A stretch of 64,000 nucleotides of DNA from Bacteriovoracaceae bacterium (GCA_016786485.1 JAEUWD010000001.1:1-64000); one strand, 5' to 3'; shown: positions 1 to 64,000, numbered from the stretch's first letter. The notes: generated from the letters alone by a model not told the origin. Numbers and translations: made by a program.

Positions 1-3000
1 AGAAATAATTTTTGTTCGCTCATTCCAACCAGTTCCATCATCTTGAAATACGTACAAGGCGCCAGCTTGGTTACCAGCTGAGTTATCATCTTCGATGGCA
101 CCGATCACAGCAATATCACCGTGGAGAGCAACTGAAGCACCAAATTTTAGTCCAGCAAAACCATCTGAAGCTGTCACCGCTTGAACAAAAACCCAGTTGG
201 TTCCATTATAAGTATAGAAATAAGCTTCACCTTCATTTGAGTTTTGAGTTTGTGAAGAAAGAACTAAACGCTCACCACTGATATCAACACCGGAGTCAAA
301 CAGCGAAGCAGAAGAAGTTGGCATAAATTTATGCTTCATGCTCCAGGTATTTGCAGCTAGTTCATAAACATAAACAGCACCGTAGTCAGTGCCATTTTGA
401 TCATCAAGAGCGCCAACGATTGCTGCAAAATTTCCATAAAGCGCAAGATTTTTACCAAAACGATCACCTATAGCACTATCAGGATTTAAAATAATTTGTC
501 TTTCAGTCCAGGTGCCGGCACTTTCAGTATAGTAATAAACTTTTCCTGAACTTACATCCGCGCCAACTTGAGAGCCATAGGCACCAACCAATAATTTACC
601 TTCATGTAAATCAAGATTGATACCAAAGTTAATAGCGGCCACGCCGTCACTTGGAGTGATTTTACTTTGGTATAACCACTGGACCCCGTTGAAAGTATAA
701 TAGTAAACAGCACCATATGAACCAACTACTAGTTCATCCGCTTCTACTCTAAAATCGATACCGAAGCTATCCGAACCAACGAAAGCTTCTGGTCGCATCA
801 TCTTTTGTTTAAATTCCCACTTACCATTTTCAAATTCATAGTAATAAACCGCACCAACATTTGATTTCGTTAAGTAATCATGATCTTTTGCCGAAACAAA
901 CATTCGATTTCCATGTATATATGATTTGGTAGAACCAAAGTGATCATCAACTTTTTGTGGGGCCGAAGCATAAATTTTCCATTCTGCAATCGGACTACTA
1001 CCATTGATGACTAAATTTTTATTTCCGGCCAAGGCGTTGACACTCGCCAATGCTGGCAAGGTTAATAAGGCCGGGGTGGCTGCACTATTTTGAATGGTTG
1101 CACCGTTAGCATTTAAACTATTGGTCGCAAGATAATTGAGATCGGCAGAAGCGTCACCGAATTCTACGTTATAATTGAAAACCAATGTATCAGATAAACC
1201 ACTAAAATGCGCGGTCCCAGAATTATGATTAGGAACAAACATTTCACGTGCACCATCATTATCAATATCCCCAGTTGCGACTTTACCAACGGGATTACTC
1301 ATGTTCCAGTTTTCGACAAAATTATAGGTGCCTGAACCATTATTATTGTAGTAATAAACCTTTTGACCGCTGGCACTCCCAGTCCATGAACCTATATAGA
1401 AATCGATATCACTATCATTATCATCATCAACTAAATGAGCAAATGTAGCCGAAGCCAAAGCGTCTGGTAAATCCATCGTCTGAAATGAAGAAAAGGTACC
1501 ATTATTATTACCTTTAAAAATTTCAATACTTCTGGTTCCACCACCAAGCCAACCACCTACTGCAACCAAATCCAACGAGCCATTGTTATCAACATCAGTG
1601 GCATAAATTTTAGTCATAGTTGAACTGGCCGTCACTGCAGCCGAAGGTGCATTAAATGTCCCATCTCCCACACCTTCATAATAATAAAAAGTTGTACTTG
1701 AAATAGATGAGTAAACAAAATCTAGTTTATTATCATTATTAAAATCTCCTACTTGTACACTATTGGCTGGCGGTGCGAGAACAGAAGTATTTTGGTGAAC
1801 AAAAGTTCCCGTACCATCGTTTAGATAAATACTCGTACGACTGTGATCAACAATAGCAACTATATCGACATATCCATCGGCATTAAAATCACCCAAATCC
1901 AATCCTAGCGGTGCTCCCGTAGCGCCGTTGCTAATTATCTGCGTATTAGTAAAAGTGCCATCCTTATCATTTTTTAAAATATTTAAATAAGAAGGGATCG
2001 TTCCAGATTGAGTTATAATATCCAAATATCCATCTCGATCAACGTCTGCAACTTTAGGTATGTTAATACCACCAAGAGCACCGTAATTGGCAGCAGCTGC
2101 AAAAGTTCCGTTTCCATTATTCAAACGAACTTTTAGACTATCCGCCCCCCAAGCATTCAAGATCAGATCCAAATGACCATCATTATTTAAATCATAGAGA
2201 TCTGCGCTGGTGGCTTGATTGCCGCCTGCTTCATAGGAACTTAAATATTGATAATCACGCATGTGAAGCATATCAGTAAAATCTAAAACCTGATCGTTCG
2301 TTCCTGTTTCCATCGTGATTCGCGGAATACCACCAGTCACTGAAACATTTTCAGAAAATTTCACATGGACTGGAACTAAGTCGCCTGTACGATAAGTTCC
2401 GTTAGCAAGCGGTGAAGTCACTTGAGTTACATATGGCTGCGCGGTTGAGTTGATGATAACGTTGTAATCATTTTTTAATGATCCAGGATATGCTCCTGTT
2501 GCAACACCAAGGTAGACTGGTTTCCCACCAGCATCGGTAATCGTTGCTCCATTTAAGTTGAAACAACTAAAACACATAAAATCTAAATCTGGTGTCGACT
2601 CGTTATAACCAACGACATAACTACAAGTTAATTTATTAGGAGCGGTGTAAGTACAACTGGCAGTTGCGCCGTTATTTAATTGGTAGAGAATTGGGCCACC
2701 GGTTACTGTTATATTTCCATCGAAAGTTAAAACAATCGTTACCGTGTTACCAGTATTGTAAGTACCGTTAGTCGCAGCAATATCGTTCATACGAACTTGT
2801 TCTGATTTTAATCGAACGAAACCTGAGTTTTTAATTTCATTAAAGCCATACATACGATCTGAGGTCACAAATAAGTCACCTGAACCGTCTTCGGCCAAAA
2901 CTAATTTATGACGTTGAGGTGCTGTGGTAGAAGAAAAACCCCAACCATAATTAAAATCTGTATTAATTGTTCCATCTTCTTTTAGTCTGACAAAAGATTG

Positions 3001-6000
3001 AGAAACCAAAGTTCCGTTATAAGCGGTGAAAGCACCGTAAACGTAAATATCGTTGGTTCCATCCAGCGCTGGCTGAATATCGTAAACACCACTATTAAAC
3101 TTCGAACCACCGGCCGCATTGAAGCCTGTATCAGAATCAAGTGACCCATCAGCATTTAAACGCACAATGTGATTTTTTGCGGTCCCATTATAATTACTAA
3201 AAATACCACCGACATAAATATCACCTGAGCCATCTGGTACAAATTCTATAGAATAAACAGCGTCACCATTAACTGTTCCAAAACGCGTACCACCAGCGAA
3301 ACTGGTGTCGATGCTACCATCTGAATTGAGTCTCGTTATTTTATTATGACCAGCTGTCACTCCATCTAAATGAGTAAAGCTACCACCTATATAAATTTTT
3401 CCATCATCGGTTACGGCGAGTCCTTGTAAACAGCCACCACCACCGATTGAATAACCAGATAATCCAAATTCTTGCTTAGTGAAACTTGGATCTTCTGAAC
3501 CGTCTGGTAGAATGGCTTTGATATAGCAGGACCCTTGACCAATACCTACGATTGAGTTAGGCCCTGGTCCAGTATAAAAAAATCTTTCATTAATTTTATC
3601 TTCAACGATGGCGTAACCAAAATTATTAATCCCACTTTCATCAAAATTAAAAGTGGCATCATTGGCTCCTGTTTTAAGAATACGAATTTGCTTATCAGTT
3701 GTGCCGCTATTGTAATTATTAGATCCCCAAACATAAATATGTTCTTTGCTATTGTCCGAAGGAGAAACTGCTGCCGTCACCTGGTTGGTATTTAAAAAAC
3801 CGGTTCCTGTAAAAGTTGCAGATGGGGCCCCTGTTGCGCCGTTAACACAAGCGACTTCATTTGGTAGTGTCGTTCCGCTGCCATGGCTTACCACGACACC
3901 TGCGGCAATTAAGTTATTACTACCATCATCCAAGCGGGCGACAGCATAAATACCAAAATTACCTATATCAAAAGTAGTTCCTGGGAAAGCTGCATCGACA
4001 GTACCATCGAGATTATTTCTAAAAAGACCTGAAGTATTACTTCCGATATATGTTGTACCATAAGAAAAAACTTTCGCTTCACCTGCATCGGCGTATACAC
4101 CAACTTTTCCGGTGGCGCCGTTAAGAATCGTACTACTTAAATGATTGTAACCAGCATCCAAACTTCCATCATTATTAAATCTTAGTATTCTAGTACTACC
4201 AGAAAATACTCCGTTATAATTACTGAAGCCACCAGTAACGTAAATATCTCCACTGACATCTGGAGCATTAATCATTTCTGTTATGTAATAATCAAAACTC
4301 GCAGTAGAAAATGCTGGGTCGATCGTTCCGTTTGTGTTCAAACGAATAATTCCATTAAAGCCAGTTCCATTGTAAGTATTGGCAAGATAGGAGGCGACAT
4401 AAATTTTACCTGAACCATCGTTGGCGGCCAAGGTTGCATCAGCAACACTTGCTAAACCAGTTCCAACATTAAAGGTACTTCGAATCGAACCATCACTTTG
4501 AATTCGAACAATTCTTGGTGAACTTATTCCTTTATAAGTTGCTGAACCACCAGTCACATAAATATCACCTGTTCCATCGTTGGCCAACATGACTTTAGTT
4601 GCACCACCGCTAAAGCCGGTTCCAACCACAAAAGATGTATCGATAGAACCATCAAGATTTAGACGTACGATGCCAGGTGAGCTGACTTGATTTACTGTTG
4701 AAAAAACTCCAACCACATAGAGTTTATTGATAGTGTTATCTTTGACGATGCTATAAATGACGTTGTTTGGATTAGCAAAGAAGCCTGCGTCGGGTGTACC
4801 ATCAGCATTAAGCTTAATAATTCTTGGAGCGTAAGTTTCACCATACCGACTGAATTCTCCGGCGACGTAATAGTCACCCGAACCATCTCCTTCAATATCG
4901 ATATCACGAACAAGACCGTTGAAACCGAGACTATTAAAACCAGCGACAGGATTTCCGCTAGTGTTTAGCTTTAACATATTACCAGCAGGATTTACTCCCA
5001 CCTTATTCACTCGATTTGTCATGGCACACACATCACCCCAATTCGTTGGTTGGATCCAACCTGGCGCGCGGTTGAAATGCACATTCCCCCAGCCTGGAGC
5101 AATATCAAAACTCTTGGTTAAAACAAGTGTCCGAGTAATACCTTTATAAGCCGATGTGAAATTGAGAACGGCATTATTTAAAACCGTATCACGAATCGTG
5201 CCACCACTTAGTGTGATCGTTGCAGGATTGATATGCAGACCATTATCATCATTATCGCCGTAAGCTATAGTGCGACTAAAAATAAGTTCATCTGTTCCGG
5301 TTCCACCACCATAAGTAAAGTTCACGGTTTGATTCCACATTTGAACTGAAATGTATGGCGCGCCGGTCACGTTAACAATTTCACTAAACTTTAAACGGAA
5401 TTGGAGATTGTCACCTTCGCGTGCTAAAGCCACAGGCGTGATAACATCAATAACAGTTGGGTCAACACCATCGACAGCAATATTTTTGTTATTGGCAAGA
5501 TTTGAAATAGGCATTGCAAGATTTGCATCGTTATCGCCTGCATCACGGATATAAATTCCGGCGGTCATTGAAACCACATTTAAATCTGCGGAGCTATCAC
5601 CTGTGCCAACAGTATAGTTAAAAGTTATCGAGTTCGCTCCGCTCACCACCATGTTCACCGTATCACCAGTATCAAGGGTCAAGGTTGGAGTACCAGAAAT
5701 AAAAATATTTTCTGAGAAGACAACGGTGATATCCACCACCTGACTAATACCGTATGTGCCGTTGGCCAGTGTTGAAGAAATAGAACTGATGGTTGGAGCA
5801 GTTGTATCAATCACAATCGCGCGATTATTAGCAAGATTTGATCCTGGTAAAGTCGCGCTTACAGCATTACCTGCGGCATCTTGAGCGTTACCAATATTAA
5901 ATGCTGTTACATTAAGATCAGAAGAGTTTTGACTTGCACCAACGGTGTAGCGATACACAATCGCTGAGGTTCCAGAACCACTTTGATAAACAGCTGTTGC

Positions 6001-9000
6001 TCCAGTATCCAAAGTTAAAGTTGAAGTTGTCGTGGTCACCGCCTCACTGAAGTTTACGGTAATATCAATCAGTGGAAATCTCGTCACACTGTGAACACCG
6101 TCTTCGGCCGGAGCTGCATTGATTGATGCAATAGTCGGTGCAGTTGTATCAATCACGATCGCGCGATTGTTGGCGAGGTTCGATACAGGTAATGTCCCAT
6201 CAACTAAATTACCACCAGCATCATTAGCTGTTCCAACATTAAAACTAGTAACATTTAAATCTAAGGAATTATGACCTGCACTTACTGTATAACGATATGT
6301 AATTGAAGTCGTACCTGTACCACTTTGATAAACCGCTGTGGCACCTGTATCTAGTGTCAAAGTGGAAGTTCCAGCATTAACGATTTCAGAAAAGTTTACG
6401 ATAATATCAATAACACTTCCAGCATCATGTGAAGTATCCAATGCCGGTGCTGCATTAATCGAAGAAATTGTTGGGACTAAAGCGTCGATCACAATTGCTC
6501 GATTGTTGGCCAAATTATTTCCTACCGGCAATGTCGTATTAACTGGATTACCACCAGCATCGATGGCATTACCTAAGTTATAAACAGATACATTTAAATC
6601 TAAAGTGTTGGCGTCAGCAGCACCTACAGTATAGCGATAAGTAACAGCAGAAGTGCCCGATCCAGATTGATAAACTGCCGTCGTTCCATTATCTAAAGTT
6701 AGAGTTGAAGTTGAAGTCGTAACTGCTTCAGAAAAATTCACAAGGATATCGATAATTGCACCTGCACTATGAACACCATCTAAGGCCGGAGCTGCGTTGA
6801 TAGAAGCAATGGTTGGGGCAGCATCCAGTGTACAAGGATTTGTAATTGTCCACGTTTCGGAAATTAGCTGGCTTTCAGCCATTTTACCGGCAACATTACA
6901 AGGTTGTGTCGGACCATATCCAAAAGTTTGAATATTCGAATTTGTTGTATCTACTTTTATTAAAAAATTACTAAATGAAATAATAGGTTGAAGCGAACCA
7001 ATAAACATACCTTCCATATTTGTAACATTTGAAATACTCCATCCCGACAGATCTGGGTCAGCATTGGTGGCCCCATAAAACATGTAACTCATATTTGTAA
7101 CATTTGAAGTATTCCAAATATTACCCACGGTCGTAGTCACTGGGCTAGCAATGGTCGCTCCATAAAACATTTCTGACATATTGGTAACATTTAACGTGTT
7201 CCAGTTGTCTACATCGGGATTTGCAGATGTAGCACCTCTGAACATCGCAGACATATTTGTCGCCGATGACGTATTCCACCCAGAAGTATTTGGATTAGCT
7301 GAAACTGCATTCATAAACATATTAGAAAAGTTCGTCACATTCGAAGTATTCCAGCCAGAAGTGTTTGGGTTGGCAAGTGGTGTGAGGGCAAACATATACG
7401 ACATATTAGTCACATTTGAAGTATTCCAAATATTTCCAACTGTGTTCGTAACTGGATTAGCTACTGAGGCACCATAAAACATTCCTTCCATGGTTGTAAC
7501 ATTAGAAGTATCCCAACTATCAACATCCGGATTTGCAGATGATGCATTATAAAACATAAGGGCCATAGTTGTTGCACTCGATGTATCCCAGCTAGATGTA
7601 TTGGGATTAGCAGATGTTGCATTATGAAACATGAGTGCAAAACTAGTAACATTAGATGTATCCCAGCCTGCAGTGTTTGGATTAGCATCCCAAGCATTAG
7701 AAAAGGCGTAGGTAAAATTTGTCACATTCGAAGTATCCCAAGTGCTACCATCTGGCTGAGCATTAGGTGCATCCCGGAACATATCTCCCATATTTGTAAC
7801 TAAACTAGTATCTCCACCTAAAACGGTAGTTAAATTATTACAGCCCATAAAAGCACCGTAAAAATCTCTCCACCCTACAGCGCCAAGATTATCAACAGCA
7901 ATAATTTTATCTTTATCTCCTGCACCTGCAAAAAACCAAGCTTCCACCGTTCCATAGATCGTAACCGTATAAGTTCCAGCGGCCGCGTAAGCATGCGTTT
8001 TATCCACATCATTCCATGCAGTAATAGCTTGCACCGGAGCACCATCTCCCCAATCCACAAAGAAGTTATAATTAAAACCTGATCTCAGTGGTAGCGTGAT
8101 AGTCTCTGCTGGTGCAGTCGTTTGCCAACGTGAGATGAAAGCGTTCACGGTTGATATAATAATATTTTTATTAAACGCTAAGTCGGACGCAGGAATCGCA
8201 AGGTTAGCATTATTGGTAGCAGCGTCTCGAATAAAAGTTCCTGCCGTCATTGAGACTACATCCAGATCAGCTGAAGCATCTCCGGCACCAACCGTGTAGT
8301 TAAACGTGATGGTGTTCGCGGTACTTGAGACCATGTTAAGCACATCACCAGTATCAAGCGTTATCGTTGGTGTGCCTGAGATCGTAATGTTTTCTGAGAA
8401 GGTAACGGTGATATCAATTACAGACCCTAAACTATAAGTTCCGTTAGCAATCGCCGAAGTTATGTTTGTGATAGTTGGAGCTTGAGCATCGATGACGAGT
8501 GCTTTTAAATCTTGCAAACGATTTGGGTTTACCGGAAGACCGCCAGCAAAATCATTGAGACCTGAATCGCGCACAGTTGCGCCAGCGAAGTTAAATGCTG
8601 TTACATCCAAATCTGCTGAGTTGTGTCCTGCTAGTACGGTATAATCAAAAACTAAGACGGTCGCAGTTGATGCTCCAGAATTATAGGTTGCAGTTCCGCC
8701 TGAGTTTAAAGTCAGTGTTGGTGGACCGCCCACGACGTTAACCGCTTCATTAAAGTTCACACGAATGGCGACAGCTTGAGTTGCGATATACGTGCCATCA
8801 GCGGTCAGTGAATTTATACTTGTAATATAAGGTGCACCGGTATCAATCGCGATATTTTTATTATCGTTAAGATTCGCTCCCACTGGCATACCAAGGTTAG
8901 CATTATTACCGGCAGCATCTCGAATCGTATCGGTATTTAAATTAACTGAAGTCACGCCTAAATCAGCTGCCGCATCTGCCGCACCGACGGTATAAGTAAA

Positions 9001-11475
9001 TGTCCAAACTGTTCCTGTGTCAGAAGTGTAAACTGCTGTACCACCGGAAGATAAATTTAAAAATGGATCAGGTGCACCCACTGTATGTGAAACCGCTTCT
9101 GAGAAAGTCACATCGATGGTAATGACTTGGCCGGTTGAATAAGAACCGTTCGCAATAGGCGATGTTATATTGGTAATAGTTGGAACAACCGTATCAACGT
9201 AAATATCTTTATTATTATCTAAATTATTTGCACCAGGTAATACTGTCGAAGTATTATTTGATGCGACATCGCGAATGGTTGCTGTGCCTAAATTAATGGA
9301 TGATACATTTAAATGTGGCGCTATAGTAATAGATGAGTTTGCAACTAGAACTGTGTAATCAAAAACTAAAACCGTTGTTCCTGAACCTGAATTGTATGTC
9401 GCTACTCCACCATTGGATAAAGTCAAAGTCGGATCAAGTGTACCACCCACTGTCACGTTTTCTGAAAACGTCACTTGGATTTGCAGTGATTCACCAATGG
9501 AATAAACATTACCAACACCGTCAAGATCAGCCGAAGTTATTTGCGTTATCGTAGGCCCTGCCGTATCAATCACAATCGCACGATTAGCAGCTAGATTTGA
9601 AGCCGGTAAAGTAGCGTCAACTAAGTTGCCAAGTCCGTCAGCAGCTCCACCAATATTAAAAGCGGTCACATCTAAGTCCGCAGAGGTATGCCCCGCTAAA
9701 ACGGTATAACGATAAGTAATAGAAGTTGTATTTGTGCCAGATTGATAAACAGCATTGACTCCAGTATCTAAGGTAATACTAGAAGTGCCCACACTTACCG
9801 CCTCGGAAAAATTGACGACGATATCAATGACATCACCTACGCCGTGTGAACCATCAAGTGCGGCGCTTGCGTTAATACTTGTAATAGTTGGCGAACTGGT
9901 ATCGATATTAATATTTGAGTTGGCCGCCAGATTACTGACTGGCAAAGTTAAATCAGCATCATTATTTAAAACATCTTTAATGGTGATAATCACAAAAGGC
10001 AGATTGACCGAAGTCACATCAAGATCAGTGATGGTATCTGCTGAACTCACAATGTAATTAAAGGTTAATGTATTCGTACCTGTACCAGTGGTGTAATTGA
10101 CCGTCACTCCATTGTTAAGGTTAATCGTCGGAACACCAACCACAAAAATATTTTCTGAAAACGTCACTTCGATCGGAATGACAGCGCCTACACCATAGGT
10201 ACCATCCGCTACGGCAGCATCAACAGCAGTAATCGTTGGGGCCGAAGTATCAATCACTAGTGCTTTATTCGTGGCCAAATTTGTAGCAGGTAGAGTGTTA
10301 ACGGCAGTATTTGGAATCGCAACTATATCTCTCACGGTTGAAAAGTCGACACTAGCAACATCCAAGTCTAAGCTCGACTCTCCCGCATTTACTGTATAAC
10401 TAAAAGTTAAGATATTGGTTCCAGTCCCACTGACGTAATTGGCAGCGCCTCCAGTATCAAAAGTCAATGTTGGTACGCCAGTCACATTCACAACTTCATT
10501 CATCGTAACCTGAATAAGCGCAACTTGTGCCGTTCCATAAGTTCCATCAGTTAAACTTGATGTGATGTTTTGAATAAAAGGCTGCACGTTATCGACAATC
10601 ACAATATTTTTATTTCCACCAAGTGAAGAACTCGCAGTGGTTAATGGAAGAGTTAACTCCGCATCATCTCCTCCACTGCTAGCAACAATGCTCCCACCCG
10701 ACAATCCTAAGGCACTTGTTGAGAGGTAATTTAAATCGGCTGATTCGTGACCATTTAAAATATTATAAGTAAAAACGAGTGTCGTTGAGCCTGAACCACT
10801 GACGTAAGTAATCACCGCATCTGCTGTTCCAGTTTCCAGTGTGAGACTTGGAGTACCTGTCACATCCACGGCCTTATCAAAAGTGATTTGAATGGTTAGA
10901 CTTGCGCCGGGATTATAAGTGCCATCGGCGTTAGTCGCCGTTACATTGGTAATTTTTGGTGGAGTCACCACGCTACCTGTCGTCGTAGTACTCGTTCCAA
11001 CTACTCCACCACCAGTCGTAGTCGACGTTCCAATTGGGCCGCCCCCACCAACACCTGCTGAAGGTGGCACCGATGCTGGAACTTTTGAAGGTGGTCGATA
11101 CTCATCATCACTATTGACTAAAGTCCTTGGGCTTACAGAGGATGAATCATCATCGGCAACGCCCGCATAGGATATTGATTCAGCTGGTGCATCGACTGGA
11201 TATAAATCAATCGGCTCATTTTCTCGGCCGCGAATATATCGAGTGGCACTTGATTCTTCTGGTTTTGAAGCCGGTTTACGATTTATTTCTTCATCTGGAA
11301 CCTGTAATGGTTTTAGACTTTTGGCTTGCTTCTTTTTTGAGACTTGTTTTGCTTCTTCGTCGACATTAATTTCTTTATCTGGAAATAAAAGCGTAAGCCC
11401 ATAGATGAGGGCAATGACCGCCACGCCTTTGGTGACATTGGATTTTAAATTTCCATTGTTACTATCAAAGCTCAT
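1..11475 (-). CDS. Giant multidomain surface protein, partial (first 3,825 residues)
   Basis: The minus frame starting at ATG 11475 reads open to the left edge; I translated it by eye. The start follows a GGTGGAG ribosome site. The protein has one hydrophobic segment (about residues 17-31), a charged then Pro/Gly/Thr-rich linker (to about 165), and then eight beta-sandwich units of 107-123 residues. The units share the pattern PTIxxIxS..DGTY.G..I.I.V.FSE and LTLDTG. A PKD-like stretch with about eleven BspA-type units follows (about 1110-1545; core TSNVTNMSYMF). Five more sandwich units run to about 2115. Delta-60-like repeats (RLNxDGSIDxSF, GDIYVGGxFSxYNG) run to about 2880. Two more sandwich units follow, the second interrupted by VCBS/FG-GAP repeats, and FG-GAP repeats run to the edge. 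Such proteins are usually adhesins or surface fibres; the N-terminal segment suggests Sec export or membrane anchoring. The C-terminus and any sorting signal lie outside the window. Confidence 0.9.
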   Translation of the reverse strand, partial: MSFDSNNGNLKSNVTKGVAVIALIYGLTLLFPDKEINVDEEAKQVSKKKQAKSLKPLQVPDEEINRKPASKPEESSATRYIRGRENEPIDLYPVDAPAESISYAGVADDDSSSVSPRTLVNSDDEYRPPSKVPASVPPSAGVGGGGPIGTSTTTGGGVVGTSTTTTGSVVTPPKITNVTATNADGTYNPGASLTIQITFDKAVDVTGTPSLTLETGTADAVITYVSGSGSTTLVFTYNILNGHESADLNYLSTSALGLSGGSIVASSGGDDAELTLPLTTASSSLGGNKNIVIVDNVQPFIQNITSSLTDGTYGTAQVALIQVTMNEVVNVTGVPTLTFDTGGAANYVSGTGTNILTFSYTVNAGESSLDLDVASVDFSTVRDIVAIPNTAVNTLPATNLATNKALVIDTSAPTITAVDAAVADGTYGVGAVIPIEVTFSENIFVVGVPTINLNNGVTVNYTTGTGTNTLTFNYIVSSADTITDLDVTSVNLPFVIITIKDVLNNDADLTLPVSNLAANSNINIDTSSPTITSINASAALDGSHGVGDVIDIVVNFSEAVSVGTSSITLDTGVNAVYQSGTNTTSITYRYTVLAGHTSADLDVTAFNIGGAADGLGNLVDATLPASNLAANRAIVIDTAGPTITQITSADLDGVGNVYSIGESLQIQVTFSENVTVGGTLDPTLTLSNGGVATYNSGSGTTVLVFDYTVLVANSSITIAPHLNVSSINLGTATIRDVASNNTSTVLPGANNLDNNKDIYVDTVVPTITNITSPIANGSYSTGQVITIDVTFSEAVSHTVGAPDPFLNLSSGGTAVYTSDTGTVWTFTYTVGAADAAADLGVTSVNLNTDTIRDAAGNNANLGMPVGANLNDNKNIAIDTGAPYITSINSLTADGTYIATQAVAIRVNFNEAVNVVGGPPTLTLNSGGTATYNSGASTATVLVFDYTVLAGHNSADLDVTAFNFAGATVRDSGLNDFAGGLPVNPNRLQDLKALVIDAQAPTITNITSAIANGTYSLGSVIDITVTFSENITISGTPTITLDTGDVLNMVSSTANTITFNYTVGAGDASADLDVVSMTAGTFIRDAATNNANLAIPASDLAFNKNIIISTVNAFISRWQTTAPAETITLPLRSGFNYNFFVDWGDGAPVQAITAWNDVDKTHAYAAAGTYTVTIYGTVEAWFFAGAGDKDKIIAVDNLGAVGWRDFYGAFMGCNNLTTVLGGDTSLVTNMGDMFRDAPNAQPDGSTWDTSNVTNFTYAFSNAWDANPNTAGWDTSNVTSFALMFHNATSANPNTSSWDTSSATTMALMFYNASSANPDVDSWDTSNVTTMEGMFYGASVANPVTNTVGNIWNTSNVTNMSYMFALTPLANPNTSGWNTSNVTNFSNMFMNAVSANPNTSGWNTSSATNMSAMFRGATSANPDVDNWNTLNVTNMSEMFYGATIASPVTTTVGNIWNTSNVTNMSYMFYGATNADPDLSGWSISNVTNMEGMFIGSLQPIISFSNFLIKVDTTNSNIQTFGYGPTQPCNVAGKMAESQLISETWTITNPCTLDAAPTIASINAAPALDGVHSAGAIIDILVNFSEAVTTSTSTLTLDNGTTAVYQSGSGTSAVTYRYTVGAADANTLDLNVSVYNLGNAIDAGGNPVNTTLPVGNNLANNRAIVIDALVPTISSINAAPALDTSHDAGSVIDIIVNFSEIVNAGTSTLTLDTGATAVYQSGTGTTSITYRYTVSAGHNSLDLNVTSFNVGTANDAGGNLVDGTLPVSNLANNRAIVIDTTAPTIASINAAPAEDGVHSVTRFPLIDITVNFSEAVTTTTSTLTLDTGATAVYQSGSGTSAIVYRYTVGASQNSSDLNVTAFNIGNAQDAAGNAVSATLPGSNLANNRAIVIDTTAPTISSISSTLANGTYGISQVVDITVVFSENIFISGTPTLTLDTGDTVNMVVSGANSITFNYTVGTGDSSADLNVVSMTAGIYIRDAGDNDANLAMPISNLANNKNIAVDGVDPTVIDVITPVALAREGDNLQFRLKFSEIVNVTGAPYISVQMWNQTVNFTYGGGTGTDELIFSRTIAYGDNDDNGLHINPATITLSGGTIRDTVLNNAVLNFTSAYKGITRTLVLTKSFDIAPGWGNVHFNRAPGWIQPTNWGDVCAMTNRVNKVGVNPAGNMLKLNTSGNPVAGFNSLGFNGLVRDIDIEGDGSGDYYVAGEFSRYGETYAPRIIKLNADGTPDAGFFANPNNVIYSIVKDNTINKLYVVGVFSTVNQVSSPGIVRLNLDGSIDTSFVVGTGFSGGATKVMLANDGTGDIYVTGGSATYKGISSPRIVRIQSDGSIRSTFNVGTGLASVADATLAANDGSGKIYVASYLANTYNGTGFNGIIRLNTNGTIDPAFSTASFDYYITEMINAPDVSGDIYVTGGFSNYNGVFSGSTRILRFNNDGSLDAGYNHLSSTILNGATGKVGVYADAGEAKVFSYGTTYIGSNTSGLFRNNLDGTVDAAFPGTTFDIGNFGIYAVARLDDGSNNLIAAGVVVSHGSGTTLPNEVACVNGATGAPSATFTGTGFLNTNQVTAAVSPSDNSKEHIYVWGSNNYNSGTTDKQIRILKTGANDATFNFDESGINNFGYAIVEDKINERFFYTGPGPNSIVGIGQGSCYIKAILPDGSEDPSFTKQEFGLSGYSIGGGGCLQGLAVTDDGKIYIGGSFTHLDGVTAGHNKITRLNSDGSIDTSFAGGTRFGTVNGDAVYSIEFVPDGSGDIYVGGIFSNYNGTAKNHIVRLNADGSLDSDTGFNAAGGSKFNSGVYDIQPALDGTNDIYVYGAFTAYNGTLVSQSFVRLKEDGTINTDFNYGWGFSSTTAPQRHKLVLAEDGSGDLFVTSDRMYGFNEIKNSGFVRLKSEQVRMNDIAATNGTYNTGNTVTIVLTFDGNITVTGGPILYQLNNGATASCTYTAPNKLTCSYVVGYNESTPDLDFMCFSCFNLNGATITDAGGKPVYLGVATGAYPGSLKNDYNVIINSTAQPYVTQVTSPLANGTYRTGDLVPVHVKFSENVSVTGGIPRITMETGTNDQVLDFTDMLHMRDYQYLSSYEAGGNQATSADLYDLNNDGHLDLILNAWGADSLKVRLNNGNGTFAAAANYGALGGINIPKVADVDRDGYLDIITQSGTIPSYLNILKNDKDGTFTNTQIISNGATGAPLGLDLGDFNADGYVDIVAIVDHSRTSIYLNDGTGTFVHQNTSVLAPPANSVQVGDFNNDNKLDFVYSSISSTTFYYYEGVGDGTFNAPSAAVTASSTMTKIYATDVDNNGSLDLVAVGGWLGGGTRSIEIFKGNNNGTFSSFQTMDLPDALASATFAHLVDDDNDSDIDFYIGSWTGSASGQKVYYYNNNGSGTYNFVENWNMSNPVGKVATGDIDNDGAREMFVPNHNSGTAHFSGLSDTLVFNYNVEFGDASADLNYLATNSLNANGATIQNSAATPALLTLPALASVNALAGNKNLVINGSSPIAEWKIYASAPQKVDDHFGSTKSYIHGNRMFVSAKDHDYLTKSNVGAVYYYEFENGKWEFKQKMMRPEAFVGSDSFGIDFRVEADELVVGSYGAVYYYTFNGVQWLYQSKITPSDGVAAINFGINLDLHEGKLLVGAYGSQVGADVSSGKVYYYTESAGTWTERQIILNPDSAIGDRFGKNLALYGNFAAIVGALDDQNGTDYGAVYVYELAANTWSMKHKFMPTSSASLFDSGVDISGERLVLSSQTQNSNEGEAYFYTYNGTNWVFVQAVTASDGFAGLKFGASVALHGDIAVIGAIEDDNSAGNQAGALYVFQDDGTGWNERTKIIS

Positions 11476-11778
11476 AAATATTACTTATCTCCACCTTCTA
11501 TTATCGGTTAAGTCGGCCTAAAAAATGAGTTTAGGCTGCGGAAGAAAAAACTCAATAATTTCATAAGGTTAAGTGTAGCAATTAGGCCCGTAATAAGCTT
11601 CATTTAGCTGGCTAATGAAAGATGTGGCGAACTTCCTTGGCGGTGTGTTTTTAAGTGCTCAATATTACTAATTTTTGTTCAGCTGTAACTTAGGTCCTTT
11701 TATGCCTTCTATATTTCAATGACTTAGACGGCCTGGAATGGCATCGCAGTTGCAATTTTGTTTCTACTGAGGTCAATA
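11476..11778. promoter_or_regulatory. Divergent intergenic region
   Basis: This 303-bp gap separates the giant surface-protein gene from a rightward exported-protein gene, so it must hold both promoters unless the genes are read from farther away. I see no convincing sigma-70 or sigma-54 pair, no strong hairpin and no coding frame of note. The ribosome site of the leftward gene (GGTGGAG on the minus strand) lies at its left end. Confidence 0.4.
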
Positions 11779-12588
11779 ATGAAAAATAAAATTTTACTCT
11801 CACTCACTTTCTGTTTCTTATTTTCACCCGAAACTTTTGCTCAAAAACTGAGTATTGGTGTTCAATATGTGACGAACGAATTTGAATTTAGTGATAAAAA
11901 TATGTCGGATGAGGAAAAGAAACTTTTTCTTGTACCACAAGCTGCACCTGAATATGGACCGGTCGTTTTTAATGCGGCCTTAAGTAAAAAGCTTAATAAA
12001 AACACATCCCTGGTTGGAACACTTTATGTTAGTTGTCCTATCAAAAATGAAAGCTCGACTTCTACGACACATTTCTATAATGATCCAAGAAACTATAACG
12101 TTAATTATGTGGTAGCTGATCCCGCACTAGGTATCGAAGGTGAATTTGATTACCACTCATTTGTTGATGTCCTGAATATTCAGACGACCTTCGCTTTTCA
12201 GGAAATTGCACTAGGAATTAATCGTAAGTTTGGAAGAAACTTTCAATTAGAAGCCAGTTGCGGACTTGATCATCGAAGTCAAAAATCTGAAGTTCAGAGA
12301 ACTCCGACTGAATATGTGGTCTTTTATCAAACTGAAACCGAATTAAAAGATGATACCTATTATATCGTGCCAGTCGCTCGTAGTATCGACTCACAAACTT
12401 TAGGCGAAACGTATACGCAAAATGTTCGTACCGACAGCTTTAATGCCTCACTTCGGGCCAGTGCTATTGTTAACATCTATCGCTCATCAAGAGATAAACT
12501 AATCATCGCGCTTGAAGGTGGAGCAAAGTACCTGGTCGGAAAAGATGTTAATCCAAATGTTGGCCTAAGATTGACTAAAAAATTATAA
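11779..12588 (+). CDS. Exported protein, probable outer-membrane beta-barrel
   Basis: I place the start at ATG 11779, preceded by CTGAGG, rather than at an in-frame TTG 21 bases upstream, because the signal peptide then begins cleanly (MKNKILLSLTFCFLF, cleavage likely after ETFA). The mature part, about 245 residues, alternates polar and hydrophobic residues and ends in a beta-rich tail (NVGLRLTKKL). That composition resembles a small outer-membrane barrel, but I recognise no family. The next gene starts 18 bases downstream, so the two are probably co-transcribed. Function is unknown. Confidence 0.7.
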   Translation: MKNKILLSLTFCFLFSPETFAQKLSIGVQYVTNEFEFSDKNMSDEEKKLFLVPQAAPEYGPVVFNAALSKKLNKNTSLVGTLYVSCPIKNESSTSTTHFYNDPRNYNVNYVVADPALGIEGEFDYHSFVDVLNIQTTFAFQEIALGINRKFGRNFQLEASCGLDHRSQKSEVQRTPTEYVVFYQTETELKDDTYYIVPVARSIDSQTLGETYTQNVRTDSFNASLRASAIVNIYRSSRDKLIIALEGGAKYLVGKDVNPNVGLRLTKKL

Positions 12589-12606
12589 AGTCGTAGTGTG
12601 CAAACC

Positions 12607-14484
12607 ATGATAAAAAAACTTTTCACACTTACCTATCTAGCTTTTATTTTATTTACTCATTTCGCTTTAGCGCAAAACAAAAATCCTGATTACGCTAAAC
12701 TTCTTTATTACACTCGCGAGTTAACAACCAGACCATCGGTCATGAAATTTCTAAATGAAACTTTCAAAGAAGAATTAGCGCAAATCCCAGAGGAAGCGGC
12801 TGAAAAATTTGATATTCCCAAAGAAGCTTTACGCCGAATTTCAGAAACTCAGTTTCTGGCCATTATCGAACGTCATCCTGAATTATACGAATTTATTGAT
12901 GAGTACTTAAAAAAAGTACCCGAATCGATTGAAGATGAAACCGCTCGAGACATTAAAATTCATGAGGCGTGGCAAGCCAAGTTTAATAAGATGGCAGATA
13001 TTGAGGAGCTCAAAACAAATCTTTTGAAATACGCCAACCCACTTGAACCTTATGTTTTTAAAGTCCCAAAAGGAAAACCTGGTTTTGAAGTTGTTGAAAT
13101 CTCTGCCAACCATGCTTTTCAGCACGAAGGCAAAATGATCGAAGCAGTGGCGATTGACGAAAAACTCGCGACCAGAATTAGAAAATGTAAACAATACGCT
13201 TTCAACGTTTTCGATTTTGATAATATGATTATTGCTGACGCTATTATCGAGGCCCATGAAAATGGTGCGAAGATTATGGGCGGGATCGATAAGAACGTTA
13301 TTGATTCTCGACCAGAGGTAAAAGCTGTTTACGATAAAGTGACTAAGGCCGGAATAAAAATCACGCCAGTTAACCCAACAAACTTAAATCATCAAAAGCA
13401 ACATGCTTTTGACTGGGATCATCCAGACCTCGCTGAGGCTTGGTATTTAAGTGCTAATAATACCTATTCGTGTATGCGTTCAACAGGTGATTTAACAGTA
13501 GAACAAGCAGAACAACTTTCAGCGGCTGAACTCAAATATGCCATTTCCAATGCCAATCACGTATTGGTACTAAAAGGTCAACTGCCAGCACTCGTGGCTT
13601 ATCACAATCTCAGTTTATCAATTTCAGAAAAATATCTCTTACGCGGAAAAGAATTTCCTCTTTCGAGTGCCTTCAGAATTATGGGAGAAAAAATCTCTGA
13701 CGACTATACGACTAGTCTCTACCTCGCTTTCACACCAGGCGGTGGTATGAAAAACATTAATCGAAATGTTTTTGGACAAATTATTCAAAATGGCACAGGT
13801 GACATTTATTTAGGCGTCTTCGTGGCTTCCTCTGACGATCTGTACGATGAAATTAAAAATGCCGTTATTGCTGACTACCTTCAAAAGAAAAAAGAACTCA
13901 CAAAAGTTTTCTTTGTCGGTGATACCTCTTTTGCGATGAGAGAATACAGTATCGCTCTTCCTCTTTCTGGACTTTACCGTGAAACTTATGAACATAAGAG
14001 CGGCGGCGAAGTTGAAAAATTAAATATCTATGTCGACGATCCGACCAATGAGTTAGTGCAGACACTAAGTGCAGAAGATATGGAAAAATTTCGTTCGATG
14101 ATTAAAATTGCGCCAGAAGTTTATGGTGAAACTCATATCACCCTACCGGATGGGACTTCAGCGAAACTTACTTCAAAAATCCATCACAAATTGATGGCAA
14201 GAGGCAATGTTTCAACTCCAGGGAACTCATTTAACCCAAGTGGTGCTGCTGATACCAATACGGAACAAGTTGTCGTTTTAAGTGATCCGAAAGAAACAGC
14301 AAAAGTAAAATCTATCATCATGAGTTTGTATAAAAGATCGGAAGGCACGGTTTATAACGAAATGAAAAAGCGTAATGCTCACGCCATTAAAGTTCTAGGC
14401 CAAGAAAAATTTGATAAAGTTGTTAAGAAAATTCAAGATAAGTTAAAAGCTGATTGCGACGCAAAACTAAAAATTAAAGCGTAA
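12607..14484 (+). CDS. Secreted phospholipase-D-superfamily protein with one perfect and one altered HKD motif
   Basis: The start is taken at ATG 12607 rather than GTG 12598 because it opens a signal peptide (MIKKLFTLTYLAFILF..ALA). The protein has 625 residues. Around residue 262 it carries HQKQHAFD, an exact H-x-K-x4-D motif of the phospholipase D superfamily, followed by SANNTYS, which resembles the usual GSxN motif. Near residue 526 there is a second HxK (HHKLMARG) in which the Asp position is Gly, followed by GNSFNPSGAADTNTEQ, a good match to the conserved segment after an HKD. The segment before the first motif (IIADAIIEAHENGAKIMG) also fits the fold. It probably acts on phosphodiesters outside the cytoplasm; the substrate cannot be told. 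Its last 11 bases overlap the tail of the convergent carbonic-anhydrase-like gene. Confidence 0.75.
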   Translation: MIKKLFTLTYLAFILFTHFALAQNKNPDYAKLLYYTRELTTRPSVMKFLNETFKEELAQIPEEAAEKFDIPKEALRRISETQFLAIIERHPELYEFIDEYLKKVPESIEDETARDIKIHEAWQAKFNKMADIEELKTNLLKYANPLEPYVFKVPKGKPGFEVVEISANHAFQHEGKMIEAVAIDEKLATRIRKCKQYAFNVFDFDNMIIADAIIEAHENGAKIMGGIDKNVIDSRPEVKAVYDKVTKAGIKITPVNPTNLNHQKQHAFDWDHPDLAEAWYLSANNTYSCMRSTGDLTVEQAEQLSAAELKYAISNANHVLVLKGQLPALVAYHNLSLSISEKYLLRGKEFPLSSAFRIMGEKISDDYTTSLYLAFTPGGGMKNINRNVFGQIIQNGTGDIYLGVFVASSDDLYDEIKNAVIADYLQKKKELTKVFFVGDTSFAMREYSIALPLSGLYRETYEHKSGGEVEKLNIYVDDPTNELVQTLSAEDMEKFRSMIKIAPEVYGETHITLPDGTSAKLTSKIHHKLMARGNVSTPGNSFNPSGAADTNTEQVVVLSDPKETAKVKSIIMSLYKRSEGTVYNEMKKRNAHAIKVLGQEKFDKVVKKIQDKLKADCDAKLKIKA

Positions 14485-15004
14485 AAGTTTTATCTTTTAA
14501 ATAAATTTCTTTGTATCCCAAATATGCTTTGTAGTGATTAGCGACCATGTGCTTTTCTTCCGGTGTGAGCTCACGCACCACCTTGGCCGGATTACCCATA
14601 ATCATCACGCCCTCAGGGAAGACCTTCTTCGGAGGTACTAAGCTATTAGCAGCAACTAAAGAGTTTTTCCCAATAATAGCATCATCCAGGACGGTCGCCC
14701 CCATCCCAATCAAGCAACTATCATTAATCGTACAACCATGCAGCGTTACACTATGGCCGATACTCACATTCGCTCCAATAATTAATGGAGAGCGTTCTGT
14801 ATTATGTAGCATCGAGAGGTCTTGCACATTGGTATTCTCGCCCACTTGAATCACATTCACGTCGCCACGTAGCACGGTATTAAACCAAATTGAAGTATGA
14901 TTACCTAACACTACGTTTCCTATTACCCATGCGCCAGGTGCCACAAAAACACGCTCACCAATTTGGGGAATATGGGACAGATAACTGAGAATTCGTTCTT
15001 TCAT
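14474..15004 (-). CDS. Gamma-carbonic anhydrase-like hexapeptide-repeat protein
   Basis: This 176-residue protein is built from left-handed beta-helix hexapeptide repeats (VAPGAW, VIGNVV, LIIGAN, CLIGMG). It carries the metal-binding histidines expected of the gamma-carbonic anhydrase/YrdA/PaaY group: His67 in MLHNTE, and His84 and His89 in GHSVTLHGC. Typical family landmarks such as LRGDVN and GNPAKVVREL are present, and the length is normal. The family is cytoplasmic and trimeric; many members bind zinc, but proven carbonic anhydrase activity is not universal. It is a single gene, convergent with the phospholipase-D-like gene and divergent from a small exported protein. Confidence 0.9.
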   Translation of the reverse strand: MKERILSYLSHIPQIGERVFVAPGAWVIGNVVLGNHTSIWFNTVLRGDVNVIQVGENTNVQDLSMLHNTERSPLIIGANVSIGHSVTLHGCTINDSCLIGMGATVLDDAIIGKNSLVAANSLVPPKKVFPEGVMIMGNPAKVVRELTPEEKHMVANHYKAYLGYKEIYLKDKTFTL

Positions 15005-15067
15005 GATTTCTTAATATATCGAGAAAATTGTATTCACAATCAAAAAATTCGAGCGTATATAACTCCT

Positions 15068-15466
15068 ATGAAAACGATCGTATTTGGTCTTATATTTTTC
15101 ATGAGTCAGCAAGCCTTCACGCAAGATGAGTGTCGTCTTCGTTACTTTACCGTCTCAAAAAATATCATGAGCATTATTCAAGATGCAGTCGATAAACAGA
15201 TAACTATCCCACATTTTAAAACGAAATATTATGGCAATATCACGCTTGCCAATATCTCACGGCCGGTCTGCTGGAAAGATGATATCTGCGTAACTGAAAC
15301 TCGCAGTCGCTATTTGAAACTAAAAGACAAAGTTGATAATGCGATTGCTAAAGCGGCAAGAAAAAGTAGCGTGCACAAACAAGAAAAAACCCTACGTCGA
15401 AAACTTTGGGTTATTGAACTTTTACGACAAGATAGAATTCTTAATCTGCCGGATGCTTGTAAGTAA
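15068..15466 (+). CDS. Small exported hypothetical protein
   Basis: ATG 15068 begins a clear signal peptide (MKTIVFGLIFFMSQQAFTQ); an open frame extends 105 bases further upstream, but those codons overlap the divergent gene's start and look unused. The mature protein, about 113 residues, has four cysteines (ECRL, VCWKDDIC, DACK) that could form two disulfides, and a basic helical C-terminal half. I do not recognise the family. Its stop codon abuts the stop of the convergent ExbD-like gene with no gap, and no terminator is visible between them. Confidence 0.65.
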   Translation: MKTIVFGLIFFMSQQAFTQDECRLRYFTVSKNIMSIIQDAVDKQITIPHFKTKYYGNITLANISRPVCWKDDICVTETRSRYLKLKDKVDNAIAKAARKSSVHKQEKTLRRKLWVIELLRQDRILNLPDACK

Positions 15467-15988
15467 TTATTCTCCTGGCGTTTCTACCACAAATTGATAG
15501 TCCGCAAAGCCACTAATCGCAGCTGTGTGCAAGAGATGCTTAAGCGTACCGAAAGGTAATTTATGATCGGCTTGAATCAGAAGTGTTGGAGGAGGCAATA
15601 AATCCACATTTTCATCCGCCACATCTTTGTAGAAATCTTTTTTCTTTTGATATTCCTGAACTAAAAATTCTTTGAGTGGTTTGATCGTGCGGCCATCTTC
15701 CATTAGATAACTAGCAGGAAAACGACCAGCATCTAGTTTCACCATGGTCTTCTCGTCGACTACCAGCATATCCTTACTTAAAGCAATTTTAATCGCTTCT
15801 TTTGGCTCTTCCTTCATTTCAGCAGTTGGTAGTTTCATGCCTTTGGGAGGCGTTAGTTCTAATGAACTGACCGTCGCACTTTTAATTAAAAAGAAAAGCA
15901 GTACGGTTAGAACGTCCATCAGTGACGTGATGTTAACGTCCGTTCCTGTCGATGTCATCTTTTTACTTTTCTTCTTTTTTAAGGCCAT
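15467..15988 (-). CDS. ExbD/TolR-type motor subunit (AglS/AglQ-like)
   Basis: This 173-residue protein has a Lys-rich cytoplasmic start, one membrane helix beginning VNITSLMDVLTVLLFFLI with the proton-carrying Asp of the ExbD/TolR family at residue 25, and a periplasmic domain. It is the last gene of a minus-strand operon and lies one base after a second ExbD-type gene and an ExbB-type gene. One ExbB/TolQ plus two ExbD/TolR proteins next to an FHA-TonB protein is the arrangement of the myxobacterial AglRQS gliding/sporulation motor. It should sit in the inner membrane and use the proton gradient. Assignment to AglS versus AglQ is not possible by eye. Confidence 0.85.
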   Translation of the reverse strand: MALKKKKSKKMTSTGTDVNITSLMDVLTVLLFFLIKSATVSSLELTPPKGMKLPTAEMKEEPKEAIKIALSKDMLVVDEKTMVKLDAGRFPASYLMEDGRTIKPLKEFLVQEYQKKKDFYKDVADENVDLLPPPTLLIQADHKLPFGTLKHLLHTAAISGFADYQFVVETPGE

Positions 15989-15989
15989 A

Positions 15990-16577
15990 TTACTTCTCCG
16001 CTAAAATAATTTCAGGAAATAAAACTCGGGTCTTCTCTTTCGTTCCGACTAAAGTCGTCAGCTCCATCGCCTCTTTCGCTTCCGCTAATTGCTTAAGCGC
16101 TTGAATCGAATAGATGACGGTCTGATATTCCACTTTATCCGTATAAGCAATGACTACCTTATTCTCATGCGGGAAAGCATGTTTAATACCTTTGACTGCA
16201 TCTTGAATGCGATCGAACAATTGCTTCGTATCTTTACCGTAAACCACTTTCGAGAAACCGCTGTCGCGACTACCTTGATATTGATTATTTAAGAAGCGTA
16301 ATAAATCTCTTTCGTTCACCATTTTTAATTCTGTTAATGGCCCAAGAAAGATTTCTGCTTTCTTATCATTTTCAATTTCAATTTTCAGCGCAAACAACTT
16401 TTTCTTATCATCCATCTCAGTACCCGACTTTTGCGAAGTTCCTTTCAAAATTGAAAGGTTCGAAAAAGTCATTACCATCAGGATGAAAAACAGTAGGGTC
16501 GTTAAGATATCCATCAACGATGTGATGTTGAGCTCGACCTCTGGTAATGGGTGTTTGTTCTTCTTTTTACGCAGCAT
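15990..16577 (-). CDS. ExbD/TolR-type motor subunit (second copy)
   Basis: This is a 195-residue ExbD/TolR protein: a basic N-terminus, the helix NITSLMDILTTLLFFILM with the conserved Asp at residue 23, then a periplasmic domain. Its start overlaps the end of the ExbB-type gene by 11 bases, which suggests translational coupling, and the next ExbD gene follows after one base. Having two different ExbD proteins per ExbB is characteristic of AglRQS-type motors rather than of ordinary ExbBD, where one ExbD is usual. The periplasmic domains of the two copies differ clearly, so they are not a recent duplication. Confidence 0.85.
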   Translation of the reverse strand: MLRKKKNKHPLPEVELNITSLMDILTTLLFFILMVMTFSNLSILKGTSQKSGTEMDDKKKLFALKIEIENDKKAEIFLGPLTELKMVNERDLLRFLNNQYQGSRDSGFSKVVYGKDTKQLFDRIQDAVKGIKHAFPHENKVVIAYTDKVEYQTVIYSIQALKQLAEAKEAMELTTLVGTKEKTRVLFPEIILAEK

Positions 16578-17295
16578 TCTTTTTATCCTCTATTTTGTTT
16601 TCTGACTTTTCATTGATCTTAGGTTGTTGCTGAGTTGAAACAACATTTTTCGAAGAAAAGTTTTCGAAGTAACCGCTACCAGTTCTTAAAAGAACTAATA
16701 GTCGTGCTGAGAAATGATCCACTTCGTCCACAATCATGTTAATTTTGTTGAATAAGTAACCATAAGTTAACATGCACGGAATCGCTACAATCAAACCAAA
16801 CGCTGTGGTGTTCATCGCAGTCGAGATACCCAGTGATAAGAGAACTTGTTTCTGAGAAGCTTCAACTGAACCTACCGCTTCAAACGTTGCCACCAGACCG
16901 ATGATGGTACCTAAAAGACCAATTAGTGTCGCTACGTTAGCAATCGTGTACAAGAACGAAACTCTCATTTGTAATTTTGGAATAACCTCTAAGTTCGCCA
17001 CTTCCACCTGATCTTGAATTTCATCAAATGGTCGGTCCGCATTCATCAGTGCTGCTTTAAACACCAGATAAATCGGTGCGTTCTTATTACTATTACAAAG
17101 TTTTAGCGCATCATCGATATTATTATCGATAATACACTTTTGAACTTGTTGAAAAAGTTTTGCTCCATCAGCATCATACTTAAACATGATGTAGTAAACT
17201 CGTTCAGCAATAACAATCGAGCCGAGAATGAACATGCCTAAAATTGGCCACATCCAAAAACCACCCGCTTGAAAGAAATTAATTAGAAACATCAT
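16567..17295 (-). CDS. MotA/TolQ/ExbB-type proton channel (AglR-like)
   Basis: This 242-residue protein has three membrane segments: FWMWPILGMFILGSIVIAE near the start, and two in the second half around TLIGLLGTIIGLVATF and AFGLIVAIPCML. The latter two are the ExbB/TolQ/MotA signature. The acidic, Lys-rich tail is cytoplasmic. It would form the proton-conducting ring around ExbD dimers at the inner membrane. It is followed by two ExbD genes and preceded, with a 16-base gap, by the FHA-TonB gene. The context argues for a dedicated envelope motor rather than for iron-siderophore uptake, since no TonB-dependent receptor is nearby. Confidence 0.88.
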   Translation of the reverse strand: MMFLINFFQAGGFWMWPILGMFILGSIVIAERVYYIMFKYDADGAKLFQQVQKCIIDNNIDDALKLCNSNKNAPIYLVFKAALMNADRPFDEIQDQVEVANLEVIPKLQMRVSFLYTIANVATLIGLLGTIIGLVATFEAVGSVEASQKQVLLSLGISTAMNTTAFGLIVAIPCMLTYGYLFNKINMIVDEVDHFSARLLVLLRTGSGYFENFSSKNVVSTQQQPKINEKSENKIEDKKNAA

Positions 17296-17311
17296 AGATT
17301 ACCCCTTGGTA

Positions 17312-19075
17312 CTATTTTGCGTTATTACTCATTAAGATAAATGGATAATTGACCCCAACAGTGCCTCCACCTTTTGGTTTCGGAAATTTCCAGTCTTTAA
17401 CTTTATCGACAATACATGCTTCAGTCGGACTATCTTTTAAAGTTGATTCTGTAATCTTAGGAACAGCGACAGCACCTTCAGCAGTAATAGTGAAAGCGAT
17501 GGCGACTTTACCTTTAATATAAGGCTTTGCTACTAGTTGTTGTTCATAACAATATTGAATCTGTGGTAAATAACGTTTGATGATTTTTGCGATAACTTCT
17601 GGATCTAAACCACCCACAATTTCAATTTCTTCTTCATCTGGAATTCTGATCTCAGTACCTTTTGAAGGATTTAAACCATAGTCGCCGGCCCCCATACCAC
17701 CACCGATACCTTGGCCTTTAAGAGCTCCGATCCCTACTGATTCACCACCACCACCTGAGCCTAAACCTTTATTTCCACGAGCAAATCCGCCATCAGCAAT
17801 CGCTGAGGCTGAGTTACCGTCGGCCTTAGTGTTCGAAAGAATAGCGTCTGTATTTGAAACAGCACTTGGGGCAGCTTTCGCAAAAGCATTATCCAAGTTT
17901 ACCATTTCAATTTTCTTTTCAGCGGTATTGGTTTGCGCCACAGCTTTTGATTTTGCTTCAGCTGCTTCCGCTTGTTCGGTTGGTTTTTTAGCATCTGCCT
18001 TTTCTAGCGCTTTTTCTTTATCTGATTTTTTCGCACTAGACTTACCTTCTTCAGCGCGGGCACGACCACCTTGATTTTGAGCAATCTGTCCAATTGCTGA
18101 TTGTTGTTTCTCTTTAGCCGATTTAATACCCACATCATAAACCACCTTTTTCAAGTGCTTTGGAATATCTTCAATCTTTTTTTCTTTTTGTTCAGCTTCA
18201 GGAATAGATAAAACAAGAACTAAAAGAACATAGAAAGCTAGTAACCCTCCGATAATTTTCGATAACTGCTTATCAAATTTCGGAAGAATGCTGCCTTTGA
18301 TTTTTTTAGCAGGATTAATAAATCTGAAAGTAATAATCAACTCACCAAATTCAATATGAGCTCTATCACCCATACGTAAATTCAATTGGAAGAAATCTTT
18401 CCCTACGAAGTTCTTGTTATAAAGTCTTAAGGTATCAAGGTTAATAACATCACCACCGTTCCAAATCAAACCATTGGCAAGTTTGGGAACGGTTAAAGTC
18501 AATTGTCCTTTGGCATAGTTAGCAAGTTCAAATTTTTGTTCTTTAATTGCACTGTCTGGCAATAACTCTTCTGGAATACCAAAAGTTGCTAAGCGAGGGT
18601 TACCAATACTAATATGTGAGCCCTGAGAAAATTGTTGGACTTCAAGAATTTTCTCGCCCCAGAAAAGTGAAACTTCCAGAACTGTTTTTTCACTGGATAA
18701 AATCAGTTCTTGTTCACTCGCAACAGTGGTTTTCTTGACATCATATTTTGGAAATTTTGATAACTCTGTTTCATCTAATTCTTTGAAGTAAAGCTGGTGT
18801 TCACCAATTTTAAAAACTTCATCATTTTTAATTTTGATCTCTGTAATCGGCTTGTCATTAAAATAGGTTCCGAATGAACTACCCAAATCGATAACTTTGA
18901 TTCCATCGGCTTCATTTTTAATCAGCGCATGGATTCCACTGCATCGCCAGTCATTGATTTTAATATCAACGCCATCAGATGTTCCAAGATACTGCTCCCC
19001 AGAAATTTCTTCCAGGAAGAATGTCTTTTCTTCATCTCGATACATTTCTTTTAGAAGTAGTGCTGTTTTTTTCAT
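17312..19075 (-). CDS. FHA-domain, TonB-like transenvelope protein (GltG/AgmX-like)
   Basis: This 587-residue protein has an N-terminal FHA domain (about residues 25-98) with the phosphothreonine-binding landmarks R44, S46, H49 and GSSFGTYFND. A second beta-rich region follows (about 130-255). There is one membrane helix (about 272-292), an Ala/Lys-rich then Gly-rich periplasmic linker (about 295-480), and a C-terminal TonB-like domain (about 493-582; RYLPQIQYCYEQQL, GKVAIAFTI, WKFPKP). This is the AgmX/PglI/GltG architecture known from myxobacterial gliding, where a cytoplasmic FHA domain is linked through the inner membrane to a TonB arm driven by the AglRQS motor. It overlaps the upstream small gene by one base and precedes the ExbB-type gene. 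Confidence 0.85.
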   Translation of the reverse strand: MKKTALLLKEMYRDEEKTFFLEEISGEQYLGTSDGVDIKINDWRCSGIHALIKNEADGIKVIDLGSSFGTYFNDKPITEIKIKNDEVFKIGEHQLYFKELDETELSKFPKYDVKKTTVASEQELILSSEKTVLEVSLFWGEKILEVQQFSQGSHISIGNPRLATFGIPEELLPDSAIKEQKFELANYAKGQLTLTVPKLANGLIWNGGDVINLDTLRLYNKNFVGKDFFQLNLRMGDRAHIEFGELIITFRFINPAKKIKGSILPKFDKQLSKIIGGLLAFYVLLVLVLSIPEAEQKEKKIEDIPKHLKKVVYDVGIKSAKEKQQSAIGQIAQNQGGRARAEEGKSSAKKSDKEKALEKADAKKPTEQAEAAEAKSKAVAQTNTAEKKIEMVNLDNAFAKAAPSAVSNTDAILSNTKADGNSASAIADGGFARGNKGLGSGGGGESVGIGALKGQGIGGGMGAGDYGLNPSKGTEIRIPDEEEIEIVGGLDPEVIAKIIKRYLPQIQYCYEQQLVAKPYIKGKVAIAFTITAEGAVAVPKITESTLKDSPTEACIVDKVKDWKFPKPKGGGTVGVNYPFILMSNNAK

Positions 19076-19356
19076 TATTCTAAAGCTTCCTTCACAATGT
19101 GCTTAATCTCAGCGTCATGAAAACCTAATGTTTTAGGCACTAATGAAACTTGGTGGCCAAGTGAACGTTTACGTTGAAAGATGTAAAAGACAGATGGTGC
19201 TTTTACTTTCCCTTCGATCTTCTCACCCGTAAAATCTAATTGAGTATGACTTTTATATTTTATTTTGACGTTCTTCTTTGCCCCAGAATTAACTGGGTTT
19301 TGTGCCAAAGCGCTGGTCGCTAAAAATAGAAATGTCATCAACATCAAGTTTCTCAT
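19075..19356 (-). CDS. Small exported protein, CglF-like
   Basis: This 93-residue protein has a signal peptide (MRNLMLMTFLFLATSALAQ). The mature part has the pattern LDFTGEKIEGKVKAP, then an Arg/Lys doublet (FQRKRSLGHQ) and a C-terminal helix. From memory of the family, this order (acidic FxxxxIEG, then a hydrophobic strand, RKR, and a C-terminal E-rich helix) resembles the short periplasmic CglF proteins linked to adventurous gliding in myxobacteria, but I could not align it. It sits between the OmpL47-type gene (two-base gap) and the FHA-TonB gene (one-base overlap), so it is surely part of the same complex or pathway. Confidence 0.5.
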   Translation of the reverse strand: MRNLMLMTFLFLATSALAQNPVNSGAKKNVKIKYKSHTQLDFTGEKIEGKVKAPSVFYIFQRKRSLGHQVSLVPKTLGFHDAEIKHIVKEALE

Positions 19357-19358
19357 GC

Positions 19359-20972
19359 TTATCTCTTCTTATTTCTTAACTGTTTTTTAGCAGCTGGTTG
19401 TTTCGCAGCAGGCTTAGCTTCTGTTTCAACAGATGCTGGCATACGAGTCTGAACTTCTTCTGCGGCTTCATTATTTTTAACTTGGGATAATGGTAAATTT
19501 CCAAGTTCGTTGGTTTCAACAAACAGACCAACACTTGGGCCTTTATCTTTAATAGCTATTCGCATCTTCTTAGGCATTTCGATATTACCTAACTGATCAA
19601 CAGCGCGGTAATAGATGGTTCTTTCTTTTTCCTGCCAAGTTGCTAAATCGATTGAACCATTAAGTTTGGTGTAGTTACGGCCATCATAACTTAATTCGAT
19701 ATGCTTAAGGCCTACACCTTCATCACGGCCTGTGATATTGATCACGTTTGGAATTGAAGTGAAGAAAACTTCGTTTCTCATCACCATAGAAACACTTGAA
19801 TCAAATGATGAAGTCGGTGGTGTTTGATCAATGACAACAGAATAAGTTTTCGGGTTCGCTTTATTTCCAACATTATCAATCGCAGAGAAGGTCACTTCAT
19901 AGTTTCCTTCTTCATTGAAACTCATCATGTGACCTTGATTACTAAGTGGAACTTCTTTGGCGTTCACTAAAAAGTTTTTCAGACCACTGTCTTTATCAGC
20001 CGCTGAAGCCGTTAACTTTAATCCCATGGTGGCAAAAATTTTACCACTCACTTGATGAAAATTACCTTGTTTATCCACATTCAAATCTGGAGCTTCTGTA
20101 TCCAAATGAACGGTAAATTCTTTCCAGCCTTCTTGATTACCAACACGATCGACACCTCTAAAAAGAAGTTTCGAAAGTTTTTTATCAATAGCGAACTTAT
20201 CTTCATATTTTGAAGAAAGTGAATTGTTGATTCGGTATTCGATTTCCTTAACACCAGAGCCTTCATCTTCTGATTCTAATTGAATCAAAGCGCCCAGATT
20301 TGTGTAGATCTTATCTTTCACTTGAAAAACATCTCCACTTAACTTAGCTTGAGTTTTAGGCGTCGAAGTATCAACGGTAAATTGATAAGGCACCCATTCT
20401 TCCTTATTACCTACATTATCGATTGATGCGTAATTAATTTTATAAACACCAGGACTCGAGAAATTTTTCTTTGCCGTGTAGACTTGAACTTTGTCATCAC
20501 TTGCTTTCATTAAGGTTTTTGAAATCCCAGACAAATTGTCTGATCCTGAAATAACCAGTTGAGCGTTTGGTCCAACATAAGTCATCTCATTATTCTGATA
20601 ATATTCACCGAACCAGCTCACTTGTGATCTTGGTTTGGTTAAGTCTACATAGATACGAAAGCTTTGCACTGGTGACCAGTTATTAACAGGGTCCACCGCT
20701 TTAAATCTTAAGAGATGTAAACCTTCTTGCTTAAACTGTAATTGGGACGAATATAATTTAAAGTCTTCATCGTTAAGACTATATTCAATCCGATCTAAAA
20801 AATCGGTACCGCTTAAAGAGCGAATGGAAAACATGGGTTTATCATTAACAAAATACTGCCCAGAAGCTGAGTCATAGAAAACACCTGAGTATTCCAGTTT
20901 CTGCGACTGAGCCTGTGCTAAAGAAGAAGTTAAAAAGCCTATCACAGCGAAAACATTTAAAAACTTCATCAT
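19359..20972 (-). CDS. Exported OmpL47-type beta-repeat protein
   Basis: This 537-residue protein has a signal peptide (MMKFLNVFAVIGFLTSSLAQA) and about five Ig-like repeats of roughly 80-90 residues. The repeats have the recurring signature of OmpL47-type domains: S..D..SG...I.YS, G.Y.....A.D..GN.E, and VD...P.T. The C-terminal 50 residues are Ala/Lys-rich and disordered. It is the first gene of the minus operon that continues with the CglF-like, FHA-TonB, ExbB and ExbD genes, and it probably acts in the periplasm or at the outer-membrane inner face as a partner of the TonB arm. No family name can be given with certainty. Confidence 0.75.
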   Translation of the reverse strand: MMKFLNVFAVIGFLTSSLAQAQSQKLEYSGVFYDSASGQYFVNDKPMFSIRSLSGTDFLDRIEYSLNDEDFKLYSSQLQFKQEGLHLLRFKAVDPVNNWSPVQSFRIYVDLTKPRSQVSWFGEYYQNNEMTYVGPNAQLVISGSDNLSGISKTLMKASDDKVQVYTAKKNFSSPGVYKINYASIDNVGNKEEWVPYQFTVDTSTPKTQAKLSGDVFQVKDKIYTNLGALIQLESEDEGSGVKEIEYRINNSLSSKYEDKFAIDKKLSKLLFRGVDRVGNQEGWKEFTVHLDTEAPDLNVDKQGNFHQVSGKIFATMGLKLTASAADKDSGLKNFLVNAKEVPLSNQGHMMSFNEEGNYEVTFSAIDNVGNKANPKTYSVVIDQTPPTSSFDSSVSMVMRNEVFFTSIPNVINITGRDEGVGLKHIELSYDGRNYTKLNGSIDLATWQEKERTIYYRAVDQLGNIEMPKKMRIAIKDKGPSVGLFVETNELGNLPLSQVKNNEAAEEVQTRMPASVETEAKPAAKQPAAKKQLRNKKR

Positions 20973-21173
20973 AAATAATCTCCTAGTGGCTTAATTGATT
21001 TGAACACTCAATTTTACAAAATTTCGGTTCAAGTCTCTACTGCCACAATAAATGGACACATTACCGTATCGGCAGGTTTCAGGTTAAACTTGAGCAAAAG
21101 ATTCAACAAAAAAGGTTAATGTAATACCCGATAGTTACCGACTAGAAGTTAGGAAAGACTAAGAGGTTTTAAC

Positions 21174-21824
21174 ATGCAAAAAGAATGGGAATGGTATCTA
21201 CCAAACAATGATGGCATCGAGCCACATGGCCCTTTCACGCAAGAGCAGATTTTAGCGAAACTTGAGGCCCGCGAATTAGGCCTTGATTCGTTTATTTGGG
21301 GCGTGCATTTTGCCCAAGATATGTGGATGCGAATTTTTGAACTAAAAGAGTTCGAGTCTTTACTAAAAATTTACCCGAAAGTGGCCACACCAAAACGACG
21401 TAGTCGTGGTTTATCGAGTACTAAAACCAAGAGTTTTGATTATAAACAAAAAACAGGCGAATACGGTGAACAGAATGAATACCGCCGTTTCCCTCGTGCC
21501 CCTATGATGTGTGAGATTATCACTCATAATCAGCAAAGATTAACCAAAAGTATGACCGTTGATATTAGTGAGAAAGGCGTTTCGATCAAAACTGAAGACA
21601 ACACGATGTTTAAGTCTGGTGAAGTCGTAACAATTACTTTAATTGATTCTCCTTTTTTAGGTACATTCTCTGTGAATGCTACCGTCATGAGAGTTTTAGA
21701 TAAACCGTTTCGTGGATACGGTCTCTATTTCTTAATGATTAGCCCTCAATTAAAAAGAAAAATCGCCAAATATGTTATTGAGACTCTAGGTCTAGAATCT
21801 GAGAAAAATAATGAAGCTGCATGA
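21174..21824 (+). CDS. GYF-PilZ fusion, likely c-di-GMP sensor
   Basis: This 216-residue cytoplasmic protein has an N-terminal GYF_2-type domain (about residues 5-65; WYLPNNDGIEPHGPFTQEQI, then SFIWGVHFAQDMWMRIFEL). A basic linker follows, then a PilZ domain (about 102-205) with both c-di-GMP-binding motifs intact: RRFPR (RxxxR, residues 104-108) and DISEKG (D/NxSxxG, residues 130-135). GYF domains bind proline-rich peptides and occur in the myxobacterial motility protein GltJ. The gene is divergent from the OmpL47/FHA-TonB/motor operon and overlaps the TPR gene by four bases (ATGA), so c-di-GMP control of this machine is a reasonable inference. Confidence 0.85.
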   Translation: MQKEWEWYLPNNDGIEPHGPFTQEQILAKLEARELGLDSFIWGVHFAQDMWMRIFELKEFESLLKIYPKVATPKRRSRGLSSTKTKSFDYKQKTGEYGEQNEYRRFPRAPMMCEIITHNQQRLTKSMTVDISEKGVSIKTEDNTMFKSGEVVTITLIDSPFLGTFSVNATVMRVLDKPFRGYGLYFLMISPQLKRKIAKYVIETLGLESEKNNEAA

Positions 21825-24800
21825 TTAAACATTTATTTGTTTCGACATTACTATTTGCAGTTTTAGGCGCCTTTAGCGCCTTTGGTGTTTCTTTTGACCT
21901 AAATTTGAATATCGATGTGCAACTACAAAAACGATTTCAGCGCCCTGATCGCAATCATCCCGACTACCCAGCTTACTTACTTATTTCTCATTTAACATCG
22001 AAGACATTTCAATCACCCAGTGAACGAATTGCATTCTTTGAACAGATGTTATCTGACAAACAATTTAAGCTTCTTGTCGAAGGCAAAAACGATAATCAGT
22101 ATGAAATGAAAGTTGGCGCTCAAGGTTCATTCTCACTTTGGCGCGATTTACTCTATTTAATGTTAGGTCGTGCGTATTACGAAGACCAGCAAATGCATCC
22201 TTCGATTAAGTACTTTAATGCTATACAAAGTTATTCACCATTTTATCCGATTGCTGTCCTTCATAGTAACTATGCTCATTTTTATTTAAATGAATTTGAG
22301 CAAGCGATGAAAAAACTGCAAAGCTTAAGAGATTTTAATTTTAAAATGCCCCATTTAAAAGACGAGCTTGCCTTACAAGAAGGTTTTTTGCTGATACGGA
22401 ATGAAAAATATTTTGATGCGCTTAAAAAAGTGGAAAATCTTAAATTTGCTCGAGATGAGGTGGCGGCTTTCCGACATAAAGTTTATACCGAAGCTTATTT
22501 TCAATATTACTTACAGATATATATCAAGCTAAGTTTTGAAGAAAAAATTGAGCATCTGCAAAAAATTACCAAAACGGTTGAGCTCATTCAGCCTCAGCAT
22601 CGTGATGGTAACGTGGCCTACTTAGCTGCAGAAACTTACTGGCATTTGGCAGTTGCTTATCGTATCCAAGATCCTGTGAAGCATGAAAAATTTTGGAAAC
22701 AACAATTGCATATTGCAGATGGATGGATTTCACCTTACGTAACAAAATCGATTAAAGAACAAAAAGCTTATTTAAGCGAAGAAGCCTTCTTCTTTTCAAT
22801 TTCACTTTTGTGGGAGCGCCAAGCAGAAACAGAAGCGCTGGATCGCTTAAACGCTTTACCAGAAATTTATCCTCAAGGGATTTATCGCGAAGATGCTTAT
22901 CAACTTTTAGGTGATTATTATTTTGAAAGACAAAAATTTAAGCAGGCCACTCACTACTATCGCAAACTGGCCGATATTGGAGTAGAAAATAAAGCAGCTT
23001 ACGGTGTGTATAAAGCCGCGTGGAGCTTTTACAACGACAAAGATAAGTGGAAGGCCCTTCGTCACTTCGAACGCCTTTTTGAACATTACGCTAAATTACC
23101 AATCGAAGTTCGAGCTGAAAAAAGCGAACTCGCCAAAGAATCGAAACAAGATTTAATCCTTGTCATGAGCGAAATTTTATCGGCCGATGCGGCCCTTAAA
23201 GAATTAAACATTTTTCCTATTTCGGAAACTGAAAAAATTGATATGAGTCATGACCTAGGACTCTCTTACCAAAAAATCGGAACCTTCGAAAACTCGATGA
23301 CGGTTTGGAGAACCTTAATGAATCGCCACTTAGGTGATGACAAGGCGCTGGTTTGGTTAGGTAACTTATTAAAGGACTACCAAAGTATTGGGAAAAGAAC
23401 AGAAATCTCAACTGCGATGAAAGAATATTATCCGAAGTGGAAAAAACTTTATCAGAATCCTGCACGGGAAGATGAGCTCTTTGATGAATGGACCAAGATA
23501 ATTCTTTATCTCCATAAGGAAGCTAAGAAAACTGATGATGCTCGTTATTGGCAAGCAGTTGACTTGGCCTATGATACCTATGAAGAAATTAATCCGAATG
23601 GAAAAAACCCTGATGTTTGGTTTTATGGGGCCCAAAAATTTGAGCAAAAAAGAAATATTTGGAAGGCCATTGAGTGGTACGAAAAGGCTTCACTCTTTAA
23701 AGACTTTAAGCAAGCCGACGACTCTGCTTTAAGTGTTTTAACTTTGGTTAACAGCGAAAACGATGAATTAAGTATTATGGGAAATAAGGAAAAACAGAAA
23801 GAGATCTATCTAAAAGTCGTGAAACACTCAAAATGGTTTATTGATCATGCTCCCTCGACCCTTGATAAACAAAAAGAACTCGCGCGTATGATTTACGTGG
23901 AAGCTAATCACTTTTTAGCGCTTCACGAGGATAATAAAAAATACTTTGAAGAACTCTTTGCTAACAGCAAATGGGATGAAAGCTTCTGGACTTTATACGC
24001 AACAGAAAATCAAAGATTTTATACTGAAAAAAAATGGATGATGGCGCACGAGTTGGCCGATTTCATGTGGGAATTACGTAAACCACTTTCCCCTGAGCAA
24101 AAAACTATTCTCAATAATTTAAGACAAGAAACAGCTTTCCAAGTTGCCTATACCGAAGAACAAAAGAAACAAGATATCGATCGCGCACTGGCACGTAAGT
24201 GGTATCAGGAAGCTTTAACCGTTAAGAATGCTGATCGCTTCATTCGTTTGAAGTCATGGCACAACTTCTTACTCACTTTTAAAGTGGAAGAACTGGCCTT
24301 ATTTGAAGAAGAATTACTCAACTTTAAAGATGAATGGAAAGAAATTAAGAGTGAAGATGAGAAAAAACTTAATTACAATATTTATACTCATGCCATTCTC
24401 AATTTCGAACAAGCTAAACACTATTATAAAAAATCACTCTACTTGCCTATCGCTGCTGATTACACCAACGACAGCGCACTGAAAGAAAATATGAACTGGG
24501 ACGCGTTCTTATTGAGCGCTAACTATCATCAGTGGGAACGTTTTGATGAACTCTATAGTATCTTAAAAGCTGATAACAGTCCTTTCTTAAAGGAAGAACG
24601 AAATCTACTTTTTATTACCAAAATGTATTTGCACCGTCAGAAATATGAAATGGCATGGGAAATGATTAAAGAGTATTTTTTAAAGGCCCCTCCAACAACA
24701 TTATGGCCAACCTTTAAGGACTTAATTACTTTTGCTGACGAAGATATCAAAGAACAGATGTATGCTTATTTGAAAGCAAACGAAGCTGAATTAAAGAGCA

Positions 24801-25588
24801 ATGAGCTTTTAAAACCAGTATGGTCGAAAGTTTATCAAGTCGATCACTTTAGTAAACTGGAAGATATTCTAGACAGTGATTTTGAAAGACAACCTGCGGC
24901 CATTGAAGAAAACGATGCGGACATCGTGATTGAACTTAAAAAGAAGTTGGCCGTTATCAATAATAGTATTAATGAAATGAACGACAAAAAACTAAAACTC
25001 AAAGAAACGATTCAAGCTTGGTTACCGCAGCTTAGTCGTGAAACGCTTTGTAGCTATATGCCGATTACTCAGAAAACCTATGATGAAATTGCTGAGTTAA
25101 AAGCAGATCCGATTGAGACACCTCAATGGCCAGAATTCGTTACTCGTATTGATCAAACCTTAGGCGATATTCAAAAAAGTTTAGACCAAGAAAAACATGA
25201 CTGCCAAAAGTTAACAAAAGAACTGGTTTTCTTTGATTCACTCAAAGCAGAGCCGAATTTATTCTGTGCTGATACTGATTGTTTATTCGATAAAGGTTTA
25301 AGCGATAGTGATATTATTGGACTTGAAAAGGAATGGTTTGCACAAAATAAAACGGATGAACTTGAAAAGTTTATGTTCTTCCTAAAGGCAGGTGCTATCG
25401 TTTATGCCGAGTACCTCGCAGCTTTTGAAAAAGATAAAGACAAACAAATTTATATGTACGGAATACTGCGTTTTGCAATGAGCGATAACTGGAACGGAGT
25501 TTTAGTCATGAAGTCACTCGAGTCTTCAAGACCATTTATGACCTTGGCACGTAATTATCAAACTGATATCGTGAACCTCAAACAGTAA
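21821..25588 (+). CDS. Very large exported TPR protein
   Basis: This 1,255-residue protein has a signal peptide (about residues 1-23, LLFAVLGAFSAFGVS). It is almost wholly alpha-helical, with TPR-like helix pairs such as YYFERQKFKQATHYYRKLAD and AIEWYEKASLF. The last 250 residues contain a coiled-coil-like stretch and a few cysteines. Its start overlaps the GYF-PilZ gene by four bases, so translation is coupled. Long periplasmic TPR proteins (GltE/GltI class) are scaffold parts of the myxobacterial gliding complex. The similarity here is architectural; I cannot show homology by eye. Confidence 0.75.
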   Translation: MIKHLFVSTLLFAVLGAFSAFGVSFDLNLNIDVQLQKRFQRPDRNHPDYPAYLLISHLTSKTFQSPSERIAFFEQMLSDKQFKLLVEGKNDNQYEMKVGAQGSFSLWRDLLYLMLGRAYYEDQQMHPSIKYFNAIQSYSPFYPIAVLHSNYAHFYLNEFEQAMKKLQSLRDFNFKMPHLKDELALQEGFLLIRNEKYFDALKKVENLKFARDEVAAFRHKVYTEAYFQYYLQIYIKLSFEEKIEHLQKITKTVELIQPQHRDGNVAYLAAETYWHLAVAYRIQDPVKHEKFWKQQLHIADGWISPYVTKSIKEQKAYLSEEAFFFSISLLWERQAETEALDRLNALPEIYPQGIYREDAYQLLGDYYFERQKFKQATHYYRKLADIGVENKAAYGVYKAAWSFYNDKDKWKALRHFERLFEHYAKLPIEVRAEKSELAKESKQDLILVMSEILSADAALKELNIFPISETEKIDMSHDLGLSYQKIGTFENSMTVWRTLMNRHLGDDKALVWLGNLLKDYQSIGKRTEISTAMKEYYPKWKKLYQNPAREDELFDEWTKIILYLHKEAKKTDDARYWQAVDLAYDTYEEINPNGKNPDVWFYGAQKFEQKRNIWKAIEWYEKASLFKDFKQADDSALSVLTLVNSENDELSIMGNKEKQKEIYLKVVKHSKWFIDHAPSTLDKQKELARMIYVEANHFLALHEDNKKYFEELFANSKWDESFWTLYATENQRFYTEKKWMMAHELADFMWELRKPLSPEQKTILNNLRQETAFQVAYTEEQKKQDIDRALARKWYQEALTVKNADRFIRLKSWHNFLLTFKVEELALFEEELLNFKDEWKEIKSEDEKKLNYNIYTHAILNFEQAKHYYKKSLYLPIAADYTNDSALKENMNWDAFLLSANYHQWERFDELYSILKADNSPFLKEERNLLFITKMYLHRQKYEMAWEMIKEYFLKAPPTTLWPTFKDLITFADEDIKEQMYAYLKANEAELKSNELLKPVWSKVYQVDHFSKLEDILDSDFERQPAAIEENDADIVIELKKKLAVINNSINEMNDKKLKLKETIQAWLPQLSRETLCSYMPITQKTYDEIAELKADPIETPQWPEFVTRIDQTLGDIQKSLDQEKHDCQKLTKELVFFDSLKAEPNLFCADTDCLFDKGLSDSDIIGLEKEWFAQNKTDELEKFMFFLKAGAIVYAEYLAAFEKDKDKQIYMYGILRFAMSDNWNGVLVMKSLESSRPFMTLARNYQTDIVNLKQ

Positions 25589-25596
25589 GAAAAACC

Positions 25597-26211
25597 ATGA
25601 TGTTGCAATTATCAAAATTACCGCCTGCGCGTAAGAAAAAATTTTTGAAAGACTTATCCTATCTCAATACCAAAGAGTACCTAAGCCTTTGCAAAAAATA
25701 TGAGATTCCTTTTGATATTTATTATATTAGTGAATCAGGTGCGCTGAAGAAAACAAAGTTACGTGATCGTAAGGCCATTGTCTTAAAGCGTCTTCGTACT
25801 TACCTGATGCAAGGTAAGATTGCCAAACCAACAGTCTTTAATCAGGACGTGGTGAATTTAAAACTTAAGATCCTTCACCCCACCAAAAAACATCACCTGC
25901 ATTTTGGTCAATACGATAAAAAGAATTCAGAAATGAATAAGCTTTTAAAAAGTCTCACCAAAGGTCACTTCAAGGATGGCGCTCTGGCGCGTGAAATTTT
26001 ATGTGAATTCTGGAGTCGTGGTTATGCTCCGACTTTTAGTGAGTTTGCTAAGGTTTGGTTAACCGCCTACGAAGCCGAAAAAAAGAATCCCCATCCTGAA
26101 TGGGCGTATCTGTATGATAAAAAACAGAAAGTAAGTTTGAAACAGTGGAAAAAGAAACGCCAACAGATCGCTAAAAACGTGCTTTCAACCTTTCACATTA
26201 TATCGACATAA
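25597..26211 (+). CDS. Conserved-looking cytoplasmic protein of unknown function
   Basis: This 204-residue, very basic, helical protein has no signal peptide or membrane segment. It lies eight bases after the TPR gene, so it is almost certainly the third gene of the GYF-PilZ operon. The sequence has several Trp/Tyr-rich segments (FWSRGYAPTFSEFAKVW, EWAYLYDKK) and a Lys-rich tail. I recognise no domain. Its position suggests a role in making or regulating the envelope machine. The start could be either of two consecutive Met codons. Confidence 0.6.
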   Translation: MMLQLSKLPPARKKKFLKDLSYLNTKEYLSLCKKYEIPFDIYYISESGALKKTKLRDRKAIVLKRLRTYLMQGKIAKPTVFNQDVVNLKLKILHPTKKHHLHFGQYDKKNSEMNKLLKSLTKGHFKDGALAREILCEFWSRGYAPTFSEFAKVWLTAYEAEKKNPHPEWAYLYDKKQKVSLKQWKKKRQQIAKNVLSTFHIIST

Positions 26212-26270
26212 CCTATTGATTTTATAGACATTTATTGATTTAAACGCCTTTTAAAAGTCATTTTCATGCG

Positions 26271-26286
26271 TTGGCACGTGCTTTGC
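26271..26286 (+). promoter_or_regulatory. Sigma-54 promoter, near-consensus
   Basis: The sequence TTGGCACGTGCTTTGC matches the sigma-54 consensus (TGGCAC, five bases, TTGC) at every fixed position, with the GG and GC doublets correctly ten bases apart. Transcription should begin about 26297-26299, leaving a 38-40 base leader before the first gene of the Asn/Gly-rich exported-protein operon. The leader has a good ribosome site (CAGGAG). An enhancer-binding activator would be needed; none is encoded in the window. Confidence 0.85.
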
Positions 26287-26336
26287 TACTTACAGGGGTA
26301 AGAATGATTAAATGAGGGTGAAAACCAGGAGTTACT

Positions 26337-26735
26337 ATGAAAAAAGGATTACAACTGTCTATTTTTTTGACGACTTTGTTTATTGGTCAGGCACAAGCAC
26401 AAAGCTTTAACAATTTTAACAACTTTAACAATAACAATGGATTTAACAATGGTTGCTACACCGGTTATGAAGCGGCTTGTATGTATTCCAACAACTTTGG
26501 CAATATGATGTCGATGCCAAATAGTGCACGCAGTTTTTCATGGGGTGGAACGATGCCGTTAAATTATTACGGTCAACGTAATATGTATAACAATCGTTAC
26601 AATGACCCACGTTTTAACGGCGGAAGATTTAACAACGGATGGAATAATAACAACGGATGGAACAATAATAATTGGAATAACAACAATTTTTATAACAATC
26701 GGAACAATCCATTTTTTAACGGAAGACCGTACTAG
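26337..26735 (+). CDS. Asn/Phe-rich exported protein
   Basis: This 132-residue protein has a signal peptide (MKKGLQLSIFLTTLFIGQAQA). The mature part is dominated by Asn, with Phe, Tyr and Trp spaced every few residues (FNNFNNFNNNNGFNNG; NNGWNNNNGWNNNN). There is one pair of cysteines (GCYTGYEAAC). Such low-complexity Asn/aromatic sequences are expected to be flexible and may self-assemble. It is the first of three similar small exported proteins read from the sigma-54 promoter. Function is unknown; a surface or secreted structural role is an inference from composition only. Confidence 0.7.
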   Translation: MKKGLQLSIFLTTLFIGQAQAQSFNNFNNFNNNNGFNNGCYTGYEAACMYSNNFGNMMSMPNSARSFSWGGTMPLNYYGQRNMYNNRYNDPRFNGGRFNNGWNNNNGWNNNNWNNNNFYNNRNNPFFNGRPY

Positions 26736-26760
26736 TTAGAATTAAACTCGGGGGAGTTGT

Positions 26761-27309
26761 ATGAAAAAGTTAATTTTAGTTTTTAGCATGTTGTGTTCAA
26801 TGAGTGTCATGGCGCAAACCTTCAGCTTCGGCGACGGTCCAGCGGACATGGTGATGACCGGAACAACACCTAAATATTATGTTTGTACTTCAATGACAAC
26901 GACAAGTGGTTGTAACGAAGTAGCCACACGCCCGATGGATCCAACCTGCCAGTTTATTTATCCGCAAGCAGCTCATGGTGAGCAAGAATTCTCACAATAT
27001 TTTTTCTGTCCAGCAACTTCATCAGCTAATCCTAAATGTAAATATGGTTTCGAAGTAGCTTGTGGTGACGGCAGATACCAGTGGGCGATGAACCCATGGT
27101 ACCGTACACAAGTATCACAGTTCCCAGGTAATATGTGGGGACAACCTCCCATGATGTATCCTTGGATGATGAATGGTAACTACGGTTACAATCCATATAT
27201 GAATAATAACTACCGTCAACCATCACCAATGCCGTTTGGTGGTACAGGCTCAACGACAACAACTGGTGGAACAACCACTGGCGGTCCGGCGTTTAGCTTT
27301 GGAACTTAA
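26761..27309 (+). CDS. Cys-containing exported protein with Met/Tyr/Asn-rich tail
   Basis: This 182-residue protein has a signal peptide (MKKLILVFSMLCSMSVMAQ). A globular middle contains six cysteines (YVCTS, SGCNE, PTCQF, FFCPA, PKCKYGFEVAC), and the tail is rich in Met, Pro, Tyr and Asn, then Gly/Thr (GGTGSTTTTGGTTTGG). The GYEAAC/GFEVAC element recurs in the preceding protein, so the two share a motif. It lies 25 bases after the Asn/Phe-rich gene, with ribosome site GGGGGAG, in the same operon. No known family was recognised. Confidence 0.7.
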   Translation: MKKLILVFSMLCSMSVMAQTFSFGDGPADMVMTGTTPKYYVCTSMTTTSGCNEVATRPMDPTCQFIYPQAAHGEQEFSQYFFCPATSSANPKCKYGFEVACGDGRYQWAMNPWYRTQVSQFPGNMWGQPPMMYPWMMNGNYGYNPYMNNNYRQPSPMPFGGTGSTTTTGGTTTGGPAFSFGT

Positions 27310-27321
27310 CAAGGAAGATTT

Positions 27322-27837
27322 ATGAAGAAACTATTTTTCATAACATTCTTTATCGCAAACACCGCACTAGCTTACTTCCCCGTTGGTGAATGTTTTAATG
27401 CTCAAATGAATTTTGGTTTCGGTAATAATATGGGATTTGGAACTAATGGTTTCGGTGGTGGTAACGGTTGTTGCGGTGGAAGTGGTTTTGGTTTGAGTGG
27501 TAATGCCAGTTCACTCATGGTCCCAACAGGTTATAGTTTTAATAATCCTTACGCTTACTATAATGGCTTTGGTGGTAATCCGATGATGATGAGTATGTAT
27601 GGAAATAGTCCTTATATGAATCCAATGGCCGGAGCTGGTGTACGTGTTGGTCTTAACATGGGCCCGATTGCTCCAATGTTAATGCAATTAATGACTGGTG
27701 GAATTTATGTGGGCGCAGGTCTTGGCGCTGGTTATGGATACGGTTCTGGCGTTTATAATGGTGGCCGTATGGGTCCGATGCCAATGAATTATGGCAATAT
27801 GAACCAACCATACATGAACAATTCATTCAGGTATTAA
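27322..27837 (+). CDS. Gly/Asn/Met-rich exported protein
   Basis: This 171-residue protein has a signal peptide (MKKLFFITFFIANTALA) and a Gly-rich mature part with many Phe, Asn, Tyr and Met residues (FGNNMGFGTNGFGGGNG). A CC pair lies near residue 50. It is the third gene of the small exported-protein operon, 12 bases after the previous one, with ribosome site AAGGAAG. No family was recognised. Composition suggests a flexible structural or self-associating surface protein. Confidence 0.7.
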   Translation: MKKLFFITFFIANTALAYFPVGECFNAQMNFGFGNNMGFGTNGFGGGNGCCGGSGFGLSGNASSLMVPTGYSFNNPYAYYNGFGGNPMMMSMYGNSPYMNPMAGAGVRVGLNMGPIAPMLMQLMTGGIYVGAGLGAGYGYGSGVYNGGRMGPMPMNYGNMNQPYMNNSFRY

Positions 27838-27897
27838 ACAAAAGCTTTAGAGTCAATTTTTATTCAACCTCAGGTCCTTCCGTGCCGAGAAGTACCC

Positions 27898-29244
27898 ATG
27901 AATATGAAATTGAAAATCATCCTTTTTATTATTTGTTTTTCGCAACTCTCATGTAAGCAAATGGGACCGCAAAATCTCGAAGAGCTTCAGCAAACTGGTG
28001 AGATCGTTGTTCTTACTCGTAACTCTCCTACTACCTATTACGAAGATAAGGACGGACAAATGGCCGGACTTGAATATGAACTGGCCCGTTCATTCGGCGC
28101 TTATCTAGGTGTTAAGGTTCGCTTTAAAACCATTACCAATTTGCAAGAGATGCTACAGTTTCTTGCTAATGGCGAAGGGGATTTCGCAGCTGCTGGCTTA
28201 GCGATTACCGATTCACGTTCACAACGTTTTCTTTTTGGACCTGCTTATCAAACAGTGCAACAACAAGTGGTTTGTCATAAGGACTTACCAATTAAAGAAA
28301 TGGCCGATTTGGCCAAAGTTAAAACAGTTGTCGTTAAAGGTAGCTCTTATGAAGAAAATATTAAAGACGTGATGGATAAGGCCAATATTAAAATGAATGT
28401 GGTTCCTTCATTTGATATGTTCTCTGAGGAATTACTGAAAAACGTGGAAGATGGTTCAGTGGAATGTACCGTGGCCGATAACCATATTATCAATCTACAC
28501 CGCCGATTTTTTGAAAATATCAGAGTGAAATTTGACCTTGGAAAATCTCAATCTTTAGCTTGGGCCCTTCCAAAGAGTAAAAAATATCTACAAACTGAAA
28601 TGCGTAATTGGTTTGTACGAGTTGAAAAATCAGGTGAATTACATGCTCTTTTAGATAAGTACTACACTTATGCTGATGACTTCGATCTGTACGATACGAA
28701 AGTCTTCTTAACTCGAATGAAATCACGCCTACCAAAGTTCCAAGAGTTATTTAAGGAAGCTGGTGAGCGATATAAAATTGATTGGAAATTAATTGCAGCT
28801 GTTAGTTATCAAGAATCACACTGGAATCCTTGGGCCCAAAGTCATACAGGTGTAAAAGGTCTGATGATGTTAACCAATAATACTGCTAAGCAATTGGGTG
28901 TTGTTAACAGAGTTGATCCACTTGAGAGTATTGATGGTGGTGCTCGCTATTTAAAAATGGTTATCGATCGTATTCCCGCCCACGTCCAAGCGCCAGATAG
29001 GTTGTGGATGGCACTGGCCAGTTATAACGTAGGTTATCTGCATTTACGTGATGCTTGTATGCTCACTGTTTGGATGGATAAGAACGCCCAAATCTGGTCT
29101 GACGTAAAAACGCACTTACCTTTCCTAGCGAATAAAAAGTACCATTATCGCCTTCCCCACGGCTATGCTCGTGGTTGGGAGCCTGTCGCCTATGTTCAAC
29201 GTATACGCAATTATTACGACTTATTAGCAGAGCACGTGGATTAA
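27898..29244 (+). CDS. mltF: Membrane-bound lytic transglycosylase F-like lipoprotein
   Basis: This 448-residue protein begins with a lipoprotein signal (IICFSQLSC, lipidation at Cys20). A periplasmic solute-binding (SBP_bac_3) domain follows (about residues 30-265), then an SLT/lysozyme-like domain (about 280-435). The SLT domain has the expected catalytic Glu in AAVSYQESHWNP and the following TGVKGLMMLT and ASYNVGYLH motifs. This is the MltF architecture, in which the SBP-like domain regulates peptidoglycan cleavage. It cuts the glycan strand with 1,6-anhydro product formation at the periplasmic face. It lies 60 bases after the Gly-rich gene and may share the sigma-54 transcript. Confidence 0.9.
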   Translation: MNMKLKIILFIICFSQLSCKQMGPQNLEELQQTGEIVVLTRNSPTTYYEDKDGQMAGLEYELARSFGAYLGVKVRFKTITNLQEMLQFLANGEGDFAAAGLAITDSRSQRFLFGPAYQTVQQQVVCHKDLPIKEMADLAKVKTVVVKGSSYEENIKDVMDKANIKMNVVPSFDMFSEELLKNVEDGSVECTVADNHIINLHRRFFENIRVKFDLGKSQSLAWALPKSKKYLQTEMRNWFVRVEKSGELHALLDKYYTYADDFDLYDTKVFLTRMKSRLPKFQELFKEAGERYKIDWKLIAAVSYQESHWNPWAQSHTGVKGLMMLTNNTAKQLGVVNRVDPLESIDGGARYLKMVIDRIPAHVQAPDRLWMALASYNVGYLHLRDACMLTVWMDKNAQIWSDVKTHLPFLANKKYHYRLPHGYARGWEPVAYVQRIRNYYDLLAEHVD

Positions 29245-29246
29245 TT

Positions 29247-29263
29247 CTGGCCTCACCCTTGCA
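29247..29263 (+). promoter_or_regulatory. Probable second sigma-54 promoter
   Basis: The sequence CTGGCCTCACCCTTGCA has GG and GC exactly ten bases apart and a good TTGCA -12 element. The -24 element is TGGCCT rather than TGGCAC. It begins three bases after the mltF stop and lies about 85 bases upstream of the next exported-protein gene, so it probably drives that gene. Confidence 0.65.
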
Positions 29264-29304
29264 CTATAAAACAGTAAATTCTCTCTAAAACTCATTAATT
29301 TGAG

Positions 29305-29338
29305 GGCACACGTTTATCGTGTGTCTAAAGTTTAGACA
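29305..29338 (+). promoter_or_regulatory. Two overlapping dyads in the leader of the exported-protein gene
   Basis: A stem of eight pairs (GGCACACG / CGTGTGTC, one G-T pair, loop TTTAT) spans 29305-29325. A second perfect dyad, TGTCTAAA-G-TTTAGACA, spans 29322-29338 and shares four bases with the first. Both lie between the probable sigma-54 start and the ATG at 29348, with GACAGGGG serving as ribosome site directly after. The second dyad has too small a loop to be a good RNA hairpin and is better read as a DNA operator; the first could be a leader hairpin. Confidence 0.5.
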
Positions 29339-29347
29339 GGGGTACAA

Positions 29348-30064
29348 ATGAAATATTCAATGCTAGCACTTTTTCTCATGCTGAGTTTAAACACTTATTC
29401 CAATGAGTGTAATATTGATGCTTCATTAGGAACTAAGACAGAAGAAACAAGTCGCACCCAAAATTTTGTGAATAAAATTTTAAATAATGTTCGTTGCGTG
29501 GGACAAGGTGGAATGCTCGCTCATACTCATAAAAGAATTGCCATTGGTGTCGGTAAAAATCTTAATAAGAAAACCAAAGAGAAATCAAGCCAAGAAAAAT
29601 TCGAAATCAAAGACCCAGCTCATTATTTTCAAGATTCAGAGAACGTTTCATTCAGCCGCACCGCTGATGGTGACGTGTTTATTTTAAATGAAACAGAAAA
29701 TGGTCGCGAATTAATTGCCTTTTTATGTGAACGACATGGTGTGGATTATTCACAACTACAATCAATCGAGATTTCAAGTTTAACCAAACCAAAACGTGCG
29801 AAAGAATGTCGCTATAAACAATTCACGGGTTCGATTAATTTACAATTTCAAGTGGATGATAAAACTTTTTCACTACCTAAAAATGGAAAACTAAATCTGA
29901 TTGATAAGCTGGGTGAAAATGATTTAACTTATAAAGTTGATGGTCTTTGTTACGACGCTAATTCCACAATGGGTGCCGAGCCCTGTCTGCTCTACTTCTT
30001 AACCAACGATCCGATTAAAAAGACACAATATCAATTACAGTGTGAACTTAGTAAGAAAAATTAA
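29348..30064 (+). CDS. Exported hypothetical protein
   Basis: This 238-residue protein has a signal peptide (MKYSMLALFLMLSLNTYS) and five or more cysteines in the mature part (ECNID, VRCVG, LCERHG, KECRY, LCYDA, PCLLY, QCELS), suggesting disulfides in the periplasm or outside. There are no membrane segments after the signal and no recognised domain. The start is supported by GGGG seven bases upstream. It appears to be a single gene under the sigma-54-like promoter, ending five bases before the convergent ORF6N gene, with no obvious terminator between them. Confidence 0.65.
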   Translation: MKYSMLALFLMLSLNTYSNECNIDASLGTKTEETSRTQNFVNKILNNVRCVGQGGMLAHTHKRIAIGVGKNLNKKTKEKSSQEKFEIKDPAHYFQDSENVSFSRTADGDVFILNETENGRELIAFLCERHGVDYSQLQSIEISSLTKPKRAKECRYKQFTGSINLQFQVDDKTFSLPKNGKLNLIDKLGENDLTYKVDGLCYDANSTMGAEPCLLYFLTNDPIKKTQYQLQCELSKKN

Positions 30065-30069
30065 TAATA

Positions 30070-30585
30070 TTATTTATCATTAATTCCAATCTTTCGTCTG
30101 GTTTCAGGCAAAAGCGGTGTTTCTAAATCATCTAATCTTTCAAAAACAATTTTAAACATTTTATTTGTATCATTTTTGAGTTCGTTCATTTGTTGTGTGA
30201 GATCTTTTTCAAGCATGTGATAGCCACGAAGCTTCATAAAAATTCTCATAATCGCAATATTCACTTTGATAGCATGCTCTGAATTTAAAATACTCGAAAG
30301 CATTGCTACCCCATATTCAGTGAATAACATTGGTGAATTTCGTCTTTTGTAATTCCAACTATTTATAGGATTTGCGGTCGCAAATTGCGACCGCAAATCT
30401 TCCAACTCACTGGAAGTAGGTTCAAACATAAAATCTTCAGGGAAGCGCGTTATATTGCGTTGGACTTGCTCATTTAAGCGTTTTGTTTCGACGTTATAAA
30501 GTAAAGCTAGATCGCTATCTATCATCACTTTTTGATTTCGAATAACATAAATTATTTTGGGAATATTTTCTAAATTAAATTCCAT
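30070..30585 (-). CDS. ORF6N-domain protein
   Basis: This 171-residue protein has an ORF6N domain over its first 110 residues. Recognisable segments are VIRNQKVMIDSDLALLYNVE, LNEQVQRNITRFPEDFMF and the final block around FTEYGVAMLSSILNS. A helical tail follows. ORF6N domains occur in phage antirepressor-like proteins and in widely spread bacterial stand-alone copies; a DNA-binding or regulatory role is assumed for the family. It sits alone between two envelope genes with no phage genes beside it, so it is probably a stray mobile gene. Confidence 0.85.
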   Translation of the reverse strand: MEFNLENIPKIIYVIRNQKVMIDSDLALLYNVETKRLNEQVQRNITRFPEDFMFEPTSSELEDLRSQFATANPINSWNYKRRNSPMLFTEYGVAMLSSILNSEHAIKVNIAIMRIFMKLRGYHMLEKDLTQQMNELKNDTNKMFKIVFERLDDLETPLLPETRRKIGINDK

Positions 30586-30661
30586 CCGATGGAAATTAAT
30601 TTAAAAATTTTAGAATGACGATATTATTAAAACAATTAACAAACCAAATTTCATTTCTGAA

Positions 30662-32971
30662 TTACGGTACTACCGAGATAAATTCAATACTGCTTGGTAA
30701 TTCATTGTCACCGATATTTGTACCACTACCACTATTACCACGGCCTAATTGACCTGCACTATTTGAACCCCAGCATTTATTTTTACCGGTATCTTTTTCA
30801 AGTGCACAGTTGTGATTCGCTCCTGAAGCTAGCATGCTCGGAACAAATCCTAAATCCACATAACCAGCTGTGTACGGAAGTTCGGTATCACCAATACGTG
30901 AATTATTGCCGTAACCTAACTGACCTGCACTACCTTCACCCCAGCAAACAACATTGTTGGAAGCCAAGAGCGCGCAGTTATGGTTATTACCAGTTGTTAA
31001 CTGAATCACCGGTTCTCCTAAATTAACAAAATCAACTGAGGGTGCAGAAAGATTTGTGGTATTTCCGTAACCCAATTGACCGACACCATTGAGGCCCCAG
31101 CATTTCACGTTACCAGCACCGATGAGTACACAGGTGTGACTATTACCAGTTGCGATAGAAGTAACATTACCTCCTACATTAACTGCACCTAGCATACTCA
31201 TTTCATTCGGGTCATCACCAATATTGTTACTGGCGCCACTTGTACCATATCCCAACTGTCCATTTGAGTTGGATCCCCAGCACTTTAAATTTCCATTTGT
31301 AAGTAGTGCACATGAGTGACTAGAGATCGTACTTAAGTCTAACTGTACAACCTGCGCTCCAAAAGGAATCACCGGTACTGAAGATGGTACTTCGTCATCA
31401 CCAATATTATTTATGTGACCTTGACCTAATTGACCGTATTGATTATCACCCCAGCAACGAACATTATTACTTGCGAGGATGGCACAATTATAGTTAGTTC
31501 CTGCAAAAATCTTTTTAGCATTTTCACCCAAGCTTACATATCCAACGGAAGCAGGAGACGTGATCATCGGGTTGATAATAGTATCACCATAACCTAATTG
31601 ACCAAAAGTATTTGAGCCCCAGCACTTGACTTGACTATTTTCTAACAGAGCACAAGTGTGGCTTAAACCCGCTGTTAACTGAACCGCTTTCACACCACCT
31701 AAATCAACTATACCTGCTGCACTTGGGAGATTTACGTTTATAGTATGACCTAAACCTAATTGACCACTGGTATTGGCACCCCAGCACTTCACATCACCTG
31801 AAGCTAAAATACTGCATGAGTGGTTACCACCATTTGCAATATGAATAGATTCAAGTGCAACGGCCGGTTTTTCACAGTAAGAAACTTCCACGGTTGAAAG
31901 AATATCTCGCGCATTCACTAAGTGCACTTGATTAAGTTCGGCCATATAAATATAAGGAACTAAAACATTATCAACTTTAATGCGGATTGAATCTGGATCA
32001 ACATTTGAAATGGAAAGATTGAATTCGTTTTGAGGCATGATACTTGAAGTGGCGAGTGTACCTAAGTTTTGTAATCCATTACTATAGTCACCTGTGGCCA
32101 TATCAACATTGATACCACCGGCTTCAAGCACTGTTTCTAAGTATCCATAACCAATTTCATTTTCATTAATCCACTGGATGGTATTAACGTTGTTATACAA
32201 AACACCACCAACCACTAAAGGTAAGCCGTTTTGCACTTCTCTTAGTTTTGCTACTACGGTCTCAGGTAAATACTTGTTCACACCATTACCGTCATAGCAA
32301 TAATTGGCCTTTGCGACCGGTTCGATATTTTGTCCGTCCACTACTGGAATGATACCAGCTGGAAATTCAGCACAAATATCTTGTTCATCAGCGACAAAGA
32401 CGACAACCAGAGCAGCATCATCTCTTAAGAAACCTTGATTACGAATCGTATCTAAGTTTGTAGTTAAGCCTTTCATCAATGAAAATAACCCCATCTCACC
32501 ACCATCTGTTGAATTATCTGTGGCAGGGTTTTGCATTTTTGTTCGTAAATGAGTTTTAATTTCTTCAACTGTCAGTGTTGTATTATCGAGAATTAAAGGC
32601 TCTGTGCCTTTTTTATAAAGAACGCCCGAACGCGACGACGAAGGTCCGTGCGCCAACATAACAGCGGCTTGAAAATCAACATTACTTGGAAGAATATTAA
32701 TAAAATTATCAAAACCAGTTGCAATCGCAGCTCGCTCATCAACAATTGAACCTGAAGTATCGATTAGAATCAAAACATCCATTTTTCTGGTAATAGCATC
32801 TTCTGGAGTTGAGTACGTATCGGCATAACATAATTCAGGTGGAACCTGAGGTATATAAACACCTGGATTAAATGCATCGTTAGCAGCTTGCTGGGCACTA
32901 TCTGTATTACAGCCTGAATAAATCAGCGTCATACCCATCATAAGCACTAGCAATAAATTTTTAGTCTTCAT
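30662..32971 (-). CDS. Surface lipoprotein: vWA-like domain plus seven RCC1-type repeats
   Basis: This 769-residue lipoprotein has the lipobox LIYSGC. Residues about 35-385 form a von Willebrand A-like domain with the metal-site motif DTSGS, followed by DDAALVVVFVADEQDIC and a conserved NEIGYGYL block. Residues about 390-769 hold seven RCC1-type units, each with HxC..L....VKCWG.N..GQLGYG, which should close a seven-bladed propeller. Two Cys per blade is typical of bacterial exported RCC1 proteins. The N-terminal 350 residues are clearly homologous to the N-terminus of the Rhs lipoprotein at 35250. It is probably displayed on the cell surface or outer membrane; ligand unknown. Confidence 0.85.
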   Translation of the reverse strand: MKTKNLLLVLMMGMTLIYSGCNTDSAQQAANDAFNPGVYIPQVPPELCYADTYSTPEDAITRKMDVLILIDTSGSIVDERAAIATGFDNFINILPSNVDFQAAVMLAHGPSSSRSGVLYKKGTEPLILDNTTLTVEEIKTHLRTKMQNPATDNSTDGGEMGLFSLMKGLTTNLDTIRNQGFLRDDAALVVVFVADEQDICAEFPAGIIPVVDGQNIEPVAKANYCYDGNGVNKYLPETVVAKLREVQNGLPLVVGGVLYNNVNTIQWINENEIGYGYLETVLEAGGINVDMATGDYSNGLQNLGTLATSSIMPQNEFNLSISNVDPDSIRIKVDNVLVPYIYMAELNQVHLVNARDILSTVEVSYCEKPAVALESIHIANGGNHSCSILASGDVKCWGANTSGQLGLGHTINVNLPSAAGIVDLGGVKAVQLTAGLSHTCALLENSQVKCWGSNTFGQLGYGDTIINPMITSPASVGYVSLGENAKKIFAGTNYNCAILASNNVRCWGDNQYGQLGQGHINNIGDDEVPSSVPVIPFGAQVVQLDLSTISSHSCALLTNGNLKCWGSNSNGQLGYGTSGASNNIGDDPNEMSMLGAVNVGGNVTSIATGNSHTCVLIGAGNVKCWGLNGVGQLGYGNTTNLSAPSVDFVNLGEPVIQLTTGNNHNCALLASNNVVCWGEGSAGQLGYGNNSRIGDTELPYTAGYVDLGFVPSMLASGANHNCALEKDTGKNKCWGSNSAGQLGRGNSGSGTNIGDNELPSSIEFISVVP

Positions 32972-33233
32972 AAAACACCACCTACGTACAACAATATTCT
33001 TTATAGTTTACCGCCAAACTCGGTTAAGTTATTTTTGGGAAGCTTAAAATGACCTAAATTAAATAATTTCAAGACCTTAACTAAATCTGGCCTAATCTCA
33101 CTAGAAATTATTGATAATCTCAAACCATTGATTTTACGTATTGATGACCCAGATAAATGGCAACATTTTAGGTTTAACCTCTAACCTATTAAAACTATTA
33201 AGTTTTGAGTATAAAGTGTCGAAAATAGAGGTG

Positions 33234-34814
33234 ATGAAAAAGATCTTGTTATGGACAATCCTTCTGAGCATTCCCAACCTTAGTTGGGCAACAAAAATTA
33301 TTGAAAGTTTTAGCTCACAAGAATTTTACGATCCCGCTTCAACCGCGATTTGGAATAACAGCTTAGGTTACGCCCACGCACCTATTACAGTTAATAACGA
33401 TGATACTTCAAATGGCGCAAGTCCAAGTGATCGAATTAATTTTGGTGATGGTAGCGAAGGTAATTGTGTTATTTCTGGCAGCTTTGTTGCTCGCACTTTT
33501 AACTGTGTGAATGTGACCATTCAAAATGCGCGACCGACTGGTAATAATCCGATCATTATTCGTGCTCTCGGCAAAGTCACTATTTCAGGCACACTCAATC
33601 TTTCTGGTGGTAATGGCCAAAGTGCCGCGACCGCCGGAGGTGGCGGACCTCGCACAGGTGGAATTGGAATCGCGGGCGGAAAAAATGGCGCTGACTCTTT
33701 AGACTCATCCATTGCCAGTGATGGGAATGCTGGTACCGACGTCGCAGGTAATGGTGGCGGTGGTGGTGGTGGTTACGGCGATAATTTAGGCATTGATGCT
33801 GGCGGCGGCGGCGGTGGCGGTGGTTCAATCGTCGGTGGCACAGTTACAGCAGGTGGAAATGGTAATGGCGGTGGTAATGGTTTTGGTGGGGCCGCTGGTG
33901 GAAGTGCATTAAGTAATGACAATATTATTGGCCCTTTTTATACAGGCACCGATATTGGTGGTGCTGGTGGTGGTTCGGGCGGTCGTGGTGAAACAAGTAC
34001 CAGTACTTTTTTTTCGGGCGCTGGTGGCGGGGCCGGTGGCGGCAGTATTCTGATTAGTGCTGCTTCAGATATTATTTTGAATGGTTCAATCAATACTGAC
34101 GGTGGCGATGGCGGAGATAGTTCTTCACTTGCAGGTGCTGGCGGTGGTGGCTCAGGTGGCGTGATTGTTTTACAAACGGCAGCGGCCTTTATCAATAACG
34201 GAAGCTTATTCGCACGTGGTGGTAGTGGCGGTAGTGCTGCTGGTGATGCGGGGCCAGGTGGTAATGGTGGTCCAGGAATTATTCGTATCGATGAAGCGAC
34301 TGCTAATGCTGTATCAACCACCAATATGAATCCTGTTCCTAGTTATGTTGGTGCGCCAGCAGGTACATCATCCGATGTGGATTTTGTCACAGGTAATACC
34401 GAAATTATTTCTTTGGGTTATGATACTCGAGGTTTACTCAATCAGTATTTAAGTTATAGTGCTGTTTCTGAACTGGCCGCAGGTGATACGATCACTTACG
34501 AATTTTCAGAAAGCACTGACAATGCTGCTTGGAGTGGTTGGACACCAACAATCACGACACTCGTTGGCCAAAGGTACATTCGTTTTAGGGCCATCATCAA
34601 TACAACCAACGATGAACTGACTTCAAAATTAAAATCACTCACTATTAATTATGAAATTCAGCAAAAAGCTGATTACACATTTGAAGGACAAATTACGTGC
34701 GGAACGATTTCAGACAAAAATGATCCTAACTATCCTCATGCCCTTCTAAGCTTCTGCTTTGCCTTTATTATTATAAGGTTCACAAAAATTAAGAAGCTCA
34801 AAAGATTTCTTTGA
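33234..34814 (+). CDS. Exported Gly-rich repeat protein with C-terminal membrane tail
   Basis: I start the gene at ATG 33234, 93 bases inside the open frame, because it opens a signal peptide (MKKILLWTILLSIPNLSWA) and GAGGTG lies just before it. The protein has 526 residues. A middle region of about 200 residues consists of Gly runs alternating with short strand-like units (GSILISAASDIILNGSI, GVIVLQTAAAFINNGSL), which suggests a beta-helix with Gly-rich turns. A sandwich-like region follows. The last 40 residues contain a Cys, a hydrophobic helix (LLSFCFAFIIIRF) and a basic end (KIKKLKRFL), resembling a C-terminal sorting or anchoring tail. No enzymatic family was recognised. Confidence 0.7.
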   Translation: MKKILLWTILLSIPNLSWATKIIESFSSQEFYDPASTAIWNNSLGYAHAPITVNNDDTSNGASPSDRINFGDGSEGNCVISGSFVARTFNCVNVTIQNARPTGNNPIIIRALGKVTISGTLNLSGGNGQSAATAGGGGPRTGGIGIAGGKNGADSLDSSIASDGNAGTDVAGNGGGGGGGYGDNLGIDAGGGGGGGGSIVGGTVTAGGNGNGGGNGFGGAAGGSALSNDNIIGPFYTGTDIGGAGGGSGGRGETSTSTFFSGAGGGAGGGSILISAASDIILNGSINTDGGDGGDSSSLAGAGGGGSGGVIVLQTAAAFINNGSLFARGGSGGSAAGDAGPGGNGGPGIIRIDEATANAVSTTNMNPVPSYVGAPAGTSSDVDFVTGNTEIISLGYDTRGLLNQYLSYSAVSELAAGDTITYEFSESTDNAAWSGWTPTITTLVGQRYIRFRAIINTTNDELTSKLKSLTINYEIQQKADYTFEGQITCGTISDKNDPNYPHALLSFCFAFIIIRFTKIKKLKRFL

Positions 34815-34861
34815 TACTTTTGCATTTTTAATGGTCGATAAATATAAAGAGTTTATCAACT

Positions 34862-35092
34862 ATGATTGCAACACCAAATAGCAAACAATTAATCGCCGAC
34901 TTTTTGAGGCAGATCAGACGAACAAAAAAACTGACGCAAAATGAAGTTGCCAAACTACTCCAAGTCGACCGAAGTACCATCACACGAATCGAGCAAGGGA
35001 AAATGACAATTGACCTCGATAAATTTATGATTTTATGTCAGGGTCTAAATATCGAAAGTGAAAAAATTATCGAACTTTTCAAAAAAAATTAA
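34862..35092 (+). CDS. Small XRE-family helix-turn-helix regulator
   Basis: This 76-residue protein is essentially one Cro/C1-type helix-turn-helix: LRQIRRTKKLTQNEVAKLLQ, then VDRSTITRIEQGKMTIDLDK. The length is usual for stand-alone XRE regulators. It lies about 155 bases upstream of the Rhs gene on the same strand. A role in controlling the Rhs locus is plausible from position only. It is also 47 bases after the Gly-rich gene, so a shared transcript is possible. Confidence 0.8.
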   Translation: MIATPNSKQLIADFLRQIRRTKKLTQNEVAKLLQVDRSTITRIEQGKMTIDLDKFMILCQGLNIESEKIIELFKKN

Positions 35093-35249
35093 ACAAAACC
35101 AATAAGAATTATTTCAAGAATGTGCATTAGTGAACATTTAAATCTTGTAAGACATGAATACTAATCGAATTGCTGATTTCGCCTCATTATCCGACCAAAA
35201 CCGTCGATAATTATATAATCCAATACCTTTACAGGTGGGTGAGGTTTTT

Positions 35250-38200
35250 ATGCAATTACGATATTTTCTCTTTCTCTTTCTAATCCTAGCGTGTCAACCA
35301 ACACCTGAACAGGAACTTGAAATCAATGAGGCGTCTGACATTGCCTTTGCTAATCAAGAAGATGGAACGACACCACAACCCGCCCCAAGTTGTTACGTGC
35401 AAACATATAGACCTCAACCTGATCTTATTAATCGAAAAATCGATATTCTCTTAGTCACTGATACTTCACGCTCAATTGAACCGGAACGAGCAAAGATAGC
35501 TGAAGGTTTAAAGACCTTCGTCGAATTTTTACCGGTCAATGCTGATTATCGTGTCGCTCAGCTCTTAGCAGTCACAGGCAAAAATTCAGGTCAACTCTTT
35601 GAAATGGAATTAGATACCAAAGGGTCTCGTCATCAAAGTTATTGGCATAAATTTAAAGATAAATATAAAAAGAATAAACCACCCAAAAAATATGTTCTGC
35701 GCTCTGATGAATTAACCATCGATGAAATTCAACAATACTTAGAAGACTCAATTGAAGATACTTACCGCCAAGGTTTTTTTCAAAGTGGTGAGATGGGACT
35801 CTATTCACTACAAGAAGCACTGAAACCAAGTAATATTGCTAAAATTAAATCTCAGGGATTCTTTCGTGATGATGCTGCACTTATGGTGGTTTTTATTTCA
35901 GATGAAAATGATATTTGTGCTCAATATCCGGTAGGTGTAACACCAGCTTCTGATCCATTTAAATTAGAGCAGAAAGTAAAACAAAAATATTGTAGCAATG
36001 TCACCGCACAAAATATTTATTCTAATCTTCAAAATCTAAAACAAGACAAACCATTAGTAGTGGGTGGCGTTCTCTATGATGAGAACTCTACACTGCCAAC
36101 TAAAGCTATAAAATTTAAACATGAACATTGGAAAAAACACCTCAATGCCCAAAATGAAATTGGTTATGGTTACCTTGACCTGATAAGACTCGCCAACGGA
36201 ATTAATATTCAACTCGATAGTGGCGAATATGGCGATGGTCTCACTCGTTTAGGAAGACTGGCAACCACCACAGAAATAGCCAGCAATAGCTTTCAATTAA
36301 CCAGCAACAAAGTTGATGGCACGACGATTACGGTGGAAGTCGACGATGCCGCTCAAAATTTTACTTATGACCAAGGTTTACAAATCGTAACACTCGATGA
36401 ACCCAGAGATAACCTCTCAATCGCAGTGGTTGAATATTGTGATGATATCATCGCACCGACACTTGAAACCTTATTAACTGATGACATCATCACCGGAAAT
36501 GCATTTTTTAGTTTTGAAGCTTTTGTTTATGATAATTCACCAGTTATAACGCAAATTTATGTTAATTCAGTTTTAGTTGGTGAAACTTCTGGCAACAACC
36601 CAGAATTTCAAGTGGAACTTCAAGAAGGAATAAATATTATTGAACTTATTGCAACAGACTACGCTGGTAATATTTCAAATACGTTACGTTTACCAAATAT
36701 TGTTTTGGATACAACACCACCTGTTCTATCCATTAGTATTCCTGATAGCAACGTGGTTCGAACATTGAGTTTTGAAGTCCGAGGATTCAGTAATGAGGCC
36801 TTACAAAATGTTTCGGTGAATAATACCCCATTAACTTTAGAAAATAATAAAATTTATTTCGCTGGAATATATGATGCCATGATGGAAGGAGACACGACGC
36901 TTAATTTCGTGGCGGAAGACTTGCTGGGAAATATTGGCAGTACGACATTAGACGTAACAGTGCTCATTGAACTTATTCGACGAGAACTTATTTCCATCGC
37001 TCCTAATAACGAGGGCAAACTTGAAGTGACAGGTATGCCTGGTTCAGTTTACCCAAATGCAGATGTGAACTTAGATGGTGGAGTTTTTAATGCTATCACC
37101 GTCAGATCAAACGCCGATGGATCATTTTCAGCGTCGCTCGATTATTTTACTAGCTTGATCATAAGTATGGAAATTATCGAACTTAATCGCTCGCAACAAG
37201 TAACTCTCACTTACAACGTCGATACAACGCTTTCAGGAATGGTAAAAGACATTTATGACATGCCCCTGCCAGGAGTGACCGTTACCATTCAGGCTTCAGG
37301 ACAAACGACTCTAACTAATGAATCTGGTGTGTTCTCAATTCCAAATCCCATCACGGGAGATCAAGAGATTCTCATCGACGGGGCGACGATTTCACCTTTA
37401 GTCACAGGCCCATCAAAAAAATATAGTTCACAAATTATCAGTGTCTCAATCGGTACCCTTCAAACAAACGTTTTAGAACGAACCATTTATATGTCGCCAC
37501 TTTTAACAGATGGAAGTGAGACAACTTTTACTGCCAATCAAGGAGCAGCAGTGACGTCAGTCCATGCTCCCGGCGTCGTGCTTACCATCCCACAAAATGC
37601 GATTTCAGGATCTGAGCCGATAAGTATTAATATGCTTGAAATTCCGAGTGATCGAACTTCAGTTGAAATGCCAGAATTTGCTGTACCTCAAACCGTTATT
37701 GCGCTAGAGCCTTCAGGTCTCACTTTTTCAACTCCGGTGCATTTAGAACTACCAAACTACAATGAGCTACCTAATGGTGTTGAAATGGTTATCCTCTCAA
37801 AGAATAGTAAAACAGGTAATTGGGAAATCGATGGTGCTGCTACCGTTCAAGGAGATAGTGTTGTCACAAAACCTGGCATGGGGATTTCACATTTCTCTGA
37901 AGTCATGAGTGTGCCCTTAGGTTTAAAAGTTTCAGAATATAAATCAGGTGATAGACCGGGCGCAGATGTTTTTAATGGGGCCGTTTCAAATTCAATTGCG
38001 CTGCCAAGTTATAAAAGTTTAGGCCAGGACATTTCCCCTTCACTAATTTATAACTCACGCTGGGCCGATCCTAATGTCGTTGTTTCAAATGTGATTGATA
38101 TTCCCAAAATGGAAGTGCAAAGAGTTGGCCCTGGACCTGGAGGCAGCGGCTTGGGAGGATTATTTAAAGCAACATCTAAGATTAACGTGACCAGTTGGAT

Positions 38201-41200
38201 TACCCCTGAATGGATAGATGCTCAATTTATTTCAGGAGATTTTCAATCTGAAAAAATGCGCTTTACCGGTGTGCCGAATAAATCGGTCATTTCTTACGCC
38301 ATGGATTTAAAAGATTTTGAATCTGGTATCCATCCTTATAATTCGCACTATGATATTCAATTAAAGCAGATGACGGTTGGAACAGTTAAAATCAAAACAA
38401 AAAAAGTTTTCAGAACAAAAACTAAAACCAAAAATATTAACCAACAAGTTTTATTAGATGAAATATTTCCACAAGATCTGGTAGGAAATATCAACTTACA
38501 AAATAAAAAAATATCCAACGCAGGTACTGGTTGGAAAATTGGTGGCGTTCAGAAAATATTAAATCCTCAAGCAGAAAGAATTTTAGTGGAAGAAGATGAT
38601 GGATCGACTGCTTCATATTCCATCGACAATAAAATCGATACATTAATTTTTAATCCTGAGGGGATACAAGGAGTTGATTTGAATCAATATCCCGATATAT
38701 ATTACTCAAACAACAATGATGAAGTTTTTAATTTCAATAATGGAAATCCACTCCATTTCCAAACCTTAGCACCATTAACAGGTCTTGGTGCTATAAATAT
38801 AGGATGGAGAATTTCTTTTTCTTTTTTTGATAATATTGTCTATCGCTGCCAAAAGTATTCATATCCATATACAAAGATGCATAATTCGAAAAAATTTCTC
38901 ATCGATAATGGATTAGTGTTTTCAACTTCTACAAATTCCATAATTTTAAAAAATAATGAAATTATTGCAGGCAAAACAAAAGCTACGCCTGTAATTAAAG
39001 TTTACAGTAACGCGTACTCTCAAACAGCACCAAACTATCAGACTCAATGTCTAAATTTGTTCGAAACAAATTGCGATCCTGTTAATACAATTTTGAATAG
39101 AACAGCAAGCGATATATTTACTTTCATATCTGGAGCAGAAAGAATATGTGAGAATGCTTATGGTAGCCTAGCGAGTTCAGGTCAGATTTTTGATCCAGGC
39201 TTTATCGATGGGCCATTAGTTACTTCAAAACTAAATAAGCCGCTCGATATCATCGCTGGAGAAAATAACACAATAGTTATTTCGGACACAGGAAATAACA
39301 GAGTCAGAAAAATTAATCTAGATGACCAAACGATAACAACGATTGCAGGAAATGGACAAACTTTCGATAATGGGGATGGTGGACAAGCAATTGCTGCCAG
39401 TTTATTTCACCCAAGAGGTTTGGCTTACGATACGGTCGGAAATCTCTACGTGACGACTGAAGCTGGCTATATTAGAAAAATTGATCCAAACGGCTTCATT
39501 ACGACTTTTGCTGGTAAAACCGCAGGCCAAGGTGGGATTTTAGCTGATTCGACTCTAGCTCAAGATCTACTCTTAAATAAACCAACGGGTATGATCTATG
39601 ACTCAGAACTTGAAGCGTTGTATGTTGCTGATACTGGACACAACCGAGTATTAAGAATTGATTTTGAAACGATGATGGCCGAAACAGTCGCAGGTTCAGG
39701 AGAATGTACCCAAGGTGAAATTGGGGATAATAAACCAGCGCTTACGGCCTCACTCTGTGCTCCCGAATTCATTGGTTTGGATCCAGCTAGAAATCTTTTG
39801 ATTCAAGATACAGGACATAATAGAATCAGAAGAGTTATTTTCAATAATGCTCAAGACACAGCACTCGCCTATGCACCAACAGTTAAGGATAATTCGCAAT
39901 TACTAAAAAATGTAGATGGGACATTTATTCGAACTTATCGAAATGGCTCAATTGCTTTATTTGATAATCAAGGCAGACAAATTATGCAATCTGATCGCAC
40001 TGGTCGAGTCATAAGTTTTGACTATGATTCAAATGGTAAGCTTATCACTGTGACAGACCCGGTAGGCCGTCAAATTCAATATGAATATAATGGCAATCAT
40101 TTATTACGTTCAGTGACAGACCCAGCAAATCGCATAACAAGTTTTACTTACCAAGGAAGTTTACTCACTCACGTCAATTTCCCTGATGGTTCAAGACGAG
40201 AGTTTGAATATGATATTCACGGAAACATGACAGCTGAAACTGATCAGCGTGATAATCGAACTGAGTACTTGTACAATGAATGGCGTCGAATGATCGGTGT
40301 TAAAAAAGTTGATAATTCAGTCATTGAAATTACAGACTCAGCTTCAGAACTTATCGCAAATGATAGTACTGTCACAAATCCCGTACCTCTTAAATCGTTT
40401 AACGATGAAACCTTAGTTGATGGAATTAAGGATGCCAAAGGAAATAAAACAAAATTTAATTCAGATGAAACAGGATATATTCAAAAAATTACGGACGCTG
40501 ATAATAGAGTCACGGAAGTTGAACGAAATCTTGATGGTCTACCGACAAAAATTATTCGCCCTGATTTAAGTTTTACAACTTTTATTTATGACCCAGAAAC
40601 TAATGATTTACTTTCACAGTTTGATAGTTCTTCTGGTATTACAACTTCTCAAGCTTTTGACGCATTTGGCAATATGCTAGAGCAAGCAGACGCTCGTGGT
40701 TATAAATCAAAAAATTTTTACAATGCTCAAGGTCTAGTGTCATCTCAGCAAAATGCAAAAAATCACACAACGCAGAGAAATTATCATGCATTAGGATTAA
40801 TCAAAGAAATGATCATGCCACTCGGTCAAACTTCGAAATTTGAATACGACCAGTTTGGAAATTTATCAAAACGAATTAATGCTTCAGGGGACGTGACAGA
40901 ATACACGAGAGATCTTGCAGGAAATATCACACAAACCAAAAATGCCAAAAACGAGATCACTCATTACGAATACGACAACTTCAATCGCTTGAGTGCTGTC
41001 GTAACTCCAATGGGTAATCGTACTGAGTACGAATATCTTGCAACTGGTGAGTTATCTTTGATTCGTGATCCAGAAAGTAATTTAACCAGATTTTATTACG
41101 ATAATTTAGGAAAATTGATTCGTAAAGTTGATCCTAAAGGTCGTGAAGTTAAGCTGACGTATGATGTGAATGGCAATTTGATTCAAGAGATCGATCCGGC

Positions 41201-43166
41201 AAATCAGTCGAAAACTTTTGAGTACGATAAGCTCAATCAATTAATTAAAAAGACACTGCCTGATAATACTTATAACCTAGTCTACGATGTTAGGGGGAAT
41301 TTAGAACTTATTAATAACCAAGAGTCTGAGATTGAATTTGATTACACGATTGTTAATGGTGAAAGTATTGTCAGCAGCACGAGTTTTAACGGTAAAGGCG
41401 CTCACGCGAATCTCCCTGCTTATACCAATAGCTACACTTATGATGCTATCGGAAACAGAAAAACGTTAGCCTCTGTTGCCGGTGTAACAAATTATAATTA
41501 TGATGAAATTAATCGCTTAACCTCTCTTGCTAACCACAAGTCAGAAAACTTTACTTTCGTTTACGATAATAATTCACGCCTCACTAATATGACTCGTCCA
41601 GGTGGTAGCAGTTCATTTAGTTTTGATAATTCAAACTTTTTAACTCAAATTATTCACGCAGGAACTTCAGGTAATTTAACGTTCTTTGAATATACTCGAG
41701 ATGCTATTGGCAACAGAACTCAGATGAGAAAACCTTCAGGATCTTTCAATTATGATTACGATGCTGATGGACAGTTAACAGCTGCAAGTAACCCTGAAGC
41801 TTCCATTCCAGCTTATGCGAATGAAGCATTTAATTACGATAAGCTTGGTAATAGAACGCAAGATACGAATGGATTATATTTATACGATCCTAAGAAAATT
41901 GAGATTCAAGAAGACTATAAGTACATTTACGCGCACGATGCGAACGGGAACCTGATTTCTAAGCAAGAAAAAGGATTTACTGGTAACTTCACCAACTACA
42001 CTTATAGCAGTGAGAACCAGCTTATCAAAATCGAAGTCTTTGAACTGAATAACTTAGTTAAAGACATCGAATACACTTACGATGCTTTAGGAAGACGTGT
42101 TGAGAAGAAAGTGAACGATACCTTTATTCGAAGATACGCTTACGACGGACAAGAGATCATCGCTGAGTATAACGGTAACAATCAGATCTTAGCTAAGTTC
42201 ACTCACTCAAGTTTAAGAACTGATGATGTGCTAGCGGTTGATATTACAAACGATGGCGTAACTGAACAGTTAGCGTCACAGTCAGGAAGTTACAATTACC
42301 TAAAAGATGGTCTTGGTTCGATCACTTCGATTCAGCGAGGCTCAAGCATCGTTCAGAATTATTCGTACTCAAGTTACGGTAAGCTACTCAGAATTGATGA
42401 CAACTTTGGTAACGATATTACAAGCAACCCAGTTTTAAGCACGAGCTATACATACACGAATCGTGAATACGACGAGGAAAGTTCGCTTTACTACTATCGG
42501 GCACGTTATTACTCGGCGGATACGGGAAGATTCTTACAAGTAGACCCTGTCGCAGGTAACATTACAACACCAAGCACTTTTAGTTCAAGATATAGTTATG
42601 CATTAAATAACCCAATATTATTCAGCGACCCAAGTGGGAGATTTGCTTTTATTCCTTTATTGATAGTAATTGGGAAAATTGCTTTATCAGGAGCAATAAC
42701 AGGTGCGGTGCTTGGTTTCACTGTTGGGCTAGTGAGTAGCAACGGTGACATTAGTAAAGCTTTAAAAACAGGATTTCAGGGTGCAGTGTTGGGTGCAGGA
42801 GCTTCACTTGGTGTTGCTGGTGCTGCTTACATTGCGGGTGCTGCTCAAATGTCTGCATTTGGAACTGCATTGTTTAAAATCGTGGGTTCTGGTATAGGAG
42901 CAGGTTTAGTTGGTCCTTCCGTAGGTATAAAGTTTAGGACTGCTTTTGGTGCTGGGGTTGTTGGGCAGACATTAGGGGAAGCTTTGGATGCCATATCTGA
43001 GTTTATGGTAGGTACAGCAGAAGCTCCGACAACTAACGGTAATAATCTAGAAACTTGTTGGGATATAGAGCTTCAAGACCCAAAGTTAAAATATATTCCT
43101 AATATTAAAACTTATAATGGCCCTACTATTCAAAATTCACCGCCATTAAGTTATCCTATCCACTAA
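35250..43166 (+). CDS. Rhs-repeat lipoprotein with vWA-like N-terminus and polymorphic C-terminal tip
   Basis: Start ATG 35250 (GGTGAGG upstream) opens a lipoprotein signal (LFLFLILAC). The 2,638 residues hold a vWA-like domain (about 35-395; DTSRS, homologous to the RCC1 lipoprotein at 30662) and Ig-like repeats. A carboxypeptidase-regulatory-like unit lies near 655-710, and NHL-type propeller repeats at about 1330-1535 (ADTGHNRV). Rhs/YD repeats run from about 1580 to 2400, followed by the Rhs core end (YYYRARYYSADTGRF, then DPSGR). The last 175 residues are a distinct tip rich in Gly/Ala and hydrophobic residues. In known Rhs proteins the repeats form a cocoon around the tip, which is released as a toxin. 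This tip looks membrane-active. There is no PAAR, VgrG or TcB partner nearby, so display by the lipid anchor is the likely route. Confidence 0.88.
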   Translation: MQLRYFLFLFLILACQPTPEQELEINEASDIAFANQEDGTTPQPAPSCYVQTYRPQPDLINRKIDILLVTDTSRSIEPERAKIAEGLKTFVEFLPVNADYRVAQLLAVTGKNSGQLFEMELDTKGSRHQSYWHKFKDKYKKNKPPKKYVLRSDELTIDEIQQYLEDSIEDTYRQGFFQSGEMGLYSLQEALKPSNIAKIKSQGFFRDDAALMVVFISDENDICAQYPVGVTPASDPFKLEQKVKQKYCSNVTAQNIYSNLQNLKQDKPLVVGGVLYDENSTLPTKAIKFKHEHWKKHLNAQNEIGYGYLDLIRLANGINIQLDSGEYGDGLTRLGRLATTTEIASNSFQLTSNKVDGTTITVEVDDAAQNFTYDQGLQIVTLDEPRDNLSIAVVEYCDDIIAPTLETLLTDDIITGNAFFSFEAFVYDNSPVITQIYVNSVLVGETSGNNPEFQVELQEGINIIELIATDYAGNISNTLRLPNIVLDTTPPVLSISIPDSNVVRTLSFEVRGFSNEALQNVSVNNTPLTLENNKIYFAGIYDAMMEGDTTLNFVAEDLLGNIGSTTLDVTVLIELIRRELISIAPNNEGKLEVTGMPGSVYPNADVNLDGGVFNAITVRSNADGSFSASLDYFTSLIISMEIIELNRSQQVTLTYNVDTTLSGMVKDIYDMPLPGVTVTIQASGQTTLTNESGVFSIPNPITGDQEILIDGATISPLVTGPSKKYSSQIISVSIGTLQTNVLERTIYMSPLLTDGSETTFTANQGAAVTSVHAPGVVLTIPQNAISGSEPISINMLEIPSDRTSVEMPEFAVPQTVIALEPSGLTFSTPVHLELPNYNELPNGVEMVILSKNSKTGNWEIDGAATVQGDSVVTKPGMGISHFSEVMSVPLGLKVSEYKSGDRPGADVFNGAVSNSIALPSYKSLGQDISPSLIYNSRWADPNVVVSNVIDIPKMEVQRVGPGPGGSGLGGLFKATSKINVTSWITPEWIDAQFISGDFQSEKMRFTGVPNKSVISYAMDLKDFESGIHPYNSHYDIQLKQMTVGTVKIKTKKVFRTKTKTKNINQQVLLDEIFPQDLVGNINLQNKKISNAGTGWKIGGVQKILNPQAERILVEEDDGSTASYSIDNKIDTLIFNPEGIQGVDLNQYPDIYYSNNNDEVFNFNNGNPLHFQTLAPLTGLGAINIGWRISFSFFDNIVYRCQKYSYPYTKMHNSKKFLIDNGLVFSTSTNSIILKNNEIIAGKTKATPVIKVYSNAYSQTAPNYQTQCLNLFETNCDPVNTILNRTASDIFTFISGAERICENAYGSLASSGQIFDPGFIDGPLVTSKLNKPLDIIAGENNTIVISDTGNNRVRKINLDDQTITTIAGNGQTFDNGDGGQAIAASLFHPRGLAYDTVGNLYVTTEAGYIRKIDPNGFITTFAGKTAGQGGILADSTLAQDLLLNKPTGMIYDSELEALYVADTGHNRVLRIDFETMMAETVAGSGECTQGEIGDNKPALTASLCAPEFIGLDPARNLLIQDTGHNRIRRVIFNNAQDTALAYAPTVKDNSQLLKNVDGTFIRTYRNGSIALFDNQGRQIMQSDRTGRVISFDYDSNGKLITVTDPVGRQIQYEYNGNHLLRSVTDPANRITSFTYQGSLLTHVNFPDGSRREFEYDIHGNMTAETDQRDNRTEYLYNEWRRMIGVKKVDNSVIEITDSASELIANDSTVTNPVPLKSFNDETLVDGIKDAKGNKTKFNSDETGYIQKITDADNRVTEVERNLDGLPTKIIRPDLSFTTFIYDPETNDLLSQFDSSSGITTSQAFDAFGNMLEQADARGYKSKNFYNAQGLVSSQQNAKNHTTQRNYHALGLIKEMIMPLGQTSKFEYDQFGNLSKRINASGDVTEYTRDLAGNITQTKNAKNEITHYEYDNFNRLSAVVTPMGNRTEYEYLATGELSLIRDPESNLTRFYYDNLGKLIRKVDPKGREVKLTYDVNGNLIQEIDPANQSKTFEYDKLNQLIKKTLPDNTYNLVYDVRGNLELINNQESEIEFDYTIVNGESIVSSTSFNGKGAHANLPAYTNSYTYDAIGNRKTLASVAGVTNYNYDEINRLTSLANHKSENFTFVYDNNSRLTNMTRPGGSSSFSFDNSNFLTQIIHAGTSGNLTFFEYTRDAIGNRTQMRKPSGSFNYDYDADGQLTAASNPEASIPAYANEAFNYDKLGNRTQDTNGLYLYDPKKIEIQEDYKYIYAHDANGNLISKQEKGFTGNFTNYTYSSENQLIKIEVFELNNLVKDIEYTYDALGRRVEKKVNDTFIRRYAYDGQEIIAEYNGNNQILAKFTHSSLRTDDVLAVDITNDGVTEQLASQSGSYNYLKDGLGSITSIQRGSSIVQNYSYSSYGKLLRIDDNFGNDITSNPVLSTSYTYTNREYDEESSLYYYRARYYSADTGRFLQVDPVAGNITTPSTFSSRYSYALNNPILFSDPSGRFAFIPLLIVIGKIALSGAITGAVLGFTVGLVSSNGDISKALKTGFQGAVLGAGASLGVAGAAYIAGAAQMSAFGTALFKIVGSGIGAGLVGPSVGIKFRTAFGAGVVGQTLGEALDAISEFMVGTAEAPTTNGNNLETCWDIELQDPKLKYIPNIKTYNGPTIQNSPPLSYPIH
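41743..41776 (+). repeat. Left copy of 34-bp attachment-like direct repeat inside rhs
   Basis: The 34 bases from CTTTCAATTATGATTACG to GGACAGTT recur at 54968-55001 with a single T/C difference. The copies lie in the same codon phase. Homology between the two rhs segments begins exactly here; beyond the block, identity falls because many synonymous sites differ. It codes for a YD-repeat segment (FNYDYDADGQL). Confidence 0.7.
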
Positions 43167-43181
43167 CAACAGGAGTCGACG

Positions 43182-43850
43182 TTGAGAAAAGATTTTAGTT
43201 TAAATGGGAAGTTAATCACAATTGACTATAATTTTACCCTAGATAAGATAAAGATCTTAATTGATAACTTAAGTGTAAATGAATTTAGAAATCCTGCTGA
43301 ATTGAAAAAGTTCAAGCTGATACAAGGTGACTCTGCTCTAAGCTTTAATATTAGTAGAAATTATTTAACTCATGAATTTTATCTTGATATGTTTATTAAC
43401 GGTGTATTATCTAAGGATTCAGATAATCATCTAACTACCTTGATTAAAAGTGCTAAAGCTTATTTCTTAGTTTCAATTTTAATAAATTTAGTCTTGGGTG
43501 TTGTCGGAATATTTGATCTGCCTCTAACGTCATCAATGGTAGGAATGGTTGGTTTTGTTTATTATGCATTTTTAAGCACTTCGTTTTCACTTTTTATTCA
43601 ATTGGTGGAGCTCCATCCTTCTTGTTACTTTTTAGTATCAGGTATTTTTATTTTATTAAAAATGTTGGTTGATAAATTTCCGGTGAAAGTACTCACATTC
43701 TTTTGTATATTGTTGATAGTAGATAGTGGATTCGTAATGGTTTCATACAAACTCATGGGTGAAGCTTCAATATTGATTCTTATTATTCGAATTTTAATTT
43801 ATAATAAAATATTGGTTAGAACTTCAAAGATATTAATGTCAGCTTCCTAA
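43182..43850 (+). CDS. Membrane protein, candidate immunity protein for the Rhs tip
   Basis: A TTG start at 43182 is set by AGGAG six bases upstream; no ATG fits. The gene begins 15 bases after the rhs stop, the classic place for an Rhs immunity gene. The first 90 residues are soluble; the remaining 130 contain four or five membrane segments (FLVSILINLVLGVVGIF, YAFLSTSFSLFIQLV, YFLVSGIFILLKML, VLTFFCILLIVDSGF). A multi-pass immunity protein matches a tip that looks membrane-active. No family was recognised; the immunity role is an inference from position and topology. Confidence 0.6.
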   Translation: MRKDFSLNGKLITIDYNFTLDKIKILIDNLSVNEFRNPAELKKFKLIQGDSALSFNISRNYLTHEFYLDMFINGVLSKDSDNHLTTLIKSAKAYFLVSILINLVLGVVGIFDLPLTSSMVGMVGFVYYAFLSTSFSLFIQLVELHPSCYFLVSGIFILLKMLVDKFPVKVLTFFCILLIVDSGFVMVSYKLMGEASILILIIRILIYNKILVRTSKILMSAS

Positions 43851-43853
43851 TTC

Positions 43854-43925
43854 TTACCACCAACTCAGCCCATTTCAGCCAGTTAACGCATCATGAGGTC
43901 ACAGGTGAGATAACCGGAGTGCCAG
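43854..43925 (+). repeat. Rhs-locus repeat R1
   Basis: This is one of four related intergenic repeats. It begins TTACCACCAACTCA, contains a CTCA...TGAG dyad 26 bases apart around CAGTTAACGCATCA, and ends in GAGTGCCAG. It lies three bases after the stop of the immunity candidate and four bases before the next ATG. R4 shares its first 11 bases (CCACCAACTCA). Confidence 0.65.
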
Positions 43926-43929
43926 AAAA

Positions 43930-44283
43930 ATGAATAAAAAATTACTACCTAGTTTTGAACTAAAAGCAGCACACTTAACAGCGCAAATAATTTTAAGAAG
44001 AGGTCAAAATACTGGCATAGGTGCAGAATCAATAAAATCATTTTTGGAATCTGATGGGTACGAAGTTTATAATAACGGTAGAGATATGTATGACTTTTTA
44101 ATGGATAAAAATTTTATTGGGTACAAACCAGAACAAGCAGGTCGTGGAATTTACCTAACAAGCAAAGGTGCTAGATTTGCCAAAACTCCATTTATTGTTA
44201 TTTTCCTAACAGAATACAAAGATTTTATGCTTATGCTTCTTGGTGCAATATTGGCTGCAGTTTTTTCTAAAATTATCCAATAG
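43930..44283 (+). CDS. Small tail-anchored protein of unknown function
   Basis: This 117-residue protein has a helical region that could be a winged helix (about residues 10-85; SIKSFLESDGYEV, GRGIYLTSKGARFAK). One C-terminal membrane helix follows (DFMLMLLGAILAAVFSKII). It lies between repeats R1 and R2 together with the next gene, 20 bases upstream of it, so the two form a small cassette. It may be a leftover immunity or accessory gene of an earlier Rhs tip; nothing in the sequence proves this. Confidence 0.6.
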   Translation: MNKKLLPSFELKAAHLTAQIILRRGQNTGIGAESIKSFLESDGYEVYNNGRDMYDFLMDKNFIGYKPEQAGRGIYLTSKGARFAKTPFIVIFLTEYKDFMLMLLGAILAAVFSKIIQ

Positions 44284-44303
44284 TATAATAAAGTGAGAAT
44301 ATT

Positions 44304-44990
44304 ATGAAGAAATTTCAAATAAGGCTCGATGAGATCAATTTCAAATTTGCCTTTATCGCATTGGTATCTATTGCCATATTTTTTATCCACAATTTTTTTA
44401 AGGTCACGGAATTTTTTGATAAATGCGTCAGCATCTTTTTTATATTAACGATGCTCCTGATGATCTATTTTCTTATTTTAGATGTAAGAGGTAGGCGATA
44501 TATTTATTTCTTTGAAAATTATATGAAAATCAAAAAAGGCATTTTTGGAAGAAAAATGGATAAGATTGATTTTTTCAGCATAAACAAAATCGAACTAGCT
44601 CATGTGCCCAAAATGGGCTCATGTTTAATTATAGATTATGATAACTATTGCAAAAGACGTTTATTTCCGAAGTATCTCTTTAAGAATGAAGCTACATATT
44701 TTGAATTTTGCAAGCTATTGCAAGCCAAAACAAATACTTTTGTCGATAACAAAAAGACATTAGATAATGATCCTGGCAACAAAAGTAATTCAATTCTTTT
44801 AAATATAATACTCCCGTTTCCTATCTCCATCCTTTTAACAATGTTAGCTTTGAGGGAAGAAAAGAATTTTTCTTTCTTATACATAATTTTTTTCTTCGCA
44901 TTATGGGGAGGATTTTCAGGGTTATTTTTTCTTCAAGACAAATTTATCAATTATTTAAATGAAAGAGAAAAAAACAAGATTAACTTTTAA
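44304..44990 (+). CDS. Membrane protein with PH-like domain, possible orphan immunity gene
   Basis: This 228-residue protein has two N-terminal membrane segments (FAFIALVSIAIFFIHNFF and CVSIFFILTMLLMIYFLIL). A soluble beta-rich part follows (about 68-145; YIYFFENYMKIKKGIFGRK) that resembles bacterial PH-like/YcxB-type domains. Two further hydrophobic segments and a basic tail follow. The layout of two membrane helices and then a beta-rich domain recurs in the immunity candidate of the second Rhs tip at 56344. I infer that it may be an immunity protein for a tip no longer present. No direct evidence of function is visible. Confidence 0.55.
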   Translation: MKKFQIRLDEINFKFAFIALVSIAIFFIHNFFKVTEFFDKCVSIFFILTMLLMIYFLILDVRGRRYIYFFENYMKIKKGIFGRKMDKIDFFSINKIELAHVPKMGSCLIIDYDNYCKRRLFPKYLFKNEATYFEFCKLLQAKTNTFVDNKKTLDNDPGNKSNSILLNIILPFPISILLTMLALREEKNFSFLYIIFFFALWGGFSGLFFLQDKFINYLNEREKNKINF

Positions 44991-45051
44991 TTTAATTCTT
45001 GAAGAACAAAACTCTCTCTCGTTAAATCATTTAACTTCTTGAAATTAGCAA

Positions 45052-45136
45052 ATTGCCAATAATTTACCAGCAACTCACCGCACATCACTCAAGTTAACAC
45101 ACCGTGAGGCCACCGACTTTTTTTAATCACTGGCAC
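45052..45136 (+). repeat. Rhs-locus repeat R2, overlapping the integrase 3' end
   Basis: The repeat runs from ATTGCCAATAATTTACC through CAACTCACCGCACA and TTAACACACCGTGAGG to CTGGCAC. The dyad CTCAC...GTGAG is 25 bases apart. Its right end overlaps the last codons of the minus-strand recombinase gene. R4 repeats its central 24 bases exactly; R3 shares the ATTGCCAATAA start. The terminal CTGGCAC is the reverse complement of the GTGCCAG that ends R1 and R3. Confidence 0.7.
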
Positions 45137-45978
45137 TTTTTAACCGAAGTAACAAACAACTTCACATTAAAATCAAACACCACAGGAAACTTCATCCTGT
45201 GAACTCTCAAGCAAGCACACACGACATTACGCCTAACTTGACCACCGAGCTTGTTAGTTAAAACGTAGCCATCACCATTTTTAATAAACCGTAAAAAGAT
45301 CTTGGCTTCTTCATTTAAGAAAACTGTTTTTACGTGTTTGCCGTGACTGCTAATAATATGAGCCTGATTATCTTCAATATTTTCCCACTTAAGGTTAATT
45401 GCTTGGTGAAGACTAATTTTAAGTACTTTCATGACCCTAAAGACCGGATAAAGAAAATATTCCGAACAAATAAATAAGTGTTTCATAATCAGGTCAATCT
45501 GAGGTTTTGTTAACACCTTGTGGTTCGCTTCAGATTTGATTATGAGAGCCTTCCATTTGTTTGAAGTTATGTATCGGTTCTTGAGCAGAAACTCCCAGAA
45601 AGCGTTTAAGGATGATTTATAGGTGGTAATACTCTTGTGGGTGAGTTCGTGAACTTCTTTAAGTTCCAAGATCCAGTTTTCAAGGTCGCTCGTGGTAATT
45701 AAATACGGGAGAGTCTCGCCAAACTTAGTTAGAAACAGCTTTAGAAAGAACTTCTGGTTGGTTGCCGAGTTATCTGGAAACACACGCTCGTATGTCTCAT
45801 ACAAAATCCGAATCGTGGCAACGTCCTGCTTAACCAGTCCAATCTGACTTAACTCTTCAATATAAGCTAAAGCCGCTTTTTTAGTTGCAAAGGTTTTGCG
45901 GACCCGAGCTTTTTGAATCGGGTCCTGGTAGTTAACTCTCCAAGCGTCTTTAAATTTATAAATCTTATGCTTAAGCAT
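45127..45978 (-). CDS. Degenerate tyrosine-recombinase-like protein
   Basis: This 283-residue protein resembles a phage-type integrase: an N-terminal DNA-binding arm (WRVNYQDPIQKARVRKTFATKK), a SAM-like core-binding region (about 60-165) and the start of a catalytic domain (about 180-283). The catalytic residues are missing. The usual GxRxxEL arginine motif is VLKISLHQAINL, there is no HxLRH box, no LGH, and the protein stops before any nucleophilic Tyr. It lies seven bases after the intact recombinase gene. It may be an inactive accessory partner or a decaying gene; the open frame and coupled position favour use. Its 3' end lies within repeat R2. Confidence 0.7.
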   Translation of the reverse strand: MLKHKIYKFKDAWRVNYQDPIQKARVRKTFATKKAALAYIEELSQIGLVKQDVATIRILYETYERVFPDNSATNQKFFLKLFLTKFGETLPYLITTSDLENWILELKEVHELTHKSITTYKSSLNAFWEFLLKNRYITSNKWKALIIKSEANHKVLTKPQIDLIMKHLFICSEYFLYPVFRVMKVLKISLHQAINLKWENIEDNQAHIISSHGKHVKTVFLNEEAKIFLRFIKNGDGYVLTNKLGGQVRRNVVCACLRVHRMKFPVVFDFNVKLFVTSVKKCQ

Positions 45979-45985
45979 GATTCAC

Positions 45986-47074
45986 CTAAAAGTTAAACGG
46001 TGATGGAAAATCACAATCCTGAGCACGAACATTTCCGTAAACATCAATGGTGATCCCAACTGTACTGTGACCTAATATTGCCTGCAACTGATACATCTCA
46101 GCGCCACTTCTGAGGTACCAATAGGCAAACGAATGACGTAGACTATGCCAAGCCCAGCTCTTCTTAATCCCGTGCTCATTAACAAACGATTGCATGTGGC
46201 GGGTCGCCATGGACTTACAAAGCTTTGCTCCGTAAAATGTAGTAAAAACGTATTCCGTGGCTTTATTCATCTCACTTAAAAACGCTCTTAAGTGATCAGA
46301 CATTACCAGTTCTCGTGGGTGTCCGTTCTTAGTAACATCTAAAAGCAGCGTGTTTTTCTCAAAGCTAATGTTTTTCCACTTAAGGTTGATGAGTTCATTA
46401 AGCCTAGCTCCCGTGTGGATTGCTGTGTAAAGCATTTTGTGGAAATAATTTAAATCAAATGACTCTTTTTTATAGTTTTTAGCGAGTTCCAGATAGTGCT
46501 TTAACTCTTCCTGCGAATGAATCACCCGAACATAAGACTTAGCTGGACGACGGTTGAGCTTTACACCCGTTAAGGGGTTTAAGTTCATAATGCCTTCATC
46601 GATAAGCCACTTAAAAAAGTAGTTCAAACAGTACTTCACGTGACACAGGCTACTTGGAGAATAATTATATTTTTTTTCAAGGCTTAAAAACCAATTGTTT
46701 AAGGTCACGACATTTAACTCTGGTAGTTTATAAAGCTTAAAAGCCTCGTAGAATTCATCAAACCCAATCCTTCGATCTTTAAGCTTGGTGTTCGGACAAC
46801 GCTCAAGGTGAAGTGTGATGAGGTCAGCAATGGGTTGTTCCAAAAACCAGGAAAGATCTTTCTGATGAAACTTCGATTCCAGAAAGTATTTAACTTTTTT
46901 AGCTGCCTTAACTGAATCCTGTTTCAAGCGTTTGCGCTTTTTAGTAACAGGGTCCAGGTATGAAACCTGAACCCCTTGAGAGTTAGTGTTATAAACTTTG
47001 ACTTCAAATTTATTATCCATCGGTGAAATCCTCCAGGGTGAAGAAAACGATGGCCTACTAGATTCAGATGACAT
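45986..47074 (-). CDS. Tyrosine recombinase/integrase, catalytically intact
   Basis: I take ATG 47074, which has GAGGAGG nine bases upstream. A second in-frame ATG at 47020 has its own GGAGG nine bases upstream and gives an N-terminus (MDNKFEVKVYNT) that aligns with the sister protein, so both may be used. The catalytic set is present: TGARLNEL (Arg), a Lys in TKNGHPREL, HSLRHSF (His-Arg-His), ILGHS (His) and IDVYGNV (nucleophilic Tyr). It should integrate and excise DNA at specific sites, presumably this element. The gene overlaps the upstream GNAT-like gene and precedes the degenerate recombinase. Confidence 0.88.
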   Translation of the reverse strand: MSSESSRPSFSSPWRISPMDNKFEVKVYNTNSQGVQVSYLDPVTKKRKRLKQDSVKAAKKVKYFLESKFHQKDLSWFLEQPIADLITLHLERCPNTKLKDRRIGFDEFYEAFKLYKLPELNVVTLNNWFLSLEKKYNYSPSSLCHVKYCLNYFFKWLIDEGIMNLNPLTGVKLNRRPAKSYVRVIHSQEELKHYLELAKNYKKESFDLNYFHKMLYTAIHTGARLNELINLKWKNISFEKNTLLLDVTKNGHPRELVMSDHLRAFLSEMNKATEYVFTTFYGAKLCKSMATRHMQSFVNEHGIKKSWAWHSLRHSFAYWYLRSGAEMYQLQAILGHSTVGITIDVYGNVRAQDCDFPSPFNF

Positions 47075-47990
47075 GAACAATATCCTCCTCATTTTTTACA
47101 CGGCCGTTTTTTGGATAAGGTAAACCCAGGCTTCCATCAGCATTAACAAGTTTGGGATTATGTTCTCTAAAGAGCTTTAGAAGATGCTTGGTTTCTCTTT
47201 TATCGACACCTTTAATAATTAAATATTTAAGCTTAGGTGGAACTTTTCTAAAAGTTAGGGTTTGCATGTCAGCTTTAACCTGAGCTTTTAACATATCCGC
47301 AATGTCTGATGGTATGTTTTCCCAGAGAACTCTCCAGCGATCGTTCCAGTTTTTATTCCAATCGATGCCTAACATCTTCATCTGAGTTCGATAGTTTGAA
47401 ATTTTCCGCAGGTGCCGATCTGAAAGCCAGCGATCTTGGGTTCCTGGTTTTAAATATTCTAAACGTGTGCCAGCTTTATCCGACACTAAAATGGCATTTA
47501 AGCTTTGATAGATATAGCCATATTCAAAAGCTTCATGAGTTGTTGAGAATCCACTGAATAATCTATAAGGACTATTCGCCAGGACCCATTTGATTGCTTT
47601 CGCAATGAGATAACTGCCGCTATTGAATGGTGCTATAGAGCATGAAGCGCCTCGAAGTATAGTTTGTTCAAGGTTTTTAGTGTCTTCACCTAAACATTTT
47701 GAGAACATCATTGGTGTCCCGATCATCACACAACAGACGATTTTGTCTTGGTATGTAAGTGCGAACGTGAAGTTCCAATAGTTATTGATTTTTCCATACC
47801 ATTCGTATTTTTCGATAAAACTTTTGACCTCCGAAACACTTTTTAAGTCGGTTTTATCAATTACCTTAAACTCCAAATCTGAAATTTTAAGCACTTGGTT
47901 TTTGTTTAAGCCGAAGTTGATTCGGTCTTCTTCTTGAAATTGCATTTTCTTTTTGTACTGGTGGCATGTGTTTGAATCGTAAGATTTCAT
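47064..47990 (-). CDS. GNAT-fold protein, possibly Mom-like
   Basis: The 308-residue protein contains an acetyltransferase-fold-like core (about 45-175). It has TFALTYQDKIVCCVMIG followed by a segment with ILRGASCSIAPFNSGSYLI and then FSGFSTTHEAFEYGYIYQSL. The order 'hydrophobic strand, cluster before a helix, then SFS...H.G.iYqa' is that of phage Mu Mom-type proteins, which modify adenines in DNA. The match is by pattern only; an ordinary phage acetyltransferase-like protein is the alternative. It lies between an HTH gene (no gap; AAGGAG ribosome site) and the recombinase it overlaps. Modification of element DNA is a possible role. Confidence 0.5.
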   Translation of the reverse strand: MKSYDSNTCHQYKKKMQFQEEDRINFGLNKNQVLKISDLEFKVIDKTDLKSVSEVKSFIEKYEWYGKINNYWNFTFALTYQDKIVCCVMIGTPMMFSKCLGEDTKNLEQTILRGASCSIAPFNSGSYLIAKAIKWVLANSPYRLFSGFSTTHEAFEYGYIYQSLNAILVSDKAGTRLEYLKPGTQDRWLSDRHLRKISNYRTQMKMLGIDWNKNWNDRWRVLWENIPSDIADMLKAQVKADMQTLTFRKVPPKLKYLIIKGVDKRETKHLLKLFREHNPKLVNADGSLGLPYPKNGRVKNEEDIVHVI

Positions 47991-48569
47991 TTAATTCTCC
48001 TTGAAATCGTTTAAAAGTTTATAAAGTTTTGCTTCGAAAAAATTTTCATTTCCTGAACAAAGGTCGTACCAAGATGTTAATTTGGTTATATGTTCGTAGA
48101 TTTTGTCGCCGAGATGATTGCGGGCTCCAGCTGGATTGTCTCGACCTATGCTCTTAGCTGCATAAATAATATTAGAAATAATTTCTGACTTATTTATTAT
48201 TTTTTTTATCTTGGTATTATTGGAGTCCTGATTTGGGACCGACTCAATTCCTGATTTAGGACTAACTGCGTCCTGCTTTGGGACTGGGTCAGTTTCAATT
48301 AGCCATATTGCAGGATCTGTAATTTGGTAAAGATTTGAGCGACCCGTATGACCTTTTGTATAACTAATCAACTGATACTTTTGTAGTTCAGTAATGGTGT
48401 TACGAATGGTTGTTTTACCTTTTAGACCAGAAAATTCCGAGATGCATTTATAGCTGGGATAACTTGGATTAAAAGATGCTATGAAAGGAAATAATACCTT
48501 CGCATTTTTTGATAAAATTTTGCTACGGATTACTCGATTGGGAATTTTGGTAAAATTTCTTGTAAACAT
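47991..48569 (-). CDS. Phage-type winged-helix protein (replication/HTH_36-like)
   Basis: This 192-residue protein has an N-terminal helix-turn-helix (about residues 1-90). LSKNAKVLFPFIASF, YKCISEFSGLKGKTTIRNTI and LQKYQLISYTKGHTGRSNLY fit the HTH_36 pattern found at the start of many phage and plasmid replication-initiation proteins. The C-terminal half is helical without a recognised domain. It is the first gene of the minus operon that continues, without a gap, into the GNAT-like and recombinase genes. Either a replication or a regulatory role is possible. Confidence 0.65.
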   Translation of the reverse strand: MFTRNFTKIPNRVIRSKILSKNAKVLFPFIASFNPSYPSYKCISEFSGLKGKTTIRNTITELQKYQLISYTKGHTGRSNLYQITDPAIWLIETDPVPKQDAVSPKSGIESVPNQDSNNTKIKKIINKSEIISNIIYAAKSIGRDNPAGARNHLGDKIYEHITKLTSWYDLCSGNENFFEAKLYKLLNDFKEN

Positions 48570-48639
48570 TTTGGCAGGATACGAAAGCGGCCATGAAAAA
48601 TCGAATTAGACCTTCTATGAGGATTTTTAGATAAAAGAC

Positions 48640-49320
48640 CTAATTTGGTGAATTTGATAGATGAGTATCAATATAACTATTGCATCTATTTATAAGCTGC
48701 TCGATTGTACCACTCGTACTCAGCCCCACCTCTTTAAAGGTACCTTTTGTTTTTGAATTCTCAGATAAAAAAATCAGTAACCTATAAAATTCGTTATTAT
48801 CACGTTTGTTTCTTTGAGTTTTACAAATCTCACTTAACTGATAAATGAGTTTGTTTTTTGCCCTTGAATCAATGCTCGTCGCTGGTTTGTTTGGAAGACC
48901 AATACTTTTCAAATAATCATTTTCTTCATTACTTAATTTTTCTAATAACGAATTTAAGCCGTTGGAAAGCCAGAGTGAATAATCTTCAGAATAAAATTTG
49001 TGATATTTCTTAGATGATATTTTTTTAGCAACTTTGAATATTTGTTTTTTTAAATGGTCATTTTTGATTAATTCTTCACATAACTCTTTTTTAAAATGGA
49101 TATAGTCTATTGTGTGACGACCCATGGTAAGATTTAGTCCAAATTCAAGAATGGCATTATTTATAGATTCAAGTTTATTAGTTTTATCAAGATAATTAAT
49201 ATAATTTTGGTGTTCTTGTAGCTGAACAATTGCACCAAAATCTTCAACCACTGGTTCGTTAGTCGGAGTTAATTGTGCTGCATTTTGAATATTAAATTTT
49301 TTATAAAATTCATTTTCCAT
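48640..49320 (-). CDS. Hypothetical helical protein
   Basis: This 226-residue, mostly alpha-helical protein has no signal peptide or membrane segment. A basic segment lies around FKVAKKISSKKYHKFY and another around SRAKNKLIYQLSEICKTQR. It is read from the same strand as the phage-type operon but separated by 70 bases, so it may have its own promoter in the divergent region upstream (49321-49477). I recognise no family. Being inside the mobile block, it is probably an element-specific gene. Confidence 0.5.
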   Translation of the reverse strand: MENEFYKKFNIQNAAQLTPTNEPVVEDFGAIVQLQEHQNYINYLDKTNKLESINNAILEFGLNLTMGRHTIDYIHFKKELCEELIKNDHLKKQIFKVAKKISSKKYHKFYSEDYSLWLSNGLNSLLEKLSNEENDYLKSIGLPNKPATSIDSRAKNKLIYQLSEICKTQRNKRDNNEFYRLLIFLSENSKTKGTFKEVGLSTSGTIEQLINRCNSYIDTHLSNSPN

Positions 49321-49477
49321 AAATAGAAGTATTTATTACTACGGCCTTAATAGATTGGATATGCCGTTGTATAGAGAAAATAGATATGGAAGTGTATTTT
49401 TACTAAATTTGAAACCTAATTAAGTATTTTAAACAAATGGCCTATTTAAAATTCATCACCTGCCTTATCATATCTAG

Positions 49478-49840
49478 ATGACCGGACGCACATCCTTATA
49501 CGATCAAAAATACTGCGAATTGCTAATTTCTCATATGGAAGCCGGTAATTCCTTCACGTCTTTCGCCGCTAGAATTGGGGTAAATGTCGATACCCTGTAT
49601 GAGTGGAGCAAGAAATTCCCCGAGTTTTCCGAGGCTAAGAAGCTAGCTTTTAATAAAGCAGAGAGCTTTTGGGAAGACGTTGGTAAAGAGCATGCGCTGA
49701 AGAATGCCCAAGCCTGGATGTTCCTCATGCGCTGTCGATTTGGGTATAAAGAAGCCAAGGATGTAGAGCAGCCTATAGCTCAGCCTGAGATTAAAATCAT
49801 TTATACTCTCGATGCTAGTCCAGATGAGGCAAATCTTTGA
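49478..49840 (+). CDS. Phage terminase small-subunit-like HTH protein
   Basis: This 120-residue protein begins with a helix-turn-helix typical of terminase small subunits and related phage DNA-binding proteins: [20 protein letters not shown], then [20 protein letters not shown]. The next segment, [20 protein letters not shown] followed by RCRFGYKE, is the usual conserved continuation in short phage-derived proteins. No large subunit follows, so this is an isolated copy or remnant. It stands alone between divergent and convergent neighbours. Confidence 0.7.
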
Positions 49841-49914
49841 TTACCAATTACCGTTTAATCGTTTTTATGTTTTTACTTTTTATCATTGGATTATTTTATC
49901 CAACGAATTAAAAG

Positions 49915-50337
49915 CTAATCGTTCTTAGGTGTCCAACCCGAAAACACTTCCTTGGCGTTGTAACAGCTTTCACCAGTACTCGAATCTTTCAACGTGATGA
50001 CTCCGCTGTATTCATCAAGTGCTATGTTTTTTGTTACACCACCACCGACGTCGACATTGATGTCTTTCTCTCTTCCTTGTTTACTTTCATTCACACAGAA
50101 AAAAGCTTTCTTGTTTTCGATGGCAATTTCAGCAGATCTGCGAAGAAAGCCTTTAAACGTAAGCTTTGAATCGTGCAGATATCTAACATGATATTTGCCT
50201 TCAACAATTTTTGAGCTTTCATAACCAACTCGATGCATGCCATTTTCTTCAATTCTTTGATATTCAGGTGCAGTAGTGAAAACAGCGCAGCTTACAAAAA
50301 ACGTTAAAATTAAATGCATTAAAATAATTTTCTTCAT
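49915..50337 (-). CDS. Lipoprotein of unknown function
   Basis: This 140-residue protein has a lipoprotein signal (LILTFFVSC, lipidation at about Cys17). The mature part contains two cysteines (FFCVNE, ESCYNA) and a Gly-rich middle (VDVGGGVTKN). It lies 12 bases after a small exported protein and is the last gene of a four-gene minus run with the XRE regulator and resolvase. No family was recognised. It is an unusual cargo type for a phage-like block. Confidence 0.6.
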   Translation of the reverse strand: MKKIILMHLILTFFVSCAVFTTAPEYQRIEENGMHRVGYESSKIVEGKYHVRYLHDSKLTFKGFLRRSAEIAIENKKAFFCVNESKQGREKDINVDVGGGVTKNIALDEYSGVITLKDSSTGESCYNAKEVFSGWTPKND

Positions 50338-50349
50338 AAATATTCGCTC

Positions 50350-50640
50350 CTATTTTCTATTTTTTATTTGTAAAATTGCTTCGGTCCATTCTTTAGGTGA
50401 CACGTTGTCACCGTTATATGGCTTTCTTAGTGTCCTGAATGAGTATCTTAAGTATTCACAGTGAGAACCTTTACCTCCAATCTTTACTATCGAATATAAT
50501 TGGTCCGCACTTTTTGATATAACCGTAGTTGAAGCTCCGGCACCGATTGTTGCTAGCATCGCAGCTCTGATTTCTTCGCAGACATCTGCTGCTTGTGTAT
50601 TTGTAATTGCGAGAAAAGTAAGCATAAAAAAGTATTTCAT
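50350..50640 (-). CDS. Small exported protein
   Basis: This 96-residue protein has a signal peptide (MKYFFMLTFLAITNTQA). The mature part, about 79 residues, has two cysteines (DVCEE, SHCEY) and is otherwise mixed. A ribosome site (AGGAGG) precedes it. It lies nine bases after the XRE regulator and 12 bases before the lipoprotein, so all are in one transcript. No known family was recognised. Confidence 0.6.
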   Translation of the reverse strand: MKYFFMLTFLAITNTQAADVCEEIRAAMLATIGAGASTTVISKSADQLYSIVKIGGKGSHCEYLRYSFRTLRKPYNGDNVSPKEWTEAILQIKNRK

Positions 50641-50649
50641 AAAATCCTC

Positions 50650-51045
50650 CTATTTTAATCTTTCGATATTAATTCTGTATTCTCTCGATTCGTCTTTGAA
50701 CGTTAATGATGTAATGCTCTTTGTATTAGCTTGTTTGTCGGTTAGAAGTTCTTCCAGCGTTAGATTTAAATAACTAGCTAAACTTACAAGATGCTTAAGA
50801 TTTGCTAAAGAAGGTTTCCTTTCGTTTACAATCCAATCTTGAAGCAAGCTTCTTGGAATCGATAATTCTTTCGAAAGTTGCGAAAGATTACTTCCACCAA
50901 GTCGTTCTTGAAGATTTTTTGTAAATTGAATTGTCATAATACTATCTTCGTTAATCTTCATGCTCATCTCTAGCTGTTTGCGACGTATCGTTTTTAATTT
51001 GCGATTCATCGTGTTTCGTAAACATATGTTAGGTGAACGTTCCAT
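50650..51045 (-). CDS. XRE-family regulator
   Basis: I choose ATG 51045, with AAAGG six bases upstream, because it begins two bases before the resolvase stop and gives a 131-residue protein; inner ATGs (50967, 50937) are alternatives. The helix-turn-helix spans about residues 45-95: FTKNLQERLGGSNLSQLSKE, then LSIPRSLLQDWIVNERKP. It is a Cro/C1-type fold. The basic N-terminal extension may not be used. It probably controls the resolvase and/or the two exported proteins that follow. Confidence 0.7.
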   Translation of the reverse strand: MERSPNICLRNTMNRKLKTIRRKQLEMSMKINEDSIMTIQFTKNLQERLGGSNLSQLSKELSIPRSLLQDWIVNERKPSLANLKHLVSLASYLNLTLEELLTDKQANTKSITSLTFKDESREYRINIERLK

Positions 51046-51047
51046 AA

Positions 51048-51635
51048 TTACCTTTGTGAAACGCTCCGCAATTCCCTGTGAACGGTTGCTACTGAACACT
51101 TAGCAAGCCTGGCAATTTTACGGTAACTTAAGTTTTTCCTATGTAATTCTTGAATCAATAGAGAGTTTCTAACTTTATTGCGCCCGATTTGTTTGCCCTT
51201 AGCTCGAGCATTAGCAACACCATTTTTAACTCGCTCGCTAATCAGTTCTTTTTCAAGCTGTGATATAGCGCTGATAATCGTGAATAGTGCGACACCTATT
51301 GCGGAGTTAGTATCAATATTCTCAGTCAGTGAAATAAACGAAACGCCTAAGCGTTTAAATTCATCTAAGGCTTCGAGTAAGTGCTTGGTAGAGCGAGCGA
51401 ATCGACTGAATGAGTAAACAATTACAACATGAATCTGGTCGTTTCGAATATCGTTCATCATGCGGTCAAGTTCTGGGCGTGAGTTTTTACCGCCACTAAT
51501 TCCTGAGTCCTGATAAATGGAATAGTTTAAGATTTCTTTAGCGTTACAGAAGTTTTCTAAAGCTCGGACTTGTGATTCGAGACCTTTTTCTTGTTTGTCA
51601 GTAGATGTCCTAACATAAAGTGCAACTTTCTTCAT
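51048..51635 (-). CDS. Serine recombinase (resolvase/invertase family)
   Basis: Start ATG 51635 is set by GAGAGG five bases upstream. The 195-residue protein has the resolvase/invertase catalytic domain. YVRTSTDKQ carries the nucleophilic Ser, SGISGGKNSRPELDRMM and SFSRFARSTKHLLEAL carry the conserved Arg residues, and the E-helix includes LEKELISERVKNG. A C-terminal Hin-like helix-turn-helix follows (LSYRKIARLAKCSVATVHRE). This is the length of a normal small resolvase/invertase. It could resolve dimers or invert DNA; no candidate invertible segment was found next to it. Confidence 0.88.
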   Translation of the reverse strand: MKKVALYVRTSTDKQEKGLESQVRALENFCNAKEILNYSIYQDSGISGGKNSRPELDRMMNDIRNDQIHVVIVYSFSRFARSTKHLLEALDEFKRLGVSFISLTENIDTNSAIGVALFTIISAISQLEKELISERVKNGVANARAKGKQIGRNKVRNSLLIQELHRKNLSYRKIARLAKCSVATVHRELRSVSQR

Positions 51636-51757
51636 AATGACCTCTCTTTTTACTGAGGCCATCATAAGGCACAGCCGATAAGAACGATAATCGATAGAAA
51701 ATTCAAGGCCTTGTAAAACTTGCTACATGTGATGTTTTAGAAAGGCCGCAAGGATTA

Positions 51758-52594
51758 TTGGCAGATATGGAAGACATCATAAAATCGATTAAGTCTATTC
51801 TTTATGAGCGTGTTAGCAGTCCTCTTGCAGGAGCATTTCTAGTATCATTCGTGATAATTAATTGGAGGATTCCTTTAATTTTAATATATGGCGATGACAC
51901 CTCATCATCTCGGATTTGGGATATAGAACTTTATTTGAGTAAAGTATCCATATGTTATTTACTATTTTTTCCTTTGTTATCCACTATATTGTTTATTTGT
52001 GTCTTCCCTTACTTTTCAAACTTAGCGTTTGAAATTTCGCAATGGTGGGGACAGAAAACATTAAAGATAAGAAATAAGTATGAAGACACGGAGAGACTTT
52101 CAGTGGAGCAATCACTAAAAATTAGGCTAGAGCTTAAAAATCAGCAAACACTTTTTCAAGAAATGTTAGAAAGTAAGGAAAAGGAACTTGAAAATTTGAG
52201 AACAAAGACAAGCCCTGAATTGGAAGATAGCCTAACTCTAAACGAGAAAGCAATATTGGAAGCTATCGGTGTAATTCAAAAAAAATTCAAACTACTTGAG
52301 GTTATAATTATTAGAGAAACAGGGCGAATACATTTTGATAATGATAGGCTTAGGGAAAAAGAGATAAATATTTATAAGCATTCTAACGCCCACACGTTGG
52401 ATGAGAAAAATCCAAATGAATTGAAAGAAGTCATATATAGACTAAGTCCTAAATATATCTCACTACTGCCAAGCGCCAGAATGCGAGCTCCTTACGAAGT
52501 AACTTTAACTGATGAGGGACGCAGGTATTTAGAAAGCACATCTGAGCTTTATAGAGAAACAAAACCCGGCGAAGGAGAATGGGAACTCACTTGA
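51758..52594 (+). CDS. Membrane-anchored coiled-coil protein of unknown function
   Basis: A TTG start at 51758 has AAGG five bases upstream; ATG 51767 is the alternative. The 278-residue protein has two membrane segments (about 22-42 and 66-92; PLAGAFLVSFVIINWRIPLI, YLLFFPLLSTILFICVF). A charged coiled coil follows (about 115-160; ESKEKELENLRTK), then a C-terminal winged-helix-like part (SLTLNEKAILEAIGVIQ, EVTLTDEGRRYLE). This layout is seen in several cargo or defence proteins of mobile elements, but I cannot name a family. It sits directly upstream of the toxin-antitoxin pair on the same strand. Confidence 0.55.
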   Translation: MADMEDIIKSIKSILYERVSSPLAGAFLVSFVIINWRIPLILIYGDDTSSSRIWDIELYLSKVSICYLLFFPLLSTILFICVFPYFSNLAFEISQWWGQKTLKIRNKYEDTERLSVEQSLKIRLELKNQQTLFQEMLESKEKELENLRTKTSPELEDSLTLNEKAILEAIGVIQKKFKLLEVIIIRETGRIHFDNDRLREKEINIYKHSNAHTLDEKNPNELKEVIYRLSPKYISLLPSARMRAPYEVTLTDEGRRYLESTSELYRETKPGEGEWELT

Positions 52595-52677
52595 ACTAGT
52601 GTCGATAGATTAACAGAGAAAGATCAGGACATTTTATTAATTTTAACTTAAATTATTTTCTATTGAGAATTCAACGA

Positions 52678-52718
52678 GTTGCATAATGCAACAAAACTAA
52701 AGAGTTGTATTATACAAC
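52678..52718 (+). promoter_or_regulatory. Two palindromic operators upstream of the toxin-antitoxin pair
   Basis: Two perfect 15-bp palindromes, GTTGCATAATGCAAC (52678-52692) and GTTGTATTATACAAC (52704-52718), share the pattern GTTGyATNATrCAAC. Their centres are 26 bp apart, about two and a half turns. They lie 26-66 bases before the toxin start. They are the natural binding sites for the XRE-type antitoxin encoded by the second gene, giving autorepression. Confidence 0.75.
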
Positions 52719-52743
52719 CGATATGTTACCATGGAGATAGTTC

Positions 52744-53082
52744 TTGCCTGCACAAGGATTGAGTAAGGTTAAGCAAACATTTTTCAGTATCAAAACGACA
52801 TGTGAGATTATTGTTAAATCACATGCTTATGTAGATCATCCAGAGCGTAATTTTACTACGGATGAAATTATCGACCTCATTAGAAATTCGAGAGGTCGAT
52901 TTACTGAAAATGAGTCAGAAGTTGCAATTAAAGGTTCATATTTATTTTATCCGAAAGATGCTTTAGGAAATGAGTGCAAATTAGTGGTTCTGATTAAAAA
53001 AGAAGTAGAAGTAAGACAAGAAGGAAGCGAAGATAAATTGATAATTGTTTGTAGTGCATATAGGGATGAAAAAAATGTTTAA
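52744..53082 (+). CDS. Candidate toxin of a Panacea-type toxin-antitoxin pair
   Basis: The 112-residue protein starts at TTG 52744 and overlaps the antitoxin gene. Its pattern is an N-terminal strand/helix, then HPERNFTTDEIIDLIRN, then strands ending in LIIVCSAYRDE. This resembles DUF4258/BECR-type ribonuclease folds, in which H..R.fs..dI..ai precedes a curved sheet. The family assignment is tentative. Position directly before a Panacea-domain gene, with operators upstream, supports the toxin role better than the sequence does. Expected target: RNA or the translation machinery, if the fold is right. Confidence 0.6.
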   Translation: MPAQGLSKVKQTFFSIKTTCEIIVKSHAYVDHPERNFTTDEIIDLIRNSRGRFTENESEVAIKGSYLFYPKDALGNECKLVVLIKKEVEVRQEGSEDKLIIVCSAYRDEKNV

Positions 53083-54007
53083 AACATTAATAGTTGAGAA
53101 ATTTTTATACAAAGGTTTATTGGGTGAGTTTGTAGCTCATGATGTAAATATTTTGATACCGGAAGAATTGAAAGGAGTTACTAAGAGTAATTTCAATCCA
53201 AAGAAACATGAGCATTTTCTAAGCTCTTTCGAAGTGGCAAGACTTTCACGAGAGTTAGCTCAAATATTTTGGGTAGAAAATAACAAAAGAATAACCGTAG
53301 ATAGAAAAGTTTTTACTTCTTCTGAACTGAATAAGATCAGAGCATTTTTGAATGTAAACAACACTGAACTCGGACAATTACTTGGGTTAGATAAAAGCCA
53401 AGTAAGTAGATTAATGAACGAGAATAGCGGTATTACTTCATCAATTTCGATTCTAATTTTTAGCTATTTGAAAAAAGAAATAGAAGAAATGGGATATTGC
53501 AGAAATTGGGTAAAAGAGCATGCAAAAAGTTTATCGGAAGAAGAAAAAGCTTTTATTGATACTTTTGAACCAGTAAGTGCTTTTGCAGTTGCGGAATATT
53601 TTGTAAGAAAAAGCTCAAAAGATGATTCTGATGAGGGGATCACAAATCTTAAATTACAAAAGTTACTTTATTTTGCAGAGGGGCATTTTTCTGCTTCCTT
53701 TGGAAAGTCACTACTTAATGAAAAAATTCATGCATGGCCTCATGGCCCTGTTGTAAAAAAAGTATATGAAAAATATAGTTCTAATGTAAAAAAGCCATTA
53801 AAAATCGACTTCAATTTAGACATTTCCGATATTACTGAAAATAAAATATTAAAGGAATATTTGGATATGATCTATTCTAGGTATGGACAGTATTCTGCAT
53901 GGAAATTGCGTGATATAACTCATCAACAAAATCCCTGGAAAGAAACAGAAAAAAACAAAGAAATAACAAAATCCAGCATTCAGGATTATTTTAAATCAAT
54001 TTTATAA
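53075..54007 (+). CDS. Antitoxin with HTH and Panacea (DUF4065) domain
   Basis: I choose ATG 53075, with AGGGA eight bases upstream; it overlaps the toxin stop by eight bases. The 310-residue protein has an N-terminal region (about 1-80), then an XRE-type helix-turn-helix (about 80-145; ELNKIRAFLNVNNTELGQLL, DKSQVSRLMNE). A C-terminal Panacea/DUF4065 domain follows (about 185-310; VAEYFVRK, ITNLKLQKLLYFAEG, WPHGPVVKKVYEKY). In known Panacea pairs this domain neutralises toxins of very different folds by direct binding. It should also repress its own promoter at the two palindromes upstream. Confidence 0.85.
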   Translation: MFKTLIVEKFLYKGLLGEFVAHDVNILIPEELKGVTKSNFNPKKHEHFLSSFEVARLSRELAQIFWVENNKRITVDRKVFTSSELNKIRAFLNVNNTELGQLLGLDKSQVSRLMNENSGITSSISILIFSYLKKEIEEMGYCRNWVKEHAKSLSEEEKAFIDTFEPVSAFAVAEYFVRKSSKDDSDEGITNLKLQKLLYFAEGHFSASFGKSLLNEKIHAWPHGPVVKKVYEKYSSNVKKPLKIDFNLDISDITENKILKEYLDMIYSRYGQYSAWKLRDITHQQNPWKETEKNKEITKSSIQDYFKSIL

Positions 54008-54040
54008 ATAACTATTAGTCTCTAAACAAAAGGCGCTAAT

Positions 54041-54712
54041 TTGAGCGGTTTCGTTTACGTTTTATTCAATCCCGAGTTTCCGCAAATGGTAAAAATCGGT
54101 AAAACAAAAAGGGATACAGAATTAAGAGCAAAAGAACTTTCACGTCCAACAGGAGTTCCTGGTAATTTTATTGTCGCCTACGAAGTAGAAACTGAGCATT
54201 ATTCAGAACTTGAAAAGCTAATTCATAAAAAGTTAAAACCATTGAGGCATTCAACTAAAAAAGAATTTTTTGAAATTCCCTTGAAAGCTGCAATTAGTGA
54301 ATTGCAAACGCTACATATTAGTTTAAAAACAAGTGATAAATCAAAAATTGACATAGAGAAAATGGAAATCTTATCGAGGTTAAAAGTTAAATATTCTAAA
54401 GAATTAAGACAAGAAGTGGTGGCTGTTTATTTACTTCAAACAATGGATCGTTGTTATCTAGAAGTAACTACAGAAGAAATATTAGCAGGTTATTTAAAAA
54501 ATCAAAAAATCCACAGAATGGATTTAGGGTTCATATCGTATGGTCAGCATCGAAGAATGTTTGATCCGAATCGAGCCACACTTGAAGATAATGCTAACAT
54601 CTTTATCGACGAATTTGATCCATATAGTATTGTAAACTGTACAGATTTGTTCCACGAAGAAGCGGCTAAAGAAATTTTCGAAAAACATAATAAAAGCAAC
54701 GAAGATTTTTAA
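54041..54712 (+). CDS. GIY-YIG/T5orf172-type protein
   Basis: A TTG start at 54041 is set by AAAGGCG upstream. The 223-residue protein has an N-terminal GIY-YIG-like nuclease domain of the T5orf172/MUG113 kind (about 1-90). FVYVLFNPEFPQMVKIGKTK holds the two short strands, followed by LRAKELSRPTGVPGNF, AYEVE and ELEKLIHKKLKPLRH, then EFFEIP. The C-terminal half is not recognised. Such proteins are common cargo in phages and genomic islands and are assumed to bind or cut DNA. It lies 33 bases after the antitoxin gene and may be read with it. Confidence 0.8.
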   Translation: MSGFVYVLFNPEFPQMVKIGKTKRDTELRAKELSRPTGVPGNFIVAYEVETEHYSELEKLIHKKLKPLRHSTKKEFFEIPLKAAISELQTLHISLKTSDKSKIDIEKMEILSRLKVKYSKELRQEVVAVYLLQTMDRCYLEVTTEEILAGYLKNQKIHRMDLGFISYGQHRRMFDPNRATLEDNANIFIDEFDPYSIVNCTDLFHEEAAKEIFEKHNKSNEDF

Positions 54713-54967
54713 GAAACTTAAATATTCATAATTCAATTAGTGATACTAAACAAACATCATTGACCGAAATTTTTGGCAAAAAAAGCCCCACCTCCTTAAT
54801 AAAAACTCTTCGAGCAAAGAGCAACTTTTCCGAAACGCACAAAAAAACTTTTTACAACAATTCACGCTTCCTAAATATTTCCAATCACTTTCAAAAAATC
54901 AATTTTTGTTAATCACTTTTATTTTCTAACTTATTCAAATCACATTCTGAAATTCATGAGTCAGTCA
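54713..54967. other. AT-rich gap before the displaced Rhs tip
   Basis: This 255-bp stretch has no plausible gene. It contains a weak hairpin (GGC, seven A, GCC at about 54777-54789) too short to call a terminator. The reading frame of the downstream Rhs segment stays open back to a TAA at 54910-54912 but contains no ATG, and rhs similarity stops sharply at 54968. No promoter for the displaced tip is evident. Confidence 0.6.
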
Positions 54968-55001
54968 CTTTCAATTATGACTACGATGCTGATGGACAGT
55001 T
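54968..55001 (+). repeat. Right copy of 34-bp attachment-like direct repeat
   Basis: This is identical to 41743-41776 except for one C/T change, and it marks the exact point where rhs similarity resumes after the mobile block. Both copies are in the same codon phase, so exchange between them keeps the rhs reading frame. Confidence 0.7.
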
Positions 55002-56334
55002 GATTGCAGCAAGTAATCCAGAGTCAGCAATCCCAGCTTATGCGAATGAAGCCTTCAATTACGACAAGCTTGGAAACCGAACTCAAGATTCAAGTGGCCT
55101 CTATTTGTACGATCCTAAGAAAATTGAAATCCAAGAAGATTATAAATATATCTATGCTCATGATGCCAATGGAAATCTGATTTCAAAACAAGAAAAAGGA
55201 TTTACTGGTAACTTTACGAACTATACTTACTCTTCTGAAAATCAATTAATAAAAATCGAAGAGTTCGAGCTGAATAATTTAATCAAAGAGATTGATTACA
55301 CTTACGATGCAATCGGTAGAAGAGTCGAGAAAAAAGTTAATGGTTCATTCACTCGTCGTTACGCTTATGACGGTCAAGAAATCATTGCTGAGTATAACGA
55401 GAATAATCAGATCTTAGCTAAGTACACTCATTCAAGCTTGAGAACGGATGATGTGCTTTCGGTTGATGTGACAAATGATGGTGTTAGTAACGGGATTGCG
55501 ACACAAAGCGGGAGCTATAATTACTTAAAAGATTCGCTTGGATCGATTGTTTCGATTCAAAGAGGCTCGGCATTGGTGCAATCCTATACCTATTCTAGTT
55601 ACGGTAAATTGTTGAAGATAAGTGATAATTTAGGAAATGATATCACTGCGAATCCAGTGCTGAACACCAGTTATTCTTACACTAACCGTGAATATGATGA
55701 AGAGTCTGGGTTGTATTATTATAGAGCGAGATATTACAATGCAGAAACTGGACGGTTCTTGCAGCAAGATCCACATCCTGGTTTAACTGATGTTCCACTC
55801 ACGCTTATTAATTCTTTTATTTATGTTCTTAATAATCCAGTTCTAAACACTGACCCTAAAGGTGAAATTCTCCCTGTGTTGGCCATCGCTTTCTTAGTCG
55901 GTGGTGGGATTAATGCTTTAACATCTAAAAACGGTAAGCCTTGGTATCAGAATTTCCTAATTGGTGGGTTAATTTCAGTTGGTAGCGTTTTCGTCGGTGC
56001 AGCCGGAGGGGCAATCGGAGCATCAATTGCTACATCAATGGGAGGCTCGGCGGTACTCGGCTCAACCATAGGAGGGGCTGTCGCTGGAGGATTATTTTCA
56101 TTTGGTGTACAAAAGATAATGAATCCTAACGCTCCAACAAATTGGCTTTCAGTCGGATTTGGGGCATTTTCAGGTGGCTTAAGTGGATACTTAGGCGCTG
56201 TTGGTGTTGGACAAGCTGGTCAATCTTTAGATACCTTTAATAAGTCGATAGTGGGAGGCTTAATTGATTCGGTGCCGCCGACAGTTACACCGCCACCACC
56301 AACTCCTCCGACTTATGTACCAGGACCAATGTAA
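54968..56334 (+). pseudogene. Displaced Rhs 3' segment with a second toxin tip (orphan tip)
   Basis: The open frame carries 455 Rhs residues but no usable start codon: an in-frame TAA lies at 54910 and the first possible start, TTG 55000, is inside a YD repeat. About 265 residues of Rhs core match the intact gene closely (YYYRARYYNAETGRFLQQDP). They are followed by a different 180-residue tip, also Gly/Ala-rich and hydrophobic (FLVGGGINALTSKNG; GAAGGAIGASIATSMGGSAV) and ending in a Pro-rich tail. Fifty-four consecutive residues near 55097-55258 are identical to the intact gene although about 35 nucleotides differ, all silent. This is an intact but unexpressed spare tip of the kind known from Rhs and CDI loci, not a decayed gene. 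Confidence 0.8.
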
Positions 56335-56343
56335 GGGGAAATT

Positions 56344-56877
56344 ATGATAAATAAACTAAGATTAATAAAACCAGAAGTTTCAAAAGTAGAATTTATCAAA
56401 TGGTACTTTGCCAGAAGCAGCTTCAAGTTAACAATGTTGTTTAGCGTAGGCTTACTACTATTAGGCTGTTTCTTTAATATACTCAGCTATATTCTTCATG
56501 GAGTATGGTTGCTAGATGTGCTGATAATTTTTTCATCAATTGGAATTATCTGCATGATTTTTTTGCTAGCTTCGCCGTTTATTGCCTTTAAACAGAATGC
56601 TAATCGAGAAGTTATGTTCAGCCAGGGGATTAAAATTTTTCAAAACGATGTTTTAGTTTCAGATTACAAAACAAGCGATATTAAAATTGTGCATTTCATT
56701 ATAAATGAAGTGATTATTTTTAACTTTAAAAATTTAAAATCAATTTCTATTTATTCACCTTCATCTAATGAAATAAATTACATTAAAAATGAGCTTAAAA
56801 ATTCAGGTGTTAGATTGTTTGAAGCAAGATCACTTATGGATATTATGTTGCGCAAGCATAAAGTTTTCTCGCTTTAG
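56344..56877 (+). CDS. Candidate immunity protein for the orphan tip
   Basis: ATG 56344 follows AGGGGAAATT, ten bases after the orphan-tip stop. The 177-residue protein has two membrane segments (about 30-55 and 58-82; LTMLFSVGLLLLGCFFNIL, LLDVLIIFSSIGIICMIFLL). A beta-rich cytoplasmic part of about 95 residues follows (MFSQGIKIFQNDVLVSDY, IVHFIINEVIIFNFKN), similar in layout to a PH-like domain. The same topology occurs in the protein at 44304. The pairing of a hydrophobic tip with a membrane immunity protein is repeated from the first module. The role is inferred from position. Confidence 0.6.
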   Translation: MINKLRLIKPEVSKVEFIKWYFARSSFKLTMLFSVGLLLLGCFFNILSYILHGVWLLDVLIIFSSIGIICMIFLLASPFIAFKQNANREVMFSQGIKIFQNDVLVSDYKTSDIKIVHFIINEVIIFNFKNLKSISIYSPSSNEINYIKNELKNSGVRLFEARSLMDIMLRKHKVFSL

Positions 56878-56889
56878 TATAAGGCGTGC

Positions 56890-56972
56890 ATTGCCAATAA
56901 ATTACCTGAACCAGACTCATTTTGCTTAATTAAAGTATTATGAGACCGCAATCAATATAAAGCGAGTGCCAG
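56890..56972 (+). repeat. Rhs-locus repeat R3
   Basis: This is a diverged copy: ATTGCCAATAAATTACC as in R2, then GACTCA...TATGAG around TTAATTAAAG, and the same GAGTGCCAG end as R1. It follows the second immunity candidate by 12 bases, matching the position of R1 after the first. Confidence 0.55.
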
Positions 56973-57018
56973 AAATATTAGCTTAATTCATAAAGAATGC
57001 TTGAATGGGAGATTAATT

Positions 57019-57495
57019 ATGAGTGAATTTAAAAATTTTATAGTGGTGGGAAAAAATTGTGCGCATCATGAAGTTCAAATGGATCTATCTTCCCACCTCT
57101 CGAATCTCTTTAGTGAATTTAATAGAAACCTAGGTGAGGATGATAATGAAGATGAAGCTCGTCTTTTATTTATCTCACAGTCAGATAATTTAAATGACGT
57201 AATCTTGTGTGAAAACAACAATGGTCAATTTTCTATAGTTAATTGGAAACTAAATGGCATTAAAAAATTAGATCTAGATAATTTTATAAAAAAAATGACC
57301 TCAAAGAATAAAACAAATTTTACGATTAGAACGACCAACAACAAGGTGTCTGAAAGTGATGAGTTAACTTTAATGGAGCAAGCTTTTGAACCAGATCTTT
57401 TTTCATTTGCTAATAAAATAATTAAATTGGATAGTCGACTTGTAAGGGGCAGTATTAATAATCAAAATATGTATTTAATTATAGATGCAACTTAA
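57019..57495 (+). CDS. Hypothetical cytoplasmic protein of the second Rhs cassette
   Basis: ATG 57019 is set by GGGAG seven bases upstream; an in-frame TTG at 57001 is less likely. The 158-residue acidic protein has no signal or membrane segment. It shows a beta-alpha mix (NFIVVGKNCAHHEVQMDL; ARLLFISQSDNLNDVIL) and a C-terminal strand-rich end (NQNMYLIIDAT). It lies between R3 and R4, the position that 43930-44990 occupies between R1 and R2. It could be another orphan immunity protein; no family was recognised. Confidence 0.55.
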   Translation: MSEFKNFIVVGKNCAHHEVQMDLSSHLSNLFSEFNRNLGEDDNEDEARLLFISQSDNLNDVILCENNNGQFSIVNWKLNGIKKLDLDNFIKKMTSKNKTNFTIRTTNNKVSESDELTLMEQAFEPDLFSFANKIIKLDSRLVRGSINNQNMYLIIDAT

Positions 57496-57548
57496 CAGAC
57501 CCACTAAAACATTTCACAGCTTAAGCCACCCAAATTTCCTAAAACTTT

Positions 57549-57672
57549 CCACCAACTCACCGCACAGTGCTCAACTTAACACACCGTGAGGCCACCGACA
57601 CTTTGATCATTACTGGCACAATTTTTCACAGAACTTGCAAATAACTTCATGCCAAAATCAAAACACCATCAG
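57549..57672 (+). repeat. Rhs-locus repeat R4 with integrase 3'-end remnant
   Basis: R4 shares CAACTCACCGCACA and the 24 bases around ACACCGTGAGGCCACCG exactly with R2, and also ends in ACTGGCAC (57612-57619). The following 50 bases, read on the minus strand, align with the last 18 codons of the degenerate recombinase at 45127 (GTGTTTGATTTT and AAGTGCCAG in that gene), but with stop codons. R4 is therefore a second, decayed copy of the recombinase-end/repeat junction. Confidence 0.65.
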
Positions 57673-57703
57673 ATTTTAATTTAAGTTTTCAGAAATAATT
57701 TTG

Positions 57704-60700
57704 TTAATTTCTTGGTTCTGCTTTCTTGCTCATCCAAAATTCTTTATTGATTAAATCATCCCATTTCGGTGGAAAAAAGAAACTTATGCCCACAAAAAAT
57801 TGATTTTCCAGGATAGTATTACTCGCCGTTTCTGAGTCGAACATTTTCATTTGAGAACGGATACCCGTATTAATTAAAAAATTATCAAAGTTATACCAAC
57901 GCATTTCATATTCGACATGTGCCTGCATCAATTGTCCGCCCGCCGCGCCGATGGTTAAATGATGGCCGACATTTTTTTTATTACCAAATTCAAATTCAGC
58001 TTCGAGAATTCCTGAAAACAAGAAAAGATCTTCGTTTAAAAGAATCTGATTAGTATCAGCAATAAAAGATGAAGCATAATTGGCCTGTAGACCAAACTTT
58101 CCGATAAAACTCATACCCAGCATACGCGTCGGATGGGCAAACTCAAAAGTGACAGATGAGTTATTCCAAGCGCTCTGACCATCAAAAACGGCGCCTGATT
58201 GCTTCACGAGTTCATAATCATAAAACCATTCATCACTACGCATGTGACGACCTTTTAGTGATAATGAATTCATCGCCATGCCTGTAATCTCACCATCAAA
58301 GGCTTCATCCTCCACTGTCATCGTGATCATCGCGGGCTTTAATGAAACTTGGATAAAATCATAATGGTCTAAATGTCTTGGATGAGTTCCCTTCGGCATT
58401 TTCTTTTTAGGTGTTTCAACGACTTTCTTTTCTTCAACGACAGGTGCGGCTTCTGGTTTTTCCACTTTGAGAACTCCACCCTTTCTGACTTCACTTTGAA
58501 TCACCTGTGAGAAATTTCCTTTGACTGATACTCGCCAGTAAAAAACTGAAAGCCTTGCGAGCTTTTTCATAGCAACTGGTATTTTCGTATCTTCTACGCT
58601 GTAAGCTAAAACAATATTTTCAAAGTTTTCAGTGTTTGAAATTTCTAATTGGTATGTCTTAACATTTTCTATTTTATCCCAACTGAATTCTAACTCTTCC
58701 TGATCATCGTTAATCGTTTGTTTGTGTTCAGGGTAAATTAATTCCAGCTCCCCTTTTAAGACTTGGTCTTCAGGAATCATGACAATTAATTTTGAAGTAT
58801 TACTGAATTCACTTTGCTGATCCCAGAAATCGACCTGAGCGACACGCCAGTAAAAAGTTCCTGCTGGTGGGTTCACCCAGTCCAGTTCAGGTTTGGTTGT
58901 TTCTTGTCGTAAAACCAATTCTTTTAGGGCCTCATCTTTATAAATCTCAACAATATACTTTTTCATTTCTTCTGTTGCCGGCCAACTAATCTTAGCAAAA
59001 TCATTTTGAGCATGAGCAGATGAAATAATCAAATCCCATAAGATGGAGGTCGTCTTCTTCTGAATCTTAACTTCAATCTCCGAATCGATTTCTAGTTTTT
59101 GTGGTGGAGGTGTTGGTTGAACCTTCACTTTTATTGGACGAGAGAATTCGACTTTGCCGTTTGGTAAAACTTTTTTCGTGCGCCAATAGAACACTCCTGT
59201 TTTTGGAAAAGTGAACTTGGTTTGATTATCGCTGGTCTCGCGCTTAATTCGAACATTTGCAAACTGGCTGTCTTCGGCGACCTCAAATAAAAAAACTTCC
59301 TTACCTTTAAGTTCGCCGTCCCATTCGAAGTTCACCATTTGATCTGGTTTCTTTAACACAATTTGAGTCGCACCTGTTTCTGGATTATAGGATTTGTCTT
59401 GTTGAACTTTAATTTTTCCACCTTGGGTGGGTGCTGAAGCACGGCCAAACTGATTGATACTTTGGACAGACCAATCATACTCACCTGCTTTTTTAGGTTC
59501 CCACTCGTAGCCTGGAATCTTGCTTTCATTTTCGTGAACTAAAGTTCCTTGCTCATCCTTGATCTGTACACGATAAGCGGCAGCGTTTTGAACTTTTTTC
59601 CATTTCAAACGAATGGTACTTCCGGCTTGAACTTCTGGTGAATAATAAACTAATTCATAATTTTTTTCGTGCTCTTCAATGATTGGAGTTTCAAGTGCCA
59701 CATCTTCGATAACGCTAAAATTTCTGACAGATGACCACTCCGTCCACTCGCCGCTCTTGGTTTGCCCGCGAATGCGTAAACGATAATCATCAGCTGCAAA
59801 TTCAACTAACGTAAATGTTTCATCGGTCTCACTCTGTGAACGAAAGATATCACTGGTAATTTCAACGTCATAATTCACAATATTTTCCTGGGGCTTCCAG
59901 CGAATAAATTGTTTTTCGCCTAGACGATATTTCATTCCATCTTCAGGACTGATAATTTCTGGAGCGTTGAGCTTGATCACATGGAAAGTACCAATTGTCC
60001 CCTTCATTTTTTCAGTTGAGAGACGCCAATAATATGTTCCTACTGCCAGCTGCGTGCTGAATTCATTTCCTTCGACTGCCTGGCTGACTTTGGTTTGTTC
60101 AAAGTTTGAATTATCGGCCAATTCTAAAAAGACTTTTTCAGTTGCACGCCATTGCAATTTAACCTGACTCATTCCTAAAGCATAAAATTTCTGATTGGCC
60201 ACTGGTGAAAGCATTTGAAAGGATGTTTTGAGTACTTCTTTTTTCCCTGATTTTTCTTCAAAATCTAAAAATTGATTTTCACCGACGATGTATTTTTGAT
60301 TATCAGCTGTAATCTCCGCCTCACCGCTTAAAACTGTGATACGAGAACGTTCTTTGCCGCGTTGAATTTGTAATTGTGCATTTTGTGAACGAATATCAAA
60401 ATCTTTTCCGGCCAAGTTAAACTGAATACGATTCACTTTTGGCGTGAGCTGCGTATGCATAATTCCTTGCGCGACCACTAAGGTTTTTACCAATGGGCGA
60501 TGCTCGATTTTAAATAAAGTATTTTCACTTAAAGCAATTTCAAAACCATCAAAGAATTCAACTTCTGCAGTGGATTTATCGTAGGTATAAATCAAATCAT
60601 TATTGGCCAACTCATCTCCTGTCTCAGCATCAAGCCAAGAAAAGAAATCATAATTTTTTTTCTTCACAGTATTATCTTGTTGGCGAATTTTCGCGATGAT

Positions 60701-60817
60701 TTCGACACCGTCACGAAAGTTATGTGACATGTCGTCATGAATGATCTTGAGCCCGCTCCAAACAGCGAGAAAAAATAAAAAAACAATCGCGATCAAATCG
60801 ATTTGTTTGGTGTTCAT
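57704..60817 (-). CDS. FecR/fibronectin-like envelope protein with C-terminal barrel-like domain
   Basis: This 1,037-residue protein has a signal-anchor helix (about 8-26; LIAIVFLFFLAVWSGL) and a FecR-type domain (about 90-190; FEIALSENTLFKIEH, SRITVLSGEAEITADNQ). About six fibronectin-III/Ig-like units follow, with a recurring strand motif (YYWRLS, FYWRTK, FYWRVA, FYWRVS; I..E...KYRLG..Q.I.W). A Lys/Pro-rich hinge (about 800-820) and a C-terminal 210-residue beta-rich domain resembling an outer-membrane barrel end it. It therefore could span the periplasm from inner to outer membrane. No FecI-type sigma factor is nearby. It is divergent from the phosphatase operon, which suggests a functional link. 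Confidence 0.75.
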   Translation of the reverse strand: MNTKQIDLIAIVFLFFLAVWSGLKIIHDDMSHNFRDGVEIIAKIRQQDNTVKKKNYDFFSWLDAETGDELANNDLIYTYDKSTAEVEFFDGFEIALSENTLFKIEHRPLVKTLVVAQGIMHTQLTPKVNRIQFNLAGKDFDIRSQNAQLQIQRGKERSRITVLSGEAEITADNQKYIVGENQFLDFEEKSGKKEVLKTSFQMLSPVANQKFYALGMSQVKLQWRATEKVFLELADNSNFEQTKVSQAVEGNEFSTQLAVGTYYWRLSTEKMKGTIGTFHVIKLNAPEIISPEDGMKYRLGEKQFIRWKPQENIVNYDVEITSDIFRSQSETDETFTLVEFAADDYRLRIRGQTKSGEWTEWSSVRNFSVIEDVALETPIIEEHEKNYELVYYSPEVQAGSTIRLKWKKVQNAAAYRVQIKDEQGTLVHENESKIPGYEWEPKKAGEYDWSVQSINQFGRASAPTQGGKIKVQQDKSYNPETGATQIVLKKPDQMVNFEWDGELKGKEVFLFEVAEDSQFANVRIKRETSDNQTKFTFPKTGVFYWRTKKVLPNGKVEFSRPIKVKVQPTPPPQKLEIDSEIEVKIQKKTTSILWDLIISSAHAQNDFAKISWPATEEMKKYIVEIYKDEALKELVLRQETTKPELDWVNPPAGTFYWRVAQVDFWDQQSEFSNTSKLIVMIPEDQVLKGELELIYPEHKQTINDDQEELEFSWDKIENVKTYQLEISNTENFENIVLAYSVEDTKIPVAMKKLARLSVFYWRVSVKGNFSQVIQSEVRKGGVLKVEKPEAAPVVEEKKVVETPKKKMPKGTHPRHLDHYDFIQVSLKPAMITMTVEDEAFDGEITGMAMNSLSLKGRHMRSDEWFYDYELVKQSGAVFDGQSAWNNSSVTFEFAHPTRMLGMSFIGKFGLQANYASSFIADTNQILLNEDLFLFSGILEAEFEFGNKKNVGHHLTIGAAGGQLMQAHVEYEMRWYNFDNFLINTGIRSQMKMFDSETASNTILENQFFVGISFFFPPKWDDLINKEFWMSKKAEPRN

Positions 60818-60935
60818 CCACTCCCCAAAACTTTCATCAACAAAAAGCTAGAAATCGTAGTCTTTTCAAGGCTTTTGTCTTATTCTTATTCTAAGAAAAA
60901 AGAAGATTTATTGATACTGAGCAAGGATTTCAAGG

Positions 60936-62792
60936 TTGAACCAAACTAAGTTGATAAGAAAAGTCGGTTTTCCCCTCAAATTAAAGATGATTTTCATTTT
61001 TTTCTTAATCCTATCCTCGTCTCTGAGTCTTTATGTTTTTTTCGCCCATGACCTCTTTAAAAAAGATAAATCCGCTTATATTTACGAAAACGGTCTTTCC
61101 ATGGCCGAAGCTCTTGAAAGACAAACGCAAAGTTTTCTTTTTGATACGGTTAATTTCAGTCAAACCATTAACGGTCTCATTCGAGAAAATGTGGAAAAAG
61201 ATAAAATCAGACAAGTATTTGAACAAAATAAAAACATTCTTAGTTTTAATTTTTACCGAGCCAATAAAGCTGATTATCGATTGGACGTAAGTTTTGAAAA
61301 AGAAAATGAACTCAAGCTTTACCAAGTCGCACCTAATTATTTAGGCAATCTTAAAGCGTCAGAAATGGAAAATGCCAAATTAGCTGCTGGCCAATCGATT
61401 TACATTCAGGGATTTCAAAATGAAAAAATCCCTCACCTCATGTTAATTATTCGAGACAAAGTCACTGATGATATTATTATTTCGCGTTTTATGTTGAATG
61501 AGCTACAAATGGCCTATCAGCAAAATAAAATCTATGACAGCTATTTAGTGAATGAGCGTGGACAAATTCTCATCGGAAAAAATAAGAATCCCGATGATAA
61601 AACAGAAATTGTTCAAGAGCCTCACTTGTTTGAAATTATGATTGGCAAAGTGGATTCAGGAGTTAAGGAATTAGTTTTAGGTTCAGTGCCCATGCTTTTA
61701 AGTTTTAAAAAAAATAATTTTTTTAATTTCACCGTTTTCGCCCAAATACCTGAAACGACTGCTTTCAGTGCGACTCAATACTTAATTAATAAAAGCTTGT
61801 GGTTTGGTATTTTCATTCTCAGTCTAGGCATTATGGTAGCAATTATTTTTTCGCGAAAACTAACCAAAGACTTGGCCAAACTTCACGTGGCAACTGAAAA
61901 GGTAGCTGAAGGTTCTTTTGAAACTCAGGTCGAAGTTCACTCGCGTGATGAAGTGGGAGCACTGGCCGATTCTTTCAACTATATGGGTAAAGAAATCGTT
62001 CGTTATATTGGTGAAATGAAAGAAAAAGCTCGTATGGAAAATGAAATCGAAGTTGCTAAGCTCGTTCAAAAAGCTTTTTTCCCAAAAGATGAAATCAATC
62101 TGAATCATGCTGAAATTGCGGCTTTTTATACACCAGCGACTGAATGTGGTGGCGACTGGTGGAGCCACATTGATCTCGGCGATAAATTAGTGCTGTTCAT
62201 GGTGGATGCTACTGGGCATGGTGTTCCGGCCGCGCTACTAACTGCGACCGCTAATTGTTGCGCGCAAAACTTAAAAACTTTGTCTGAAACGACACCCGAA
62301 ATTGTTCGTAATCCTGAATCGATTTTAAAATTTATGAATACCGCCGTTGCAAGTGTTGGCGGTCAAATTCTGATGACAGCTTTTGTCGCTGTCTATGATT
62401 ATCAAACTAAAAAATTAAGTTATGCTAATGCTTCTCACAATCCTCCACTCTTGTATCAATATCAAGACGCTGAGGCAGATAAGAGTCACTTGGTTCCTCT
62501 GATGGACAGTAATGGGGAGCGACTTGGTCATAATGCTCAGGCTCAGTATCAAAAAGCCGAACAACAGCTTAAAACGGGCGACGTTCTTCTTCTTTTCACC
62601 GACGGACTAATTGAATCAACTAATAAAGAAGGCAAAGATTGGGGTCAGCGACGGTTTATCAAATCATTCCTTAGCTATGCCAAATCAAGTGCCAGAGATA
62701 TTCGCTCAGGAGTCATAAAGGATGCCAATGATTTTTTTCAAGGCCAGCCTTATAATGATGATATCACCTTGGTGGCCATAAAAATAAAGTAG
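60936..62792 (+). CDS. Membrane receptor with HAMP and SpoIIE/PP2C phosphatase domain
   Basis: A TTG start at 60936 is supported by AAGG nine bases upstream. The 618-residue protein has a membrane helix (about 15-36) and an extracytoplasmic sensor domain (about 40-285). A second helix (about 288-306) and a HAMP domain (about 306-358) follow, then a short coiled linker and a SpoIIE-type PP2C domain (about 380-618). The phosphatase motifs are complete: GGDWW, VDATGHGVPAALLT (metal-binding Asp), LFTDGLIES and DDITLVAI. Such RsbU-like receptors dephosphorylate a STAS protein in response to an outside signal. The two genes that follow encode the expected kinase-like and STAS-like partners. Confidence 0.92.
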   Translation: MNQTKLIRKVGFPLKLKMIFIFFLILSSSLSLYVFFAHDLFKKDKSAYIYENGLSMAEALERQTQSFLFDTVNFSQTINGLIRENVEKDKIRQVFEQNKNILSFNFYRANKADYRLDVSFEKENELKLYQVAPNYLGNLKASEMENAKLAAGQSIYIQGFQNEKIPHLMLIIRDKVTDDIIISRFMLNELQMAYQQNKIYDSYLVNERGQILIGKNKNPDDKTEIVQEPHLFEIMIGKVDSGVKELVLGSVPMLLSFKKNNFFNFTVFAQIPETTAFSATQYLINKSLWFGIFILSLGIMVAIIFSRKLTKDLAKLHVATEKVAEGSFETQVEVHSRDEVGALADSFNYMGKEIVRYIGEMKEKARMENEIEVAKLVQKAFFPKDEINLNHAEIAAFYTPATECGGDWWSHIDLGDKLVLFMVDATGHGVPAALLTATANCCAQNLKTLSETTPEIVRNPESILKFMNTAVASVGGQILMTAFVAVYDYQTKKLSYANASHNPPLLYQYQDAEADKSHLVPLMDSNGERLGHNAQAQYQKAEQQLKTGDVLLLFTDGLIESTNKEGKDWGQRRFIKSFLSYAKSSARDIRSGVIKDANDFFQGQPYNDDITLVAIKIK

Positions 62793-62797
62793 GTCCA

Positions 62798-63691
62798 ATG
62801 AATGTACTTCTTTTAATGAATGATCAGAATCTTAAAAATGAATTAGAAAAAGTTATCAGCGAAATGGGAATCACTCTTCACCATGGTGAACCTGAAGGCG
62901 CTCAATATATTATTTGCGATAACGCTCACTTTGATAAAATTGGTTCAGCTTACGTAAGAGAGAAAGCTGAAAAATTTATTCTCCTCTCATCAGAACCAGA
63001 TGAAGTCAATGTTCTTAATTATCTTGGTCAGTTTGAACTTAATCATATCATTGGGGTAAACGGTAATCTGGTTATTCAAGAAGTAAAAAGTAATCTCAAT
63101 AAAATTCATAAGAAAACCATTTGGGGTTTGAAACAATACTTAGAAGAATCGGCACAAGTTAGCACTGAAGGTATTGAGCAATCACATCAAATCCACCAGA
63201 CAATTGATAAGACATTAGCTAAATTTGATTTCAGTGAATATTTTGAATCACCTACGGAATATCTTAAAGTGATGTCAAATGAGTTAGTCACTAATGCTCT
63301 TTACAATGGTGTCGCTACTCGTGAATCACTCCATATTCAAGAAGCTCTTAGCCGCAAACAAAATGTTTTCTTAAAGGGAAGCGAACATATTCTCTTCTCT
63401 GTCGGTAAAGATACAAATTCTTTGGCCGTTTCAGTCCAAGACACTTTTGGAAAATTAAACCGAAAGAAGGTCGTCGAAAATCTTGTTCGCAGTTTTAAGG
63501 AAAAAACCGTCCAGGAAAAAATTGGTGGGGCGGGACTTGGTCTCTACATGATTTATAACCACGCTAATCAATTTATTTTAAATTATAAACGTAATAAACG
63601 AACAGAAGTTATCGCAGTGATTGATTTAAACAAAAGGTTTAAAAAATATCGTGAGCGTATAACTTCGTTTCATTTTCATGAAGAGGTGTAA
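62798..63691 (+). CDS. HATPase-domain partner-switching protein
   Basis: This 297-residue protein has an N-terminal receiver-like region (about 1-110; MNVLLLMNDQNLKNELEKVI). It keeps the alternating fold of a response regulator, but I do not see the standard phosphoacceptor set (the strand-3 end reads FILLSSEPDEVN). A C-terminal HATPase follows (about 150-280) with an N-box (NELVTNALYNG), a D-box-like VQDTFGKL and GGAGLGLYM. The HATPase is of the anti-sigma/serine-kinase kind (RsbW/SpoIIAB-like). It lies five bases after the phosphatase gene and two bases before the STAS-like gene, so it probably binds or phosphorylates the STAS protein. Confidence 0.8.
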   Translation: MNVLLLMNDQNLKNELEKVISEMGITLHHGEPEGAQYIICDNAHFDKIGSAYVREKAEKFILLSSEPDEVNVLNYLGQFELNHIIGVNGNLVIQEVKSNLNKIHKKTIWGLKQYLEESAQVSTEGIEQSHQIHQTIDKTLAKFDFSEYFESPTEYLKVMSNELVTNALYNGVATRESLHIQEALSRKQNVFLKGSEHILFSVGKDTNSLAVSVQDTFGKLNRKKVVENLVRSFKEKTVQEKIGGAGLGLYMIYNHANQFILNYKRNKRTEVIAVIDLNKRFKKYRERITSFHFHEEV

Positions 63692-63693
63692 TC

Positions 63694-64000
63694 GTGAGTA
63701 ACAAACTAGAATTAAAACTACAAGTAAAAGACAATCTCGTTACAGTTCAATTCAAAGGTAGCATCGATGAAGATGCGACTTTTCAAGAGATTGAAAAGAT
63801 AAAAGCCAATCAATATAATTTTGACTTCGAAGAACTAAAAATGATTAATTCGTGCGGTATTCGTGAGTGGATTAAATTCATTGAAAAACTTCCAGCTACA
63901 GCAAAAGTTATTTATCAAAAATGCCCCCAAATTATTATTGAGCAGATGAATATGGTTCACGGTTTTATTCGAAAGGGAGCAGAAATTGAATCTTTCTACG
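63694..64000 (+). CDS. STAS-like anti-sigma-factor antagonist, partial
   Basis: GTG 63694 (AAGAGG upstream, two bases after the HATPase gene stop) opens a frame that runs to the window edge with 102 complete codons. The N-terminal part (LELKLQVKDNLVTVQFKGSI) is the first sheet of a STAS domain, and ELKMINSCGIREWIKFIEKL is the helix segment that carries the phosphorylated Ser/Thr in SpoIIAA/RsbV proteins (here NSCG). It completes a phosphatase-HATPase-STAS set, so control by partner switching is likely. The C-terminus is missing. Confidence 0.8.
   Translation, partial: MSNKLELKLQVKDNLVTVQFKGSIDEDATFQEIEKIKANQYNFDFEELKMINSCGIREWIKFIEKLPATAKVIYQKCPQIIIEQMNMVHGFIRKGAEIESFY

Follow-up and report, generated by a model that had tools for sequence, protein, structure and literature searches.

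An Agl/Glt-type envelope motor cluster and a co-encoded GYF-PilZ protein, a candidate c-di-GMP-responsive adaptor, in a Bacteriovoracaceae bacterium

The window analysed here is a stretch of 64,000 nucleotides from a Bacteriovoracaceae bacterium (GCA_016786485.1, JAEUWD010000001.1:1-64000), in which a cluster spanning 15467-25588 is arranged as two divergent operons, all of whose genes were located by ORF listing and by Pfam and NCBIfam scans. The minus-strand operon, read from 20972 to 15467, encodes an OmpL47-type repeat (Ig-like) protein of 537 aa (19359..20972; NF047446, 213.5 bits, cut-off 40), a small CglF/GltF-like protein of 93 aa (19075..19356; NF033764, 28 bits, which does not reach the cut-off of 90), a GltG-type force transducer with FHA-TM-TonB architecture (17312..19075; FHA, 44 bits), an ExbB/TolQ-type proton channel subunit (16567..17295; PF01618, 88 bits) and two ExbD-type subunits (subunit 1, 15990..16577; subunit 2, 15467..15988), the pair scoring 35 and 50 bits with PF02472 in the Pfam scan. 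On the plus strand, a GYF-PilZ protein of 216 aa (21174..21824; PilZ, 49.5 bits, cut-off 22.5; GYF_2, 21.6 bits, cut-off 25.8) is followed, with a stop/start overlap of 4 bases, by a GltD-like giant TPR protein of 1255 aa (21821..25588), so called from the comparison of its family profile with myxobacterial gltD-position proteins. Profile searches thus bear out the whole inventory of two ExbDs, ExbB, FHA-TonB, CglF-like, OmpL47-type and giant TPR proteins in two divergent operons that had been read from the sequence alone. The range given in that sequence-only reading, 15467-26211, holds as far as 25588; the last gene within it (25597-26211, 204 aa) matches no family convincingly and lacks an equivalent in the related clusters that were compared, and it therefore probably lies outside the motor/GYF-PilZ system. 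The operons are separated by an intergenic region of 201 bp (20973..21173), and the same divergent layout is found in genomes G270, G312, G313 and G026. A sigma-70 scan of this region gave matches no better than chance, and an Rfam scan of the window, the divergent promoter region included, gave no match.

As judged from trees and AU tests, the ExbB subunit is of Agl/Glt type and belongs to the M2/Bd1481 branch rather than the AglR branch. It falls inside a 20-row Agl/Glt clade (support 100/98 and 100/100; the first tree held 39 rows), apart from the E. coli proteins TolQ and ExbB and also from the Tol-like ExbB of its own genome. Grouping with the Tol rows is rejected by the AU test (p = 7e-8), and with it the Tol-Pal or siderophore identity of the motor against which the sequence-only reading had set its own proposal. 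AglR orthology is also rejected (AU p = 0.0012). Within the Agl/Glt clade, the nearest Myxococcus ExbB is a paralogue whose set (260/173/193 aa) lies beside topA (support 96/86 and 88/87), and more widely the window ExbB groups with the HD100 ExbB encoded beside a GYF-PilZ gene (support 100/98 and 100/99). We take the GYF-PilZ, ExbB and ExbD genes of the HD100 genome to be Bd1482-Bd1481-Bd1480, numbering them by gene order. A second Myxococcus set has an ExbB of 245 and an ExbD of 162 aa, matching the lengths published for AglR and AglQ; we have on that account taken it as AglRQS and the topA-linked set as M2, by length and exclusion rather than by name. The M2 motor (MXAN_3003-3005 type) supplies the closest Myxococcus ExbB to the window's but differs in its surroundings, since in Myxococcus sp. 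CA023 the ExbB-ExbD-ExbD set sits beside topA and no glt-type gene was detected in the 7 kb downstream. Deletion of MXAN_3004, the M2 aglQ homologue, leaves M. xanthus motility intact (PMC3169522), and because M2 is dispensable in this way a role in gliding does not follow for the window motor. The likeness to myxobacteria drawn in the sequence-only reading is consequently upheld for an Agl/Glt-type motor but not for membership of the AglR group, and the designation 'gliding/spore-coat machine' is not established for this cluster.

The partner proteins resemble those of the AglRQS-Glt gliding machine, of which the window holds ExbB, ExbD, ExbD, GltG, GltF and GltD homologues. Its GltG-type protein has a cytoplasmic FHA domain, a single transmembrane segment (274-292), a periplasmic linker and an AgmX/PglI (TonB-like) C-terminus. 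The C-terminal model NF033768 is matched at 106 bits (cut-off 40), and the GltG model NF033760 at E 3e-68 and 231 bits, where the cut-off is 650, short of equivalog level. With this score and that of the CglF model both below their cut-offs, the two proteins are best called 'GltG-type' and 'GltF/CglF-like'; CglF is the same protein as GltF (PMC4488436). The CglF/GltF-like gene keeps its position in relatives, and its profile matches the gltF-position gene of Hyalangium. Profile A2 of the TPR protein matches the gltD-position proteins of two myxobacteria (E 2e-21 and 2e-24), one of them within a myxobacterial gltD-E-F-G cluster; no curated GltD model matched the protein. A signal-like segment stands at its N-terminus and the protein is probably periplasmic. 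Among the genes of the window cluster none was recognised as a homologue of GltA, B, C, E, H, I, J or K; GltE and GltC may be encoded at another place in the genome. Further differences from the AglRQS-Glt machine are that AglR belongs to the other sub-clade (p = 0.0012) and that its GltJ holds a zinc finger and a GYF domain in a membrane protein.

The GYF-PilZ protein of the window lacks a transmembrane segment and consists of a GYF domain (approximately residues 6-63), a disordered linker (66-102) and a PilZ domain (approximately 104-215). Its description as a soluble protein with both ligand motifs intact proved correct: RRFPR (104-108) and DISEKG (130-135) conform to RxxxR and (D/N)x(S/T)xxG. 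Among eight close orthologues, the most distant of which is about 33% identical to the window protein, 34 of the 216 residues are invariant and these include all five canonical ligand residues, R104, R108, D130, S132 and G135, in 8/8 (P 7e-5). PilZ motifs alone are no proof of binding, but the invariance of the ligand residues over these orthologues argues for retention of c-di-GMP binding in the window's lineage. A family profile built from 25 relatives and run against all solved structures found as its best match the M. xanthus GltJ/AgmX GYF domain (7z3c, E 1.4e-10), followed by the PilZ domain of PA0012 (8u0i, solved with c-di-GMP; 6.8e-7) and, more weakly, YcgR. The AlphaFold model (pLDDT 79.5, pTM 0.53) shows two confident domains joined by the low-confidence linker 66-102. 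With Foldseek, the PilZ half retrieved c-di-GMP complexes of Alg44, PA0012 and YcgR, and also MotI, while the GYF half retrieved Smy2 (3fma) and the GltJ GYF domain (7z3c) with a probability of 1.00 but an E of only about 0.05. The family profile and the predicted fold rescue the GYF_2 score, which lies below its cut-off, and homology of this domain with the GYF domain of GltJ is supported. A proline-rich partner peptide for the GYF domain had been suggested in the linker of the FHA-TonB protein; none is there, the whole GltG-type protein being without a single PP, and the PPG-hydrophobic motif is missing from every ORF of the window. In HD100 the Bd0828-type GltG has a proline-rich cytoplasmic stretch, though its cluster lacks a GYF-PilZ gene.

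The GYF-PilZ fusion is common in the phylum. Of 369 phylum genomes 351 contain a GYF_2 match, while 14 control genomes contain none, and the relatives that were scanned have one or two GYF domains ahead of PilZ, so that the idea of a peculiarity of the window cluster is rejected. The association between GYF genes and glt clusters is real but partial: of the 37 GYF genes in 11 low-contig genomes, 7 have a GltG-type tail no more than 10 kb away, where 0.75 would be expected (P ~5e-6, a value that treats genes as independent), and the other 30 lie more than 10 kb away from glt genes. Other glt-type clusters adjoined by GYF-PilZ genes occur in HD100, G044, G038, G087 and G313. A close GYF-PilZ homologue was found in 8/369 genomes and the OmpL47-type gene in 12/369, all eight included, a co-occurrence whose Fisher p of 6e-14 is inflated by shared ancestry. 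In 8/8 the TPR gene comes immediately after the GYF-PilZ gene, and this holds for G158 too, although its two operons are not linked. The divergent layout with an intact OmpL47-GltF-GltG-ExbB-ExbD-ExbD operon is found in G000, G270, G312 and G313; in G026 it can be followed up to GltG, at which point the contig stops, and contig ends also break it in G126 and G087. Carriers of the two-operon unit are patchily distributed, in families f1, f2, f19 and f21. Degenerate PilZ ligand motifs occur in HD100, G313b, G113 and G175; the motif is degenerate or lost in G223 and lost in G075, the GYF domain being kept throughout, and such degeneration in Bd1482 and several glt-linked copies means that nucleotide binding is not universal. 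G223, with the same layout and a degenerate PilZ domain, is also the single case in which an HD_5 domain gene lies between the two operons; it matches a NosR-type phosphodiesterase model below the cut-off (E 8e-8) and carries the signature HHERPDGMGFP.

Gene-order comparison with Bdellovibrio, suggested by the sequence-only reading, finds the shared gene set at the Bd1482 locus of HD100, but in one operon rather than two divergent ones: GYF-PilZ comes first, followed by ExbB (of the same sub-clade as the window's), ExbD, ExbD, TPR, CglF-like and GltG-type genes. There the GYF-PilZ gene stands beside ExbB, the OmpL47-type gene is missing, GltC-like, beta-barrel and MIDAS-adhesin-like genes are present, and the second PilZ motif reads SVSENG instead of D-x-S-x-x-G. 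A PilZ link at this locus is not new: Hobley et al. proposed that Bd1482, the PilZ gene with which a glt operon begins, might connect c-di-GMP to gliding (Hobley 2012, PMC3271064). Four core-complex sets and no GltJ were reported for Bdellovibrio (Luciano 2011, PMC3169522); bd1480 (aglQ) of the Bd1482 locus is upregulated on a surface, and gliding requires a cyclic-dinucleotide synthase (Lowry 2022, PMC9140294). The gliding machinery itself has been described as unidentified (PMC13104615). Our literature search returned no paper on a combination of GYF and PilZ in gliding or in Bdellovibrio, and as far as that search shows the GYF domain, the recurrence of the pairing across the phylum and the difference between copies with an intact and those with a degenerate site are new here.

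On balance we favour the view that the cluster is an Agl/Glt-type envelope motor whose co-encoded cytoplasmic GYF-PilZ protein is a c-di-GMP-responsive adaptor. The most likely role of the protein is that of an adaptor or brake on this motor, with binding, docking and the process concerned all reasoned from comparison. The ExbB/ExbD/ExbD proton channel would drive the GltG-type FHA-TM-TonB transducer, which would in turn work on the periplasmic and outer-envelope partners (the GltD-like TPR, GltF-like and OmpL47-type proteins). PilZ would bind c-di-GMP through RRFPR and DISEKG, and the bound form may alter docking of the GYF domain on the cytoplasmic face of the machine, such that the c-di-GMP level gates motor assembly or output, much as YcgR acts on MotA. 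That action of a PilZ protein on a motor of the ExbB/MotA superfamily is our working analogy (PMC10140304). YcgR and MotI share the PilZ fold with the window protein but differ in having a YcgR-N domain where the latter has an N-terminal GYF, and the target of the latter is putative. Because the TPR partner is probably periplasmic, GltG, ExbB or ExbD are the likelier contacts. We infer binding, physical docking and the direction of any effect from these comparisons, and the surface process served could be surface movement, adhesion or prey interaction. The genome encodes four GGDEF proteins and an MglA that is 70% identical to that of Myxococcus, so a signalling background exists; in M. xanthus, gliding is affected by PilZ proteins via other routes (PixB, PMC8316039).

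Other readings of the same genes deserve consideration. It is possible, if rather unlikely, that GYF-PilZ is mainly a constitutive assembly scaffold, equivalent to the GYF domain of GltJ acting in trans, with the PilZ domain structural or vestigial and c-di-GMP secondary. Such a role would fit the retention of GYF in glt-linked copies whose PilZ motif is in several instances degenerate or lost, as well as the build of myxobacterial GltJ (zinc finger, GYF and TonB-like tail) and the report of no GltJ in Bdellovibrio (PMC3169522), but it sits poorly with five canonical ligand residues that stay invariant over eight orthologues down to about 33% identity. We consider it distinctly improbable that the protein serves its TPR partner, or regulates or helps to secrete the envelope complex, or acts in some other surface process, and is merely co-regulated with the motor. 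The tightest link is indeed to the TPR gene, by the 4-base overlap and the directly upstream position in 8/8 close relatives, and many GYF proteins are encoded far from any glt gene. A periplasmic TPR protein would, however, be out of reach of a cytoplasmic GYF-PilZ, and the gene is found directly upstream of ExbB in HD100, one gene away from it in G313b and directly downstream of GltG in G044, G038 and G087: its neighbours vary while the machine stays. It is scarcely credible that these genes form a Tol-Pal or siderophore (TonB) energy system together with accessory genes. ExbB/ExbD and a TonB-like C-terminus are common to all such systems, but the TolQ-type grouping is rejected (p = 7e-8), the genome has its own Tol-like ExbB elsewhere, and GltG, GltF and GltD-like partners are present together with two ExbDs.

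Taking the c-di-GMP-responsive adaptor as the preferred reading, we tentatively suggest a wider scheme for the Bdellovibrionota, one that we regard as more doubtful than the local interpretation. A family of GYF-PilZ adaptors might supply the cytoplasmic GYF module of GltJ in trans; several would belong to particular Agl/Glt-type motors, and c-di-GMP (or cGAMP) would directly gate assembly of ExbB-class motors, the nucleotide site being kept or lost by lineage. The host is a predator-related bacterium, and the pairing of GYF-PilZ with such motors recurs across the phylum, Bdellovibrio included. A GYF-PilZ protein that recurs with Agl/Glt-type motors and shares its GYF domain with GltJ is a concrete and testable receptor candidate, and sequence comparison predicts which copies are responders: those with an intact site should respond, while the degenerate-site Bd1482 of HD100 may not.

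The window's own genome carries a second Agl/Glt-type set (locus L025, 14435-18242 of G000:C60), which is composed of an ExbB, two ExbD proteins and a 682-aa FHA protein of the GltG type, and no GYF-PilZ gene adjoins this set in the stretch of G000:C60 that was read. Within the window, the genes around the motor cluster include one for a 628-aa protein with a PLD-like domain (12598-14484; 27.8 bits), three consecutive genes whose short products appear to be secreted and have a high content of Asn, Gly, Met and Tyr (26337-27837) and, a few genes downstream of the cluster, one for an MltF-like protein (SBP_bac_3 plus SLT transglycosylase; 27898-29244).

The GYF-PilZ gene of the Bdellovibrio bacteriovorus HD100 locus is directly adjoined by a MIDAS-adhesin/CglD-like gene (L071, 15758-16819; weak model matches, below the cut-off), and a similar adhesin-like gene adjoins GYF-PilZ at locus L037. 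The PilZ motifs are lost in G223, a relative that carries an HD_5 (HD-GYP-like) gene within the cluster layout; this gene (G223:C59; L247, 6573-8186) encodes the motif HHERPDGMGFP and has the GYF gene on one side and the OmpL47 operon on the other.

The Bd0828-type cluster of HD100 is without GYF-PilZ. Its GltG-type protein (L072, 4600-6723) has a stretch of proline-rich sequence on the cytoplasmic side, which could act as a ligand in trans for GYF proteins. At four further loci (L033, L034, L080 and L081), GYF-GYF-PilZ proteins are encoded next to GltG, and the proline-rich stretch that separates their two GYF domains is possibly a ligand within the same protein.
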